A stretch of DNA of 64,000 nt from Brachionus manjavacas (Eukaryota; Rotifera; Eurotatoria; Ploima; Brachionidae). A model generated the notes under the pieces. The model did no database searches, had not been told where the DNA came from, and was given only the letters and a program-made list of their open reading frames with translations. Position 1 is the first letter of the stretch; the number at the start of each line of letters is the position of its first letter. Below are positions 1 to 64,000 of the stretch, piece after piece. The stretch lies in NCBI GenBank assembly GCA_019054805.1, contig JAHQIY010000007.1, forward strand, positions 4,035,501-4,099,500, written 5' to 3'. The translations under genes were made by a program, and so were the position numbers.

Positions 1-512
1 AAATTTTTCATTTATTTTATCGAACTCCAGTTTAACTTAATTTTTAATAAATATATAAATAGAAAAAAATTCAAATAAAAGTTTGTTAAAAAAAAACTTT
101 GACTTAAAACTGTGACTTAAAAACAAGTCTGAGTAATAATAAATATGTAAATAGTGGCTTCCTGATATAATATTGTGGATAAGATCTTTTAAATATTTTA
201 AATTTATTTAACGTAAATTTTATAATTATTTATTTTTTTTAATTGAAGATTAATCAATAGGCTAGTGCCTTTATCTGTTTTCAAGCCTGATTAACACTTC
301 ATTTGTTTAATTATTTGAAATAAAAATACAAAATATTTATTTTAAATGAAATCTAAATTAAACATGAATAATAACAATTTTATTTAAATTAACTTTTATC
401 ATTTGAATTTAAAATTTTTGTAAAATAAATCACAATTATCAAACAATTTACACTCTCTATTGTAATTTAAGTTTATATTATTAAATACAGACATCTTAAA
501 TTGATTTTTCAA
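1..512. other. AT-rich intergenic DNA
   Basis: I see no gene here. The last 9 bases (504-512, atttttcaa) are the left target-site duplication of the transposon that follows. Confidence 0.6.
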
Positions 513-1264
513 GAGATCTATTTCTTTCTGCTAGTAAATTTTTGTCTTCTGCTTGCAAATTTTTTTCTTCTGCTTGCAAATTTTTTTTTATAACTGCTAG
601 TAAAAAAAATTAATTAATGATAGCTAAATTTTTTTTATGCTTCTAAAAAATTAATACCTGCTAGCTAATTTTGACAATAAATAAAAGAGAAAAACCAGTT
701 AATATTAATCGACAATTTGAATTAACACTTGATAGCAACAGCAACAAGCTACTCCTTTGGAAAATTCGTTTCAAGAGTATTACGATTTATCCAATGTTAT
801 AAATAGTGAAAACTTATCAAATCCTTTACAATTAGATGAACCGAATGATTTAAATATTGATCAAAATCATCAAGCTGATGCACAAAAATCTTCAAATGGT
901 CCTAAACTCCGTGGCAGACCTCGTGGTTCTACAACTAAAAAAAGAAATACAGAAAATAATTCTTTCAGATAATCAAAAAGACAGTGAAAAAATTAAATTT
1001 GATATTTACATATGAAATTTTAATTTTTTTTATCGGTACTAAGCTTAATTTCTTTTTTCTTCTTTTCAAACTTAATATGAAAAAAATTTTATCAAAATAT
1101 TTTGGTTATTTTTTTATACTTTTATTTTTTCTATCATAAACATAATTTTACAAGCAGGTGAAAAAAAATTGCCAGCAGAATAAAATAATTACTATCATTA
1201 TATTAGCTAGCATAAAATTTTGCTAGCAGAAATAAAAAATTTACTAGCAGAAGAAATAATGTCC
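513..1264. mobile_element. Small Mutator-like (MULE) TIR element with perfect 9-base target duplication
   Basis: The element is flanked by the identical 9-mer atttttcaa at 504-512 and 1265-1273. Its ends are inverted copies of each other: the left end contains atttcttt-ctgctagtaaa, and the reverse complement of the right end contains atttctt-ctgctagtaaa. Each end is a cluster of short subrepeats of the type ctgctagtaaa or ctgcttgcaaa (about 521-680 on the left and 1155-1255 on the right, inverted). A 9-base duplication is the Mutator-superfamily signature. The interior carries an AT-hook coding fragment but no DDE transposase core, so the element looks non-autonomous or internally deleted. 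Confidence 0.75.
736..972 (+). pseudogene. AT-hook exon fragment inside the MULE-like element
   Basis: This open stretch of 78 codons starts right after a tag that could be a splice acceptor, with a run of Gln codons, and ends at a TAA. It has no ATG at its beginning. The C-terminal part reads KLRGRPRGSTTKKR, a canonical AT-hook (core GRPRG) with a basic tail. Such tails are common at the C-terminus of transposon-encoded proteins. The rest is Asn/Gln/Asp-rich and matches no family I know. It is probably the last exon of a transposase-related gene left inside the element. Expression and function are uncertain. Confidence 0.45.
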
Positions 1265-1273
1265 ATTTTTCAA

Positions 1274-2490
1274 TTACAAAATTATTAGTTAATTTTGGAA
1301 AATATACGAAAAGGTCATTTCAGCAAATCTTGATTCGGTACTTTTTTGTACCAACAAATCTGAATTCCGCAAATTTTATTTTAAATTTCTTGACTGATTT
1401 CTTAAAAGTAGATTTCGATCGATTTTTTTTTTCAGCATTAATATTTTTGTCTGATAAACAACTCAGCAACTACAAAATGAAGAAATAATCTTTTTGGAAT
1501 ATCAGATGGCATTTTAAGAGAAATTAAAATATTGGCAACGTTTGACTAAATTTAAGATTTCAAAAATATTTTTGAAATTAAGGTTTTTAAAGCCACAACA
1601 CCTTTTAAAGGAATTATTGGTTTAATGATAGTCAAAACGGAATTAAAGTTAAGAACCAAATGTGATTTTTTTCATCTAGCAAATCTAGAAAACTGATGGA
1701 TATCTAGAAAAGGCAAAAAAATTAAATAGTTATCTCAATAAATATATTTGTCAGTCGTTTAGTTTTTTTGTTAGAATAATTTGTTTTTTATAGTCAGCTA
1801 AAATAGATTAAATTAGTCACCACTTTTAGTTATTTTTGTCAACTTAAAAAAATTGAATTTGTCAAAAATTTTAAGCCAAAAAAATTGAGAAAAAATTAAA
1901 AATTTTATTGATAGACTAAATTCTGCTGATTTAAAAGTATCCTTTTTAGCTCCGACCATAGCTGTAAAAATTATTCCATACTTTTATTTATGTTTAAAAA
2001 ATTAAAATTTTTTCATGTTGAAAATTTTAAAAAAGTAAAGTAGTCTAGAAAAAAAGTGAGAAACCTAGTTTTCCCTCTCTTTCATTTTTCTCTTTCACAT
2101 TAATTTGATTTAGAAATCAAATGTCGAGACGAAGTCATAATAAAAGCTGAATAACTTTGAATTTAAAATAGAATTAAGGTGTACACCATTCTGTATAAAT
2201 TGAATGCATACTCTTTTTTAGCTTTGAAATTATGATTTTTTAAATAAATGTTTTTCTAAAAAAGCATGTGATTTTTCTTGAAGTGTTTTTTGACTAACTA
2301 GCTTTCAAACAATGAAAAAGTTTTGCTAAAAAATAATAACAAGAAGGTCTGTATCCAATTTGAATGAATTTTTGACTTCTAAACTTAACAGTTATTAATA
2401 AAACGTTACTTTACACGGAGATTGTTTGTAAGAAATAAAAAAAAAACACTCTCATATACATCAACTCTCATCTACGATAACTGTTCTAAA
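1274..2490. other. AT-rich intergenic DNA upstream of the SLC38 gene
   Basis: I see no coding signal here. The stretch ends in the putative promoter of the following gene. Confidence 0.6.
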
Positions 2491-2495
2491 CTTGT

Positions 2496-2503
2496 TATAA
2501 AAG
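2496..2503 (+). promoter_or_regulatory. Candidate TATA box of the SLC38-like gene
   Basis: TATAAAAG lies about 100 bases upstream of the start codon at 2603 in AT-rich DNA. Spacing suits a 5' UTR of about 75 bases. In such AT-rich sequence this could be chance. Confidence 0.4.
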
Positions 2504-2602
2504 AGGGAAATAGCTTGTTAGAAATCATTTCAAATTTTTCTTCTCCTTAAATAACAATTTTTTAAATATTTTAATTTTCAAGTGGTTGAAGACTCTCTAA
2601 AA

Positions 2603-4144
2603 ATGGCTCATGAGTATAATAATGATTCAGATGAAGAGCATGCTTATAACGATGATTATTCAGCAACAGAATCAACCACTCTACTGAATAATAACAATGT
2701 CCAACAAGCTTCACATGACCAAAATAATGGCATATCGTGGTATTTCGGAGTTTTTTTAATAGTCAATGCTGCACTTGGTGCCGGTGTTCTTAATTTTGCG
2801 CGCGCATTTCATAACGCAGGTGGAATCTTTGTCTCTACTTTAATTCATTTAGTAATTTAAATTTAAGAATTAAGCTGCTCAAAGGGTTTAATTTATTCTA
2901 CAAGGTTTTGCTTGGTGTTATTATTGGCGCGCTGGTCATTCTGGCCTATTGTACGGACAAAAAACAGTCTGCTAATTTCCAAGATGTAGTCTACAGTATG
3001 TGTGGCAAAAAGTGGCAAACAATAAACTCACTGTGCATCATATTTTACATGTTTGGCTGTTGTATCACTTTTTTTATAATTATAGGTGATCAACTCGATC
3101 AAAGTGAGTTAAAAGAAAAAATTTACTTTTTGAACATAAATAATCATTACAAAAATATTAGTTTTAACATGCTTGTTTGGAAGTGACGAGCTTAAAAATT
3201 GGTATTTCGACCGAAAATTAACCATTAGTCTTAGCTCTATACTCTTCATTTTACCATTGTGTTATCCAAGGCGCATTGACTTTTTGACTTATCCAAGCAC
3301 TCTCGGAGTGATTGCTATCATTTACGTGGTAATCCTAATACCTGTAAAATACATAAATTCAAATGAAGAAAATGTACATGTTAAAACTAGACCAGATCAT
3401 TGGATGGATGTTTTTACAGTTTTACCTGTCGTTTGCTTCGGATATCAGTGCCATGTGAATGCTGTGCCCATTTACGCATGTCTAAAAGAAAAAACTCTGG
3501 CCAAATTTTCCAAGTGCATAATTTTTTCCATTATCATTGTGTTCACCACTTATACCATCACAGCAACTTTTGGTTATTTAACATTCGGAGATAAAATTGA
3601 CGACGATTTACTCAAGTCATACGACTCTAAAGACGCCTCGGTTTTAGTGGCTATAATTATGTTCTTGATCAAAACATATACATCTTATCCTTTGAATCTA
3701 TTTTGTGCGCGCACTGCTATTGAGGGACTATGGGTCGAAATTAGACAGCTAGATTCATATAATGTACAGAGATTTGAAAAGTCAAGAAGAATTTTTATAG
3801 TTAGTATTTGGTTTTTTTTGTCACTAATCATTGCTCTATTTGTTCCAAATATTACCGTTGTGATACATTACTTGGGCGCCCTTGCTGGTACATTTATGTT
3901 CATTTTTCCAGGTAAATGCGATCTATTTTAATCAACATTTTTCAATTAAATGATTTTATTAGGTCTATGTCTACTTATGTATGTAATGAATGAAGAAAAT
4001 AAAATAGAATGTATAAACAGTGATGCAGTTAATTATAGAAGGAAAAATTTTTTTCTATTTATTTCGGTGTTCTACATTGCTGTTGGTACTTTTATCATTG
4101 GTCTGGTAGTTACACAATCTTTCATGTCTGATCTAAATTTTTAG
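2603..4144 (+). CDS. SLC38A7: Putative sodium-coupled neutral amino acid transporter, SLC38A7 (SNAT7)-like
   Basis: Four exons: 2603-2851, 2905-3103, 3162-3911 and 3963-4144 (1380 nt, 459 aa), with phases 0, 1 and 1 at the joins. The protein is a multi-pass AAAP/SLC38-type transporter. TM1 contains NAALGAGVLNFARAF, matching the NACLGAGLLNFPAAF-type TM1 of SLC38A7/8, which forms the unwound substrate and Na+ site. About eleven hydrophobic segments follow, and family length is about 460 aa. The cytosolic N-terminus is acidic and contains ESTTLL, an acidic dileucine sorting motif of the ExxxLL kind, about 25 residues before TM1. In mammals SLC38A7 exports glutamine and asparagine from lysosomes; the same location here is inferred. 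It is convergent with the ABCA gene, 358 bases apart. Orthology to A7 rather than A8 or A11 is not certain. Confidence 0.85.
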
Positions 4145-4502
4145 ATCGATTTTTTTATGTGACAAAAAATGAATTAATTTATTTTCACTTAATTAAATTT
4201 AATAGCCTAATTGTGATATTGTTGTCATTTGTGATTTTTTTATAAATAATTTTTTTGACTTGGGTCCTAAAGGACATTATTTTTTAAATTTTTTTTCTTA
4301 TAAATTTAAATCAAAATATTTTATTTTTTAAATATATAATTTTTTTAAACTTTCTAAATGTCAAAAATGTTGAGTTTTCAAAAAAAAAGTCATTTGAGTT
4401 TACAGAGATATTTTAGAATTCAAAGTTAAAATTTTGAAATAAAATTTAAGAAGTAAATTTATTTTGAAAAATGTATTAATTCTTTTAACATAATCTAGAA
4501 TA

Positions 4503-7500
4503 TTAAAATAAATAACTGTTTGAATCTAAAGAGCCCATATTTTTATATGACAAAAGTTTAACTTTATTTTTAGTAGGCGTCTTTTTCAAATCGAACAAAT
4601 CTATTGAAATTGAACTTTTGTCGAAAACATTTTTATTTATTGTGTGAATCATGTTCTGTGACTTGTTGGCAAACGACATGAAAACTTGTTCCAAAGTAGT
4701 CTGGGATATAAAATACGACTCTATATTTAGCATTTCTTTGTTTGCCTCGATTAAAGAAAACATTTTTGATAAGTTCTGTTTAAATTTAAAATCAGATTTG
4801 ATTATAAAAAACAAAGTTTCATATTGTCGGTCTTCAAGATGAACATTTTGAAATTTTGCTTTAATGAACTTTTCTAAGCGAACAATATCTTTTTCTAGTT
4901 GATCACTGTGGTGACATTTTATTATCAAACGGTAGCCGTCTCCATATTTTGATTTAATTTCTGGTATAGTCCCCAAACACTGAAGTTGTCCATTTAGCAT
5001 AATTCCCAATTTGTCACATAGGGCCTCACATTCCTCCATACTATGACTGCTCAAAACAATTGTCATTCCAGTATCTCTAGCTTTTTTGATTATGTTCCAC
5101 ATAAATTTTCTAGCTCCCGGATCCATACCTGTTGATGGCTTCAAAACAATTTTTTTGAAAAGACAGAATCTTAAATCAAACCCAAATTTACCTCATCCAA
5201 AATGACAACACTAGGCTTTCCAATAAACGCGATTGCACAACTTAGTTTTCGCTTGGTTCCACCACTCAAATTTTGCACATAGACATTTTTATATTCATTA
5301 AGCTGAAATATAGCCTGCATATCTTGCGCAAGCTTTTTGCTCAATACTTGGTCAATACCACGAAGATTGGCGAACAGTATCAACGTTTCATTTACAGTTA
5401 AATATTCAATAAGCCGATCAAATTGTGGGCAATAGCCTAAATTTTGCCTAGTCTTCATGTTTTCTGATTTTACACTGTATCCGTTTACCAGCACTTCTCC
5501 CTTATTAGGTTCCAATTCACCTGTTATTATTTTAAATGTGGTACTTTTGCCCGCGCCATTCATACCCTTAAATAAATCAATTCAAATTCAAATGCGATCA
5601 GCTTTTAAATAGTTTATTGAGTTAATTTACCAAAAGGCCGAAGCAAGTTCGAGATGGTACTCCAAAGCTCAAGTTGTCCACAGCTGACAGACTTATTTTT
5701 TTCTTTTTGAATAATTTTAAAAGTTGTTTTACAATCAATGGTTCATGTTGGCTAAGTTTAGCCAAATCTGAATCTTCAATTCTTTTAATTTCTTTGCCCA
5801 CATCTTCTTCGATCTGAAAATTTGCTAAATTTAAACACTATTCACTAAAAAAAAAATTTTGTTTCTACCTCAGTATTCATTGATATATACTTTGGTTGAA
5901 CTTTAAAAAGGTTCATTAAAAAATTTCTCAAATAATCTCTATTAAACGCATTTGTTTCAGTTGCCACAAATAAAAGAATTATAAAAACTAGTTGAAATGA
6001 TGAAATTAGCAAAAACAAGCCGTTTCCGGGCTCGTTTATATCCATGTAATCAGTGTCGTATCTAAAATTAGCTAGATCGAATAAAAAAAAATAAAACTTT
6101 AAACTTTAAATTTTTTCCTCTAAATTTACTTTTTAGCACTCTATTTAGTGAATCAATGCAATAACGATTCGATCTTAGACGAAAGTTAAAAAGCTGACGC
6201 TTAATTGTTACATTTGGAAATAAAACTGCCAGAACCATTCTCATAATATACAAAAACAAGGTGCTTGGTGAATCAAAATTCAAATCTGGATTGGTAATGT
6301 TGTTAAACAATTGGAAAAAAGAAAAAACTACATCAGTAAATGACACAACTCCAAGTAGAAGCAGTAGAATGACAAAAGCTGTAACATCTGATTTGAAAAA
6401 ACTGAGCCAAAAATAAGCCAAAAAGGTCCAGTTAAATGATGACATAATCAAAACCAAGAACCAATAGCCCACGGTTGGTCTTGAAGACATGATATAAATA
6501 TCCACTTCGGGGTTATTTCTAATGTAGTTGGTCAAGCTTGTAATGGCAATAACCAGACAAATGTTGATCAAGCAGACAGAAAAATCAAAAATAAAATTCG
6601 ATATCCAGTAGACAATTTTGTTAGTGTTGGAAAGAAGTTGAAGCTTTTTTGAACCATTTACTTTTTCTTTGGACACATGCATTACATTGATGCTTATCAC
6701 AAAGGCAATAACTATTGAAGTGGCAAAGTTGAACAAGGACAAAGGAAGAACATCAAAACAGCCAAGGTATTTCAAAAAATTGTTTCCATAATAATTGTTG
6801 TTATCTGGTGGAATTGGTTCATTGACAGTTGAAATTGTTTTGCTTAACTCATTAGAATTTAAAAAAGAAAGTAAAAGATTGGAAATTTCGTTGACTATGA
6901 CGCCTGGTGTTTGGTAGGCTGTTGTACTGTAATAGGCAGTGATGTCAAAACTGTCGATATCGTTGGGATCTGTCACAGAATTGATCCATGAAATGCCAAA
7001 AAAATGCTCTTTCAACAAGGATATAAGGCTTCGATTATGCTTGTTGGCCACAAAGTCGTAAACTGACGAATTTACTCGAAGGAGATTTATATTCGGACGG
7101 TTCGAGTATGTGTAAAAATTCCTTAGAACTTTGTTTACTGGATTTATTGCACTAGTGTCAATAGTGTAAAAAGGAATTTCGTGTGAGTTGTATTTTTTTA
7201 TGTTTAAATCAAAAATTCCGTAGCTATTCTCAGTTTTTCCAATTTTATCAATTACTGAATTGGAGGATGGAATTATTGAGACAATAATCAGCTGAAAAAT
7301 AAGTGGACAAATGAGAATCACTAATGCTAATAGATATCTGCGTAAAAATATGATCAATCGTTTATAAAGTAATGATTTAATCTGCTGAAGCCATAATGTT
7401 CTTCCTTGTTTGAGCTCGAATTTTTGTTTAAATGCTAAAAATTAAATTTTATCGTAAAACTATTTAAAATAATGAAAACTAAGAAAGGGTCTAACAGCTT

Positions 7501-10500
7501 CAGATAAAATAAAAATTGAGATTAATTAGGTTTTAATTTTTGACAGCAATTTGTATTTTCCTTATTATTAATCAAAAGAATTAAAACATTTTAAGCTTTA
7601 AGAGACCGTTTTCAAAACTTTAAATAAAAATATTTCTAGAAACGAAATTAGGCTGCGTTTAAATTTTTAATACGTTTTAGACACCGGAAGTTTATTTTGG
7701 TCAAGATCCCGATGACATCAGAGAAATTGAGTGGAGATTTTTTGATAAAAAGATAAAAATAAATTACTTCTTTAAAAATTCTCCAAATTTATTTTGTCAC
7801 TTTCTTTCTTAAACTGTTCGATCCTTAAACATATAGCAAAGCATCTAATTATGCTTTATAAATACTAAAATTTAAAAAAAAATATTTAAATCAAGATTAG
7901 TTAAATCAATAATTTTCATATTTTTTTTAAATAAATTTTGAGTCTTAAGCTCTTAAAAATTAATTATCTAATTCGATAAAAAAAAGTGAATGGGAAAAAT
8001 TGTTGACGCGAAACGATTTTTAAAAAAAAGTGTTATAATGAAAAAAATAACAAGAATAACTTTTCAAATATTTGTTTTTTCTAAATATTGATTTTTTCAG
8101 CATTTAACTCCAATTAAAATTAAATAGAAATAAAAAAATAATTTCCTTAAAAAATAATTGAAAAAGTAAAAATTTTAGTAAAAATAAATTAAGCATCTAT
8201 TTACCATTGAAAGCATTTTCGTCAATATTGTCAAAATTATTCTTTTTGCTTGAATCTTCTGCTTTATGATCAATTTTACCCACTCTTTTTTTTTTAACTT
8301 TAGCTTTTACTAAATTTTTTTAAAATAAACTTACTTCAGAAAAACTTCTTCGATTGTTGATGAACTGATTCCGTAGGAATCGACTCCTAATTTATTTTTG
8401 TTAGTCTCTAAATCATTCAAAAAATCAGACAATAAATTAGCTTTGTCAAATGGAAACGAAATGCAAATTTCCGCTGCAACATTTATCTCAATTCGATAGT
8501 CGCTCAGGTATTTTTTAAGCAAGTTCTCGAACTCTAGTGATTTAAACTTCAAATTTTTAACAATTTTTATACGAAAACCATTTCCATAATAATTTTTGAG
8601 AAATATTGGCGACCCACAGCATTTAATTTCTCCATGATTCATAATAGCTATACGATCTGACAAAGCATCGGCCTCTAAAATATAGTTATATAGAATTAAA
8701 ATTCAAGTTTCTTTAGCGATAGACAAAACTGAATTTTTAGACTCAGATATATTTTAATCTTTTGCTCTATAGAGAAATTTTTTATGATATTTTTTAAATT
8801 TTTTAAATTAAAAGCTTTAAAAATATTTCATTTAATTTTTTTTCAATTCTTATTTTTATAAATTTTAAAGTTAAAAAACTAATTTTTTTAACAACCTTGG
8901 TTTTGTTTAGAAAAATTTTAACAAACCTTCCATAAAGTGAGTTGTTAAAATAATAGTATGATTATTTTTGTAACGCCTTATTAATTCCCATAGTTTGACT
9001 CGATTAAATGGATCTAATCCACTTGTTGGCTCGTCCAGAATTATGATTTTCGAGTCTCCAATTAAGGCCAAAGCTACCATCAAACGTCTTTTCATGCCAC
9101 CAGATAAACTTTTTGAGCGTTTTTTCAAATCTTTCTGTAGGCCAACAAAATTTGAAATTCGTTCCATTTCTGCTTTAAATTTACTTTTAGGAAAACCTTT
9201 TATCTAATTAATAATTTAGAAGCTATTAAAGAATTCTATACGAAATGTTTTTTTTTTACCATAGCTACAAGTTTTAGATGTTCTTCGACTGTAAAATCTT
9301 CTAATAAAATATCTACTTGGGGACAGAATCCAAGTATTGGTCTAATTTGATCCATTTGGTTTCTTAAATCAAGACCCATCATTCTTGCATTACCAGATGT
9401 GGGTGGAAACATTCCGCAAAGCATAAATGTTGTAGTTGTCTTGCCAGCTCCATTATGACCTAGCAGACCAGTTATTTGATTCTCATAAAAATTTATTGAT
9501 ATATTTTTGACAGCTGTTTTACATCTTCGAAAAGTTTTAAAAGTCTAAAACAAAAAATTCTATTTTGATTTTTTTATGATTTTTCTAAATTACTTTCGAA
9601 AGGCTATTAATTGAAACAGTTTTTCTAAGGTTTGATGGCTCTTTTTCAAACGAAGGTTTATCGCCTGCAGCTTCCTCTTCATATTTTGAGGAATTTTTCT
9701 CTAAATTCTGCGGAAACCAATAATTTTTCTAAAAACAAAAATATCAAAAAATGCAAAAAAAATTAATTAAAAAAAATACTGTCAAAGGAAAGTAGAAAGG
9801 CAATGGGAGACCAAAATCACCGGGTAAAATGTTTTCCAAATACCATGTTATTGGAAAATACAATATTGACCAGGCTAGCATCGAGATTAAAATTGCACCA
9901 AGTTTTAAAGGATCATCGTAGATATTTTCAAACAATTGAGCAATATGAAAATTCTTTGAACTTCTCTCGAACTGGAATAAAACTTGAAAAGAAAACCCAA
10001 GCCCGAGGTTGGGAAATACTGCAAATAGATATTTAATAACTGAAGTTGGAATTTCATCATAAAAATTAACAACACTGAAGATCCATATTATCAGCAATAC
10101 AACTTTGGCATTAAAAGCTTAAAAGATAGAAAATTAGAAATTTAAATTCTAAAAAAATTTGAATTACGTTTGCTAAAAAACTGTGATAGCAAAAGTGTAA
10201 AGGAAACCACTTGGACAGAGTAAACTAATAGTATTAGTAATATGATTATAAAATTAGTGTGTGTAAAAACAGCTCTTGGAGCGAGCAATTGGTTATTCGA
10301 ATTGGGTTCTAAATATATTTTGCATATAATTGATATGACAATCGAAAGAATGAAGTAAATGACTATATTTCTGATAAACCATGAGACATATATTGCATAC
10401 CATTTTATACCGACCAATTTGAGATATTCCTTTAAAAGTAAGAAAAAATAAAATTAATGGGACATAATTAATAGCTGAAAACAAAACCTTCATTTTATTT

Positions 10501-11906
10501 GCTTTTTCGGCGACGATGTTGCCAGTCGTAAAAACCGAAGTAAACATAAACGCTATTGAAATAAGTAAGGATGGAAAAAACGAAAATGTTGACAGCAGTT
10601 CATCTTGCTCAAAATCTGGACAATAAAAAGGAATTGATTTTACCTAGTAAAATATATTTAATTAAAATTTCATTTAAAATTTAACAAGATACCATATTCG
10701 TATTTTTAATCTTGGTACCAGTCATGTTAGCTATTAGCTGTATATCCATTGAATATTTGAAGGCATTGAAGGTTTCATAAATTGAAAAATACGTCATGTC
10801 TAAATTTTATTTTCTTTATTTTAAATAATTAGTGATTTTTTTTATCTTTTGTTAATATTACCTAAACAAAAGTCTTCTGGTGCTCTATTGTAAAGATAGT
10901 CTACTTTGGTCGGAAATATTTTATCAATTTTATACCGATTCAGAGTGTCTCTTTAAAAAATTTTATTAATATAAAATTTAAAACTCAAAAAATAAGATTT
11001 TAAGATAATATTTTTTTTTATTGTTTAAATGTTTTAAATTTTATAATTTTATTATAACTTTCTAGTCTTAAAGAAATTTCAAAGTTTTAAATTAAAATCA
11101 TGATTTTTACAAATAAACTAAATTTTTTAATTTTAAATTTTTGCTTGCCAAGACTAACTTAATTTTGCCGAAACTAATAAATAAAATTTATTTTTTTTGC
11201 AATGTCTTATTTATTTAACCTTTAATTTTAACACAAAAAATTTCGACTTAGTGGTCTTGTATCACACTGAAGTTTAATAAATGAAATAACTGAGATACTT
11301 TTTATTAACTGAACTTAAACAATATCCTTCAGGCGAGCTAAAAATAAATTAATTTTTTACAAAAATAAATGAAAAGCATACTCTTGAGTAAAAATTGAAT
11401 ATTTGATATTATCTGGAATTGAGTTGGTAATGTTCATTGGAAAAGAATAGAATGCCGCAATTTTTGAAATCACAGATGATTGAAGCAAGAACGCTGAGGA
11501 CACATTTACACCAAAAACTTTTTTTAAATTAAAAATTAACAAATTTTAGAACATTATATAAATATCTACCTAATGGTGAAAAATTTGGATTTTTGTCGCT
11601 CAATAAACTTGCTGCATCGTTGACCAAGTTCCGCACAAGCTCAGTGTTTGGATAATAGAGAATTAAATTTCGTTGTTGGTCGAATGTCATCGGATTCAAT
11701 TCAAGAATGTTGACAGGCAGGTTAGAGAAAGTTTTCATTTTGAAGCGTTCGATGAAATAGCGAATTAATATCAAAAAAGAAATAAATAAATATGGACAGC
11801 ATATTTCCAGTAACGAACCGACGACATTACGTCGCAGGATTATCAGCATTTTCCACATAAGAATTCTTATCTGAACCAGAAAACCGGCCAATTTTACGCG
11901 ATTCAT
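4503..11906 (-). CDS. ABCA-subfamily full ABC transporter (lipid transporter)
   Basis: Seventeen exons, high to low: 11906-11570, 11517-11382, 10950-10862, 10799-10693, 10643-10488, 10429-10168, 10117-9780, 9728-9594, 9544-9260, 9203-8927, 8674-8335, 8284-8205, 7434-6105, 6061-5869, 5813-5631, 5566-5192, 5138-4503. They total 5259 nt, 1752 aa. Order is TM1 with a lumenal loop, five more TMs, NBD1, a second TM1 (about residues 870-900) with a lumenal loop, five TMs, NBD2. NBD1: Walker A GHNGAGKTT (549-557), Q-loop CPQVD, signature LSGGMKRR (648-655), Walker B IIILDEP, H-loop TTH. NBD2: GMNGAGKST (1417-1425), CPQFD, LSGGTKRK (1516-1523), Walker B split by the last intron (VVILDE then PSTGMD), H-loop SSH. 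All catalytic motifs are intact, so both sites should bind ATP. ABCA proteins move or sort lipids. The lumenal loops are short compared with ABCA1, closer to ABCA3/ABCA5-type members, but I cannot assign the subtype. The start ATG has an in-frame stop upstream. The junction at 6105/6061 uses a weak gtttaa donor. Confidence 0.92.
7435..8204 (-). other. 770-base intron of the ABCA gene
   Basis: This is by far the longest intron of a gene whose other introns are mostly 35-100 bases (a few reach about 170-430). It sits between the linker after NBD1 and the second transmembrane half. I see no coding sequence in it. It may hold a decayed insertion, but no terminal repeats were visible. Confidence 0.6.
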
Positions 11907-13627
11907 TTCGTATACTTGATCATTAAACTAGACAAACTTAATTCGTATCTGAATCGTGATATTAAAAATGATACTTTTAACAAAAAAATAAATTTCTTCA
12001 ATATATCAAGTAGATATTTGTTTTGAATTTAATTTTTAAATTCAAAATAAAAGTTGAATATTAGGTTTGATTGAATCTATTTATCTTAGATTAGAAATTA
12101 AATATATTTTATTTAAAGATTTGCCAGGTTATGACACACAATAGATGGTTAGATAAGATTGCAAAAGCTAGTGACAAAGTAATTTGATTAATCATCACTG
12201 TCAAAAAAAAATTTATTCAAAGATTTGTCAAATGAAGATTTTAAAAAATATTTTATTTAGTGAGATGCATTTCAAAGTCGGTTTAAAATTAAATATTGAA
12301 ACTATTTTTGTTTAGTCCGATTAAACCGGAATAAATAAAAATTTGCAAAATTCTACTTTAATATTTACTTTGAAATCGAATTTGAATAAATTATATCAAT
12401 CAGATAAACACGTGTTGAACTTTGGTCAAACATGAATGCACTTTTTGAAATTTGACCCCATGTCAACTCAACCAAAATAAACACTATTAAAATCTGTCAG
12501 CTTTGCTCAAAACAAATTTAAGACATTAAAAAAAAATCAGTTATTTTCGTAAAAATTCTCATTTGTTTTAGTTTATTCTTCTTTAAAGTACGTTTTTTAA
12601 AATGTTTGCCTTTTCAAAAAGTTTATAATATTATGAAAATTGATGAAATAAATTGTCTGTGATTAAATGAAAGGATTTATATTTTTTATATTATTCTCTT
12701 GATGACATAAAAAAATTGGAACACATTTATTCTACTTCAAAAAATTTACTGTAGAAATTAAATTTAAAAGCAAAAAATTTATAAAAATTCAAAAAATTCA
12801 ACTTTCAGAGTTTAGTAAAAAGAAATTAGTTGAAGAAATTTTTTCGATTGAGTTAAATTGAATTTTTTTTTTAAATTTAAATCAATTTTGGCCTCTTTAA
12901 TTTTTTAGATAATTTATCTAGTGACATGAAAAAGTTTGCACCAAATGTTGGATTAATATTCAAATGGATCAAAAATAAAGTCTCGGCAAAAAAAATAAAC
13001 CATTTATAAATAATTAATCTGTCCTGAATCAAAAATTTTAAAACTCTTTCTTGCAAGTTAATCTTCTTAACAATGCTAGATAATAATTGAATTTGAAAGC
13101 ATACAGAATAATTTTAAATAAATTTAAATTAATTTTCTATTTTATTTTTTTTTAATTTTGCTACTTATAATCATTTTGCAAATATACATTACTGATTTTT
13201 TACGAGCATTTGACAATAATTTACATGAAATAACGTTATTTTAGTAAATTTAGCGATTGAATCGAAAAATATGAAAAATTGTATAATTTGAGAAAAAAAA
13301 TTTTTGAAGCGGGAAGTAGCTTTTTGTCAGTGATGGCATGCTAAATCATAATTTTTTGATAATATATTTAAGAACAGTGTTTTCTGAATATATTTTTTTT
13401 AAAGGAAATTATGAATTCAAAAGAATTTAAGCAGAAATATTTTGCAGAATGATATTTAACTTTGTTCTGAAGATGCTATAAATAAAATAAAAAATTTTAA
13501 AGCTTTAAAAAATAATTAACCAAAATTCTCCCGAAAAACATAAGCTTGCGATGAGCAAAATTTTTTTTTTATTCAATTTTTGGCTATACTTTTCCGGCAA
13601 CCCGTTCAGAATCTATATTTTTTTATA
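11907..13627. other. AT-rich intergenic DNA upstream of the ABCA gene
   Basis: I see no genes, RNA genes or clear repeats. It should contain the ABCA promoter on the minus strand, but no motif stands out. Confidence 0.5.
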
Positions 13628-13877
13628 ACGGGTGTTCAAAAAGTAATGAACGAAAAAAAAAATGGTCTTTATAAAAATTATAATTAGCATTTTAAACTAA
13701 GGTCTTATAGTCTAAATTTATTAACTAATAAAGCTATTTTATTATTAAGTTTTAAATAAAAAAAAAATTAATTTTGACCAATTTTCAAAAAAAAAATGTT
13801 TTTACCTTTTTTGTACCTTTCAATTGACTTTTAAAAAATTGTTTTAAAAAATAGCAACATTTTGGAAAAATTTTAAA

Positions 13878-14015
13878 ATGATAAAATATAGATATCGTGA
13901 ACTTGCTATTAAGGATCATCAATATGCGCTCAATAATTCTCAAATTTGTGATGCTACTGATAAGCGATTTAGCCTCAGAATCATAAGGAGGTGGAAAAAT
14001 GAATTTAATTTTTGA
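13878..14015 (+). pseudogene. Helix-turn-helix fragment of a transposase
   Basis: This 45-codon ATG-started frame ends in TDKRFSLRIIRRWKNEF, which looks like the second and third helices of the N-terminal helix-turn-helix used by Tc1/mariner-type transposases. It lies 250 bases after gggtgttcaaaaagtaatga (13629-13648), which resembles a mariner-type terminal sequence. I found no matching inverted end downstream and no DDE catalytic domain. It is probably a broken element. Confidence 0.3.
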
Positions 14016-14070
14016 TGTAGTTTAATAATTATTTTTGAATTTTAAATTAGTATTAATATTTGAGGGAGTT

Positions 14071-14244
14071 ATGACTCTTTTAAGTCTTGTTTTGTTTTTA
14101 TCCATATCACGTTATTCTAGTGAAGTGAATTTATGCAAAGATTTATTGCATCATTTGCAGACTTTGGCTGTAGATGCAAACATGATAATAAACCGTTATG
14201 CATTCACAGAACTAATGAATTCCAAAAAGGCTAATAAATTTTAA
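14071..14244 (+). other. Short unidentified open frame
   Basis: 57 codons from ATG to TAA. It begins with a hydrophobic stretch (LLSLVLFLSIS) followed by a polar part with two Cys/His residues near CKDLLHH. A possible splice acceptor (aaattag) lies 20 bases upstream. It matches nothing I know, and coding status is doubtful. It may belong with the transposase fragment just upstream. Confidence 0.15.
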
Positions 14245-14601
14245 TTAATTTCAGTTTTTTTTTACTGAATTTTGTCTCAACAAATAAATGCTTTATTAAA
14301 CTTTATTAGGATTTATTAAAAATATTTTAACATGAAAGTTGCGATAAATTTTCATTAAAAATATAAAATATAAAATAAGCAAAAATAAATGTTTGAGTAT
14401 ATATAATTAATTAAATATCAATAAAAATAAAATAAATTTTAATGAATAAAAAATAATCAATTGCTTTTTAAATATTTTTTCTGTTTAAATAGTTTGGATT
14501 TTTTTAAATAAATTTAAAACAACCATCTAAATAATGGATCACTTAATAAAATATTCTTAATATTTCAAAATTAATTTAGGAAAAAAATTAAAAAGATAAC
14601 G

Positions 14602-16130
14602 CTAATAATTTTTAAAATTAATAACAAAGTTGGAAACATGCTCATAGCTAGTATTTGAGTATAAATCTTTCATTTCATATAAAAAACTCACAGCCTCTTG
14701 GTTTGGAGCCTGAAAAAAATAAACACAATGTACAAGATACAAAAAAATAAAAATTTTACCATATTGATTAATATTTTGCATTCTTGATCCAATTGCATGT
14801 CAATTTCGATTTCATTTAAGTCTTTAAAATTTTTCTTAAAATGTTCATTAATTTCAACCGATGAAGCTAAGCTTGGACTCTGAATCTTTATATTGACAAG
14901 TTTTTCTAAATGTACAATATTGCGTAAATCAATGCTATCATTTAAAAAAGGATCCGCATCGAATTTTATAATCAAAAATTGTAATTTTCTTAGATTTTTA
15001 TCAAGATTAAAAAACTTAACATTTTTTAGCACTAAAATGCTTAAATTTTTTAATTCTGAGATGTCTGGAATCTGATCGCTATCGATTTCTAAAAATTTTA
15101 GCTGATTTAATGAGTTTAATTTTAAAATTTTAACCATACCTAAATTTAAATATTCTAAATTTCCTAAACCATCAATATCTATGTTTTGAATTAAGTTCCC
15201 TCCTAAATTCAAGAAGCGAAGATTGACTAATATTCTTCTAAAATCAAAGTCAAATTTTATATTTCCATTATTACTTAGATCTAATTTAAGCAAACTTACC
15301 AGATCATTTAAACTATCAGCTTTAATTTCTTTTATTTTGTTAAATTTTAGATCAAGTTCTTCCAATTTATATAAACCCCTAAACATTTGATCATCTACTG
15401 TCTCTATTAGATTTCCTTTAAGATTTAAAATTTTTAAATTTATCAAATTTTTAAAACCTATTTTTTTAATCATATTAAAACTAAGATCAGCCTTGACTAA
15501 GTTAACAAAATTTTCAAATTTCGTCAAACGATGAATTTCTGAAGATTGAATACTTATTGATTGCAATTTGGAAAAATGAGACAGCAAAAATTCATTCAAA
15601 TCAAATGAAACATTTCTTAATTTTAATGAGGATACATTTTCTAAATTTATGATACTTCCAATTTCATCTATGGTACTTTTACAAACTGTTTTAATCATGT
15701 AATGGCCATCAATATCCAAATTTGTTAGACAGTTATCTTCTGGTTTAGACAAGTCGATGACTAAATTATCACTCTTATTTTTGATCAATTCGAATAACAA
15801 AATCTCGAATATGTTTACTTTGTTTGATTCATAGTTTTTTATCATTTGAATAGATTGATCATTCAAGTACCGGTTAAGAATAACTAAATTACCAAAGAAA
15901 ATATCATTTTGGACGAAAAAGCAAAATTTTGTAATTTTTGCTTCATTATTCAATTCAAGTTCAAAAATGTTTATTTTTTCAATTGAATTGACCAATTTGA
16001 TTAAATTTTGACGGTCATAATGAATGCTGTTGATTTTCTTTGTTTTGCTTATCAAAATTTCAGCGTTTATATCAATTGAATTAATCGTATTGCAATAATG
16101 TTCAATCAACGAACGTTTAAGAGAATTCAT
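14602..16130 (-). CDS. Leucine-rich-repeat protein 1 (no signal peptide)
   Basis: Two exons, 16130-14760 and 14709-14602 (492 aa), phase 0. Residues about 1-165 are mixed helical with no recognised domain. From about residue 165 to 430 there are some ten to twelve LRRs of irregular length with the LxxLxLxxNxI pattern, for example LKILNLKGNLIETV, LEELDLKFNKIKEI and LRFLNLGGNLIQNI. Without the small intron the frame would read into a hydrophobic Phe/Ile-rich run that looks like a C-terminal membrane anchor. The gtaaaa donor at 14759 and tttttttcag acceptor at 14710 remove it and give a soluble tail ending in FVINFKNY. There is no N-terminal signal sequence, so the protein is predicted cytosolic. 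A splice acceptor lies directly 5' of the ATG, which suggests a noncoding first exon. LRRs usually bind proteins; the partner is unknown. Confidence 0.75.
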
Positions 16131-16499
16131 GGCTAATTTTAAAGTTTCAAAAAAATTTAATTTAAATTGAGCACGATTTGAAACGATCTTGCTAATTTGT
16201 CTTAAATTATAATTATGGAAAAATTCGCTGAAAAAGAATTAAAAGCATTTAAAGAAAATTTTAATTTTTAAATATTTATTAATAAAATTATTGTAACTAT
16301 ACTAGGATTTAAAAAGAGATTAAAAAAATTAAAAAAAATTGAAAAATAGTATCAAAATATTTATTTCCAAAAGATTTTTAAAAATACAGATATTTGATGA
16401 CCTATGGTTTTGAAAAAAAAATTATTAAATTTTTACTTGGTTATTTTTAATTTTATTTGTTTTAAAATTAAAAATTAACTTCGAGCTTACCAAAAAGTT
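16131..16499. other. AT-rich upstream region of LRR gene 1
   Basis: Probably the 5' UTR or promoter of the minus-strand LRR gene. I see no coding sequence. Confidence 0.4.
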
Positions 16500-17150
16500 T
16501 GCAGTAGGTGCTTGGAATCCATAAAAGCGGACTAGAGATCTTGAATTGTACAACACTAAAGGATAATAAAGATGCGAAGACCTTATTCAGCTTCAAAAGA
16601 TTCAACATGGACATGACAAACTCGATCTCATTCATCGTAACTAATTACTGTCCCCAATCAATTAAGGTGGCCCTGAAGGCCGTACTAGAATAGGTCAACT
16701 ATTAATCAGATATTCCAACAGATGATTTTCATAAATATATGCATAAAATCTGCACACGGATTTCTACTGTCGCTACCAATTTGGATTTCATTTCCAACAA
16801 AATAATCTAACAATTTTACTAATTTGCTGTGTAATATCGTTCTCAGCGTCATCGACATTTTCTTGATTAAAAATTAATTGATGAAGTTTTGAGTGAGGGA
16901 CGTCGATCGTTTTTGATGTGGTCAAAGCTTGATAAAATGAATTTTGAATTTTCGTTTGTTCAAAAGATTACCAATTTAAAGTTATCCAGGTGATAATTTG
17001 ATCATAATTATCGGATCGAATATCGTTGGATTTTATATAAATTTTTTTAAATTTTTTTATGCAATCATTCCAAAAATGACGGAAAAAAATTACAACGATA
17101 TGTCGAGTTTCACCCCATAGCCCGAGGTAATTTATTAGGTCTAACTGTAC
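16500..17150 (-). pseudogene. Degraded coding tract of unknown origin
   Basis: This stretch is clearly less AT-rich than its surroundings and has long readable segments on both strands. On the minus strand one reads TIDVPHSKLHQLIFNQENV (about 16890) running into DDAENDITQQIS, then after a one-base frameshift KLLDYFVGNEIQIGS and SRNPCADFMHIFMKIICW (about 16720), then a stop. On the plus strand a 61-codon frame (16508-16693) starts without ATG. I do not recognise the protein. The frameshift and stops suggest a dead gene or transposon piece. Confidence 0.3.
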
Positions 17151-18502
17151 TCTAAAATTATATTTTTGAACAACTTTGTTATTTATTAAATCAAATGTTT
17201 CAAAATCATTTGATCAGAAAATAGACTCGAACAAGGACTTTGATCAGAAAATATGATAAATTTTTAAAAAATTATAATTGTACATTTAAAGTTTTTATTC
17301 TAGGCCCTGACTCAACGGAATTTAAGTCTACTGCAGATAAAACAAAAATCATTAAAAAAGTTTCTATTTATTTTTTAATTAATCAATAAAATTAAATAAA
17401 AAAGAACATTTTTTTTTATGCCTATTTATTTTTTTGAATATAAATAATGATTTATTTAATAAAAAAATTGTGATTTAAAAAAAAACCTATAGAGATTTAG
17501 AAGAGCTTTAGATGGAAGTCCCTAAAAATATATTTAAAAAAAAAAACACAAAATCGATTCGAAAAAAAAAAGATAATAGAAAAAAAGAAAATTTAATACC
17601 TTACAATTGTTTAATAATAATTGAATGATATTTTGAAAGAAATTAAATACTTTTATTCTTAAAAATTTAACAATTTAAACTGTAAATGAAATTTGAGTCT
17701 AAAAAATTGTTGAATAAGATAAAATTAATTATAAAATTTAATTATCTGTTATATAATTTTTGAATATCTGATAATATGCTAAAACTAAAATATAATTTCG
17801 ATTCATAAAGAAGAAATATTTATGTTCAAATCGTTAACATTTAATGCAAGCTTACAAGATTTTTTATTTTCGAGAAAATTAAAATAGAAGATAAAATTGT
17901 GCTAAAAATTTATTTTAGTGCATATTATAATGTTTTATCAAAAGTTTTGTTTACACACTAAATGTCTTTGGATTAGCTATATAGATAGCATTAATTTATT
18001 GTTTAACTCGACATTTAATTTTAAAAAGTAAAATTTTCAAATCTAATTTAAATTGAATAATTATTCTGAATTTATCTTTAATATTTTAGTTAAAAAAAGA
18101 TTGAATAAAAAATTCTTTTTTTTAAACCATTAAATTTATTATTAAAAGTTAAAAATTATTGCTCCTTATCTCCTTATCTTCTTGAGACATTATTTACGTT
18201 ATATTTCCAATAAGTCTATGATTTAAATTTAATGCTATACATGGAACTTAACCATCAAAATATAATAGCTTAAATTTCTAGTTTAAAGAAATTTTTATTT
18301 GTTAACTTTATTAGATAGTTGCTATCTATAATTAGGATATTTACTTTTTGAATCTAAGATTTCAAGAATTTGTGTAATTTTTGTATAGTATTCTATTTGT
18401 GATGGAATTTTAGCATCATTAACCTGGTCTAAATTGAATATAAATTATTTAAAAAAACAAAATAATTAGTTTATATTTTTAAAAAAATAGATAATTCGAG
18501 TA
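17151..18502. other. AT-rich intergenic DNA
   Basis: I see no genes or repeats. It must contain the promoter of the FLVCR-like gene. Confidence 0.5.
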
Positions 18503-20278
18503 ATGATTGCTTCAAATGATAAAAGATTGAACGAAGCACCGGGTAAAATTTTTAAATTCTATATAATAAAACAGTTATTTAAATCTTTATTTAAAAAGGC
18601 GTCAAAAATCGAGTTATAATTCTGGATCCAAAACGATGGATTGTTTTAGCAGTGTTCTCAATGATAACTTTACTAAGTGCTTTTAATTGGATTGAATATA
18701 ACATTGTCCAAGATGCAATAATTTTTTACTATAATGAAAGCTTACCGGAAAATGAAGCCAAACAAATAGATGCTGTCAATTGGTTTTCCATGGTCTATAT
18801 GCTTTGCTATATACCTTTAATATTTCCAACCATGTTTCTGCTAGATCGAAAAGGGCTAAAGTTATCTTGTACTTTAGGTATTTTATTGACATTTATTGGT
18901 TCTAGTATAAAATGTGCCGCAATTCGTCGTGACTTATTTCTAGTTGCCATGTTTGCTCAAACAATCTGCGCAATAGCTCAATCATTCACTCTCGGAATTC
19001 CAGCCAGAGTGTCAGCACTTTGGTTTGGTCACAAAGAAATTGGTCTTGCAACATCTGTAGTGTTAATTTTAGTGAAAAAAACAGCCTAAAGATTTATAAA
19101 AAGTATTTTTTAGATTGGTGTTTTTGGAAATCAATTGGGAACTGCCATAGGTTTTGTTGTTCCACCTTTGTTAATAAAAAAATCAGATTCTATTGGCACA
19201 ATAGAGCGTAATTTTTATATTTTATTTATCACAGTTGCAGTCATTTGTGGTCTAACTCTTATTTTTTGCTTAATTTGTGAGTTTTAGAAAATGAAGTCTT
19301 TTTGCATCAAATTTATTTTAACAGTTGTCAAGGATCAACCCAAAGAAGCTCCGAGTATAGCACAATGGGAAATTCGAAATACTCATACTAATAATCAAAA
19401 TGAAGAAAGTGATTTTAAAATATATAAAGATTCCATTATTCAGTTACTCAAAAATTTCAACTTTATTCTTGTTTTAATATCATACGGAATAAATACAGGT
19501 TCTTATTACGCAATAGGAACATTGCTTAATCTGATAATATCTCAATATTATGCAGATGAAAATGAAAACATTGGACTAATTGGACTTATTTTGGTTGTTT
19601 CTGGTTTGATTGGATCCATCATTTGTGGTTTTATTCTTGATCGAGTAAAAGCTTTCAAGTAAATTGAATATTTTTATTTTTTTATTAAAAAAAGGAAGTT
19701 TTTTCCTAGATTGGTCACATTTTTGGTGTACGTAGGCACATTTTTATCAATGGTTTTATTTACATTTACTCTAAACATAAATATTTGGATTATTTTTGGA
19801 ACATCTTTTATGCTTGGTTTTTTTATGACTGGTTATTTGCCAGTAGGCTTTGAATTGGCATCTGAAATAACTTATCCAATATGTGAGGGAACGTCTTGCG
19901 GATTGCTAAACACCTCAGCGCAAATTTTCGGCTTGATTTTTACTTATTCTCAAGGAAGAATTTTATACACTTACGGTCCCTTGGCTGGTAATATTTTCAT
20001 CTTAGTTTTTTTATTTATAGGAACAATAGTTACTGGTATTTTTTTGGGTTAGATTAATTTTTTTTTTTTTATTTAATTTTTGTTTAGGCTTTGTGAAGTC
20101 TGATTTTAGAAGACAAAGTTCTTTGAAAGTGAGCAATATGGCTAATTCGAAAATAAATGACAAATTAAATTTAGTAGCACCAATAAACTCTGTTTATGAT
20201 GCAGATGGTTAGTTATGAAATTTAATTTGATTTTTTTTACACAATTGATTTTTAGGATCTGAATGGACCAAGTTTTAA
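18503..20278 (+). CDS. FLVCR-like major facilitator (SLC49A1/A2 family)
   Basis: Seven exons: 18503-18542, 18599-19056, 19114-19276, 19325-19658, 19710-20047, 20088-20207 and 20256-20278 (1476 nt, 491 aa). Key family blocks are intact: FNWIEYNIV in TM1, [10 protein letters not shown] at the end of TM4, and directly after the intron [14 protein letters not shown] followed by VPP in TM5. These are the most conserved blocks of FLVCR1/2. The central cytosolic loop has [12 protein letters not shown], matching the KPPLPPSEAQ loop of FLVCR. Twelve TMs are expected in the plasma membrane or an internal membrane. Vertebrate FLVCR1 and FLVCR2 transport choline (and ethanolamine), and have been linked to heme export. 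Substrate here is inferred. The short last exon encodes only SEWTKF and the stop. All phases agree. Confidence 0.88.
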
Positions 20279-20360
20279 AAAAATTTAAAACAATTTTTCT
20301 CAATTATGAATTTCTTAAATGATGAAAGTTATTTAATTTTGTGAAATCTTATTTAATTAA

Positions 20361-20366
20361 AATAAA
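20361..20366 (+). terminator. Candidate poly(A) signal of the FLVCR-like gene
   Basis: AATAAA lies 83 bases after the stop codon. It is the first good signal, but AT-rich DNA makes chance matches likely. Confidence 0.4.
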
Positions 20367-20459
20367 TACCTAAAATTTATAAAATAAAAATGCCAACAAA
20401 TTTAAATTTTTTAATATTTTTTAAATTAAAAATCACATTTTCAGCTAGTTTTAAGAAAG

Positions 20460-21640
20460 AGATATATTGCCATCTATATAATTTTTTTCTTACCCTGGAG
20501 CCTAATAACTATCGGCCAAAAAGTTACTTGAACGTATTATTTTTAATAGAATATGTAATTTTCTTGAGAATAATAAATTACTTAACCATGAACAATCAGG
20601 AAACACAGACTCACTGCAGATAATCTTTTATTAAAAAGATAAAAGTATGATGTATATATTTTGACATTTCTAAAGCTTTTGATAGAGTTTGGCAAGATGG
20701 ACTAATTTACTAGCTAATTAAAATTAATCAACCTCCTTATCTTCTTCTTTATTGAATAAAATCGTTATTGTATTTAAGGTCTTTCAGAGTAAATGTAAAT
20801 GGTCATCTAAGTGATCAATACCCTATTAGAGCTCCACATGGGTCAGTAATTAGTCCTCTTCTTTTTCATAAATGACCAAAAAGAAACCAAACAAACTCAC
20901 AATTTTCTTTTCTTTTTGCAGATGATTTGGTTACTATTTTTATTTTCAATAAGATAAGAAATCTTGAAAACATGATTAATAAGTACCTAAAAGAATAGTT
21001 TCACTTAATAAAACAACGATTAATACATTAAATATTAATCAAAACAATTTAATAAGACAAATGTTCAACCTTCGTAGTACATGTCACATGTCGGGGGTCT
21101 TAAATGTTCTTAAGATTTTAAAATTTGATCAACTTTACCTTTTTTCAAAACTATCATTTATTGAGACGATAAGATTTAACTCATTAGCATCTAGTATTTT
21201 TGAGTGCATTAAGCAAAACGTAACTATCTGTCCATCAAAGTCAAATAACTCTTTTGAAACAGATATTCAACTTTTGATTTACCATTTTAATGTAGATTTT
21301 CCTTTACTTTTAAGTAATATAAGTAAGTTTAAAAAGGAGTTAAAGGGGTATTTTTTCATCAGTGATGGCATCTCTGACTCTATCAAAATATGTCTAGAAA
21401 ACATAAGATTTAAAGATTATCGTATATTTTTAAATGAATTAATAAGGCCTAAATGAATTGCATAACTTGAGGTCAAAAAGTTCAATAGAAACTATCTTCC
21501 TTTTCATTTTCATACAATTGTAATATTTTCAAATATTAGTGTTATCTTTTTTTTTTTTTTTTTGTACTCTCTTCTTCTAATTTTTATTTTTACTTCTCCT
21601 GAAGGAAGTTAATTAAATTCAAATAAATAAATAAAAGAAG
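20460..21640 (+). mobile_element. Decayed non-LTR retrotransposon (Jockey/CR1-like RT)
   Basis: Reverse-transcriptase blocks are readable in the right order but in different frames with stops: NNYRPKS (about 20500), a degraded HEQSGFR-like block (about 20590), FDISKAFDRVWQDG (about 20660), a PHGSVISPLLF block (about 20840) and the catalytic box FADDL (about 20920). A single open frame from ATG 21061 to 21456 (131 codons) follows and is the probable C-terminal part of the ORF. The 3' end has an A-rich tail of aataaataaataaa (about 21620). At least four frame breaks mean it is dead. Strand is plus, the same as the FLVCR and PCF11 genes it lies between. Confidence 0.7.
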
Positions 21641-24300
21641 TTGAAAAATGGCTTTTCAAATGAAAAAATGAAATTTTTTAATTAAAAAGTCATGTTACAT
21701 GATCTTTGAGAACGAAAACAAACGCTAAAATCAATCTTGACCTTAAATTTAATGGTAACAATTTACATAATGAGAAAAAAGTCAAATTCTAATCATTGGA
21801 TTCAAATCTCACATTTAGCCCAATTGTGGATAAATTAGAATAGCGCTGTAATTCAACGCTTAATTTAAAAAAATATCTCTAAAATTAGAAATCGGGTCTA
21901 AAATCAAAAACATCAAGGTAATCTTTAAAAATCCTTTAAAAAGATAAATATTGGATCATTTTTTTCCTTTCTTGAATTCCTTCTATAAGATATGTCAGGG
22001 CAGGATTGAGTCATTCTTTCGCATTTGTCGTCAGACCGAAGGAATTATTTTTTTTCTAAATTTTTCGAGTTATGGTCAAAAAACGTCAATTTTTTATGAC
22101 AAAAAATCAGCGTGTTTTGTCTCAGAGCTTTAAAATTTGTTTTTTCGAATTTTCATGGCAATATCATTATTAGAGTAAATAATTTTATGCCCTTTTCAAA
22201 AATATAATCAGTTTTTGTGTGTTTTTGGAAAGTTATGAGGGTATTTTTGAGTGTTTTATGTTCTTTTTTTTTCATTCGAAATATAAAGGTGACGATATTT
22301 TTTTGTTAGATTATATCGGGTGTACAGTAAAATTCAGATTATAAGGAATAAATGCATAAAAAAAAGTTTAACTTTTATGAAAATTTTGTTGATTTACATC
22401 CGGTGTTGTTTTTTCATAATATTCATGAGCGTGGGTTTTAGACATAATCGTCATTAGCTCAGTGTTATTGCAAACACAGGTCTCATGTGTAACAAACATG
22501 TTACAGGTTGTAGCATTTTGCAGAACCAGTTTATTTCATTCCATTCAAAAATTATCGGCAACGAATTTCACAGTCCCTTGATTCAACATTCTAAAAATGA
22601 ATTTTAATAAAAAGATTATTTTTACCAAGAAAAAATCCATTTGAATATCAGGTACTTTTGTTTTCTATAGGAATGCTAGAAATAATATATTTTTCTTACT
22701 TTTATGTAAATGTTCACAAAAACATAAAACATTCTTCCATAATCTTAATCATTTAATTGATAAAAAAATTAGAAAACTTTTTGAAATTTAAATTCTGTCT
22801 AACAAGTTGAAAATGAAATTATTATTAATTGAAATAATAGAAATTGTGTAAATATTTTTTATGCATGTACTTCTTGAATTCGAGGAAAAAAAATTATCTT
22901 AATTTTTATAGAAAGAATTTTTTTTTATAATTTTTTTTTATCTTTAATTTTGTTTAATAAATGATAATGATAATTTTTGTAATGTTACCTATTGATTATT
23001 GTTTTGCAAATCACCAAAAATTATTTTTCCAAGAAGCTTGATTGTTTCAATTCAAAACCAAAACTTGATTATCCTGGGAAATTCGAATAAAAGATCTTTT
23101 AAAGATTTTAAGAGATCAGTGTTTTTGAAATTTTCGTTAAAAAATTAAATAAGGGCAATTTTTCAATGCAAACCTGTCAGAGCTCTTTGTAATTTTATTT
23201 TTTAAATAATTTGAATTAATCTTTCATTAATTTTGAATTGAAAAATAATAAAATGCGTGAATTTTTATGAATTTTATCCAAATTTAAATTTTTGACTGTT
23301 AACTTTCAAATTTATAAAAATGTAAAATTTTGAAAATATCTTAAATCTAAATTTTGGATCAAAATTCTTTATAAATAATATAATTTTTTCTGTTAGCTAA
23401 AATATTAATTATTAGTTAAAAATTGAAAACTAAGAAATTTGAATTTTTTAAAAGAATTTTATTTTTTTTTAAATTTGATCATGCATCAAAATTGTTCTTC
23501 AAAATATTTGCACATACGTTGAATTTATCAGATGATGAAATTCAAAAATTTTAAGCTCATGGGGTTGAATTATTTTTAAAAATGCAATTCAATGAGACAA
23601 TATTGTAATTATGGTAAGTTCATATTTTTATTTAATCTGATAATTATCTTTAAATTGAGAATGAATATAAATTTATTGATGCTTATCATTTTAAAATAAA
23701 AAAAGTTACTTCATTATTATTCTAGATAATGCTTGAAAATTTAGCATATTTTTTAAAAAACCAAAATAGAATTAAATCTTTTTAAAAAGCATTTGTTTTG
23801 AATTTAAACTGCTGCATATTTAAAAATTGATTAGCCCGCTTTTTACCTTGACTACTCATCCAATTAGCATCAAATCCTGAATTATAATAAAATAAAATTC
23901 TTTAAAAAGCTTAGACTAAAATTTTTGAAAATTTCACCTAGATCAAGAGCTTCAAATTTTTGAATTAATATTAGACGCTTGTCAACCAAGAATTTTGAGC
24001 AAAAGCTCTCTAAATTTTGCATTTAAACATTTTGTTAGATTTATTTGCAATTTGAAATAATTTTCCTTCACATATAAAAAAGCATTCGTTTAAAAGAAAA
24101 AATTATAAACCTAGTATAAATATAAGTGAAATATAGACTTAAATGAAACAAAATAGAACTCAAAAAATTTTCATATTTTATTCTTGAATTTTTCATCTAA
24201 AAAAATAAAATAAAATTTTTAAATCCAAAACGAAATTTTTTTCATTTTGAACACATCACCCACTTTAAGGGACTTAACTTTTGAGAAAACCTCCTATTCG
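21641..24300. other. Intergenic DNA between the dead retroelement and PCF11
   Basis: I see no genes. It contains one copy of a dispersed repeat (22123-22395), a short motif shared with 28728-28758 (at 22869-22900) and a tRNA-like but incomplete stretch near 22450. Confidence 0.45.
22123..22395 (+). repeat. Dispersed repeat, copy 1 (second copy at 59213-59510)
   Basis: The two copies start with cagagctt and share, in order, a ttatgcycttttyaaaaa block, a gagtgtttta or gggtgtttta block, an aaaggtg-gat block and an attcagat-attaggaataa block, with many indels. Divergence is high, so this is an old family. I see no coding sequence. Confidence 0.5.
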
Positions 24301-27300
24301 ATGACTACCATCCACGAAGAAGACTATACCCACTTCAGGGCGACATTGTTCGCCGATCTTACTCAAAATTTAAAACCAGTCATCATTTCTCTGACAATGC
24401 TAGCGGAGGACTACTGCCGAAGCGATAACTATATCGCCAGGGCCATTGAAGAGTACATCGATGAGGTATTCCTTCACTCATTTCACTCCAAGCCTTCCAT
24501 AATTACTAATCTTTAAAGGTTCCACCAGATATCAAGATTCTAGGTCTATATTTAATCGATTCCATAATGAAGAACTTCAAGACCAACACATCCTATATCA
24601 AAATTTTTGAGAGAAATATTGTGTCCCTTTTCGAACGAGTCTTCAAATCGGTAAGTCCCTTTAGAATTTTGTAATTAACTTAAATAAAATGATTTTTAGG
24701 TATTTTTTTTTATTTTTAATTTTAATTATTTTAATAAAAATTAAAAAAACTATCAATGTACATTTTTAATATAATCCTTTGATAAGACCCTTTGGGTGGT
24801 ATAATGAGAACGGGCTCTAGTCCCCATTTGGTCTCTCTAATTGAATTTTTTTCAAGTTATTTGTTTAATTAATACTTGAAGTTTTTTTCATTCAAAGGTT
24901 GACGAAAATAACCGAAAAGCATTGTACAAATTAAGACAAACATGGCTAGATTTGTTCACTGTCCAGACCTTGTACGATCTTGACGTGCGGATAAAAAAAA
25001 TTGACCCAGCTTGGCCAATTACTGCAGTCATACCGACTTATGTTCCTACAGTGGTAAAGCCAGCACCACCGCCAATGAGAGAAATTGCGCCTCCGCCGCA
25101 GCCTGTACAGAAGAAGTCCGAGCCCAAACCTGTCATAACAAAAAAACCTCTTTTTGAAAAAGAACTAGAAAGCATCGGCACCAAAGTAGCGCTCAAGACT
25201 CAACCGGTAAAAAAAAATCCAGTCCTAACCATTACCAACAAGTCACCAGTGAAGCCAAATGTCAATAGCAAGCCAAAAATTGTCCAAAAAAATAACAATC
25301 TTGGCAAAAACGAAAAAAGTCCCGAAATTAAAGCCATTACCAAACAAGTTCCAAAAAACAATAGTATAAAAGCGGGTGAGTTACAGGAAAAAAAAATTTC
25401 CAACATCCAAAACCCTACAAATCAAACAAACAAAAAAATGAAACTATCTCCGACTTCAATTGACAAAATTCAGCCAAAAAAAATCATTCCAAAAAGCCCT
25501 AGTCTCGAGACCAAAAAAGAAAAGCCTACTGAGCCAATTGTTGCCAAATCCGTGTCTACATCTAACTTAAAGCATGCGATTTCGGATCGCAATGACAAAA
25601 AACCAGAAAACATTAAACGCATGAGATTCAGTGAAAATTCAGCTGAGCCCACAAAGCCTAGTGAAAAAGAATGTAAAATGGACGAAGGAAGCCAGGATGT
25701 GGACTTGCGTTTTTTGCCTCAAATTCCCACAAAGACACCTGCACCTGAACCAGTACCAAAACCGTCTGCAGAACCATCCAAGCTTATACCAAACATTGAT
25801 ATGAACCTAGTTAAAAGTATTCTCCAAAATGCCAAAGTTCTCGAAACCACCAAAGTTAATCAAGCTGTTTTAAACAATCGAACAAATAAGGACCAAGAAT
25901 TTAAAGAGCCCGAAGCTGCCAAAAAAGAAGTTACTCCTGAACCAGTCAGAGTACCATCTCCTCCAGCAGTTACTGCTCAACCTGTACCTCAATTGGAAAA
26001 TTTAGCTATAAATGAACACAAAGAAGAAGACAAGTATGATTTAAAAGATCTACCTCCGATTAAATTCAAAGACTACATAAACGAAAACTCGAACGATTCC
26101 TTGCTAATCATCGACGGTCGGTCGTACCGCATTCAGCCTGATGTCAAGCGCACTATCAAGGTCTACTATCATGATCATGAGGTATTTTGTGACACTAAGA
26201 ATAAGGATATTAAAGTGGACCAGCAACGCGTAGCCAAAATGGGCGACAACACCAAGGAAATCATGCTCAATGGGCGTCGAGTTCGCCTAATGTACATGGG
26301 AAAACGCATCGAATTGTGGATTGATGGAATTGCCTATCAATTTAGAGCCGATTCGCCTCCTAAACAAATTGTTCTCGTTTCATCGATGAATAACCAGGCA
26401 AAAAAGTACTACGTCACTATTGACAGCCGCACTTTGGATATGTATTTTAACAATTTTAAAGTTTGCACTATCAACGGTGGACCTTATGGAGATGGACCAA
26501 GTATACTCAGGGCCAGACTTGCGCCTGACGACACCGAACAGCATGAAATAAGCTTTGTTTGTCCGCCCAAGCGGATCATGATCGACGGAATTCCACGCAA
26601 AATGAGATACGATCTACCAGTACCATGTATTGAGATGGACAATGGTCAATTTCACATCATTAGGTTTACAGGTCCGCCTAAGGATATCTACATTGACAAC
26701 CAGTCATATTTGGTCCCATTTGACAAGACCATTCGCATCAAGTTGAATGGCAGAGCTCATGAGTTGGCCTGGGGTGGCCCCGGATTTGAGGTCATAGTTG
26801 ACGGTAGACCTTACGAATTACAGTTTAACAAACCAGAGAGAGAAATTAATATTGGAAATCGGTCTCATTTGGTCTGTATATATGGTGAGGCGCCTGATGT
26901 AAAAATATGTGGACGTTTGCCCAAAGAACTTTGTGAAAAGGCCCAGCAAATTGAGTTCAAGCCGATCACTGTAAAGCCGCCGCCTCTAATGACTCAGCCT
27001 GTGCCTACTCCGACTGATCCAAGCATTTTAAAAGCAGTGGAAAGCATTGCCAAACCGCAAACCTCTAATGTACATGATTTATTTAATAGATTAAAAGATT
27101 ACAATTTGCTGGACAGTCTCTGCAAATCCGACAAAAAAGAAGAAGACATGAAAGTTCCCGATTTGACTAGTTTTGATGCTGACTTGCTCAAACAAAAGTA
27201 CACAGCTGCCTTTAAGAGTTTGTATAGTGGCGACCAGTGCTCTGAATGTGGCAATCGTTTTAACAAAAATGCAGTATCCAATGGATCAACTAGTAGTAGA

Positions 27301-27765
27301 TATGCAAAACATTTGGATTGGCATTATAGACAAAATAAAAAAGAAAAGGAAGAAATTAATAAAGCGCACTCTAGATCTTGGTATTACACTCTCAAAGATT
27401 GGGTTTTGTTCGAGGAAATAAGTGAAGAGCAGGTGGTAAGCAATGACGCTAATGTAAATGAAGAAGAGTCTGCCGGAGAAAGGCACCAAGTTATGAACGA
27501 TGAATCCCAAAACAGAAGTATTTTTGCTAATAATGGCATTAGAACATGTCCCGCTACTGATGACATTGAGGACTTCTGCGCAATTTGTAAAGACCCATTT
27601 GAAATTTTTTGGTATGCTGAAAAGGAAGAGTGGCACTTTAAAGATGCCATCCGCGTTGATAACAAGATTTATCATCCGATTTGTTACGAGGACAACAAAG
27701 AAGAAAATGAAGTAAATCAAAGTCAGGAACTTAACGTGACTCCAGTTAAAATGGAGCCTAATTAA
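24301..27765 (+). CDS. PCF11: Pre-mRNA cleavage complex 2 protein PCF11
   Basis: Three exons, 24301-24465, 24519-24650 and 24898-27765 (1054 aa), all joins phase 0. Residues 1-135 form the CTD-interacting domain: LKPVIISLTMLAEDY, then after the first intron VPPDIKILGLYLIDSIMKNF, then RKALYKLRQTWLDLF. It reads the Ser2-phosphorylated tail of RNA polymerase II. A long Pro/Lys-rich disordered middle follows. Residues about 500-780 hold repeated beta-type units with the core IDG-xx-Y/R (LIIDGRSYRI, LWIDGIAYQF, IMIDGIPRKM, IYIDNQSYLV, VIVDGRPYEL). Near the C-terminus are two zinc fingers: CSEC at residue 880 with HLDWH, and CAIC at 993 with HPIC. SRSWYYTLKDW between them matches the conserved SxKWFxSxxDW block of PCF11. 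PCF11 is the core of cleavage factor II and drives transcription termination. The start is the first ATG in the CID frame. Confidence 0.93.
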
Positions 27766-27885
27766 TACAAATAATTTTGTTAATTGTTGGAAAAAGAAAT
27801 GTAAAATTTAGTTTTATTTTTATTTTATTTAAATATCGAAAATATAAATTTATTTTTTTAATTATTATTGATAATTTAAGATATA

Positions 27886-27891
27886 AATAAA
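27886..27891 (+). terminator. Candidate poly(A) signal of PCF11
   Basis: AATAAA lies 121 bases after the PCF11 stop, in an AT-rich 3' flank. Confidence 0.35.
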
Positions 27892-29392
27892 TAATTGAAA
27901 ATTAAAAGTTTTTATTTTTTTTCCAGCTTTTCGAATTATTTATCATAAATGTTGCATGATAAGAAAAAAAATATTTTTGTGATTACTCTGTTAATTTGAT
28001 TTAATCTGCTGGTCATATTAAAATATTTTGATCGAGATGGCAATCTCGATTTTATAAATTTTCATCGAATTTTTAGACTTATCAAAATTTTAGTTCGAAC
28101 TTAGTTGGTTAAATTGATAAAAATTGAATAAAGTATACTTTAGAAGAAAAAAAATTGCCAAAAAATTCAATTTCTTTTGGAAGTTTTTTTCTTTTTTAAA
28201 ATATGTTATTATAGTCAAGCAATTTCTTATAAAAACATTTTTATTTTCATCTTTAAAAATATATTGATAAAAGTCCGTGAGATTCTTTTAGACTCTTCAA
28301 GCAAGTGTAAATTTTTTATTCAGTAAATGACATAAATAAATCCAAATAAATCCTGATATCAAATTTTAATGAAAAAGAAAAATTTTTATAAGAAAATTGA
28401 ACCAACAGGCTTTGCCATACGTCAGATAAATGAGACTAAATTTTTGGAACAAGCTTTTCATTTTTTTTGAATTTTAGGTGTGTTTAAATTTTTTATATTG
28501 GATTGAACGAGTTGTCTTAAAAAGTTCAGTAAAGGAATTCATGAAGTAGAACTTTGATTATTGACTACCAATTATGTAATAAAATTAAAAAAGAATTAAC
28601 AAACAAACGAACACAAGAAATCGAAAATTAAATTATTCACAACTATATATAAAGAAAACTTTTTTTTGCAATGGTTGTAATTTTTTCTTGTAAAAATAGA
28701 AGTTATACAAATCTTTTTTTAGAAATTACTTCTTGAATTCGAGGAAAAAAATTATCTTCATTGATTTTATAATTTTATATTTAATTTTTTTAGTCATTGC
28801 AGAATCTGGCGTAATATTTTGAAATAAATAATAAATGTTAATATCAGTATCTTAATTTTTATAATTTTTAGGAATTATTTTTTATTTCCAAAAAATTAAA
28901 AAAAAACAAAAAAAATTGATTTTTCATTCTTTTATGTTTCTTTTTGTTTTGAATAAATAATGAAATCTTTTAGACCTAAATAAAAAAATATTTAGGTATT
29001 TTTTTGTTTAGGTCTAAAAGAAAAAAAAACCTAAATTACACTAAAAAAAAAATACAATAAAATAAAAAAATACATAAAAAAACATAAAAAATACATAAAA
29101 TAAAAAATAAATGTATTTTTAATTTTATGTATTTTCTGACCCTCTTTAGTTCTTAATCTTGAATTGGTTAAAACTTTGACTTCTCACCATTTTGACTTTT
29201 GACAACCTCTGCCTTATCCTTTTTAATTCTATTTTTATAACAATCGCTTAATCTATTGACCGATCTATTGACGCTAATGATAATTTTTTTAAAGTATATT
29301 TTTATTTAAAAATAAAATAAGAAGAGAATTTTTTCTGAAAATAAATGCAAAATTACATCATAACGCAAAAAAAGGTCCAAAAGATAAATTTT
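27892..29392. other. Intergenic DNA, PCF11 to MITE copy A
   Basis: No genes seen. It holds a strong hairpin at 28967-29020 and A-rich simple sequence at 29030-29110. Confidence 0.5.
28967..29020. repeat. Perfect 14-base inverted repeat (hairpin)
   Basis: cttttagacctaaa at 28967-28980 is the exact reverse complement of 29007-29020. The 26-base loop contains a second inverted pair (ctaaat / atttag). A related acctaaat lies just downstream at 29029. Confidence 0.7.
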
Positions 29393-29966
29393 GGCATTGT
29401 GAATTTTCATACAAACCTTAAAAAATAACAAAATTTTTTTTTCATAAATTAAAAATTGACAAAATCTAGTTTTTTGATTTTTGATGAAATAACATGAAAA
29501 AAAAAGTTTTACTAGATTCAAGGAAAAAAAATAATTCTAATTAGCACAGAATTAATGATCAAATAAAAAATCAATATTTTAAGATTTCTTTATTTTTGTC
29601 TCTATGATCTGCTCTAATTGAAATTTTTTTCAATTTGTTAATTTATTTTATTTAAATGTTAAAATTCTGTCACTGCTAAGCAAATGATATTGAAATGTTA
29701 ATTAATACAATTTACATGTTTATTTATAAACCAATTTAAAATAAAGAATAGCCGAGAATTTAATCTTCAATTTTCAATTTAATTTGATTAAAAATAATAA
29801 AATTATTGACAAATTTTTTTAAACTTTTCTGCAGTACAAAATCCAAATTTTTATTAATTATTTATTGATTCAATTAAGGCCAATTCTGGTGATGTTTAAA
29901 AGAAAATAAAATTAATTAATTATTTAAATTTTGCTTGGGTATTGTTAAAGGAAAATTCACAGTGCC
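29393..29966. mobile_element. MITE family copy A (574 bases, TIR ggcattgtgaattttc)
   Basis: The left end ggcattgtgaattttcatac is matched by the reverse complement of the right end, ggcactgtgaattttcctt. The body is clearly homologous to copy B at 51537-52070: aacatgaaa, then ctatgatct, then attttatttaaa and aaaattctgtca blocks in the same order. Flanks ataaatttt and tttaatttt agree at 7 of 9 positions, an eroded 9-base target duplication. It has no coding capacity and lies between PCF11 and the Neverland-like gene. Confidence 0.7.
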
Positions 29967-30254
29967 TTTAATTTTTTGAATTTTTTACTTCTTTTTTATT
30001 TTTTAAAAACAAAAAATTTAATCTATGTTTTTTAATATTTATTTATTTTTAATTCTAATTGTTTCATAATGGAATCATGTCGATTCGTTTTCATCTATTA
30101 AATAAAAATCGTTTCAATTAATTTCAACGATAGACTCAAAAAAATAAAGAATTTATGTAATCTGTAAAATTTAGGCAGTTAAAGAAAATTAAACACCAAA
30201 ATTCAATTTTTTTTTTTCTACAATAACTATTTTGTTCGCATTGTTAATAATGAA

Positions 30255-31574
30255 TTACCAGTCAAGAGCATCTTGTTTTTTTTCGAATTCATGACATCCC
30301 TCATAGAATTCAGCATACCAATTTCTCCATGAAATTAAATTTCTGTCAGCCTCAGTCTTTAAATTGTATGTCAATTTGGAGCCAAAAATTTTATTGTTCC
30401 AAATTAACATGTCCGAAACTAACTGCTGAACTTCTGAATAAAGCATAAAAGCGGAAACAAAATAGGGCAAATATGAGCTTGCAAAAATACGATGAGACAC
30501 TCGAATATTGAACTTTTTCAGTGGAGTGATTGATTGAGCGAATGTGACCTCAAATAATTTGGATTTCAAAAATAAATAAACCAAAGCTGGTCCCAATTGA
30601 AATCCAGTTGCATTGAAAAGAAAAAATTTCCAACCAAATATTTTAACATAGCTATCCAAACTAATTACGTTTATATATTTTTTATTGCTTTCGTTTAAAT
30701 AAGTCTTTAAAATTTTCATTTTAAATTCATTAATAAATTCTTTTTTGTGCTTCATGACTTCGAATAAATCGTCTTCAGTTGCTCTATGACTAAGCATTTT
30801 CCATTCGAATTTTATTAAAGAAGTAAAAGTAAACAATCTGGTGTGTAAAAAGTCAAAATGACGAATATCAGCTCCATTTTCTGGTATTTCCTGAATGTGA
30901 CAATTGACAAAATTAATACTCTCTCCTCTATAATCAAGTTTCACATTCAAATCAAAAGGTTCGTATGGAATATTGTTCTGAAATTCTTCTCTACTATCAA
31001 ACCATACGAGTATGGTTCCATTTAGTTCTCTAACATGATATTTTTTTAGATTAACATTTCCCGAATAGCATTTGTAAAGATAGTCTCCATCAACTTTTGT
31101 TGCTTCCTTAATATCATGGTACTCGAATTGGTCAACTTGCTTTTTATTTAAACTTTCACTAGATACAACACAATTGCCAGTTTCTCCGTCGAAAACCCAG
31201 CCATGAAATGGACATTGTATGCATGATTTGTTTTTAACAATACCACCTTTTCCCAAATTAGCCCCCATGTGTGAACAAAACGCGTCTAATGCATAAACTT
31301 TAGAGTTTGTACCTCGAAATATAACTACATTACGACCACAATAGTCAAAATGCTTCACATCATTGATATTCAATTGATCCGAATTTAAAAGACGATACCA
31401 TCCATTTGGATAGAAAGGTGGACACTTGCCTCTAGGCTTGTTCGGATTAGGAGCTTCATCTTTTTGACGAAAAACATAAAAACGGTATTTTTTGTAGTAA
31501 AGAAAATATAAAACACCAAAGCCTATGGTTATGAGAATCAATTGAAAATTATCACAAAACCATACATGAACCAT
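30255..31574 (-). CDS. nvd: Cholesterol 7-desaturase, Neverland/DAF-36 type Rieske oxygenase
   Basis: Single exon, 439 aa. The start is the ATG at 31574, which places a membrane segment (residues about 9-28, FQLILITIGFGVLYFLYY) at the N-terminus. The Rieske centre is complete: C100-x-H102 and C121-x2-H124 (CSHMGANLG, CPFHGW), binding a 2Fe-2S cluster. The mononuclear iron site follows in ENGADIRHFDFLH, with D236, H239 and H244 as likely ligands. Neverland in insects and DAF-36 in nematodes convert cholesterol to 7-dehydrocholesterol in steroid-hormone synthesis and act at the ER membrane. The same reaction here is inferred from the motif set and length. The gene is intronless, unlike its neighbours. 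Confidence 0.88.
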   Translation of the reverse strand: MVHVWFCDNFQLILITIGFGVLYFLYYKKYRFYVFRQKDEAPNPNKPRGKCPPFYPNGWYRLLNSDQLNINDVKHFDYCGRNVVIFRGTNSKVYALDAFCSHMGANLGKGGIVKNKSCIQCPFHGWVFDGETGNCVVSSESLNKKQVDQFEYHDIKEATKVDGDYLYKCYSGNVNLKKYHVRELNGTILVWFDSREEFQNNIPYEPFDLNVKLDYRGESINFVNCHIQEIPENGADIRHFDFLHTRLFTFTSLIKFEWKMLSHRATEDDLFEVMKHKKEFINEFKMKILKTYLNESNKKYINVISLDSYVKIFGWKFFLFNATGFQLGPALVYLFLKSKLFEVTFAQSITPLKKFNIRVSHRIFASSYLPYFVSAFMLYSEVQQLVSDMLIWNNKIFGSKLTYNLKTEADRNLISWRNWYAEFYEGCHEFEKKQDALDW

Positions 31575-33202
31575 TTTAGTAAAATTTTTTAAAATTTTTT
31601 TCAAACTTTATTTATTTCTTTCTTTTATGTTTGAAAATTATTTTCCAAATTTTATATGTTGCTATAGGTATTTTAACAAATAATTGGTAAATCGTAAAGA
31701 AAAACAGAGCTGTGATTTTGTTATAGGTGAATTATAATTTAAGAAAAAATTTAAATTATGCCTTATTAAGTTTGTTTCTCTGGATTGTGAATTTTATTTA
31801 AATATGTACCTTATGATTTTAAAGCATTGACGATTGAACAAAATGTAGAATTAAGCATATTTTAACAATAAAAAAGCTTAAATTGTCAAAACAGATTCTT
31901 AATCCGGCTCCTATCAAAACTAAATTGATAATTTTTTTTAGAAAAAAAGATTCGATTATAATTATTTTTAGGAGCTTATCTTGTTTTTTTCAAAATTTGA
32001 TATCTCTGATTTTTTGTTTATAGAATAATTAAAATCACATGATAGAAATTTTAAAAATAATTCAAAATGATATGATAAGATATTGTGATATTTATTCAAA
32101 GTCTACTTAATAGACTTAATTTTCAGTGTTAATTAATTTATTTATTAATAAATATTCAACACTTCATATGAATCAGAAATGTTGATTTTTCAAGGTAAAT
32201 CAAAAGTTTTTTTTTAATTGTTAAAATAAAAATTAAGTGGTAAATTTGAATCGAAATCATTTCAAAAATAAAAATCATCAGTCCCGCAAACTTAAAGCTA
32301 GAAGTTTTATTTAGTCACAAATAATAATCTTTGAAAGCAACCAAATTATAAATAAACATATCATTCTTTAGAAATATATTTACTTAACTGTGATATTCTC
32401 AAAAATCTTACTCAAATTATGTTCTATTTGAACTTATTTTGATTATAAAAAAACATTTAAAATTTAAATATTTCAAATTAATCAGAGAGGTTATTCCAAA
32501 GAAAAAATGTATTCATTTTCATTTCAGTTTTCCAAGGCTTTAAACAATTATTATTTTTTCTGAGAAAAAAACTAAATGAATCAACTGCTTTCAGTAAAAT
32601 ACATTATTTAGACTCCACTTGGATCATTTGAATGATATAATTAAATTAAACAAATATCAGTCTAGACAGAATTCAGAAGAGATCTGTTGTAGATTTAATC
32701 TATAATGTTCTTCTCCTTCCATCCACTAAAAATTTTATAATTTAAAAATAAAATTAATATTTTACCATATTTTATTATGATTTTGAAAATAGAGTTAAAA
32801 TATGAATTATTAAGTTATTATTTATTTCAAATATTACGCCATATTCGGCAATGTTTAAAAACTTTCTAATTTATAATATAATTAAAATTTTCAATGTTTA
32901 TCTAAAAAGAATGATAAGAATAGCTAATATTGTTTCTAGATTAAAATGGATGAAGAAGATGAATTTTAAAATAATTAATTTTAGATAATTACAAAGCTAA
33001 AATCTCTTAGGATTTGTTGTTTATCATATTTTTTTTTAATTTCCATTATTTAAAATTAATTGAATCAATTAAGTCTTTTTTATCGCATTCTACCAAATCT
33101 TGGATCAAATAATAATTGAATTTTTGAAAAATGAGAATAAAAACTGCTTTATCGTATTGAGTAACATTAGTTGTCAGACTGGCTATAGAATAGAAATGGT
33201 TT

Positions 33203-33337
33203 CTATATATCGAATTTCCGGCTTCGTTGTGTAATTACTACCTTTTTTCCCTGAACCCTCAAATATTTAATGATGTACGAACTGTCCTTCACTGCTTCTA
33301 TATTTTTATCGATTTTAATTTTTACTTTATTTGCCAT
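33203..33337 (-). other. 44-residue open frame, unidentified
   Basis: ATG to TAG, Lys-rich (starts MANKVKIKIDKNIEAV, ends KVVITQRSRKFDI). The local base composition is less AT-rich than around it. It resembles the start of a transposase-like protein only loosely. It may be a dead fragment. Confidence 0.2.
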
Positions 33338-34721
33338 ATTTTTTAGTTTTGATTTTTTTAATCATAAGGAACTTAAGATCGACACTTTTTAACAAATAGA
33401 TAAATAATGAACAAATAGTATTTTAGTTAAGGAAAATTAGAATAAAGCGGTGGACAAAAATATAGAAGAATTCAAATTTGAAAAATTAAAATTGATATTT
33501 TCTCTTAACATTTTAAGAATAAAAAAATGATTTTTGTTGTAAAATTTATAAATCATCTATTTTTAATAAAAAAATAATCGAAAGAGTAATAACACAAGAA
33601 AAAAAAGGGTAAAAATAAACAATTAATAACAGAATTTGTTGTAATGATCAACATAATTTGACTTGATATTTTTGATCTAACCTTTTTTTGATCTCGAATT
33701 TTTCAATTTATTACCTGGAAATTTGATCATCACTCATCAAAACGTTAGCTAATTAAAATTTGAACAGATTTGTCTAAACTCAAAACCAATTTTTTTATTA
33801 ACAGATTTATGATCATCCTTTTTATTCTATTTACCTAAAAAACTATTATTACAAATTATTAAAAATACAGTTTAGGTTATGAATGGATAGTTTGGAATGG
33901 ACCTTAGTCCTTCCTTTCAGTCAAATGTTCTTAGTTGATACTAAAAAAAAAGATCCAAATAGAAAAAGGAATAAATAAGAAGTTTTTTTAAATTAATGTT
34001 CTATAATTTAAAAAAGCAAAAAGATATGTTTTAAAATAAAAAAAATGCATTAAATTTATCTTTTCGAGATATTTGAAAGAATTCAAAATTATTTAGTTTA
34101 AAAAGAGGTAATGAAGATGATTGTATGAGCTGAAGTTTTGCTTTTTCTTTTTTCAGTTTGTCAAAATTATCCAAAAACATATCTAAAAATCAAGTTATTT
34201 CTTCAGATAAATTTTTAGTTTTTTATTTTGATAACATTATTAAAATAACTGAAATTTTTTCGATAAAGATTTACAATTAAATAGAAAAATAAAAATAGGA
34301 AATTTGATGAAATATCCGACTTAAAACATCTGCTTCCCTACAGAATGATAATGGCTACAAATTTGAACATGATATGTCCTGTTTGTTGTGCTACAGGAAA
34401 GAATATTTTCAATAAATGCTTTACCGTTAAATTGTTTTATAACTAAGACTGATTATATAAAAAAAGATATTTTAAACCATCCAGCTTTTTTCAATGTCAT
34501 ATAAAATTTGATCAAAAACCAGATTTTGCGCAAACAAAAATTTCATTTTTCAATTTTAATTTTAAAATTTTAATCAATAAGATTTTATTTCTATTTGTTA
34601 TTATTTTTTTAAAATCAATTATTCCCCTTAAATTTTAAACAAAAATTTTTAAAAACTAAACTAAGAAAATTGAACAGCATTCAATTTATAAAATTTTTAC
34701 AGACTGACAGAAGTATTCTTT

Positions 34722-34868
34722 ATGCAAACATTTAGATGGATTAGAAAATTCTCCAATTTCGAATTTCAGTTTGCCGGTTTTCATTCAGCTCGTCAATACA
34801 CTGATGATATTGTTACAGTTGCATCACAAAGCAAGATATTGGATATTTTTAAATCAATTAAGACTTAG
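34722..34868 (+). pseudogene. Possible reverse-transcriptase scrap
   Basis: A 48-residue ATG frame whose middle reads RQYTDDIVTVASQS, similar to the YADDI-V box of non-LTR reverse transcriptases. No other RT blocks are legible nearby, so this is a weak call. Confidence 0.2.
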
Positions 34869-36371
34869 ATTTGAAACATGGATAATTTTTGAAATATCAA
34901 AAAAAGTTTTTTCATTCAAATCATTGAAAAAATTAAATTAGATTTTTTTTTATTTTCATTTTAATTATGTATTTTTTATGATTCTTTGACTTATTATAAT
35001 TCTTGAATTTAAATTTTGTATAAACTAGTGAATATTTTTAAAAATTATTGATTCTCAATTTTCGACAGATTTTATAAAAATTCGATTTTAGATATTGTGA
35101 AATTCAAATACAAATCGAACTTAAAATTTTCCTTTTTGATAAATTAAAATTAAAGATAATAAAATATTTTTAGAAAGTGCCGAATGGTACAGCATACTTT
35201 GTTGCCCCTTTTATGCTTAAAATAATTTTTCTAATATTAGAATAAGATGAAAATAAAACATCAACAAGATTTAAATTGATTATTGATTTGATTTACTATA
35301 ATATAAAGAAAATAAAGATTTTATTTTTTTGGTAAAAAAGTATATTGCACTATTCTGCACTATTTTTTCAAATATATTTTACTATCTTTAATTTCAATTT
35401 ATAAAAAAGGATGAATTTATGACTAATTTGTATTTGAAATTCACAACGCTGATTTTTATGTCAAAATTAGAATAAATTCATGCTCAACTAACAAAATTAT
35501 TATAAACTATGTTACAGTTTTAAAGCTCTAACCACACTTTTTATTATATTTATGTTTAGACCGAGTTTGCTTTGATTTAAAAATTGCGTAATCCTCCGGA
35601 CAAAAAATATTTTAATAAAAAGAAAAAAATTGTTTATTTCTTGAAAGAAAAAAATTTCGTTAATTAAAAATTCTATATCTTTTCTGTTGATTAAGATTGG
35701 CAAGCGAAAACCACTAGATAAGCATCTTTGATAAAAAATCACGCTAGACAAAAGAAACTTGCACGAACTTTAATTATAATTTTTCGAATTAAATATGAAA
35801 TTATTCATCAAATATAAATTTTATATGCAGCTTAATAGAAAATTTCATTCAACAACAAAAATGTATTTAATTTTTAATGCACTTGAGCGTGAAAGAAAAT
35901 CTAGGATATTTTTTTCTAAATAATAGTCATCTTCTAGTCAGACTCGGTTTTAACCCAATTTCACAATTTAAAATTTAAATGATACTCTTGAGATTTCTTA
36001 GCAACTTAAAATTAAAACCAGACCATTTAAATCATTTTCTTTTTTTTCAAAAACATGGTATCCTCTTGCCACGAATGCATAGATTGGTAGAAAATTATTA
36101 CCCTTCTTGTTATCAACCATTTCAAATTTAGTTTGCCAAAGTTGATATTTATGAAAATTAGGTTTGATTATTAACAAAAGAAATTGGCATTTAGATCAAA
36201 TTTGTGGTGTTGATTTGGAAACTTTGAGGTCCATTGATAAATAGAGATCAAGTATCGTTTTAACTGATAATAATCAAGCTGAGAGAAAAAGCCGATAATT
36301 TATCTTTAATTTTTTTATTTAGATAAATTTTATTTTCTTGGTTGTATTATGTAAATAGATAGGATTTTAAA

Positions 36372-39300
36372 ATGAGCATCCATCAAAACCAAATAGATAA
36401 TGATATTAAAAATGAGCTTCTTGAATTAGCTAATTTGGTTACGCAAGAGTTTTCTGAGTGCCAAGATAAACAAGACGATGATTTACGGGACTTGGAATAC
36501 GAATCGTTCAACAGAGATAAGAACTCAGATGATGAGAATGATGAGAAAGCCAACGATTCAATATTATCGAACGAAGAATTCAAATTGCCAGTGGTTGATT
36601 GGGAAAATTTAGAGATAAAACTAAAGCAAGCTCAACAAGAAATAACAATTCAGGTAATTTAATTAGTTGAACAAATTTTAATTTCTAAATATATGGGTAA
36701 CTTTCTTTCTCTGATTTGTGATGTCATTAAAAGAAAAAAAAAGATTTTCTATGTAACTAAAATTAAAAGTTAATTAGCAAAATTAAAATTTTAACTTTGA
36801 TTTAAAAATGAGTTCAATTATGCCAAGATTTTAAGTACTTAATCGCTTCAAATATTACAAATTGCTCAAAACCTCTAATGGCGCAATCGATTACATTAGT
36901 TTTCTCGATTCATTTAGAAAAGCTTGCTTTACCCAGTTCTAACAACTAATAGCTTTAAAACTTACTTATAAATCAAATCTAAGAATTGTTTATAAATCTA
37001 GGAAATATTTTATTTTTATGCAACTTTTAGGTCTTAGCTGAAAATCAAAAGTTCACTTTATAACAACATTGGTGTATATAGGTGTATATAGTTTTCATTT
37101 GATTTAATTAGTGTTCTTTATCAAATATGATCAAATTGAAAAAATTTATTATTATTTGCTCAATATTTTTCAGTATTTCAGTATTTCTAAAAATTTTACC
37201 AAATAACATTTATGGATTATGTATCATAAATAAAATATAGCTTTTTGCATACAATTGATTGTGAAGAATCTTTTAATTAAATTCCGATATCCCAACAGAA
37301 GCCCTTCACCATGAAGGCTGACAGAAACTTTCTCTCCAAAAAATTGATCACAGATTAGATACATCACATTAGACAAAATTCTTTGTTTAGAATGGTCTAG
37401 AAAAAAAAGTAGATTTAGACTTTCGATTAGGTTGCATTGATTTTCCAACTTCTTTTTGTAGTTACATTTGACTTCTTAAGGACCATATCAATCTAAAACT
37501 TCATAATTTTCACAATTTAAATTTTAATTCTATTTTATTTTATTTTATTTTATTTTATTTATTTCAATTCTATTTTTATTTTAGCTTTAGTTTTAGTAAC
37601 AAAACTGCTATCTTTTAGATACAGAGAACATTTAATGTAAGTTTGCATGATTTTACGTAAAATTACGTTTGCTTACTTAAAATAATGTGTTAGCCTGTAA
37701 AATTTAAAATGAGCGAAATTCTCCTTTTGATCAATTGCTGGAAATAGTAGAATAAAAAATACTTTTTCTAATAATGAAGCAACTGCCCGTTCATAACTTT
37801 CACAAATCTAATAAAAAGTAAGAGTACCGTAAACCTTCGCACACAATTACATCTAATTATGGCAGGTTTTTGTATAGTATTATAACTGAGAAAAGTGTGT
37901 TTTTTTTCATTTGTATTATTAAATATAACTATGTGGTCAGGGTCTAGTAGTAGTAGTAGTAGTAGTAGTAGCAGTTCTTGATGCGACACTTAACATGTAG
38001 AGTGTCTGAGCCCATCACCGCCGATTGGCCGTGATTCCATTGAACTTGTCTAAAGCAATTTTAAAATTAGCGGTTGATAGATATCACCATATTTTTTGGC
38101 AACTTATTCCAATGCATAACTACTCTGTTTGAAAAAAATACATGTCTGGCGCTTACTACAGCTGCAAAATCGTTTCTAATTTGAGCTGGGAAACTTTCTC
38201 TCTGGTCTTTGATGCTTTTTCTTCTTAACGCCCCGGAAGGACGTTTTTTTTCTGATCTTTTCACCAGATTCTCGACCAGGCCTACCTTTTCTATTCCATT
38301 CACTAAATTGTACATTTCAATCAAGTCCCCTCTCACTCTTCTTTCACTCATCTTTGTCAGTCCTAATTTCGTCAATCTCATTTCATCCTATACTAATAAC
38401 TTTATTTAAAAATTTTATTTTAAAGCAAATTTTAACTAAAATATATAATCCGATTATTTTTTAAATGTAGAAAAATACAGTATAATTGTAAATTATTTCA
38501 AAACTTATACGAAATTAATAAATTAATTGTTTTTAATGAAATTGATACTAAAAAATACAAATTTTAAGTGAAGAATTATTACAATAAATTAATAAACAAA
38601 ATATCAGCTTTTACGAGGTCTTCCCCTGCGCCCACCTGTAATTCCATGTTAACTCTGACCACCTGTGCCTCCCCTGCTTTCTCTACCACTAACTACAAAC
38701 AAAAACTTCCTTCTTTCAGTTATAATTGCATGTAACTATGTGGTCACGATGTACTATAATTGTATGCGAAGGTTTACCGTAATTTTCATTAAAGAGCAAA
38801 AATTATTTAAAAAAAATTTAATATTTAAAAGACAAATAAATACCCAAATTTATTGACTAGTCCAAAATAAACTTTCAAGTAAATAATTAATAATTTTAAG
38901 TAAAGTAAATCCAATGGTTTTGAATAATAAAAATAGAACACTGTAGATTGTGGAACGAAATAGATTTGTAAACAGGAAATTATATATTTTTTTGTCAACA
39001 ATTAAGAAAAAATAATTAAATTTTTTGCTAATCGCACTTTTGAATCACCATAGGGAAAGCAAATAATAAATAAGAAAAACACAAGAATGATGAATATCGA
39101 TTTGATTTAAAAAACATATTTATAACTATTAATAAGATGTTATCTGTTTAACTAAAGCCTAGATATAAAATATAAAGGCTCCAATACACCTAAATTTAGA
39201 ACTAACAAAATCTGCAGAAATCAATAATTTTTTTTTAATTTGTAGAAATATTAATTTTTGAAAAATGAAACGAATAAAGAAAAGTGTTTATTGTGTATTT

Positions 39301-40581
39301 GACTTAATTAAGAAACTTAATGGCAAATATATTTTAATTTTACGTTTTTTAGTATTTTCAAAATGCAATAAATGAGCCTTTACTATTATTATATAAACAA
39401 TAAAAACATAGACCTGAATTATGATCTTGCCCTCTTTATAAAAGAGATATCATCAAAGGTACCCATTTTATTTTAAAAAATTTCAGCAGATCTTATTTAT
39501 TTTTTGTCAAGAACAAGCGTGCTAATGGTCAGAGCGATAGAGATGAAATACGTCGCAAATTAGCCATGGTCTCTTCATCATCTTCTCCCTCTTCCATAAC
39601 CGAGTCTAACCACGATTCAATGATGTCCGACTATATGAGGCGTCCAAGTGCGGGAAAAAACCTGACCGGTCAAAATTTACAAATCTGCTTTATGAACGAA
39701 ATGGCTGACGATTTAGTCGAAGAAACTTTGCCTGAACATGGTGAAAATTATGATGATTTAGAGAGTCCCGAAATGGAAAATTCATATTCGAGCTTTTCTA
39801 TGTTATCGATAACTTCTAGTGATTCGTGTGATACTGTTTTGTCACAGTTACAAAATGAAGCCAAACAGGCTCTTGCAAGAGTGTCCAACAAAGTAAAATC
39901 GAAAATTCAGTCAGAAGCACCTTCCAAAAAGCTGTCACCTATTGCTGATATAGTAAGACAAAAATATTATTTCTTTTTATTCTATGCAAATTTTATTAAT
40001 TAACAATAAATTTTCAAATCTCTAGGGAAATAATTAATTTATATTTTAATTAAGGTCGGCTTGCCGACTTATGGTTTAAAGTGTCTGGAAAGAGAAGACA
40101 TAGTTGATATGAATATTGGTCAGCTGCAAGTAATAGTAAACGATTTATGCAATCAAATTGAAAGTAGATAACAATTGCTAAATTTTGATTTAAAATTTCA
40201 ATTTTTGTTCTTAAATTTAGAAATAAATGAAGATCTGAAAATTTTGCTTATTGATCGCGATGATCTATATATGCAACAAGATTCAATATTAGTTGACATT
40301 GAAGATATTACCAAGTAAGATAGTTTTTTTTTAGTTTTTTTTAATTAAATTTTTTTGTCAAAAGAAGAATAAAAGAATCAGCACAGAAATCCAAGAGCTT
40401 TAAATCTAACGGTGAATTAAATGAGCAAAATTCAGCCACATCGAATAATCGGAAAAATTTAGTATCTAGCAATCAAACCGTTGATGGAAAATCTGGTGAT
40501 GGAATTTCTAACAAAAAACTGAGAATATTTGACTTAGGTGCAATAACTAATAAATTGTATAGATTTAGGAAAAAAAATTAA
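36372..40581 (+). CDS. SCHIP1: Schwannomin-interacting protein 1 (SCHIP1) homolog
   Basis: Five exons: 36372-36653, 39512-39952, 40055-40163, 40221-40314 and 40368-40581 (1140 nt, 379 aa), phases 0, 0, 1 and 2. The C-terminal coiled coil is diagnostic: IGQLQVIVNDL, then QIEKINEDLKILLIDRDDLY, then QQDSILVDIEDIT, almost colinear with the vertebrate SCHIP1 tail. Upstream are NLQICFMNE and a KKLSPIADIV block, also SCHIP1 signatures. Exon 1 is acidic and ends in LPVVDWENLEIKLKQAQQ; exon 2 opens with SDRDEIRRKLAM. SCHIP1 binds merlin/NF2 and ankyrin, and fly Schip1 acts upstream of Hippo signalling at the membrane cortex; this is family knowledge. The 2.86 kb intron 1 is loaded with mobile DNA. The first exon's membership rests on matching phase and family-like sequence. 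Confidence 0.85.
37531..37563. repeat. (ATTTT)n microsatellite
   Basis: About six tandem attttt/atttt units inside SCHIP1 intron 1. Confidence 0.8.
37941..38400 (-). mobile_element. 5'-truncated non-LTR retrotransposon, copy 1, with (CTA)n tail
   Basis: The minus strand reads the conserved C-terminal domain found after RT in Jockey/CR1-like elements: LGLTKMSERRVRGDLIEMY, then HVFFSNRVVMHWNKLPKN. After a frameshift it continues FKIALDKFNGITANRR and a stop. A short 3' UTR follows, then a tail of nine CTA units (37945-37971 as TAG on the plus strand). Everything upstream of the C-terminal domain is missing, typical of target-primed truncation. The 13-mer aactatgtggtca occurs at 37927-37939 and again at 38733-38745 and could be its target duplication. 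Confidence 0.7.
38604..38690 (-). pseudogene. AT-hook C-terminus of a transposon protein
   Basis: On the minus strand the end of a frame reads GGRRGRPRKS and a TGA stop at 38604. It is an AT-hook (GRPRK) preceded by a Gly-rich stretch with one internal stop. Composition is less AT-rich than the surroundings. It lies between the truncated retroelement and the right terminal inverted repeat, so it may be what remains of that element's protein. Confidence 0.35.
39437..39444 (+). promoter_or_regulatory. Candidate internal TATA box upstream of SCHIP1 exon 2
   Basis: TATAAAAG lies 75 bases before exon 2 and about 130 before an in-frame ATG at 39566 in the context gccATGg. This could drive a short isoform lacking exon 1. 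Chance occurrence is possible. Confidence 0.25.
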
Positions 40582-42095
40582 AGCCAAATTTTATTTTGAA
40601 AGCCTTTTTCAAAATATTTGTTTCGAAATTTATTGTTTTTAAGCGATTTTTTAAAAAAAATTTAAATTAGATTTATAAATAGATTATTTAAATATCTTAA
40701 GTTGTTATTCAATCCAGTTTCAGCAAATTTACACTTTGAAGGTGTAAAAATCTTCTTCTGACAACATTAAAAAGAATTGCTATATAACTTTAAAATCAGA
40801 GAAAAAAAATTGAGTGAAAAAAGCTCACAAAAAGAGAACATTCTAATAAAAAATACAGTAAAATAAATTTTTTAAAAAAATCCAATTTTGAAATATTTAA
40901 AGCTTGGATAAAATAAAACTGAACAGACAAATTTTTTCTATTTTTCTGGTGCTTGTTTTTATGATATAAGAAATTCCCTGATGAAAATTTTTGGGTTATA
41001 AACGATATTTTTAATTTCAAATTACACATACTTCATTATAAAAATTATTCTATCAAGCATTGACATGAAAAGGAGACGAGCGCCTACTCATTATCCACTA
41101 GGATAGAACAGGAACAATTATTATTTTTATTATACCTAACCAGATCGCGAAAAAAATGTTAAAACTCTCAAAAATCGTTGTTAAAATTTCAAAATCATAT
41201 CAGCCAACTCAAAGGGTCGTTAATAGATAAAAATGGCAATAATGTATCTCTGGTAGAGTTTCTAAAGGGTTAATTTTAAAAAAATTAACAGCTAGGTATT
41301 AAAGTAAAATTATTCAAATTTGGCAACAAAATCTATTATTAATTTTTATAAATTAATAAAAAAAGAAGCGTTCTTTGTATAATTAAAATTTGACACAATT
41401 TGATAAAAGGACACTTTTTTTAATAATTAGAAAAAATTAAAATATGATTAAGTAATAATTTATTTATAATTTCTTTTTCAATGTGTGCTGTTAGGCACTA
41501 AAAGACACTTTAATTTATTCACCAGATGAATAAAAGGAGATTTAAAAAAAAAAGCTTCCTTCGATTTTCTTCTGCATTCAAAAAAAATTCTAAACAAAAT
41601 CATTATTAAAAATTAGGGTTTTTTATAAACCTTACCTTATGGGTATATTATTGATACCTAATAAGACTCCATTTATTTCAAATAATTACATAGCTATTTA
41701 TATAATGATATTAAAATTTAAAAAAAAAAGTTTTTGATTACGTAGTTTTTTGAAAAAAATTAAGTAATTCAAATTTGGTAACAAAAACTATAATAATTAA
41801 ATCAGTGTTATTTAAGCCAGTTTAAAATTAACTTTTTTTAAATTGGACCCCTCTCTCGGAAACAAAAATACCTTGGCTCACATTTATCTCTTTAAATTAA
41901 ATTTTAGCAATTTCTGCTAATTATGTCAATAGCAGTATAATAAATACTAATGGAATTTGTTCTGGAAAAAAAATCTATACAAATCGAATTGGAAAATTTA
42001 ATATTTATAAAGTAAAATATTATTATTTTATTTAAAAAAAATTAATTTTTATTCAATGAAAATAAAAATAAAAAAAATATATTCTTTTATGCTAA
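40582..42095. other. AT-rich intergenic DNA between convergent SCHIP1 and LRR gene 2
   Basis: No genes, repeats or RNA genes seen. It holds the 3' flanks of both genes. Confidence 0.5.
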
Positions 42096-44771
42096 TTAAT
42101 CTAACCCAGAGCACTCCGGATCTGAATTGGTGTTAGAAAAAGCATCGGAAAAAAGTGATGAATCTGAAATCATATCAGCAAATTCCTCTGGTTGAAATCG
42201 CAAATAATAAACTTTTTTGTTCGTTTTAGATTTTCGATAAAATTTTTTATGGTCCAAATTTTCTTTAAGTTTTCCATTTTTCCATAAATTGACGGTGCAC
42301 AATGACTTTAAACCACTGAATACATCTTGACAAAGCTCTTCAATTAAATTGCACGATAGATCCAATTTTATCAAGCTTTCCAAATTATCGAATACGCCTT
42401 GTTCTAGTAATTTTATTCGATTGCTGCCTAAATTTAGCTGTTTCAAATAAAACATTCCGTGAAACGATTTGGGCTCAATTTTTTCAATATAATTGTAACT
42501 AAGATCAAGTTCTTCTAAAGTAATAAGTCCTTGAAAAGTGCCTGAATTAATTTCACTCAATGAATTAGAATTTAGAGCCATTTTTTTTAAATTGACCAAA
42601 TCCAAAAAAGAGCCTGTTTGTATTTCATTTAGTTGATTTTCGTACAAATACAGCTCACTTAAATTTGACAGACCTCTAAAATCGTTAATACTTATTTTTA
42701 ATAACTTATTCTGATTAAGATACAGTTTGTTTAATTCTTTTAGATTGAAACAAAATGGGTGCATTTTTTGTATTTGATTTACATCCAAAGTCAGTTCCTT
42801 CAATTCTTCGAGGCCACTAAACGCGTTTGTATTTATCTCTTCAACTAAATTAGACTTTAAATGAAGCAATTTTAAATTTTTCAAATCTTGGAAAGAATTG
42901 TTTTCTATCGAGACTATTTTGTTGCTATTCAGGTCCAAATCTTTAAGGTTGGTCAAGCCTGTGAAAGTATGGGACCTTATTTTTTTTAATTCATTGTCTC
43001 TCAAATTTAAACTTTCCAATTCTCTTAGGCTCTCAAATGAAAAATTTTCAATTTGCTCAATTAAATTCTTCTTTAAAATTAAACATTTTAATTTGTGTAA
43101 TCCTTCGAAAGAATTTTTCCTGATCATTTTTATAGAATTTTCTTTTAAAATTAATTTAAATAAATTATACAACCCAATGAATGAGTCATTGTCGACAATT
43201 TCAATTTTGTTAAATTCTAAATACAATTCTTCAAGTTGTTCCAGACCATAAAAAGACCTTTCTAAAATTTGAGTTAACCGATTTCCCACGAGTAATAGTT
43301 CCTTGAGACTTGTCAAGCCATGAAAAGCGTTGAGCTCAATTATTTCAATCATGTTGTGCGACAGATCTAATTTTGTGAGCATAGGCATTCCATCTAATCG
43401 AAAACCATCCAAGGCTGTCAACTTGTTATCCACTAGCATCAATATTTCAAGTTTGTCCAGACCGAAAAAACATTCTGGTTCGATTGTTTCAATCAAATTT
43501 CGTTCCAGAACCAAATCTTTGAGATTCCTAATCTCGGAAAATTGATGCCGACACAAAAATTTTATTTTGTTAGAACTTAAGTCCAAAAAAAAAACTTGAT
43601 CAAGACCAGTGAACGCCATTCGATTCACACTTTCCAAAGAATTACTGTTCAGAGCTAATTTTTTTAATTTTTTCAAAGTTGAAAGCGATCCACTCTCAAT
43701 TTGACTTATTTGGTTGTGGGATAAATCAAGCTCGGTAAGACTGGTCATAAAATGAAACCACGAGGCCTCAATTTCGGTAAGATTGTTCCCTGTCAAATTT
43801 AATTTGGTCAATTGTTTGAACTCTGCAAAAATAAATGGTTCCAATGATGCCAAACTTTTGTACTTTAGCTCGATTTCCTCAGCTCTATCATAACCTGAAA
43901 AAAGATCGATCACTAGGCCTTTGTCCATAAAGTCTTTTTCGCCAAGAAAAGAAATGCTCCACAGTTTCAAGTAATTGGCATTCAGTTGTTTAAAATTTTG
44001 TCTTTTTATAAATAATTTAACAATTAAGCAATTTATTTAAATGATTAGCTTACTCGAGAATCCAATGTTCCAATTTAGGCATGTTTTTGCCTATGTCATC
44101 AAGACTTGATTCTCTTTTTGAAAAATTAGTTTATTTTTTGGAAAAAAAGAGGAAATTTTTTACTGTAGGAAATTCAAAATTTTTTCATTGAAAATTTCAT
44201 TAAGAAAAATGAGCACACCGAAGCGTGTTAGGGTGTCGGCTTCGAAATGTCTCAGATCTTTGAAAATGTAGTATTTGTTCATGAATATAAATTTTTTGAT
44301 CATTTGAACTTCGTTCAAAATGTCATGTTCAAGTTTTTTGCGCCTCTCTTCCATTAGTCGATTCTCTAACGAGAACCATTGATCATTAGAAATGTAATTT
44401 TGATGCAGCATTTTGAGTTCTGTTCGCGAAAATCTAATAAATTCATTGAGTTTGTCTGACATTTCAGATTTAAATTTATAGTCTTGATGATTGCTGGCAA
44501 TTTCGTAGACTTTGAGACATTCGCTCTCAAAAGTCTCAATTTCATGTAAAAGAATATTTTTCTCTTTGATCATTAAGTCAACATTTTTTGACATGTCTAT
44601 CTGCATGACTCTTTGGAACTCATTTTTTATCTGGACCCTCAAGCTATTGCAATGAGTTTTGACAAAATTTGGTGGGGAACTTTTAAAAAACTCAATTGAG
44701 TTTATCAATGATTCCATGGATTCGAAAAAAGTCTCCAAACTATTTCCATTATTTGCCGAATGAGAATACAT
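42096..44771 (-). CDS. Leucine-rich-repeat protein 2 with helical N-terminal domain
   Basis: Three exons, 44771-44164, 44113-44054 and 44001-42096 (2574 nt, 857 aa), both introns phase 2. Residues 1-203 are charged and helical (LETFFESMESLINSIEFF, HCNSLRVQIKNEF), reminiscent of the coiled coils of TRIM-like proteins, but with no RING or B-box. From residue about 245 to 820 there are about 22 regular 24-residue LRRs of the extracellular type, LxxLxLxxNxIxxIxxxxFxGL (LTELDLSHNQISQI, LKELLLVGNRLTQI). No signal peptide, LRRNT/LRRCT cysteine caps or TM is present, so it should be cytosolic although its repeats look like secreted ones. The tail is acidic and Ser-rich (SDSSLFSDAFS). A ttttag acceptor 10 bases before the ATG suggests a noncoding first exon. 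Function is unknown. Confidence 0.82.
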
Positions 44772-45510
44772 AGCTGTATATCTAAAAGAGATTTTTTTTA
44801 ATAATTCTAAAAATATTCAAAACAATTTAAACTAGAATCTAAATAAAGAGTGCCAAGCTAGTAAAATGCGTAAAATTTTTTGTTGTTTAGATTTTTGGGA
44901 TTGCTCCAGAATTTTTGGTCCAAATTAATTTTTTTTTAATTTTGTCTTTAGTATCTGTAAGCAAAAATAAACTACAATTAAAACCTGTTTAATTATTTTA
45001 CAAAATATCTAAAATTTGAATTCCACTAGTTTAACTTGATTTGGTGATTTAAAGATCGTTGATTTGGAATTTAAATATTTTTCATTATCAGGTCAAAAAT
45101 GTTTGCTTAAAATTAGATAATCAAAAGGGTAAAATTAATGATGAATAACAAAGTATTATGTTTGCAGACATTCGTCTACATAAATTGCTCATATTTGAAT
45201 GAAATTAGCCTATCCTTCAAAATTTATAATTTAATTTTATCTTTAATGCTTTATTAGATATATTTATTTTAGGCCTAAAGAATCATATAAATCGCATAAT
45301 TTTGTCTCAGTTATTGATATCAACATTCAAAATTTACAAATAGTATTTAAAGAAATTTTTTTTTAGGATGCATTTTAACCCGTCATATCAATAATTGAAT
45401 TGTCATATGAAAATAAATAAAATCGTCGTATGGATAATTAAATTAAAAATTTTAATTCATAAAAAGTTTAATTATTATTTTTAATTTTAATTAATAGTTT
45501 TCAAATCTAC
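44772..45510. other. AT-rich DNA upstream of LRR gene 2
   Basis: No coding sequence seen. It should hold the LRR gene 2 promoter on the minus strand. Confidence 0.5.
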
Positions 45511-45553
45511 AACATACCCGAATCCCTGAACCAGGGCTCTGCCCCGGACCCTG
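45511..45553 (-). repeat. GC-rich motif shared with 58814-58856
   Basis: Read on the minus strand it starts cagggtccggggcagagccc and ends gattcgggtatg. The plus-strand sequence at 58814-58856 starts agggtccgtggcggaaccc and ends gattcggatatg. Similarity runs over about 43 bases in otherwise AT-rich DNA. It directly abuts the left target duplication of the foldback element. Confidence 0.55.
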
Positions 45554-45638
45554 TTAAATTTTTATTAGTGTTGGTGTCCGTGCAAGCGGACAGTAAACGG
45601 GCCAAAAATTTTAAAAACCGTGACCGTGACCGTATTAA

Positions 45639-46729
45639 CCGTTCCAATTTTGGCGGGCGGACTCTGGCCCGTTTATTTTGGCGGGCTAATTTTTGGCCCG
45701 TTTAATAAACGTTTAAAAATAAACGGGCGGTCAAGAAACCGTTCCAATTTTGGCGGGCGGACTCTGGCCCGTTTATTTTGACGGGCTAAATTTTGACCCG
45801 TTTAATAAACGTTTAAAAATAAACGGGCGGTCCAAGAAACCGTTCCAATTTTGGCGGGCGGACTCTGGCCCGTTTATTTTGGCGGGCTAAATTATGGCCC
45901 GTTTAATAACCGTTTAAAAATAAACGGGCGGTCCATGAAACCGTTCCAATTTTGGCGGACGGACTCTGGCCCGTTTATTTTGGCGGGCTAAATTTTGGCC
46001 CGTTTAATAACCGTTTAAAAATAAACGGGCGGTCCATGAAACAGTTCAATTTTGGCGGACGGACTCTGGCCCGTTTATTTTGGCGGGCTAAATTTTGGCC
46101 CGTTTAATAACCGTTTAAAAATAAACGGGCGGTCCATGAAACCGTTCCAATTTTGGCGGACGGACTCTGGCCCGTTTATTTTGGCGGGCTAAATTTTGGC
46201 CCGTTTAATAACCGTTTAAAAATAAACGGGCGGTCCATGAAACCGTTCCAATTTTGGCGGACGGACTCTGGCCCGTTTATTTTGGCGGGCTAAATTTTGG
46301 CCCGTTTAATAACCGTTTAAAAATAAACGGGCGGTCCATGAAACCGTTCCAATTTTGGCGGACGGACTCTGGCCCGTTTATTTTGGCGGGCTAAATTTTG
46401 GCCCGTTTAATAACCGTTTAAAAATAAACGGGCGGTCCATGAAACCGTTCCAATTTTGGCGGACGGACTCTGGCCCGTTTATTTTGGCGGGCTAAATTTT
46501 GGCCCGTTTAATAACCGTTTAAAAATAAACGGGCGGTCCATGAAACCGTTCCAATTTTGGCGGACGGACTCTGGCCCGTTTATTTTGGCGGGCTAAATTT
46601 TGGCCCGTTTAATAACCGTTTAAAAATAAACGGGCGGTCCATGAAACCGTTCCAATTTTGGCGGACGGACTCTGGCCCGTTTATTTTGGCGGGCTAAATT
46701 TTGGCCCGTTTAATAACCGTTTAAAAATA
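45639..46729 (+). repeat. Left array of 101-base tandem units
   Basis: About 11 units, each opening ccgttccaattttggcgg and containing ggactctggcccgttta. The first two units carry an outer variant (gggcgggcgg, ataaacgtt, aagaaacc). The third is mixed, and the later units carry ggcggacgg, ataaccgtt, catgaaacc. Unit 3 has the private variant aaattatggcc and unit 2 has tttgacggg. Confidence 0.93.
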
Positions 46730-46756
46730 TTTTTTATTTTTTAAATAAAATTTTTA

Positions 46757-46789
<33 letters not shown>

Positions 46790-46992
46790 TTATTTTTTAT
46801 TAATTTTTAAATAAAATTTTTTTTTCGTAGATTTTTTTTATTTTTTTTTCTAATTAAAAAATAACTTTTTTTTTAAAAAATAAATATATTAAGATAGCTT
46901 AATTTTTTATTTATTTCCTGTTTTTTGTCAAAATTAAGACCGCCAAGTTGACCGGCAAAATTAACGCTCGCCAAAAATCTGGCCGGTTATTT

Positions 46993-47767
46993 GACCGCCC
47001 GTTTATTTTTAAACGGTTATTAAACGGGCCAAAAATTAGCCCGCCAAAATAAACGGGCCAGAGTCCGTCCGCCAAAATTGGAACGGTTTCATGGACCGCC
47101 CGTTTATTTTTAAACGGTTATTAAACGGGCCAAAAATTAGCCCGCCAAAATAAACGGGCCAGAGTCCGTCCGCCAAAATTGGAACGGTTTCATGGACCGC
47201 CCGTTTATTTTTAAACGGTTATTAAACGGGCCAAAATTTAGCCCGCCAAAATAAACGGGCCAGAGTCCGTCCGCCAAAATTGGAACGGTTTCATGGACCG
47301 CCCGTTTATTTTTAAACGGTTATTAAACGGGCCAAAATTTAGCCCGCCAAAATAAACGGGCCAGAGTCCGTCCGCCAAAATTGGAACGGTTTCATGGACC
47401 GCCCGTTTATTTTTAAACGGTTATTAAACGGGCCATAATTTAGCCCGCCAAAATAAACGGGCCAGAGTCCGCCCGCCAAAATTGGAACGGTTTCTTGGAC
47501 CGCCCGTTTATTTTTAAACGTTTATTAAACGGGTCAAAATTTAGCCCGTCAAAATAAACGGGCCAGAGTCCGCCCGCCAAAATTGGAACGGTTTCTTGGA
47601 CCGCCCGTTTATTTTTAAACGTTTATTAAACGGGCCAAAAATTAGCCCGCCAAAATAAACGGGCCAGAGTCCGCCCGCCAAAATTGGAACGGTTTCTTGG
47701 ACCGCCCGTTTATTTTTAAACGTTTATTAAACGGGTCAAAATTTAGCCCGCCAAAATAAACGGGCCA
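46993..47767 (-). repeat. Right array of the same 101-base units, inverted
   Basis: About 8 units in opposite orientation. From the centre outwards they run: inner-type units, then a unit with ggccataattt (reverse complement of the unit-3 variant on the left), then one with cccgtcaaaa (the unit-2 variant), then one matching left unit 1, then one extra outer unit. The variant order mirrors the left arm. Confidence 0.92.
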
Positions 47768-47833
47768 ACAACCGCGATGAACCGCCCGTTTCTGGACCGG
47801 TTAGCTCTGTCCGCGTCCAACACTAATTTTTAT

Positions 47834-50203
47834 ATGACAATTTAATATTTTTCCTTTATTTTTATTTCTAGTTAGAGACTTTTTTTCTACAAATATAATA
47901 AAATTGACAAGATTTAAATTAAATGCATTTTATATAAAAATACCATTTTTAAAACTCTAAGATATTATTAGAATATAAATGAAATAACTTTTTTCTAAAA
48001 GATAAAAATTTTTTTTGAAATTGAATTGAAAAGTATTTACAAGTTCTTATTTGGGCGAAAAATTGAGGTTCCAACAGTTATAATTAATAGAAATTATTTT
48101 ATTTTATTTATTTAGTTTTGTTCTAAAATTAAAAATGTCTAATAGTTAAAAATAATTAAATTTAAAACTATTTTAATCTTATTATTTATTTATTTTAGTT
48201 ATTTTTCACTGTATCTGCAGACTGGACGGTGGTAACAAACGTGGTCTCCAATGCATATATATGGTATAAATGGCAACCATAAAGACTATATTGTAATATC
48301 AATTAATAATTTTTAAGATGATTAATATTTGACTTTTTATATCCAAATATTGGGGTCAATAAAGCTGATTGATGATTGATGAATTGAGGATCAAAATTAT
48401 TAATATACTGATAAAAAAAATAATTTATTGGACCAAAAATTAATTTATCAGTTGTTTAAGTTTTATTTAAATTTATTTTTTTTTATTTTCAAAAAACATT
48501 AAAAATAACAAAAAAAATTATAATATTCTTTTTCTAATAATAATAAATTGTACTCTAAAATTTTCTTTTTAAAAGCATTTGAAACAGTTTCATGTTATGA
48601 AAAAGATTAAAATTTAATTAAATTTAATTGAATCATTGAATTTCAAATTTTTGCTGTTTTTTTTTCAACTTTTCTAATGTAAATTTTTTGTCTATTTTTA
48701 AAATTTTAAATAATAAAATTTTTATTGCAATATTAATAAAAATTTTTATTATTGTAATTTAGACAAAAAAATACTGTAAACTGAATGAAGCGGTATCGAC
48801 CTTCAAGCAACTAAACTAGTGCCTTTTAATAGTTTAAAATCAAAAAATATTTAGGGAACAATTAAAAATCAATCTTTTGGCATTTAAAATCAGAAAAATT
48901 GATCTAATATTTAATTGTATGGTCATTTTTGAGAAGAAATGTATGATTTAAAATATGAAAATAACTGGATCTTCTCATTAAAGCTAAAATCAGAAAATTT
49001 CCTAGAATAGATGGGCTAAAAATTTTTAGATTTAAATTTAGCTAAAAATAATTTTTTTAAAACTTAATTCTATTTCTCTGTTTTTAAGCTTTATAATAAG
49101 TCATCATAACAAAAAATTGATGTTCTTAAATTTGGGAACTGAATTGGAATTGAAAATCGAGATTCAAAATCTAGATAAAATTACCAAGAATTTTTCTAAA
49201 AAGCGAATACTGTTTAAAGAATTAAAAACAAAACTAAACTGACCTCATTGAAATTTAATCAGCATGTAATTAAAATTGACCTGAATACTTTTTTGATTCT
49301 CCTGATATTTTTTCACTTAGAAAAATAAATATTTAAAACTCTAAATGTTCATTCAATTTGAGAATTATTCTTTTTTGTCAAAATTAAGCAAAAAATCATT
49401 TTGAAAAAAATTTGATCGAAAATCGCAATTTTTAGGCAATATTTTATTTTAAAAAAAAATGCATGAGCAGGATAGTTATGACTTTAAAGATTAAAAACCA
49501 CATGATTATGTTTTTGCGTTTTAAAAAATGATTAATTTTTTCAAGTATTTTTCTTTTTTTTGACCGAAACGAAATTTCGGACGAGACATATTTGAGAATA
49601 ACTATTTCATGATTGAACAAATATCAGAGGCACAAAATTGCGCTAAAGCGTTAATCATATAAACCCATTTTTTATTAAAATAAATATTTTTAGAATTCAA
49701 TAAGGTCTTTTTTAAATTTTTTTTATTAGTTTATTTGCTTGATCAAATGATGCTCAATGGAAAAATAAGCTTTAAAATTCGGGTCACTTAGCAATTCCAT
49801 TGTATTAAAAAATACTAAGCTTTACATAATTCTGATTTTCCACTTTAAGTGTTTCATTTGTTCGAGTATCGCCAAAGAAAAAAAATCTCTTGAAATTTTA
49901 AAAACTCAGAACAAAAAAGCTTAGCCCGACGACTAATAAAACTAGTCCATTATTTTATTTCTATAGAGAATAGCTGAAATAACATACAAGTAAATTTCGG
50001 TTTCTTCAATATAAAACTCGGTCTGAATTCGACTAAATTTCAGGTCAAAAATTTTTACGATTTTTTATATTATTTTAGCTCTGACTCATAAGCAAATGTT
50101 TAAATTATATTATTTTAAGATATTTTTTATCTTTTTATTTAGAAAGACTCATTACTGATAAGGATGTATCATCAGTTTTGAACATTTTGAGAAATTATGA
50201 CTT
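47834..50203. other. AT-rich intergenic DNA upstream of the tetraspanin gene
   Basis: No gene seen. A stretch at 48357-48386 (caataaagctgattgatgat and so on) looks like the 3' end and short-repeat tail of an old non-LTR element. No matching ORF is legible upstream. Confidence 0.45.
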
Positions 50204-50210
50204 TATAAAA
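50204..50210 (+). promoter_or_regulatory. Candidate TATA box of the tetraspanin gene
   Basis: TATAAAA lies 51 bases upstream of the ATG at 50255, consistent with a 5' UTR of about 20-25 bases. Confidence 0.45.
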
Positions 50211-50254
50211 ACTTGCAATTGAAAGTTTCAAATCAAAAATATTTAAAAATTAAA

Positions 50255-51037
50255 ATGGCAAGAACTGGATTTTTTGGTTCTATTATTCGAATATTTTTAG
50301 CCATCATAAATGTGGTTTTTCTGCTCCTCGGACTCTCGGTCTTTGTAGCATCAGCTGTTTTAAGATGGAGTGGAGATTCAATACTTAATAAAATAACTTC
50401 CGATGAAGGAGTAAAGTCTATTCTAAACGTTTCAGCCATTAATAGTGTAACTTTGGTTTTACTAATTCTTGGCGCATTTATAACCGTACTTAGTTTAATT
50501 GGTTTATGTGGAACATGTTGTACCAACAGGTTCTTCCTTGTTGTTTATGAAATAATAATTATAATCTTGTTCATATTCCACGGAATTTTACTGGTAGTGG
50601 CAGCCTTTAAGTCAGGCACAATCGAAAGCGAGTTTAGAAAGGCATTGAACAAAACCATTGACGATTTGAACTCGAATCAAACAAGCGAATCTGACAAGAC
50701 AGAAAGGTGTAGTTCATTGAAGTTTTTTTCAGAATTGTTTGAATGCTGTGGTGCTAATGGTCCAAGTGATTTCAAAAATGTCACATTAATCACTGACTGC
50801 TGCTTTAAAGATTATTCGGATGGCTGTGCTGACAAAACAATCAAAAGCTTTAAAGAAAATGGAGTTAATTTAATAGTCATACCAAATTCGATTGTACTTG
50901 GTCTGGAATTTTTTATTATCTTACTCGTACCATTCTTAATTGGACGTATCGCAAGAGCAAGAAGATCACATGAAGAAGAAGAACGAATAGTAAATATTAA
51001 GCCAACTAATTATCAAAACTATAGATATTACAGCTGA
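50255..51037 (+). CDS. Tetraspanin
   Basis: Single exon, 260 aa. The start is the ATG in context aaaATGg; upstream in-frame codons lack an ATG. Four TMs at about 11-33, 63-85, 92-117 and 208-232. The large extracellular loop (118-207) has the hallmark CCG (C164-C165-G166) and six cysteines (152, 164, 165, 182, 183, 191) able to form three disulfides. N-glycosylation sequons occur at NKT (132-134), NQT (141-143) and NVT (175-177). Intracellular cysteines 85, 88 and 89 next to TM2 are likely palmitoylation sites, as in the family. The C-terminal tail is charged (RARRSHEEEER) and ends in a Tyr-rich NYQNYRYYS. Tetraspanins organise membrane microdomains; which vertebrate paralogue this corresponds to is unclear. 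It lacks introns, unlike most neighbours. Confidence 0.92.
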   Translation: MARTGFFGSIIRIFLAIINVVFLLLGLSVFVASAVLRWSGDSILNKITSDEGVKSILNVSAINSVTLVLLILGAFITVLSLIGLCGTCCTNRFFLVVYEIIIIILFIFHGILLVVAAFKSGTIESEFRKALNKTIDDLNSNQTSESDKTERCSSLKFFSELFECCGANGPSDFKNVTLITDCCFKDYSDGCADKTIKSFKENGVNLIVIPNSIVLGLEFFIILLVPFLIGRIARARRSHEEEERIVNIKPTNYQNYRYYS

Positions 51038-51066
51038 AAATATTTTATTAATTGATTAAATTATTA

Positions 51067-51072
51067 AATAAA
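51067..51072 (+). terminator. Candidate poly(A) signal of the tetraspanin gene
   Basis: AATAAA lies 30 bases after the stop codon. Confidence 0.5.
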
Positions 51073-51527
51073 CTTTTTTTTTAATTTTATAATAAACTAA
51101 AGATGATAGTCAATTTTTTACAGAGCCCGATTGATTAAACATTTGTTACCATCTAATGTTTAGGAAAAAATAATAAAAGTCAGAAATGAAAAACAAGTTA
51201 CCAAACCCCGAAAATAGATTCTTAGAATAGTAATACTTTTTCTTATCATATCATTGTGAGTGTTAATATTTAAAGAAGTAAGAATCTTATGGTTATCAAG
51301 TCTTATTAATGGAAAGTATTGTTTATAAAATGCAATGCAACCTAGAAATTCAGTTTTTACGCATGCGCCCTTTACCATTTTATCCATGATTAATTTTTCC
51401 TAAGACGTATTCATTAAAAAATAGTTTTTAAATTTCAATTTTACTACTGCAATAAATTCAAAAATTAGAAAAATTATGCTATTGATATTTAATGTCTGCT
51501 GAATTTTCAGAGTCTAGCTGACTTTGA
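51073..51527. other. Intergenic DNA before MITE copy B
   Basis: No coding sequence seen. It ends at the left target duplication gagttgatg (51528-51536). Confidence 0.5.
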
Positions 51528-51536
51528 GAGTTGATG

Positions 51537-52070
51537 GGCATTGTGAAATTTCATACAAAACTTCCCAAAATTACAAAAATAAAATTCGTTTTCATTAATT
51601 TAAATTGACAAAATTGAGCTTTTCAAAATTTGATAATGAAACAACATGAAATAAAATATTTTTCACTAAATTCAGCAAAAAAAGATTAATTTTTATTAGC
51701 AGGAAAATATCAATGAAAAAACATAAACATCAATATTTTAGAATTTATTTATTTCCTGTCTCTATGATCTATTCAAAACAGATTTTTTTTTCCATTTTGT
51801 AAATTTATTTTATTTAAACATAAAAATTCTGTCATCGCTAGAATTGTAAAAATTTTATTTTTCATTTCTAAGTTAACACACAATTTGATTTATTGGGAAA
51901 CAATCAATTAATTGGTAAAAATTTATCTAAATTTTTTCTTAAATTGGACTTTTAAATGAAACTTTGTTTCACCTTTTAAAAATTACAGAAAAATCTGTAG
52001 TTCAAAAGCCATATTTTTATTAAGAATTTAAATTTTGTTTTGGAATTTTTGTATGAAAATTCACAATGCC
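51537..52070. mobile_element. MITE family copy B (534 bases) with perfect 9-base target duplication
   Basis: It is flanked by gagttgatg at 51528-51536 and 52071-52079, a perfect 9-base duplication. The ends ggcattgtgaaatttcatac and, inverted, ggcattgtgaattttcatac differ by one base in 20. The body matches copy A at 29393-29966. A 9-base duplication points to the Mutator superfamily. It is non-coding. Confidence 0.85.
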
Positions 52071-52231
52071 GAGTTGATGCAACTATGTATGTTACGCCAT
52101 GTTGCATTCACAGAACTGCTTTTGAAAGTTATTCAATTTTTTGTCATTTTGTTTTGTTTTTTTTGTACTGAATTTTACAAGCCTAACCTTTTAATTTTTT
52201 AAAATTTATTGCAGCAGTAAAATTTAAACTT

Positions 52232-53195
52232 TAGTAGTAGTAGTATTTTAAAACTGCAGCGTAATGAATCACGCGGAGCGCGTCAGCTATGCGACTGACG
52301 CCCTGTGGCAGTTACCAATGTGTTTGTCTAAGTTGATCTTGAAAGTGTTGACATTAAGTGATTCGATGACTTCGTTTGGGAGTGCATTTCAAGTGTTTGC
52401 AATTCTGTTGTTGAAGAATTCGTGTCTCTGATTGCAGCATCTCACTATTTCGCGCTTAAAGAGCCCACTATGACCACCTCTAGGTTCTCCGCATTAAGGA
52501 TTTTCATGCCAATTGATTTCTTCAAGACCTTTTTCGAGTTTGTACTTTTGAATTAGATCGCCGCGTATTCTTCTGATGAATAATGATGATAAGCATCTTA
52601 TTTCGTACGGAAGATGTCTTAACTGGTGAGAGACTTTGGTGGCTCTGTGTTGAACTTTTTCGAGTGTGTTTATGTCTTTTTTGGAATAAGGTGACCAGGC
52701 CGAGACGGCGAATTCAATTTGAGGTCTCACGTAAGACGTATAAAGTTTTTACCAGAGTTTAGCATCTCTGAAAACGAATGTCCTTTTTAGGAGACCTAAA
52801 AAACTATTTGCTTTTGAAGCTGCTTTGTTTACTTGAGCGCTAGGCTTAAGGTCGTTTGAGAATAGTACTTCGAGATCTTTTTCGCGTTCGGTTGTGGCAA
52901 TATCAACGGTTAAGTTTGAGCCATAACAGCTCATTGTTGTTTTTGGGTTTGATTTACCAATATGCATTCCTTTTAATTTCTGTGCATTGATGAGTATTAA
53001 CCAAGTTTTTGTCCAGCTAACTGTTGTGTCTATGTCGAGTTGAAGTTTAACAGAGTTTTCTGACGTGTTTTTTGAGCCTAAATTTGCCATAATTTTAATT
53101 TCGTCTGCGTACATTTTGGTTGTGCATTTTGGTTGTGGTTGTACAAGGAAATAGTTTCTAATTTTACTAACTTTTCCATTATCTTGCACGGAAAA
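52232..53195 (-). mobile_element. 5'-truncated non-LTR retrotransposon, copy 2
   Basis: The minus strand encodes the second half of an RT ORF: a mutated catalytic box MYADEIKIM (53120; normally YADD), QLDIDTTVSWTKTWLILIN, KDLEVLFSNDLKPSAQV, then after an in-frame stop RPQIEFAVSAWSPYSKKD and RRIRGDLIQKYK. A frameshift follows, then RGGHSGLFKREIVRC and NRIANT. The 3' end has a short CTA-type repeat (TAG on plus, 52232-52246). At least two stops and one frameshift make it dead. The tail and domain order match the copy inside SCHIP1 intron 1, so both belong to one clade. The 5' break is near 53195. Confidence 0.8.
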
Positions 53196-54193
53196 ATTTA
53201 TGCAAAGATAATTGTTTAAAAACTATTTTTAATACATTTTTTTTCAGTTAAATCAATCAAGTCTGGCCTCATGATTTTTTACCGTTCCAGGTAGTTATTG
53301 TGGTGGCCAAGTGTTCTTTTTAGATTTATTCGGATCATTTATTTTGACTCATCTTAAAAAGGGCTTTAGTTCTATATGATTGTTCTTGGAATGGTATAAC
53401 TGAATCTTCTATGTTTATTATTGATAAACAAATATTGATACATATTTTATTTTTCAAATAATCTTTTCAAAAGTTATTTAGAATTGAATTGATTTGAATA
53501 AAACCAATGCCATAATTTTTTTTAGATTGTCTAGAGTAAGCTCATCCATATTTACTTTTTATAAAATAGTTAAATAATTAATGGCATTTAATTTATACTA
53601 TAGTAAATATGAATATATCTCGGGTTTTTAATTATTAAATAATTATTAAAATTTATTAGAAGAAAAATCCTCGGTTGATAAAATTTTAAAATAATTTATT
53701 AATTAATTATCTTGAGTAAAGATGAGTTATTTCTTTGAATTTCAGTAAATTTTACTTTTATTTAAATAGCTAATGAAAAGATACAATACAGTGCATCTAT
53801 CCATATTAAAGCATTAATATTTTTTAAAATTACAAAACTATAAATTATAAAGATTTAAATTAGACAAAAGAAAACTTGTCACTGTTTTCTGGTGAAACAA
53901 TTTCACCTAATTGAAACTTTGACATGGATGAAATCTCACAAAATAAAAATTTAAAAAAGTTGTTGTCTAATTGATAGCACTTTTTCAAAATTGTTGCTCA
54001 ATGGAAAAAATTTTGCAAACCATTTTCATTGAGCTTTTATCTATTTTCATTTTAATTTCATTTCTAAAAGTATTTTTTAGGAGATAATATGAAAAATTAG
54101 AAAAATTAATAAATATTGCATATTTTGTTTTCAACAATGGCTCAAGGCGTTTTTTTTTCAAAATAATTTCAAGATGATTTAAAATTTCGATAG
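53196..54193. other. AT-rich intergenic DNA
   Basis: No gene seen before the promoter of the small Cys-rich gene. Confidence 0.5.
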
Positions 54194-54200
54194 TATAAAA
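54194..54200 (+). promoter_or_regulatory. TATA box of the small Cys-rich gene
   Basis: TATAAAA is placed 57 bases before the ATG at 54251, which fits a 5' UTR of about 25 bases. Confidence 0.5.
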
Positions 54201-54250
54201 ATCGCAAAATTTGTGTTCATTTATAAGCAATTTTAAATAATTGAAACAAG

Positions 54251-54379
54251 ATGGGTTGTTGTTCAAGCAAATGCAAACCTCAGCCTCAATGCTGTGTACC
54301 TGCAATGCCAGCCAATACGTGTGGTCCTTATGGTAATCCTTACGGAGGTTCTCCATATAGTTACGGTCAACTTTATTAG
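54251..54379 (+). CDS. 42-residue Cys-rich protein with MGCC acylation start
   Basis: ATG in context aagATGg to TAG, 42 aa. It starts MGCCSSKCKPQPQCC. Gly2 with Ser6 fits the N-myristoylation consensus, and Cys3-Cys4 would be palmitoylation sites, so it is probably anchored to the cytoplasmic face of a membrane. Six of the first 24 residues are Cys (positions 3, 4, 8, 14, 15, 24). The tail is Gly/Tyr/Pro-rich (CGPYGNPYGGSPYSYGQLY). A TATA box 57 bases upstream and an AATAAA about 145 bases downstream frame it as a complete intronless gene, and its base composition is less AT-rich than its surroundings. I know no family for it. The minus strand over the same bases is also partly open but has no comparable features. 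Confidence 0.6.
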   Translation: MGCCSSKCKPQPQCCVPAMPANTCGPYGNPYGGSPYSYGQLY

Positions 54380-54521
54380 GAACTCAAGAATTTTAAAAAT
54401 GCAATGTGAATAATGATTTTTAAAAATTGATATGTTAATTAGATGAGCATTCAAAACATTTTAAAATTGATTTGTATCTGTTTAGATTAAAAAATTTCAT
54501 CAAAATTTTATTCTAAGACAT

Positions 54522-54527
54522 AATAAA
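54522..54527 (+). terminator. Candidate poly(A) signal of the small Cys-rich gene
   Basis: AATAAA, 143 bases after the stop codon. Confidence 0.35.
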
Positions 54528-55547
54528 ATTATTAAATTTTGATTTTTTAAATTAATATTTTTTAATTCTTTATCAGCAATTGCTTAAATTATTAAATTTC
54601 AAGATATTATTTTTTGAAATTTAAAAAACAAACATCGTTCAAACTAATTGAATTTTATTTGATACCATTTATTTAGCTTTTTCTTGTGAATTTTCATTTT
54701 TCATTATTTTTTGAATGTTTAAAATAACTGTTTTAATTTTTATAAAAAGTTTCATTATACATAAAAATTCTATTGAAAACGTTTTTTCAATTTACTTTAA
54801 AACCAAAAATCAAATAAAGCTAAGTCTGGTGAGTAAGGAAGGTGATTGATTATGATTTTGACATTAAATTCATTGAATTTCTTTTGCATTTTTCGACAAA
54901 ATTCTCATGTTTTTAATAGGAGATTATTTTAATTTTCAACTTGAATATCTTGGAGACACTTTTTTCGTTCCAAAATTTTCAGTTTATCTTTCATGTACAT
55001 AGCATATTGAAAGATCAAAATCTCTTAATAATTCCAAAAATTCGTAGTGGATAAAATTTGCTAAAATATTGAACTTATAGCTCTATTAATTTTTAATTTT
55101 ATTTTTAAATGATGATTTACGAATTTTGAAAAAAAAATTCAAAGATTAAATTTACAACTCGTTAATAAGTTCATAAAATGATGAAAAAAATTTTGGATAT
55201 TCTTTAAGTAATTAAAATTTCGAAAATAAGCCTTTGCAGAATTTTAAATGAATCACTTTTAGAAGATTGTTGCGCTTTAATAATCTTTCGCTAAAGTTCG
55301 ATTTATCTAACTTTATCTTTATTTTTTTGAAATTGAAAAAATTTAAAATTTGAATGTATAAAAAATTAAATTAAAGAGCTAAAGCTCACAATAAAGCATT
55401 TAAAATTGAAAATTAAGTTTTAAAAGAAAAAAGCAAAATAAAAGATTACGAAAAAAATTTAATTTGTTTAATCAATATTTGAAAAGTTAAATCAAAAATA
55501 AAATTTTTTATTTAATCTCGATTTAGGTATATTTAATTCGATATATT

Positions 55548-55577
55548 TAATGCTCCTTAAAATTTTAAGGAGCATTA
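55548..55577. repeat. Perfect 30-base palindrome
   Basis: The half-site taatgctccttaaaa is followed immediately by its exact reverse complement, with no spacer. Confidence 0.85.
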
Positions 55578-57075
55578 GAGTATTAAAAGTTTACATTTAT
55601 ATTATATGGTCACGTTGCAAAGACCAAATGAAATTAATAAAGCATAGAAACTATTTTTGAAAATGTCAAAGATTTAAGTTTGAAATTTGCAGGCATAAAT
55701 TGACAAAAGGATATTCATAAATATACTCAAAATATATTCAATTAGATCTGAAATTATTCGTAAGAGCATATTTTGCCAGATACCATTAGTGATGTGAAAG
55801 ATTTAAGTGTAGCCTGTTAAGATTCTAAGTACGTCAGTCATTGAAGTGACTAGCAAAAACACTCATCATTATTTACACATGAATGGTTCGATTCGAATTC
55901 TAAGAAATACATACATTGAGATAGATATTAAATTTTTCAATACCAACATATCATCTGAAAAAATAATTAAGTAACATTTATTTGAATCTATCTAAGAAGC
56001 AATTCCATCAGATTTTTACTTGCTTATCAATTAATTTGATTATTTTTCCAGGTTTTTTTAAATAAAAAAGGGCACCTAAGTCATCTTAAAAGAAAGCATA
56101 TATCTATAAGGAACATAACATTTAAGTTGATTAAATTCACTAGATTTGCAATCGCAGTTAATTTTAACTTTAAATTAAGATTTTTTTTCAATATTTTCCT
56201 TTAAAATTTTCGTATTTATAGCGGATGTAGAATAAAAAAAAGGTACAAAATAAATTTTGTCTTAAAAATTATCTATTTATCAAGGACTAGTAATTTTTTT
56301 TAATTATAACTGTATATTTCTATTTAAAAAAATAAAATCAATTAAGAGATTGAAATTACCTTTTTGACAATATATTTCATATTTCTTTTTCCAATGGATA
56401 ATTCTGTATCATATTCGAAAAATGAGCTAATAAAAAATTCTACAAAAATACATAGTTGCCATTCTGATAATAATTTCTATCAATGGATTAAAGTCGTTCC
56501 TTTAATGATTCTCCAAGATAGATAAACTGTTATACCAATAGTGGCTATATAAAGTTCACAGATTCCTCGCAGTGAAACTACCATCCTGAACATTAATTTG
56601 TATTTTTCAATAAAATTAATAAAAAAAACCTTTGCTGTACCCAATAATATTGAATTGATGACTTTACACCAAGTTGCATAAATCTATTTTGATGGTTTCG
56701 AACATTTTATCATAAAATTTTCAAGTGACTTACAACTTTTTGAAAATTAACTTTTTATTTTAAAGCTGAGTACAGCTTTGTTTTAAATTTTAAAAAAATT
56801 GGAGAGGTGCTGTCTCCAAATTAAGCAAATCATGATTAACTTTTGCGCCGTTTCTTTCCTAAACTTAAATAGATTCGGTCATCTTTTTAAACTACTAAAG
56901 ATAGATGGCCTTTATACAGACTTGTTGTTAAGTCAAAAAAATTTTTTCAATCTTTACTTTATTATTAAATTAATAAAGCCAGTTATTAATCAAAATTAAT
57001 ATTGCTGTTCTCGACCTCGGCGATTACATTAAAATGAATTATTAATCTTTCATGGTGTTAAGATCGTGACCGCGT

Positions 57076-57131
57076 GAATTTTTGTCCGACAGGAATTCAA
57101 AACTTTTATTTTTCTTGTCGAACAAAAATTC
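57076..57131. repeat. Hairpin with 18-base stem
   Basis: gaatttttgtccgacagg (57076-57093) pairs with 57114-57131 with two mismatches; the loop is 20 bases. It lies in a less AT-rich patch (57010-57090). Confidence 0.6.
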
Positions 57132-57766
57132 ATTAATAAAAATTCAAAAATTCAGAAATTTATGATAAAATTGAAAAATTACTTTTTATTAAAAAAAATC
57201 TCAAGTCAAATCATTAACTTAAGATCTATTTTTCCTAACTATATGCATTTTATTTACATTTAGTGAAATTTTTCAATGGGAAGTCAAAAATAATTTATTA
57301 TTATTTAAAATTTTCATTTATAAATTATCAGCAAAAATGAAGAAAATTGCTCAATTTCTAGGTGAACTAAAAGACTATTACGAAATTATTGTCTAAATAG
57401 CTGATCAAAAGCTAAGTTCAACAAAAAAGACAAAAATTAAGTCGCGACTCCATTAAATTTTTCTAAATTAAACTCTGTAAATACATAAACAGAAAGATTG
57501 CAAATTACATATCTCTATTAGTCTCCACATACACTCGTTCGCATATTATTTATTATTTCTAATCTTATTTTTTTATTAATAATAATTTCATCAATTATTA
57601 CTTAATCAAAGAAGGCTAAAGAAAATCATCACGACCCAACTTCATTGATACGCCTTTTCAGGCGTTCGCACTACTCTAGTTCCTTTAAAACGGATTCTTT
57701 TTTTTCAAATTTGGACATTTTCAGAAACAACTTTAGAGTTATTTTTTTGTTTGATTTTTAATATTT

Positions 57767-60700
57767 ATGATAATGGCCGCTTCAAATCAAACATCTAGTC
57801 AAAACATGGAGAACACCATAAACGGAACTAGCAGTTCATCAGCATCACAAATCTCCAATCCTAGCATCCAAGCAGAAAACCGATGGATATTCAGCCAAGA
57901 AGACATTGAAAACTCCCCGAGCCGCAAAGATGGTCTGAGCGCCGAGCAAGAGATCGCCAAGCGCCAAGAAGCCGCTCTGTTCATTAGCGACCTGGGCGAA
58001 GAGCTCAAAGTTAACCAGCTGTGCATCAACACCGCAATTATTTACATGCATCGTTTTTTCATGATAAACTCTTTCAAAAAATTCCATCGATATGTACGTG
58101 TAAGTTTACTTTAAAAGTCAACCATTCTTTTTCTCATCTTTTTTAAATAATTTTACTTACTAAGATGGTCGCGGCCTCCTGTCTCTTTCTGGCCTGCAAA
58201 ATAGAAGAGCATCCAAGACGTCTGACCGATTTGATTAGCAGCATTCAACGCCTGTTCAGAAAGTCCAATGAATCAGTTGGCCTAACAAGAGAGGTTTGTA
58301 TTTTATTTAATTGATTTTAATAAAAAAATGGACAAACTTTTATTTTATAAATATTTTAATTTATGTTTTTATTTATTTTCACGTTAATTGAGGTTATGTC
58401 TAAAACATTCACCCGTCGAGATATTGAAAAAATAACACCGGGTGTGAATCACCAGAATTTTTTGAATAAGCCCATTTTTTTGACACATTTAAAACTTATT
58501 ATCATTCTTTATTTCTGAACAATTTAAATTTATAAAATAAATTGTACAATATTTTTCCATTTTAGTCTCTTTGAAATATACATTTTTTTTTAAATTTCAT
58601 TCTTATTTTGAAGAATAGCTACTTTTGAGGAATTTTGAAAATCGTAATAAATTGTACAAGTTAATTTGTAAATTCAAATTTAATTTTTTCACAAATAAAA
58701 ATTTATAATTATAAAAAATTTCGTGTACAGACAATGATATTTAGCTTTAAAAAACCATGCTCCTTTTTATACTTTATGATTAGCTATTTTAATCATTATA
58801 TTAAAAATAAAAGAGGGTCCGTGGCGGAACCCGCTTTAAGGATTCGGATATGCTGAAGGTAAGAGAAACATTAGTTGCTCTCAAACTAATATTTAAACTA
58901 TTGATTTATTTTGATTTTGATTTTAATTATCAAAAGTACAAAAAGAATTTTTACTTTTTATATTCACATGTGTCTAAATCTCAAAAAATCTGGACTAAAA
59001 ATTAAAAACAGATATGAATTAATTTTTAACCTTTCCCTTTATTCAATTTACATTAGAAGACCATTTTTATTTTATAAACATTTAACAAATTAAAAAAAAA
59101 AACAACATAAATTTACCTAAAAAACTAATTCAGATAAAAAAAATATAATCATATTTTCAAATATTGGTAATTTTTTTGTTGTGGAAAAAAATGGAAAAAT
59201 GCAAATAAATCGCAGAGCTTAAAAAATTGTTGTTTCGATTTTTAATTGAAAAACCATATTATTTAATTTATAATAGCTATATTTTCTAGTAGATGTTTTA
59301 TGCTCTTTTAAAAAATAAATTCAGCCTTTGAATGTATCTGAAAAAGTTTGAGAGTCTTTTTGGGTGTTTTAATTTTAAATTTAAAGGTGGTGATAATTTT
59401 TTTTTGATGAAAATGAGTACATCCAAAAATTCAGATAATTAGGAATAATTAGTAACTAAATCTTGGGATTTTATTCTATAAGATAATTTTTATGAAATTT
59501 CTTGAGTAAACCTTTAATATTCAACATTTTTACAAACTTTTTTGACAACTAACTTAAGCGATAGGGCGAAACATTCTAGATGACTTGAATTTTCTTGCTC
59601 ATTAATTTTTCCTAGTGTCTCTACTTATTCGCCGTGAATAAGAAGTGAATGACATTCACTACAATCAGAATCGGATCATAATATTATTTCTTAAGTCAAG
59701 CTAACTTTGACTTTAAAAAAAGGTAATTTAAGAAAAAAAATTTTAAGTCAAATTTGAATTTTTCTTTTCAACCTTGACTTTTGACTAACTCTGCAAAATA
59801 ATTTTTTTTTAAACTTTTAATTTTTAGCTTTTTTTTTAATTTTGCTTTTTTGCGTGTAAATAAATGAAAAATTTTCTCTATCTTAAACCAACAAATAAAT
59901 TACGTGTAAATAGACGTACCCAACAAAAAAATTGAAAAAATAAAAAATTATTTTTTTATTAATTGCAGGAGTATAAGCGCTATGAAGAGGAAATAGTGAA
60001 ACTGGAGAGCTGTGTGCTGCAGACGCTTGGTTTCGACGTGCTCATCAATCATGCGCACACGTTCATTATAAAAACTTGTCAGATGATCAAAGGTAAGTTT
60101 GGTGGTTCTTTCAATAGCATACTTTATTTTGTGACTAAAGCTCCGCGAGACCTCGCCGAAGCAGCCTACTTTACGGCCACAAACAGTCTGATATTGACAA
60201 ATTTTTGTGTGAGATTTTCATCGGAAAAAATAGCCTGCTTTTGTATATTCTTGGCATGCAAAGGAACCGATTTGATTGTAAGTCACAGAAAGCATTGGAG
60301 ATGACAAGCTAATTTTGAATTTAGATACCGACCTCTACCGAAGGCCTTCAGTGGTACCAATATGTTAAACATGACATTGTCGAACAAGAACTAGAAGGTT
60401 GTTTCATGTTTAAATTAAATTTTAGGGCGGTTAAGTTTAAGATGTAAATATAACTTAGAGAAACGAGTTTTCTAATTAAATGTTTTTATCAACATATTTA
60501 ATTTAAATTGAACTTGTAAAGATATATCGAAAGACTATTTAACTATATACCAAAAATGTTCGCCGATGGTTCAAAAGAAAATCGGCAAACCTAAGGTAAA
60601 TTGGGTTTTTTTTTCTCCTAAAAAATAATCAAAAAATTTTTTTTATTCAAAATTTTAATAGAGTGCTGAACAGCAGGCCCAAAATTCGCTCTATAAACAA

Positions 60701-63648
60701 CCTCAAGTCAAAAAGCCGTTTCCTCCACAAATGAATCCTCATCACGGTAAGCATTTTTTCGAAAGCTCACTTTTGTGCCTTTTCAAACCCTTTCCCAAAG
60801 TTAATTTTTATGATCTAAAAATTTCCGGTTTTGTTTTTTTTCCAATTTAAAATAGAATTAATATTTTTTATTTGTAATTTTTTGATCTGTCATTACGATT
60901 GAATTCAAATTAGTAGAAGAATGTACTTGAGTTTTCTGGATCATTTCTTATAATGTCTAGTGCTTTTTATAAAAACTTTATTTATAAAAAATTTTTAAAA
61001 TTAAATATTCAATTATAGAATTTTTATATTCTTCAGTCATAGACAAAATGCTAAATAAACGAATTATTTGAGTTTTTTATTGATTGATTTTTTTCTAATC
61101 TGAAGGAGCTTTAGCTTGTCACTGATAAACAAATAAATAAATAAAAATAATGATCCATTAATCGGATATTCGTTAAAAATATCATAGTAAAACTAATAGT
61201 CTCTGAATAATTATATCATAAAAATTGTCTTTAACTCATATTTTTTTATTTTTCCGAGAATAGTTTAATTACTAATAGCCCTTTTAGATTTTTAATAATT
61301 AAATAAATAGAAATTAAAAAAAAAAATTTTCTCATTTATTTTCCAAGTTAAAACCTCTCTTATTAATATAAATAATAGTTAAAAATAAATCACGAATAAA
61401 TAAATTTATTTTTCTTTGAATTTCCAGACAGTAAAACTTTAAGAAATAAACCGAAATAAAAACCAAAATTCAAAATTTAACTCTTCTTTTTTGTTTTAAT
61501 TATTTAAAAAAAGATGAATCTAACATTTAAATGACAGTGTCGTTTTGAGACTTTTTATAAAAAATTTTTTTTTTTATAGACTGCACTTTTAGATCTTAGA
61601 GTATAATTTTTTTTTTTGTAATAACTTGAGTTACATCTATTAGAAATTAAAGTATGGCAAGCTCGTATTGTGGATTTGAAATATAGTATTTATTTAAAGT
61701 CAAGACTCAAGTCCTTTTTTATTAAAAAAAAAACAATTAGCAAATTTTTGTATTTAGAAATTTATGTAATATTATTTAAAAATCTATTGAAGTTTTATTT
61801 TTAAAAACATGCTAAAAGATCAAAAGATCGAAAAACAAATTTATTTATTAATTAATGAAAAAGAAAATAATACGGAGAAAAAAAATCTAATAAATTTAAA
61901 TAGGAAATAACTAAAATGTCTAAATACCGAAAATCTTTATCAGAAATAAGACTAACTTTAAGTTCATTTCTAAATGTAGTTTTTCCTGTAGATAGAAATC
62001 ATAAGAATTGTTTCAATCTTATTTTCGACATAATCTTGAGTTTGGCTCATCTTTCATTTAAAAATCCCAGATGTTCACCTTAATTTAAACCAAAAGTTAA
62101 AATCTATTTAAGATTAAGAAAATAATAAGAATTATTTTTGATTAAAAAATTTCTGATTATTACGAAAAAATTTTAACTTTTGGCTAGACTTCAGTTGACA
62201 GTAGGGTACTTTTAAATGGAAAATGAGCTAACTTCAAGATCATGTCGAAAAATAGATCAAAAAATTCTAAAAACATGGTTTCTGAATACGGAACAAACTC
62301 CATATTGAAATGAACTTTGAGTTCGCCTTATTTCTAAGAGAAGTAGAAAAGGGATTACACCATACTTGCTGTTAAGTCACAAGTTTAAGTAAAAAAAAAT
62401 TTGAATTGACTTGAAAAATTCAATTTTTAATTCAAACGATGACAATTAATTTTTTAATAGAAAATACAGAAATATCTAATCATTACTTTTAGAGCTACAT
62501 TACCTGTTGATTAAATTATCCTTTTTTAACGACAGGTTGAGTTGGTTGGTTAACTACCATAATTTTCATCATAAGTTATAAAGAATCATAAGTATTTTCA
62601 AAATAGTATTAGAATCAAAGAGTTGAATAGTTACCTGAAATTTAAAATTCAATTTTTGCTCAATCAAAAATTTAGTATGACTTCAAGTTTTAAAAATTGC
62701 ATGAGAACTGAAACTACTATCCGTGTAAAAAAATACAAATTTTTTTTGCTTAAAATTTTTCAAAAATTATAATTTAATGAAGTGATTTAAAAAAAAATCA
62801 AAAAAAATCCTAATTAGATAATGGTCACATTGAAATAGACATTAACTATTTTGATTAATTTAAACTGTTGAATTTTCGATTATATTGAATAAAATTTTAA
62901 AAAATTTAGTTGTTTAATTAAATTTTAATTTTGAATTCGATCAGACATCTTTACCTTACAGATGCCATTAATTAATCTAATCAAGTGGTCTTATTTTCTC
63001 ATATTTCTCATATTTTCAGAAATGCATCAGCCGCATGCAAGCCAAAATGTAAATACGTCACAAACACATCAACAAAAGCTGATGCATCCTAATGTTCATA
63101 AAAACGCTCAAAATTCAAATGGTTCGCATCAGAACCATCCAAAGCATCCCAGTCAAGCTCATCCACATCAGACTCATCAAACTCATCCGAACAGGCCGCA
63201 GCATCCATCCTCAAATTTAAACAAATCTTTGCCGGTAAATCAGCCAACTCACAAACCGGGCTCTGTGTCCCAAACTCCTAGCAAACATCCGTCTTCTTCG
63301 AATTTAAATAATCAAAATAAAACAAACGGGTAAGTAGTCAAAATTGTAAGAATCAATCAAATAAATAATGTCTAATTTAATTTCAGAGCGCCAAACATAA
63401 AAAATGAGCCTTTTGATAAAAACATGTTTAATTCGACCAAAAAGCCATCGATTCCGCCACCCCCGATGCCCCCAGGGCAGATTAAAACCTCTCCGTCAGG
63501 TTCTCACACGTCTTCCGGCTCATCGAATTTTACACCGAGTGGACCAACAGCGAGTATGAAGCGAGCTAACGATGAGCTTAATAATAACATTACCACAGCT
63601 CCAAATAAAATACCTAAGTACGTTGTTGATCAGAAGTCGGCCTCTTGA
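57767..63648 (+). CDS. CCNT: Cyclin T (P-TEFb regulatory subunit)
   Basis: Nine exons: 57767-58099, 58165-58293, 59969-60092, 60141-60277, 60325-60397, 60522-60595, 60662-60746, 63020-63329 and 63387-63648 (1527 nt, 508 aa). Two ATGs open the frame (57767 and 57773; the second has the better context). The double cyclin box runs from about residue 44 to 290: ENSPSRKDG, INTAIIYMHRFFMI, SCLFLACKIEEHPRRL, ESCVLQTLGFDVLINHAHT, then YFTATNSLILTNF and STEGLQWYQYV. This order and ENSPSR are specific for cyclin T against cyclin K/L. Cyclin T activates CDK9, which phosphorylates the RNA polymerase II CTD to release pausing. The C-terminal part has a His-rich region (HQNHPKHPSQAHPHQTHQTH, residues about 350-400), as in vertebrate cyclin T1, where it helps engage the CTD. 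Introns 2 and 7 are long (1.7 and 2.3 kb). Confidence 0.92.
58814..58856 (+). repeat. GC-rich motif, second copy
   Basis: It matches the minus strand of 45511-45553; see that entry. Here it sits alone in an intron with no visible element around it. Confidence 0.5.
59213..59510 (+). repeat. Dispersed repeat, copy 2
   Basis: Diverged homolog of 22123-22395 in the same orientation, starting at cagagctt. Confidence 0.5.
60747..63019 (+). other. Cyclin T intron 7
   Basis: 2.3 kb of AT-rich sequence separating the cyclin-box exons from the His-rich C-terminal exons. I see no gene or clear repeat in it. Confidence 0.6.
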
Positions 63649-63714
63649 TTCTAAAAATTAAACGCAATAACTCTATTCACTGTAACCGGATGTTTTATAT
63701 TTAAAAGAGTTTTT

Positions 63715-63720
63715 AATAAA
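63715..63720 (+). terminator. Candidate poly(A) signal of cyclin T
   Basis: AATAAA lies 67 bases after the stop codon. Confidence 0.5.
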
Positions 63721-64000
63721 ATTTGTTATTATTCTATTACGTTTTGTTGTTGAAAAAAATGAAAATTTTTTATAATCTTGTTCCTCTTTTCTCTGTCAGT
63801 ATAAAATTAAAAATTTTCGTTCTTTATTTTGAATATATAAAAATGTCAAAGTATTAAAAAAAGGATGTCGAGGGAAAGATGCTGGAAAATTATTTTTCTT
63901 TTATTTTTTTTTTTAATTTGAAAAATCATTTTAAATTTAAAAAAAAAAACTTACTTAAATATAATAAAAAAAAACTATAACAAAAAAATCAAAAATTTCA

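Follow-up and report, generated by a model that had tools for sequence, protein, structure and literature searches.

A foldback-like hAT element with inverted arrays of a 101-bp unit, and its longer transposase-bearing relatives in the same genome

A 2,260-bp element bounded by a perfect 8-bp duplication

The window analyzed here, a 64-kb stretch of Brachionus manjavacas DNA, contains reading frames that, judged by eye, we take to encode a tetraspanin, a cyclin-T-like protein, and a Rieske oxygenase. It also contains a 2,260-bp element at positions 45566 to 47825. A first-pass annotation of the DNA had described a 2.26-kb GC-rich island with the ends tagtgttgg and ccaacacta and a perfect duplication of atttttat, and all of these were found at this position. 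The GC content of the element was 43%, compared to 19 to 36% in most other 1-kb bins of the window and 40 to 43% in two of them. A scan of positions 44900 to 48500 against Rfam returned nothing at the gathering threshold. The features of the element are as follows.

45558..45565, no strand: left copy of the target site duplication (TSD), ATTTTTAT, perfect over 8 bp and identical to 47826-47833
45566..45574, plus strand: left 9-bp terminal inverted repeat (TIR), TAGTGTTGG; an exact TIR of 9 bp is present in 29 of 31 elements
45566..45636, plus strand: 71-bp left subterminal stretch, not part of the array, in which AAACGG occurs once and ACCGT three times, from genome comparison of the left end
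45637..46729, plus strand: left arm, 10.8 tandem 101-bp units, from tandem-repeat finding
46730..46992, no strand: AT-rich spacer of 263 bp with 16% GC, a remnant of the right inner junction of the parent, from the match to the long copies and the common breakpoint (see below)
46993..47767, minus strand: right arm, 7.7 tandem 101-bp units, inverted, from tandem-repeat finding
47768..47825, minus strand: right subterminal stretch of 58 bp, unlike the left one beyond the TIR, from end comparison
47817..47825, minus strand: right 9-bp TIR, CCAACACTA, from end comparison
47826..47833, no strand: right copy of the TSD, identical to the left copy

Tandem Repeats Finder (TRF) gave 98% matches for the units of each array, and the right array runs in the opposite orientation to the left one. 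These values agree well with the roughly 11 and 8 facing units around an AT-rich spacer that had been counted before. In the window copy, the left arm is complementary to the right arm at 98% (759 identities over 775 columns). The exact TIR, however, is limited to 9 bp, and neither array extends to its terminus: 71 bp on the left and 58 bp on the right remain outside. Once the TIR is subtracted, these nonarray stretches measure 62 and 49 bp, respectively, and are unlike each other. The arms are inverted subterminal arrays rather than one long terminal inverted repeat. The element had been named a foldback transposon in the first-pass annotation. This name is apt in that long arms of tandem repeats, inverted relative to each other, enclose a middle part, but arms reaching the termini as long TIRs, which define a foldback in the strict sense, were not found in the window element. 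Since the termini lie 71 and 58 bp beyond the arms, we use the stricter term "foldback-like."

Dispersed copies carry individual target site duplications

The genome of 114 Mb contained 59 left ends (first 26 bases, up to 2 mismatches) and 58 right ends (last 23 bases, up to 2 mismatches), whereas the reversed patterns, used as a control with the same tolerance, had no left and no right matches genome-wide. In a whole-genome DNA search in which the best 40 candidates were scored, the 72-bp left end was 100% identical at 26 of these 40 places; counts from this search are to be read as "at least." Thirty-nine correctly oriented pairs of ends lay less than 11 kb apart, two of which belong to one rearranged palindromic locus. 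The duplication counts refer to ends with a partner within 11 kb, which 20 of the 59 left and 19 of the 58 right ends lacked, and the C2 palindrome is represented in them by the first of its two mirror pairs. Perfect 8-bp duplications were present in 36 of the 38 paired elements (30/31 in one set and 6/7 in another); the imperfect ones belong to L043 (2/8) and L075 (6/8). The exact TIR was shorter than 9 bp in L044 (8 bp) and L046 (3 bp). The target preference of hAT elements has the consensus nTnnnnAn. The copies examined here follow it, with T at position 2 of the duplicated target in 27/30 and A at position 7 in 29/30.

The flanks of 31 elements, compared with an E value cutoff of 1e-10 and the low-complexity filter on, were unrelated except for three pairs with 73 to 92% identity (C11long/L033, L027/L036, and C10b/L021); the longest similarity, between C10b and L021, covered 541 bp at 73%. 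Three such pairs are as expected if two copies landed in one older repeat, and the unrelated remaining flanks indicate that the elements are separate insertions. This bears on a possibility already raised in the first-pass annotation, namely that other copies might be missing or that the array might be an assembly artifact of a plain satellite. Tandem 101-bp units with 98% matches would fit such an origin, as would one related locus which is a large palindrome. Both the unrelated flanks and the individual perfect duplications, found in 30 of the 31 elements, argue against it. On these grounds we rejected a plain satellite or assembly artifact, to which we assign a negligible probability.

Several loci showed additional rearrangements. 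L031, one of the 31 elements, forms part of a palindrome together with L032 (G000:C2:9759200-9771900). This palindrome extends across all of the 12.7 kb retrieved and comprises two 5.6-kb blocks (99.3%); its axis falls inside a related element that possesses two right ends. In L031, the left junction and both right junctions that were read have an identical flank word. The palindrome may be a real inverted duplication or an assembly effect. At L033 (G000:C2:4035500-4038950), a second right end follows in tandem with the same flank as the first, and this locus is a local duplication that took in part of the element and its flank. The left ends L039, L040, and L041 (C30, C58, and C54) share the same 12 flanking bases and are therefore probably one insertion copied by segmental duplication. 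Finally, end matches arranged symmetrically about C6:6528131 (C6:6518176 on the minus and C6:6538089 on the plus strand; C6:6523989 on the plus and C6:6532273 on the minus strand) suggest another large palindrome with older copies of the 101-bp-unit family.

Three long copies with the same ends carry a hAT transposase gene

The first-pass annotation had placed the element in the hAT superfamily and proposed a search for an autonomous hAT with the same ends. Three long copies of 9,301 bp (C10), 9,620 bp (C9), and 10,023 bp (C11) were identified, each with a perfect duplication. They begin and end in arrays of the 101-bp unit (4.4 to 8.4 units on the left and 8.3 to 13.3 on the right), are 98.5 to 99.3% alike over 8 to 9 kb, and are identical to the window copy in their outer 134 bp. 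All three matched PF05699, the hAT dimerization domain. In C9, the frame spans 736 codons without a stop (711 amino acids from the first ATG). In C10 and C11, the PF05699 match is split over two frames, which indicates that the gene is interrupted there. A fourth relative (95 to 96%), which is broken, occupies C6:2027337-2029192 and shares its strand with a right end at C6:2023946; the left-end search of the genome revealed none near this relative.

The C9 protein matched Dimer_Tnp_hAT, a C-terminal domain, with an E value of 2.1e-13 and Hermes with 1.2e-15 (match to the PDB sequence). The catalytic core of hAT transposases is marked by DDE residues together with a CxxH motif. The C9 protein contains the motifs TTDCW (D233), TTDN (D299), CxxH (C318 and H321), RW (R428 and W429), and PSER (E676). 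In the ungapped phmmer alignment to Hermes, D233 and E676 fall on the D and E of that protein, and D299 is displaced by one residue; in two genomic relatives, D299 is matched by DN. Residues 80 to 144 gave a weak match to zf-BED (E value of 0.14; 12.6 bits, which is under the Pfam cutoff of 20.6). A structure prediction for the transposase was too poor for use (mean pLDDT of 44.9).

A foldback of the P superfamily (Galileo-like) or of Mutator that makes 8- to 9-bp duplications might also account for the architecture. Mutator is the superfamily to which the majority of described foldbacks have been assigned (PMC4079207), and Galileo is a member of the P superfamily with tandem repeats inside long TIRs (PMC4168063, PMC3688188). 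Against such an origin stand the PF05699 matches of all three long copies, the homology of the C9 protein to Hermes, and a duplication length of 8 bp in 36/38 elements. In addition, domain searches with the C9 protein (E values up to 0.01) and with its three pieces (E values up to 10) gave no P or Mutator domain; in the latter search, the program filters drop many weak matches. The transposase is of the hAT type and not a THAP/P-type enzyme, and its presence in the long copies refutes a P or Mutator origin for practical purposes; we regard this alternative as highly improbable. The element belongs to the hAT superfamily, as had been proposed, and we hold this assignment together with the derivation from a long hAT parent to be highly likely.

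The short form shares a common internal breakpoint

In the C9 parent, the right array is adjoined on its inner side by about 1 kb of AT-rich tandem repeats. Each of the three long copies contains a match to the spacer of the window copy (245 to 247 of 263 bp at 93.9 to 94.7%) in the innermost part of this AT-rich region, extending to the inner edge of the right array. The short element and the transposase-bearing parent have both their ends and internal sequence in common, as in an Ac/Ds-like pair. The breakpoint was compared in 20 of the 31 elements; the other 11 are the three long copies, L031, L037, L038, and the five shortest-armed older relatives (L042, L043, L044, L046, and C10b). Of these 20 short copies, 19 had a left array that stopped at one and the same position within the unit, and in those 19 the join of this array to the AT-rich stretch had the same or nearly the same sequence. 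This common breakpoint suggests that the short form was founded by a single internal deletion and then spread. The array-unit variants of the short copies formed a set largely distinct from that of the three long copies, and the founder therefore descended from some relative of the long copies found today, not necessarily from one of these three.

Judged from these sequence comparisons, the element is a Ds-like internal-deletion derivative of a hAT element whose subterminal regions were arrays beforehand. This shifts the emphasis of the earlier description, since the element inherited its arms from a parent with the same inverted arrays. The left half of L022 (G000:C8:3049376-3051139) contains an inverted copy of the right inner junction, and L022, which is built differently, is probably separate in origin from the other 19 short copies.

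Unit numbers vary widely between copies

Among the 19 short copies, the left arm ranged from 1.8 to 16.8 units and the right arm from 1.7 to 9.7 units. The outer 134 bp were the same as in the window copy in 18 of the 19 (window copy counted), with L034 differing by one base. Six older relatives, whose ends have diverged by 4.5 to 15%, had 0.9 to 2.5 units. Since five of these six have perfect duplications, few units suffice for movement. Unit number dropped as end divergence rose (rho, -0.76; n = 30), although the young copies share a founder and the points are not independent; L022 and L037 are young copies, yet have few units. A sister family (L049 to L055) is built of 102-bp units, observed in tandem in L049 and L050, and the matched parts of its ends are 81 to 85% identical.

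It is conceivable that the arms act by forming hairpins or cruciforms, as in a true foldback, and that this drives inverted duplication and array change, with no part played by transposase binding. The high complementarity of the arms in the window copy is compatible with this, as are the palindrome of at least 12.7 kb with its axis within a related element and the inverted right inner junction in L022. However, of the 15 copies that could be tested, only 6 had a mirrored order of unit variants superior to most shuffles (equaled by 20 or fewer of 200), and the other 9 did not; the test started from 19 copies, 4 of which had too few units. Moreover, similarity between left and right arms within an element (0.985) was hardly above that between elements (0.982), with no sign of arm-to-arm homogenization. 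Given these two results, arm-to-arm gene conversion was not upheld, and we consider a hairpin-based role of the arms unlikely.

The 101-bp unit is rich in AAACGG and CGG motifs

The 101-bp unit contains four AAACGG hexamers, compared to a mean of 0.06 in shuffled units, none of which reached four in 2,000 shuffles. CGG occurs nine times per unit (shuffle mean, 2.47; 1/1,000 shuffles). The 2,260-bp element as a whole contains 72 AAACGG hexamers versus 11 in the remaining 61,741 bp of the window, and in the C9 parent there are 12 in the left array, 1 in the interior, and 32 in the right array. Such array totals multiply a single unit, so that the independent test is the one at the unit level. 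The 102-bp sister unit has one AAACGG and 12 CGG motifs, which means that the hexamer is not a conserved core. In the aligned part of the 101- and 102-bp units, all nine CGG/CCG triplets were kept (27/27 columns versus 51/69 elsewhere; Fisher P = 0.0025). In control comparisons, CCA, CGC, CAA, and ACC triplets were fully kept too, and, of 100 circular shifts (counting shift 0), 2 kept all nine positions. Some 6-mer attained four copies in 5/2,000 shuffles of the unit, and CGTTTA likewise occurs four times in it. Because of these controls, the motif evidence for docking sites is suggestive only.

Several precedents bear on this point. The maize Ac transposase binds an AAACGG hexamer in the subterminal regions (PMC3260210), and most motifs of the hAT-derived CGGBP proteins contain CGG, the exceptions being GCGC or AT rich (PMC8097297). 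In Galileo, extra binding sites of the transposase (THAP) lie within the tandem repeats of the arms (PMC3688188). For Hermes, several BED domains contact the left end, with no BED contact described at the right end (PMC10368747); arrays at both ends are therefore not simply explained by the Hermes model. From the AAACGG and CGG content and these precedents, we infer that the arrays are candidate docking sites for the transposase, stacked one behind the other, and rate this as somewhat probable.

A likely course of events can be outlined as follows. A 9- to 10-kb hAT parent of the type found in the same genome gave rise to a nonautonomous element by one internal deletion, and the transposase of the parent would then have spread the short element. 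This enzyme, acting as an oligomer, would synapse both element ends, with its N-terminal (BED-like) domain binding CGG/AAACGG sites that recur in each 101-bp unit. The inverted arrays at the two ends would thereby serve as stacked docking sites, while unequal exchange or slippage would alter the number of units between copies. As the two ends would be mirror images for the enzyme, the inverted arrangement of the arrays follows, and no separate, hairpin-based transposition need be assumed. Taken as a whole, namely a nonautonomous hAT element that arose by a single internal deletion of the 9- to 10-kb parent type, was spread by the transposase of the parent, and has arrays as docking sites, this account seems to us likely with good confidence, a judgment that gives most weight to its directly observed parts.

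Alternatively, the arrays may be neutral baggage: a tandem pair near each end might have been lengthened by slippage or unequal exchange, with unit number irrelevant to transposition. The wide range of unit numbers among copies with near-identical ends is in keeping with this, and so are the perfect duplications in five of the six older relatives with few units. On the other hand, arrays in mirror orientation are found at both ends in the parent too, and tandem units also occur in the sister family. The enrichment of AAACGG and CGG and the retention of all nine CGG triplets in the aligned part likewise argue against neutrality. The youngest copies are also the richest in units, although owing to their common recent founder this is not independent evidence. 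We regard neutral arrays as a possibility with rather less than an even chance.

The docking-site reading can be carried one step further. Short copies with stacked recognition sites of the parent might act as a transposase trap, outcompeting the parent for its enzyme, in which case arm length would be under selection between copies. This extension is tentative, and we would sooner doubt it than accept it. Were it true, recognition of AAACGG/CGG by hAT transposases, with the same hexamer as in maize Ac, would be very old or would have arisen again in an animal hAT, and satellite-like arms would be a device that evolved independently in hAT and P (Galileo) elements.

Comparison with known repeat-armed and hAT elements

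The element is a hAT by descent, a Ds-like deletion derivative by origin, and foldback-like by shape. Maize Ds-del and Ds2, derivatives of Ac, likewise have a hAT parent, 8-bp duplications, and short TIRs, and Ac derivatives keep the ends and the subterminal AAACGG repeats and lose the gene (PMC3260210). In Ac, the hexamers lie within about 200 bp of each end, whereas here they recur in regular 101-bp arrays of up to 16.8 units per arm. Galileo of Drosophila resembles the element in its foldback-like arms, in the tandem repeats of some copies, and in having transposase-coding copies (PMC3688188, PMC4168063). It differs in superfamily and DNA-binding domain, and the arrays here lie subterminally, inside a 9-bp TIR, and make up almost all of a short element. 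Tetris of Drosophila virilis is also a nonautonomous foldback with arm units (about 220 bp) of variable number and 8- to 10-bp duplications. For Tetris, an example of a foldback known without its mobilizing enzyme, the authors detected no autonomous partner and suggest Mutator (PMC4079207), while in the present case a hAT partner resides in the genome. The transposase is homologous to that of Hermes, where multiple BED domains touch subterminal repeats; the Hermes sites are short and dispersed (PMC10368747), unlike the tandem arrays at both ends found here.

The TU foldback elements of sea urchin have arms of tandem repeats and 8-bp duplications. A sea urchin foldback is cited in PMC4079207. 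A search of titles and abstract openings in the open-licence literature revealed no hAT foldback with array arms, and we have not seen a hAT element of this shape described there together with a transposase-bearing parent that has the same arrays; publication elsewhere is possible.

A single genome here holds a transposase-bearing parent, single-founder derivatives of graded arm length, and older relatives with 0.9 to 2.5 units. A repeat-armed element that occurs together with enzyme-bearing relatives of the same ends makes the origin and movement of such elements accessible to testing. In particular, the parent and its graded derivatives allow one to ask whether tandem arms are docking arrays for the transposase and by what route a satellite-like array gets started within a transposon. 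Like the P superfamily, represented by Galileo, the hAT superfamily would be a source of elements whose repeat arms multiply the sites for the transposase.

Sequence adjoining the left duplication

Folding of the GC-rich stretch beside the left duplication was unremarkable (z score of -0.87). This stretch contains the GC-rich word GGGCTCTGCCCCGGACCC at positions 45534 to 45551 of the window, 6 bases from the duplication. A second, weak match (3 mismatches) lies on the other strand at positions 58815 to 58832, and two matches were obtained in 0/100 shuffles.
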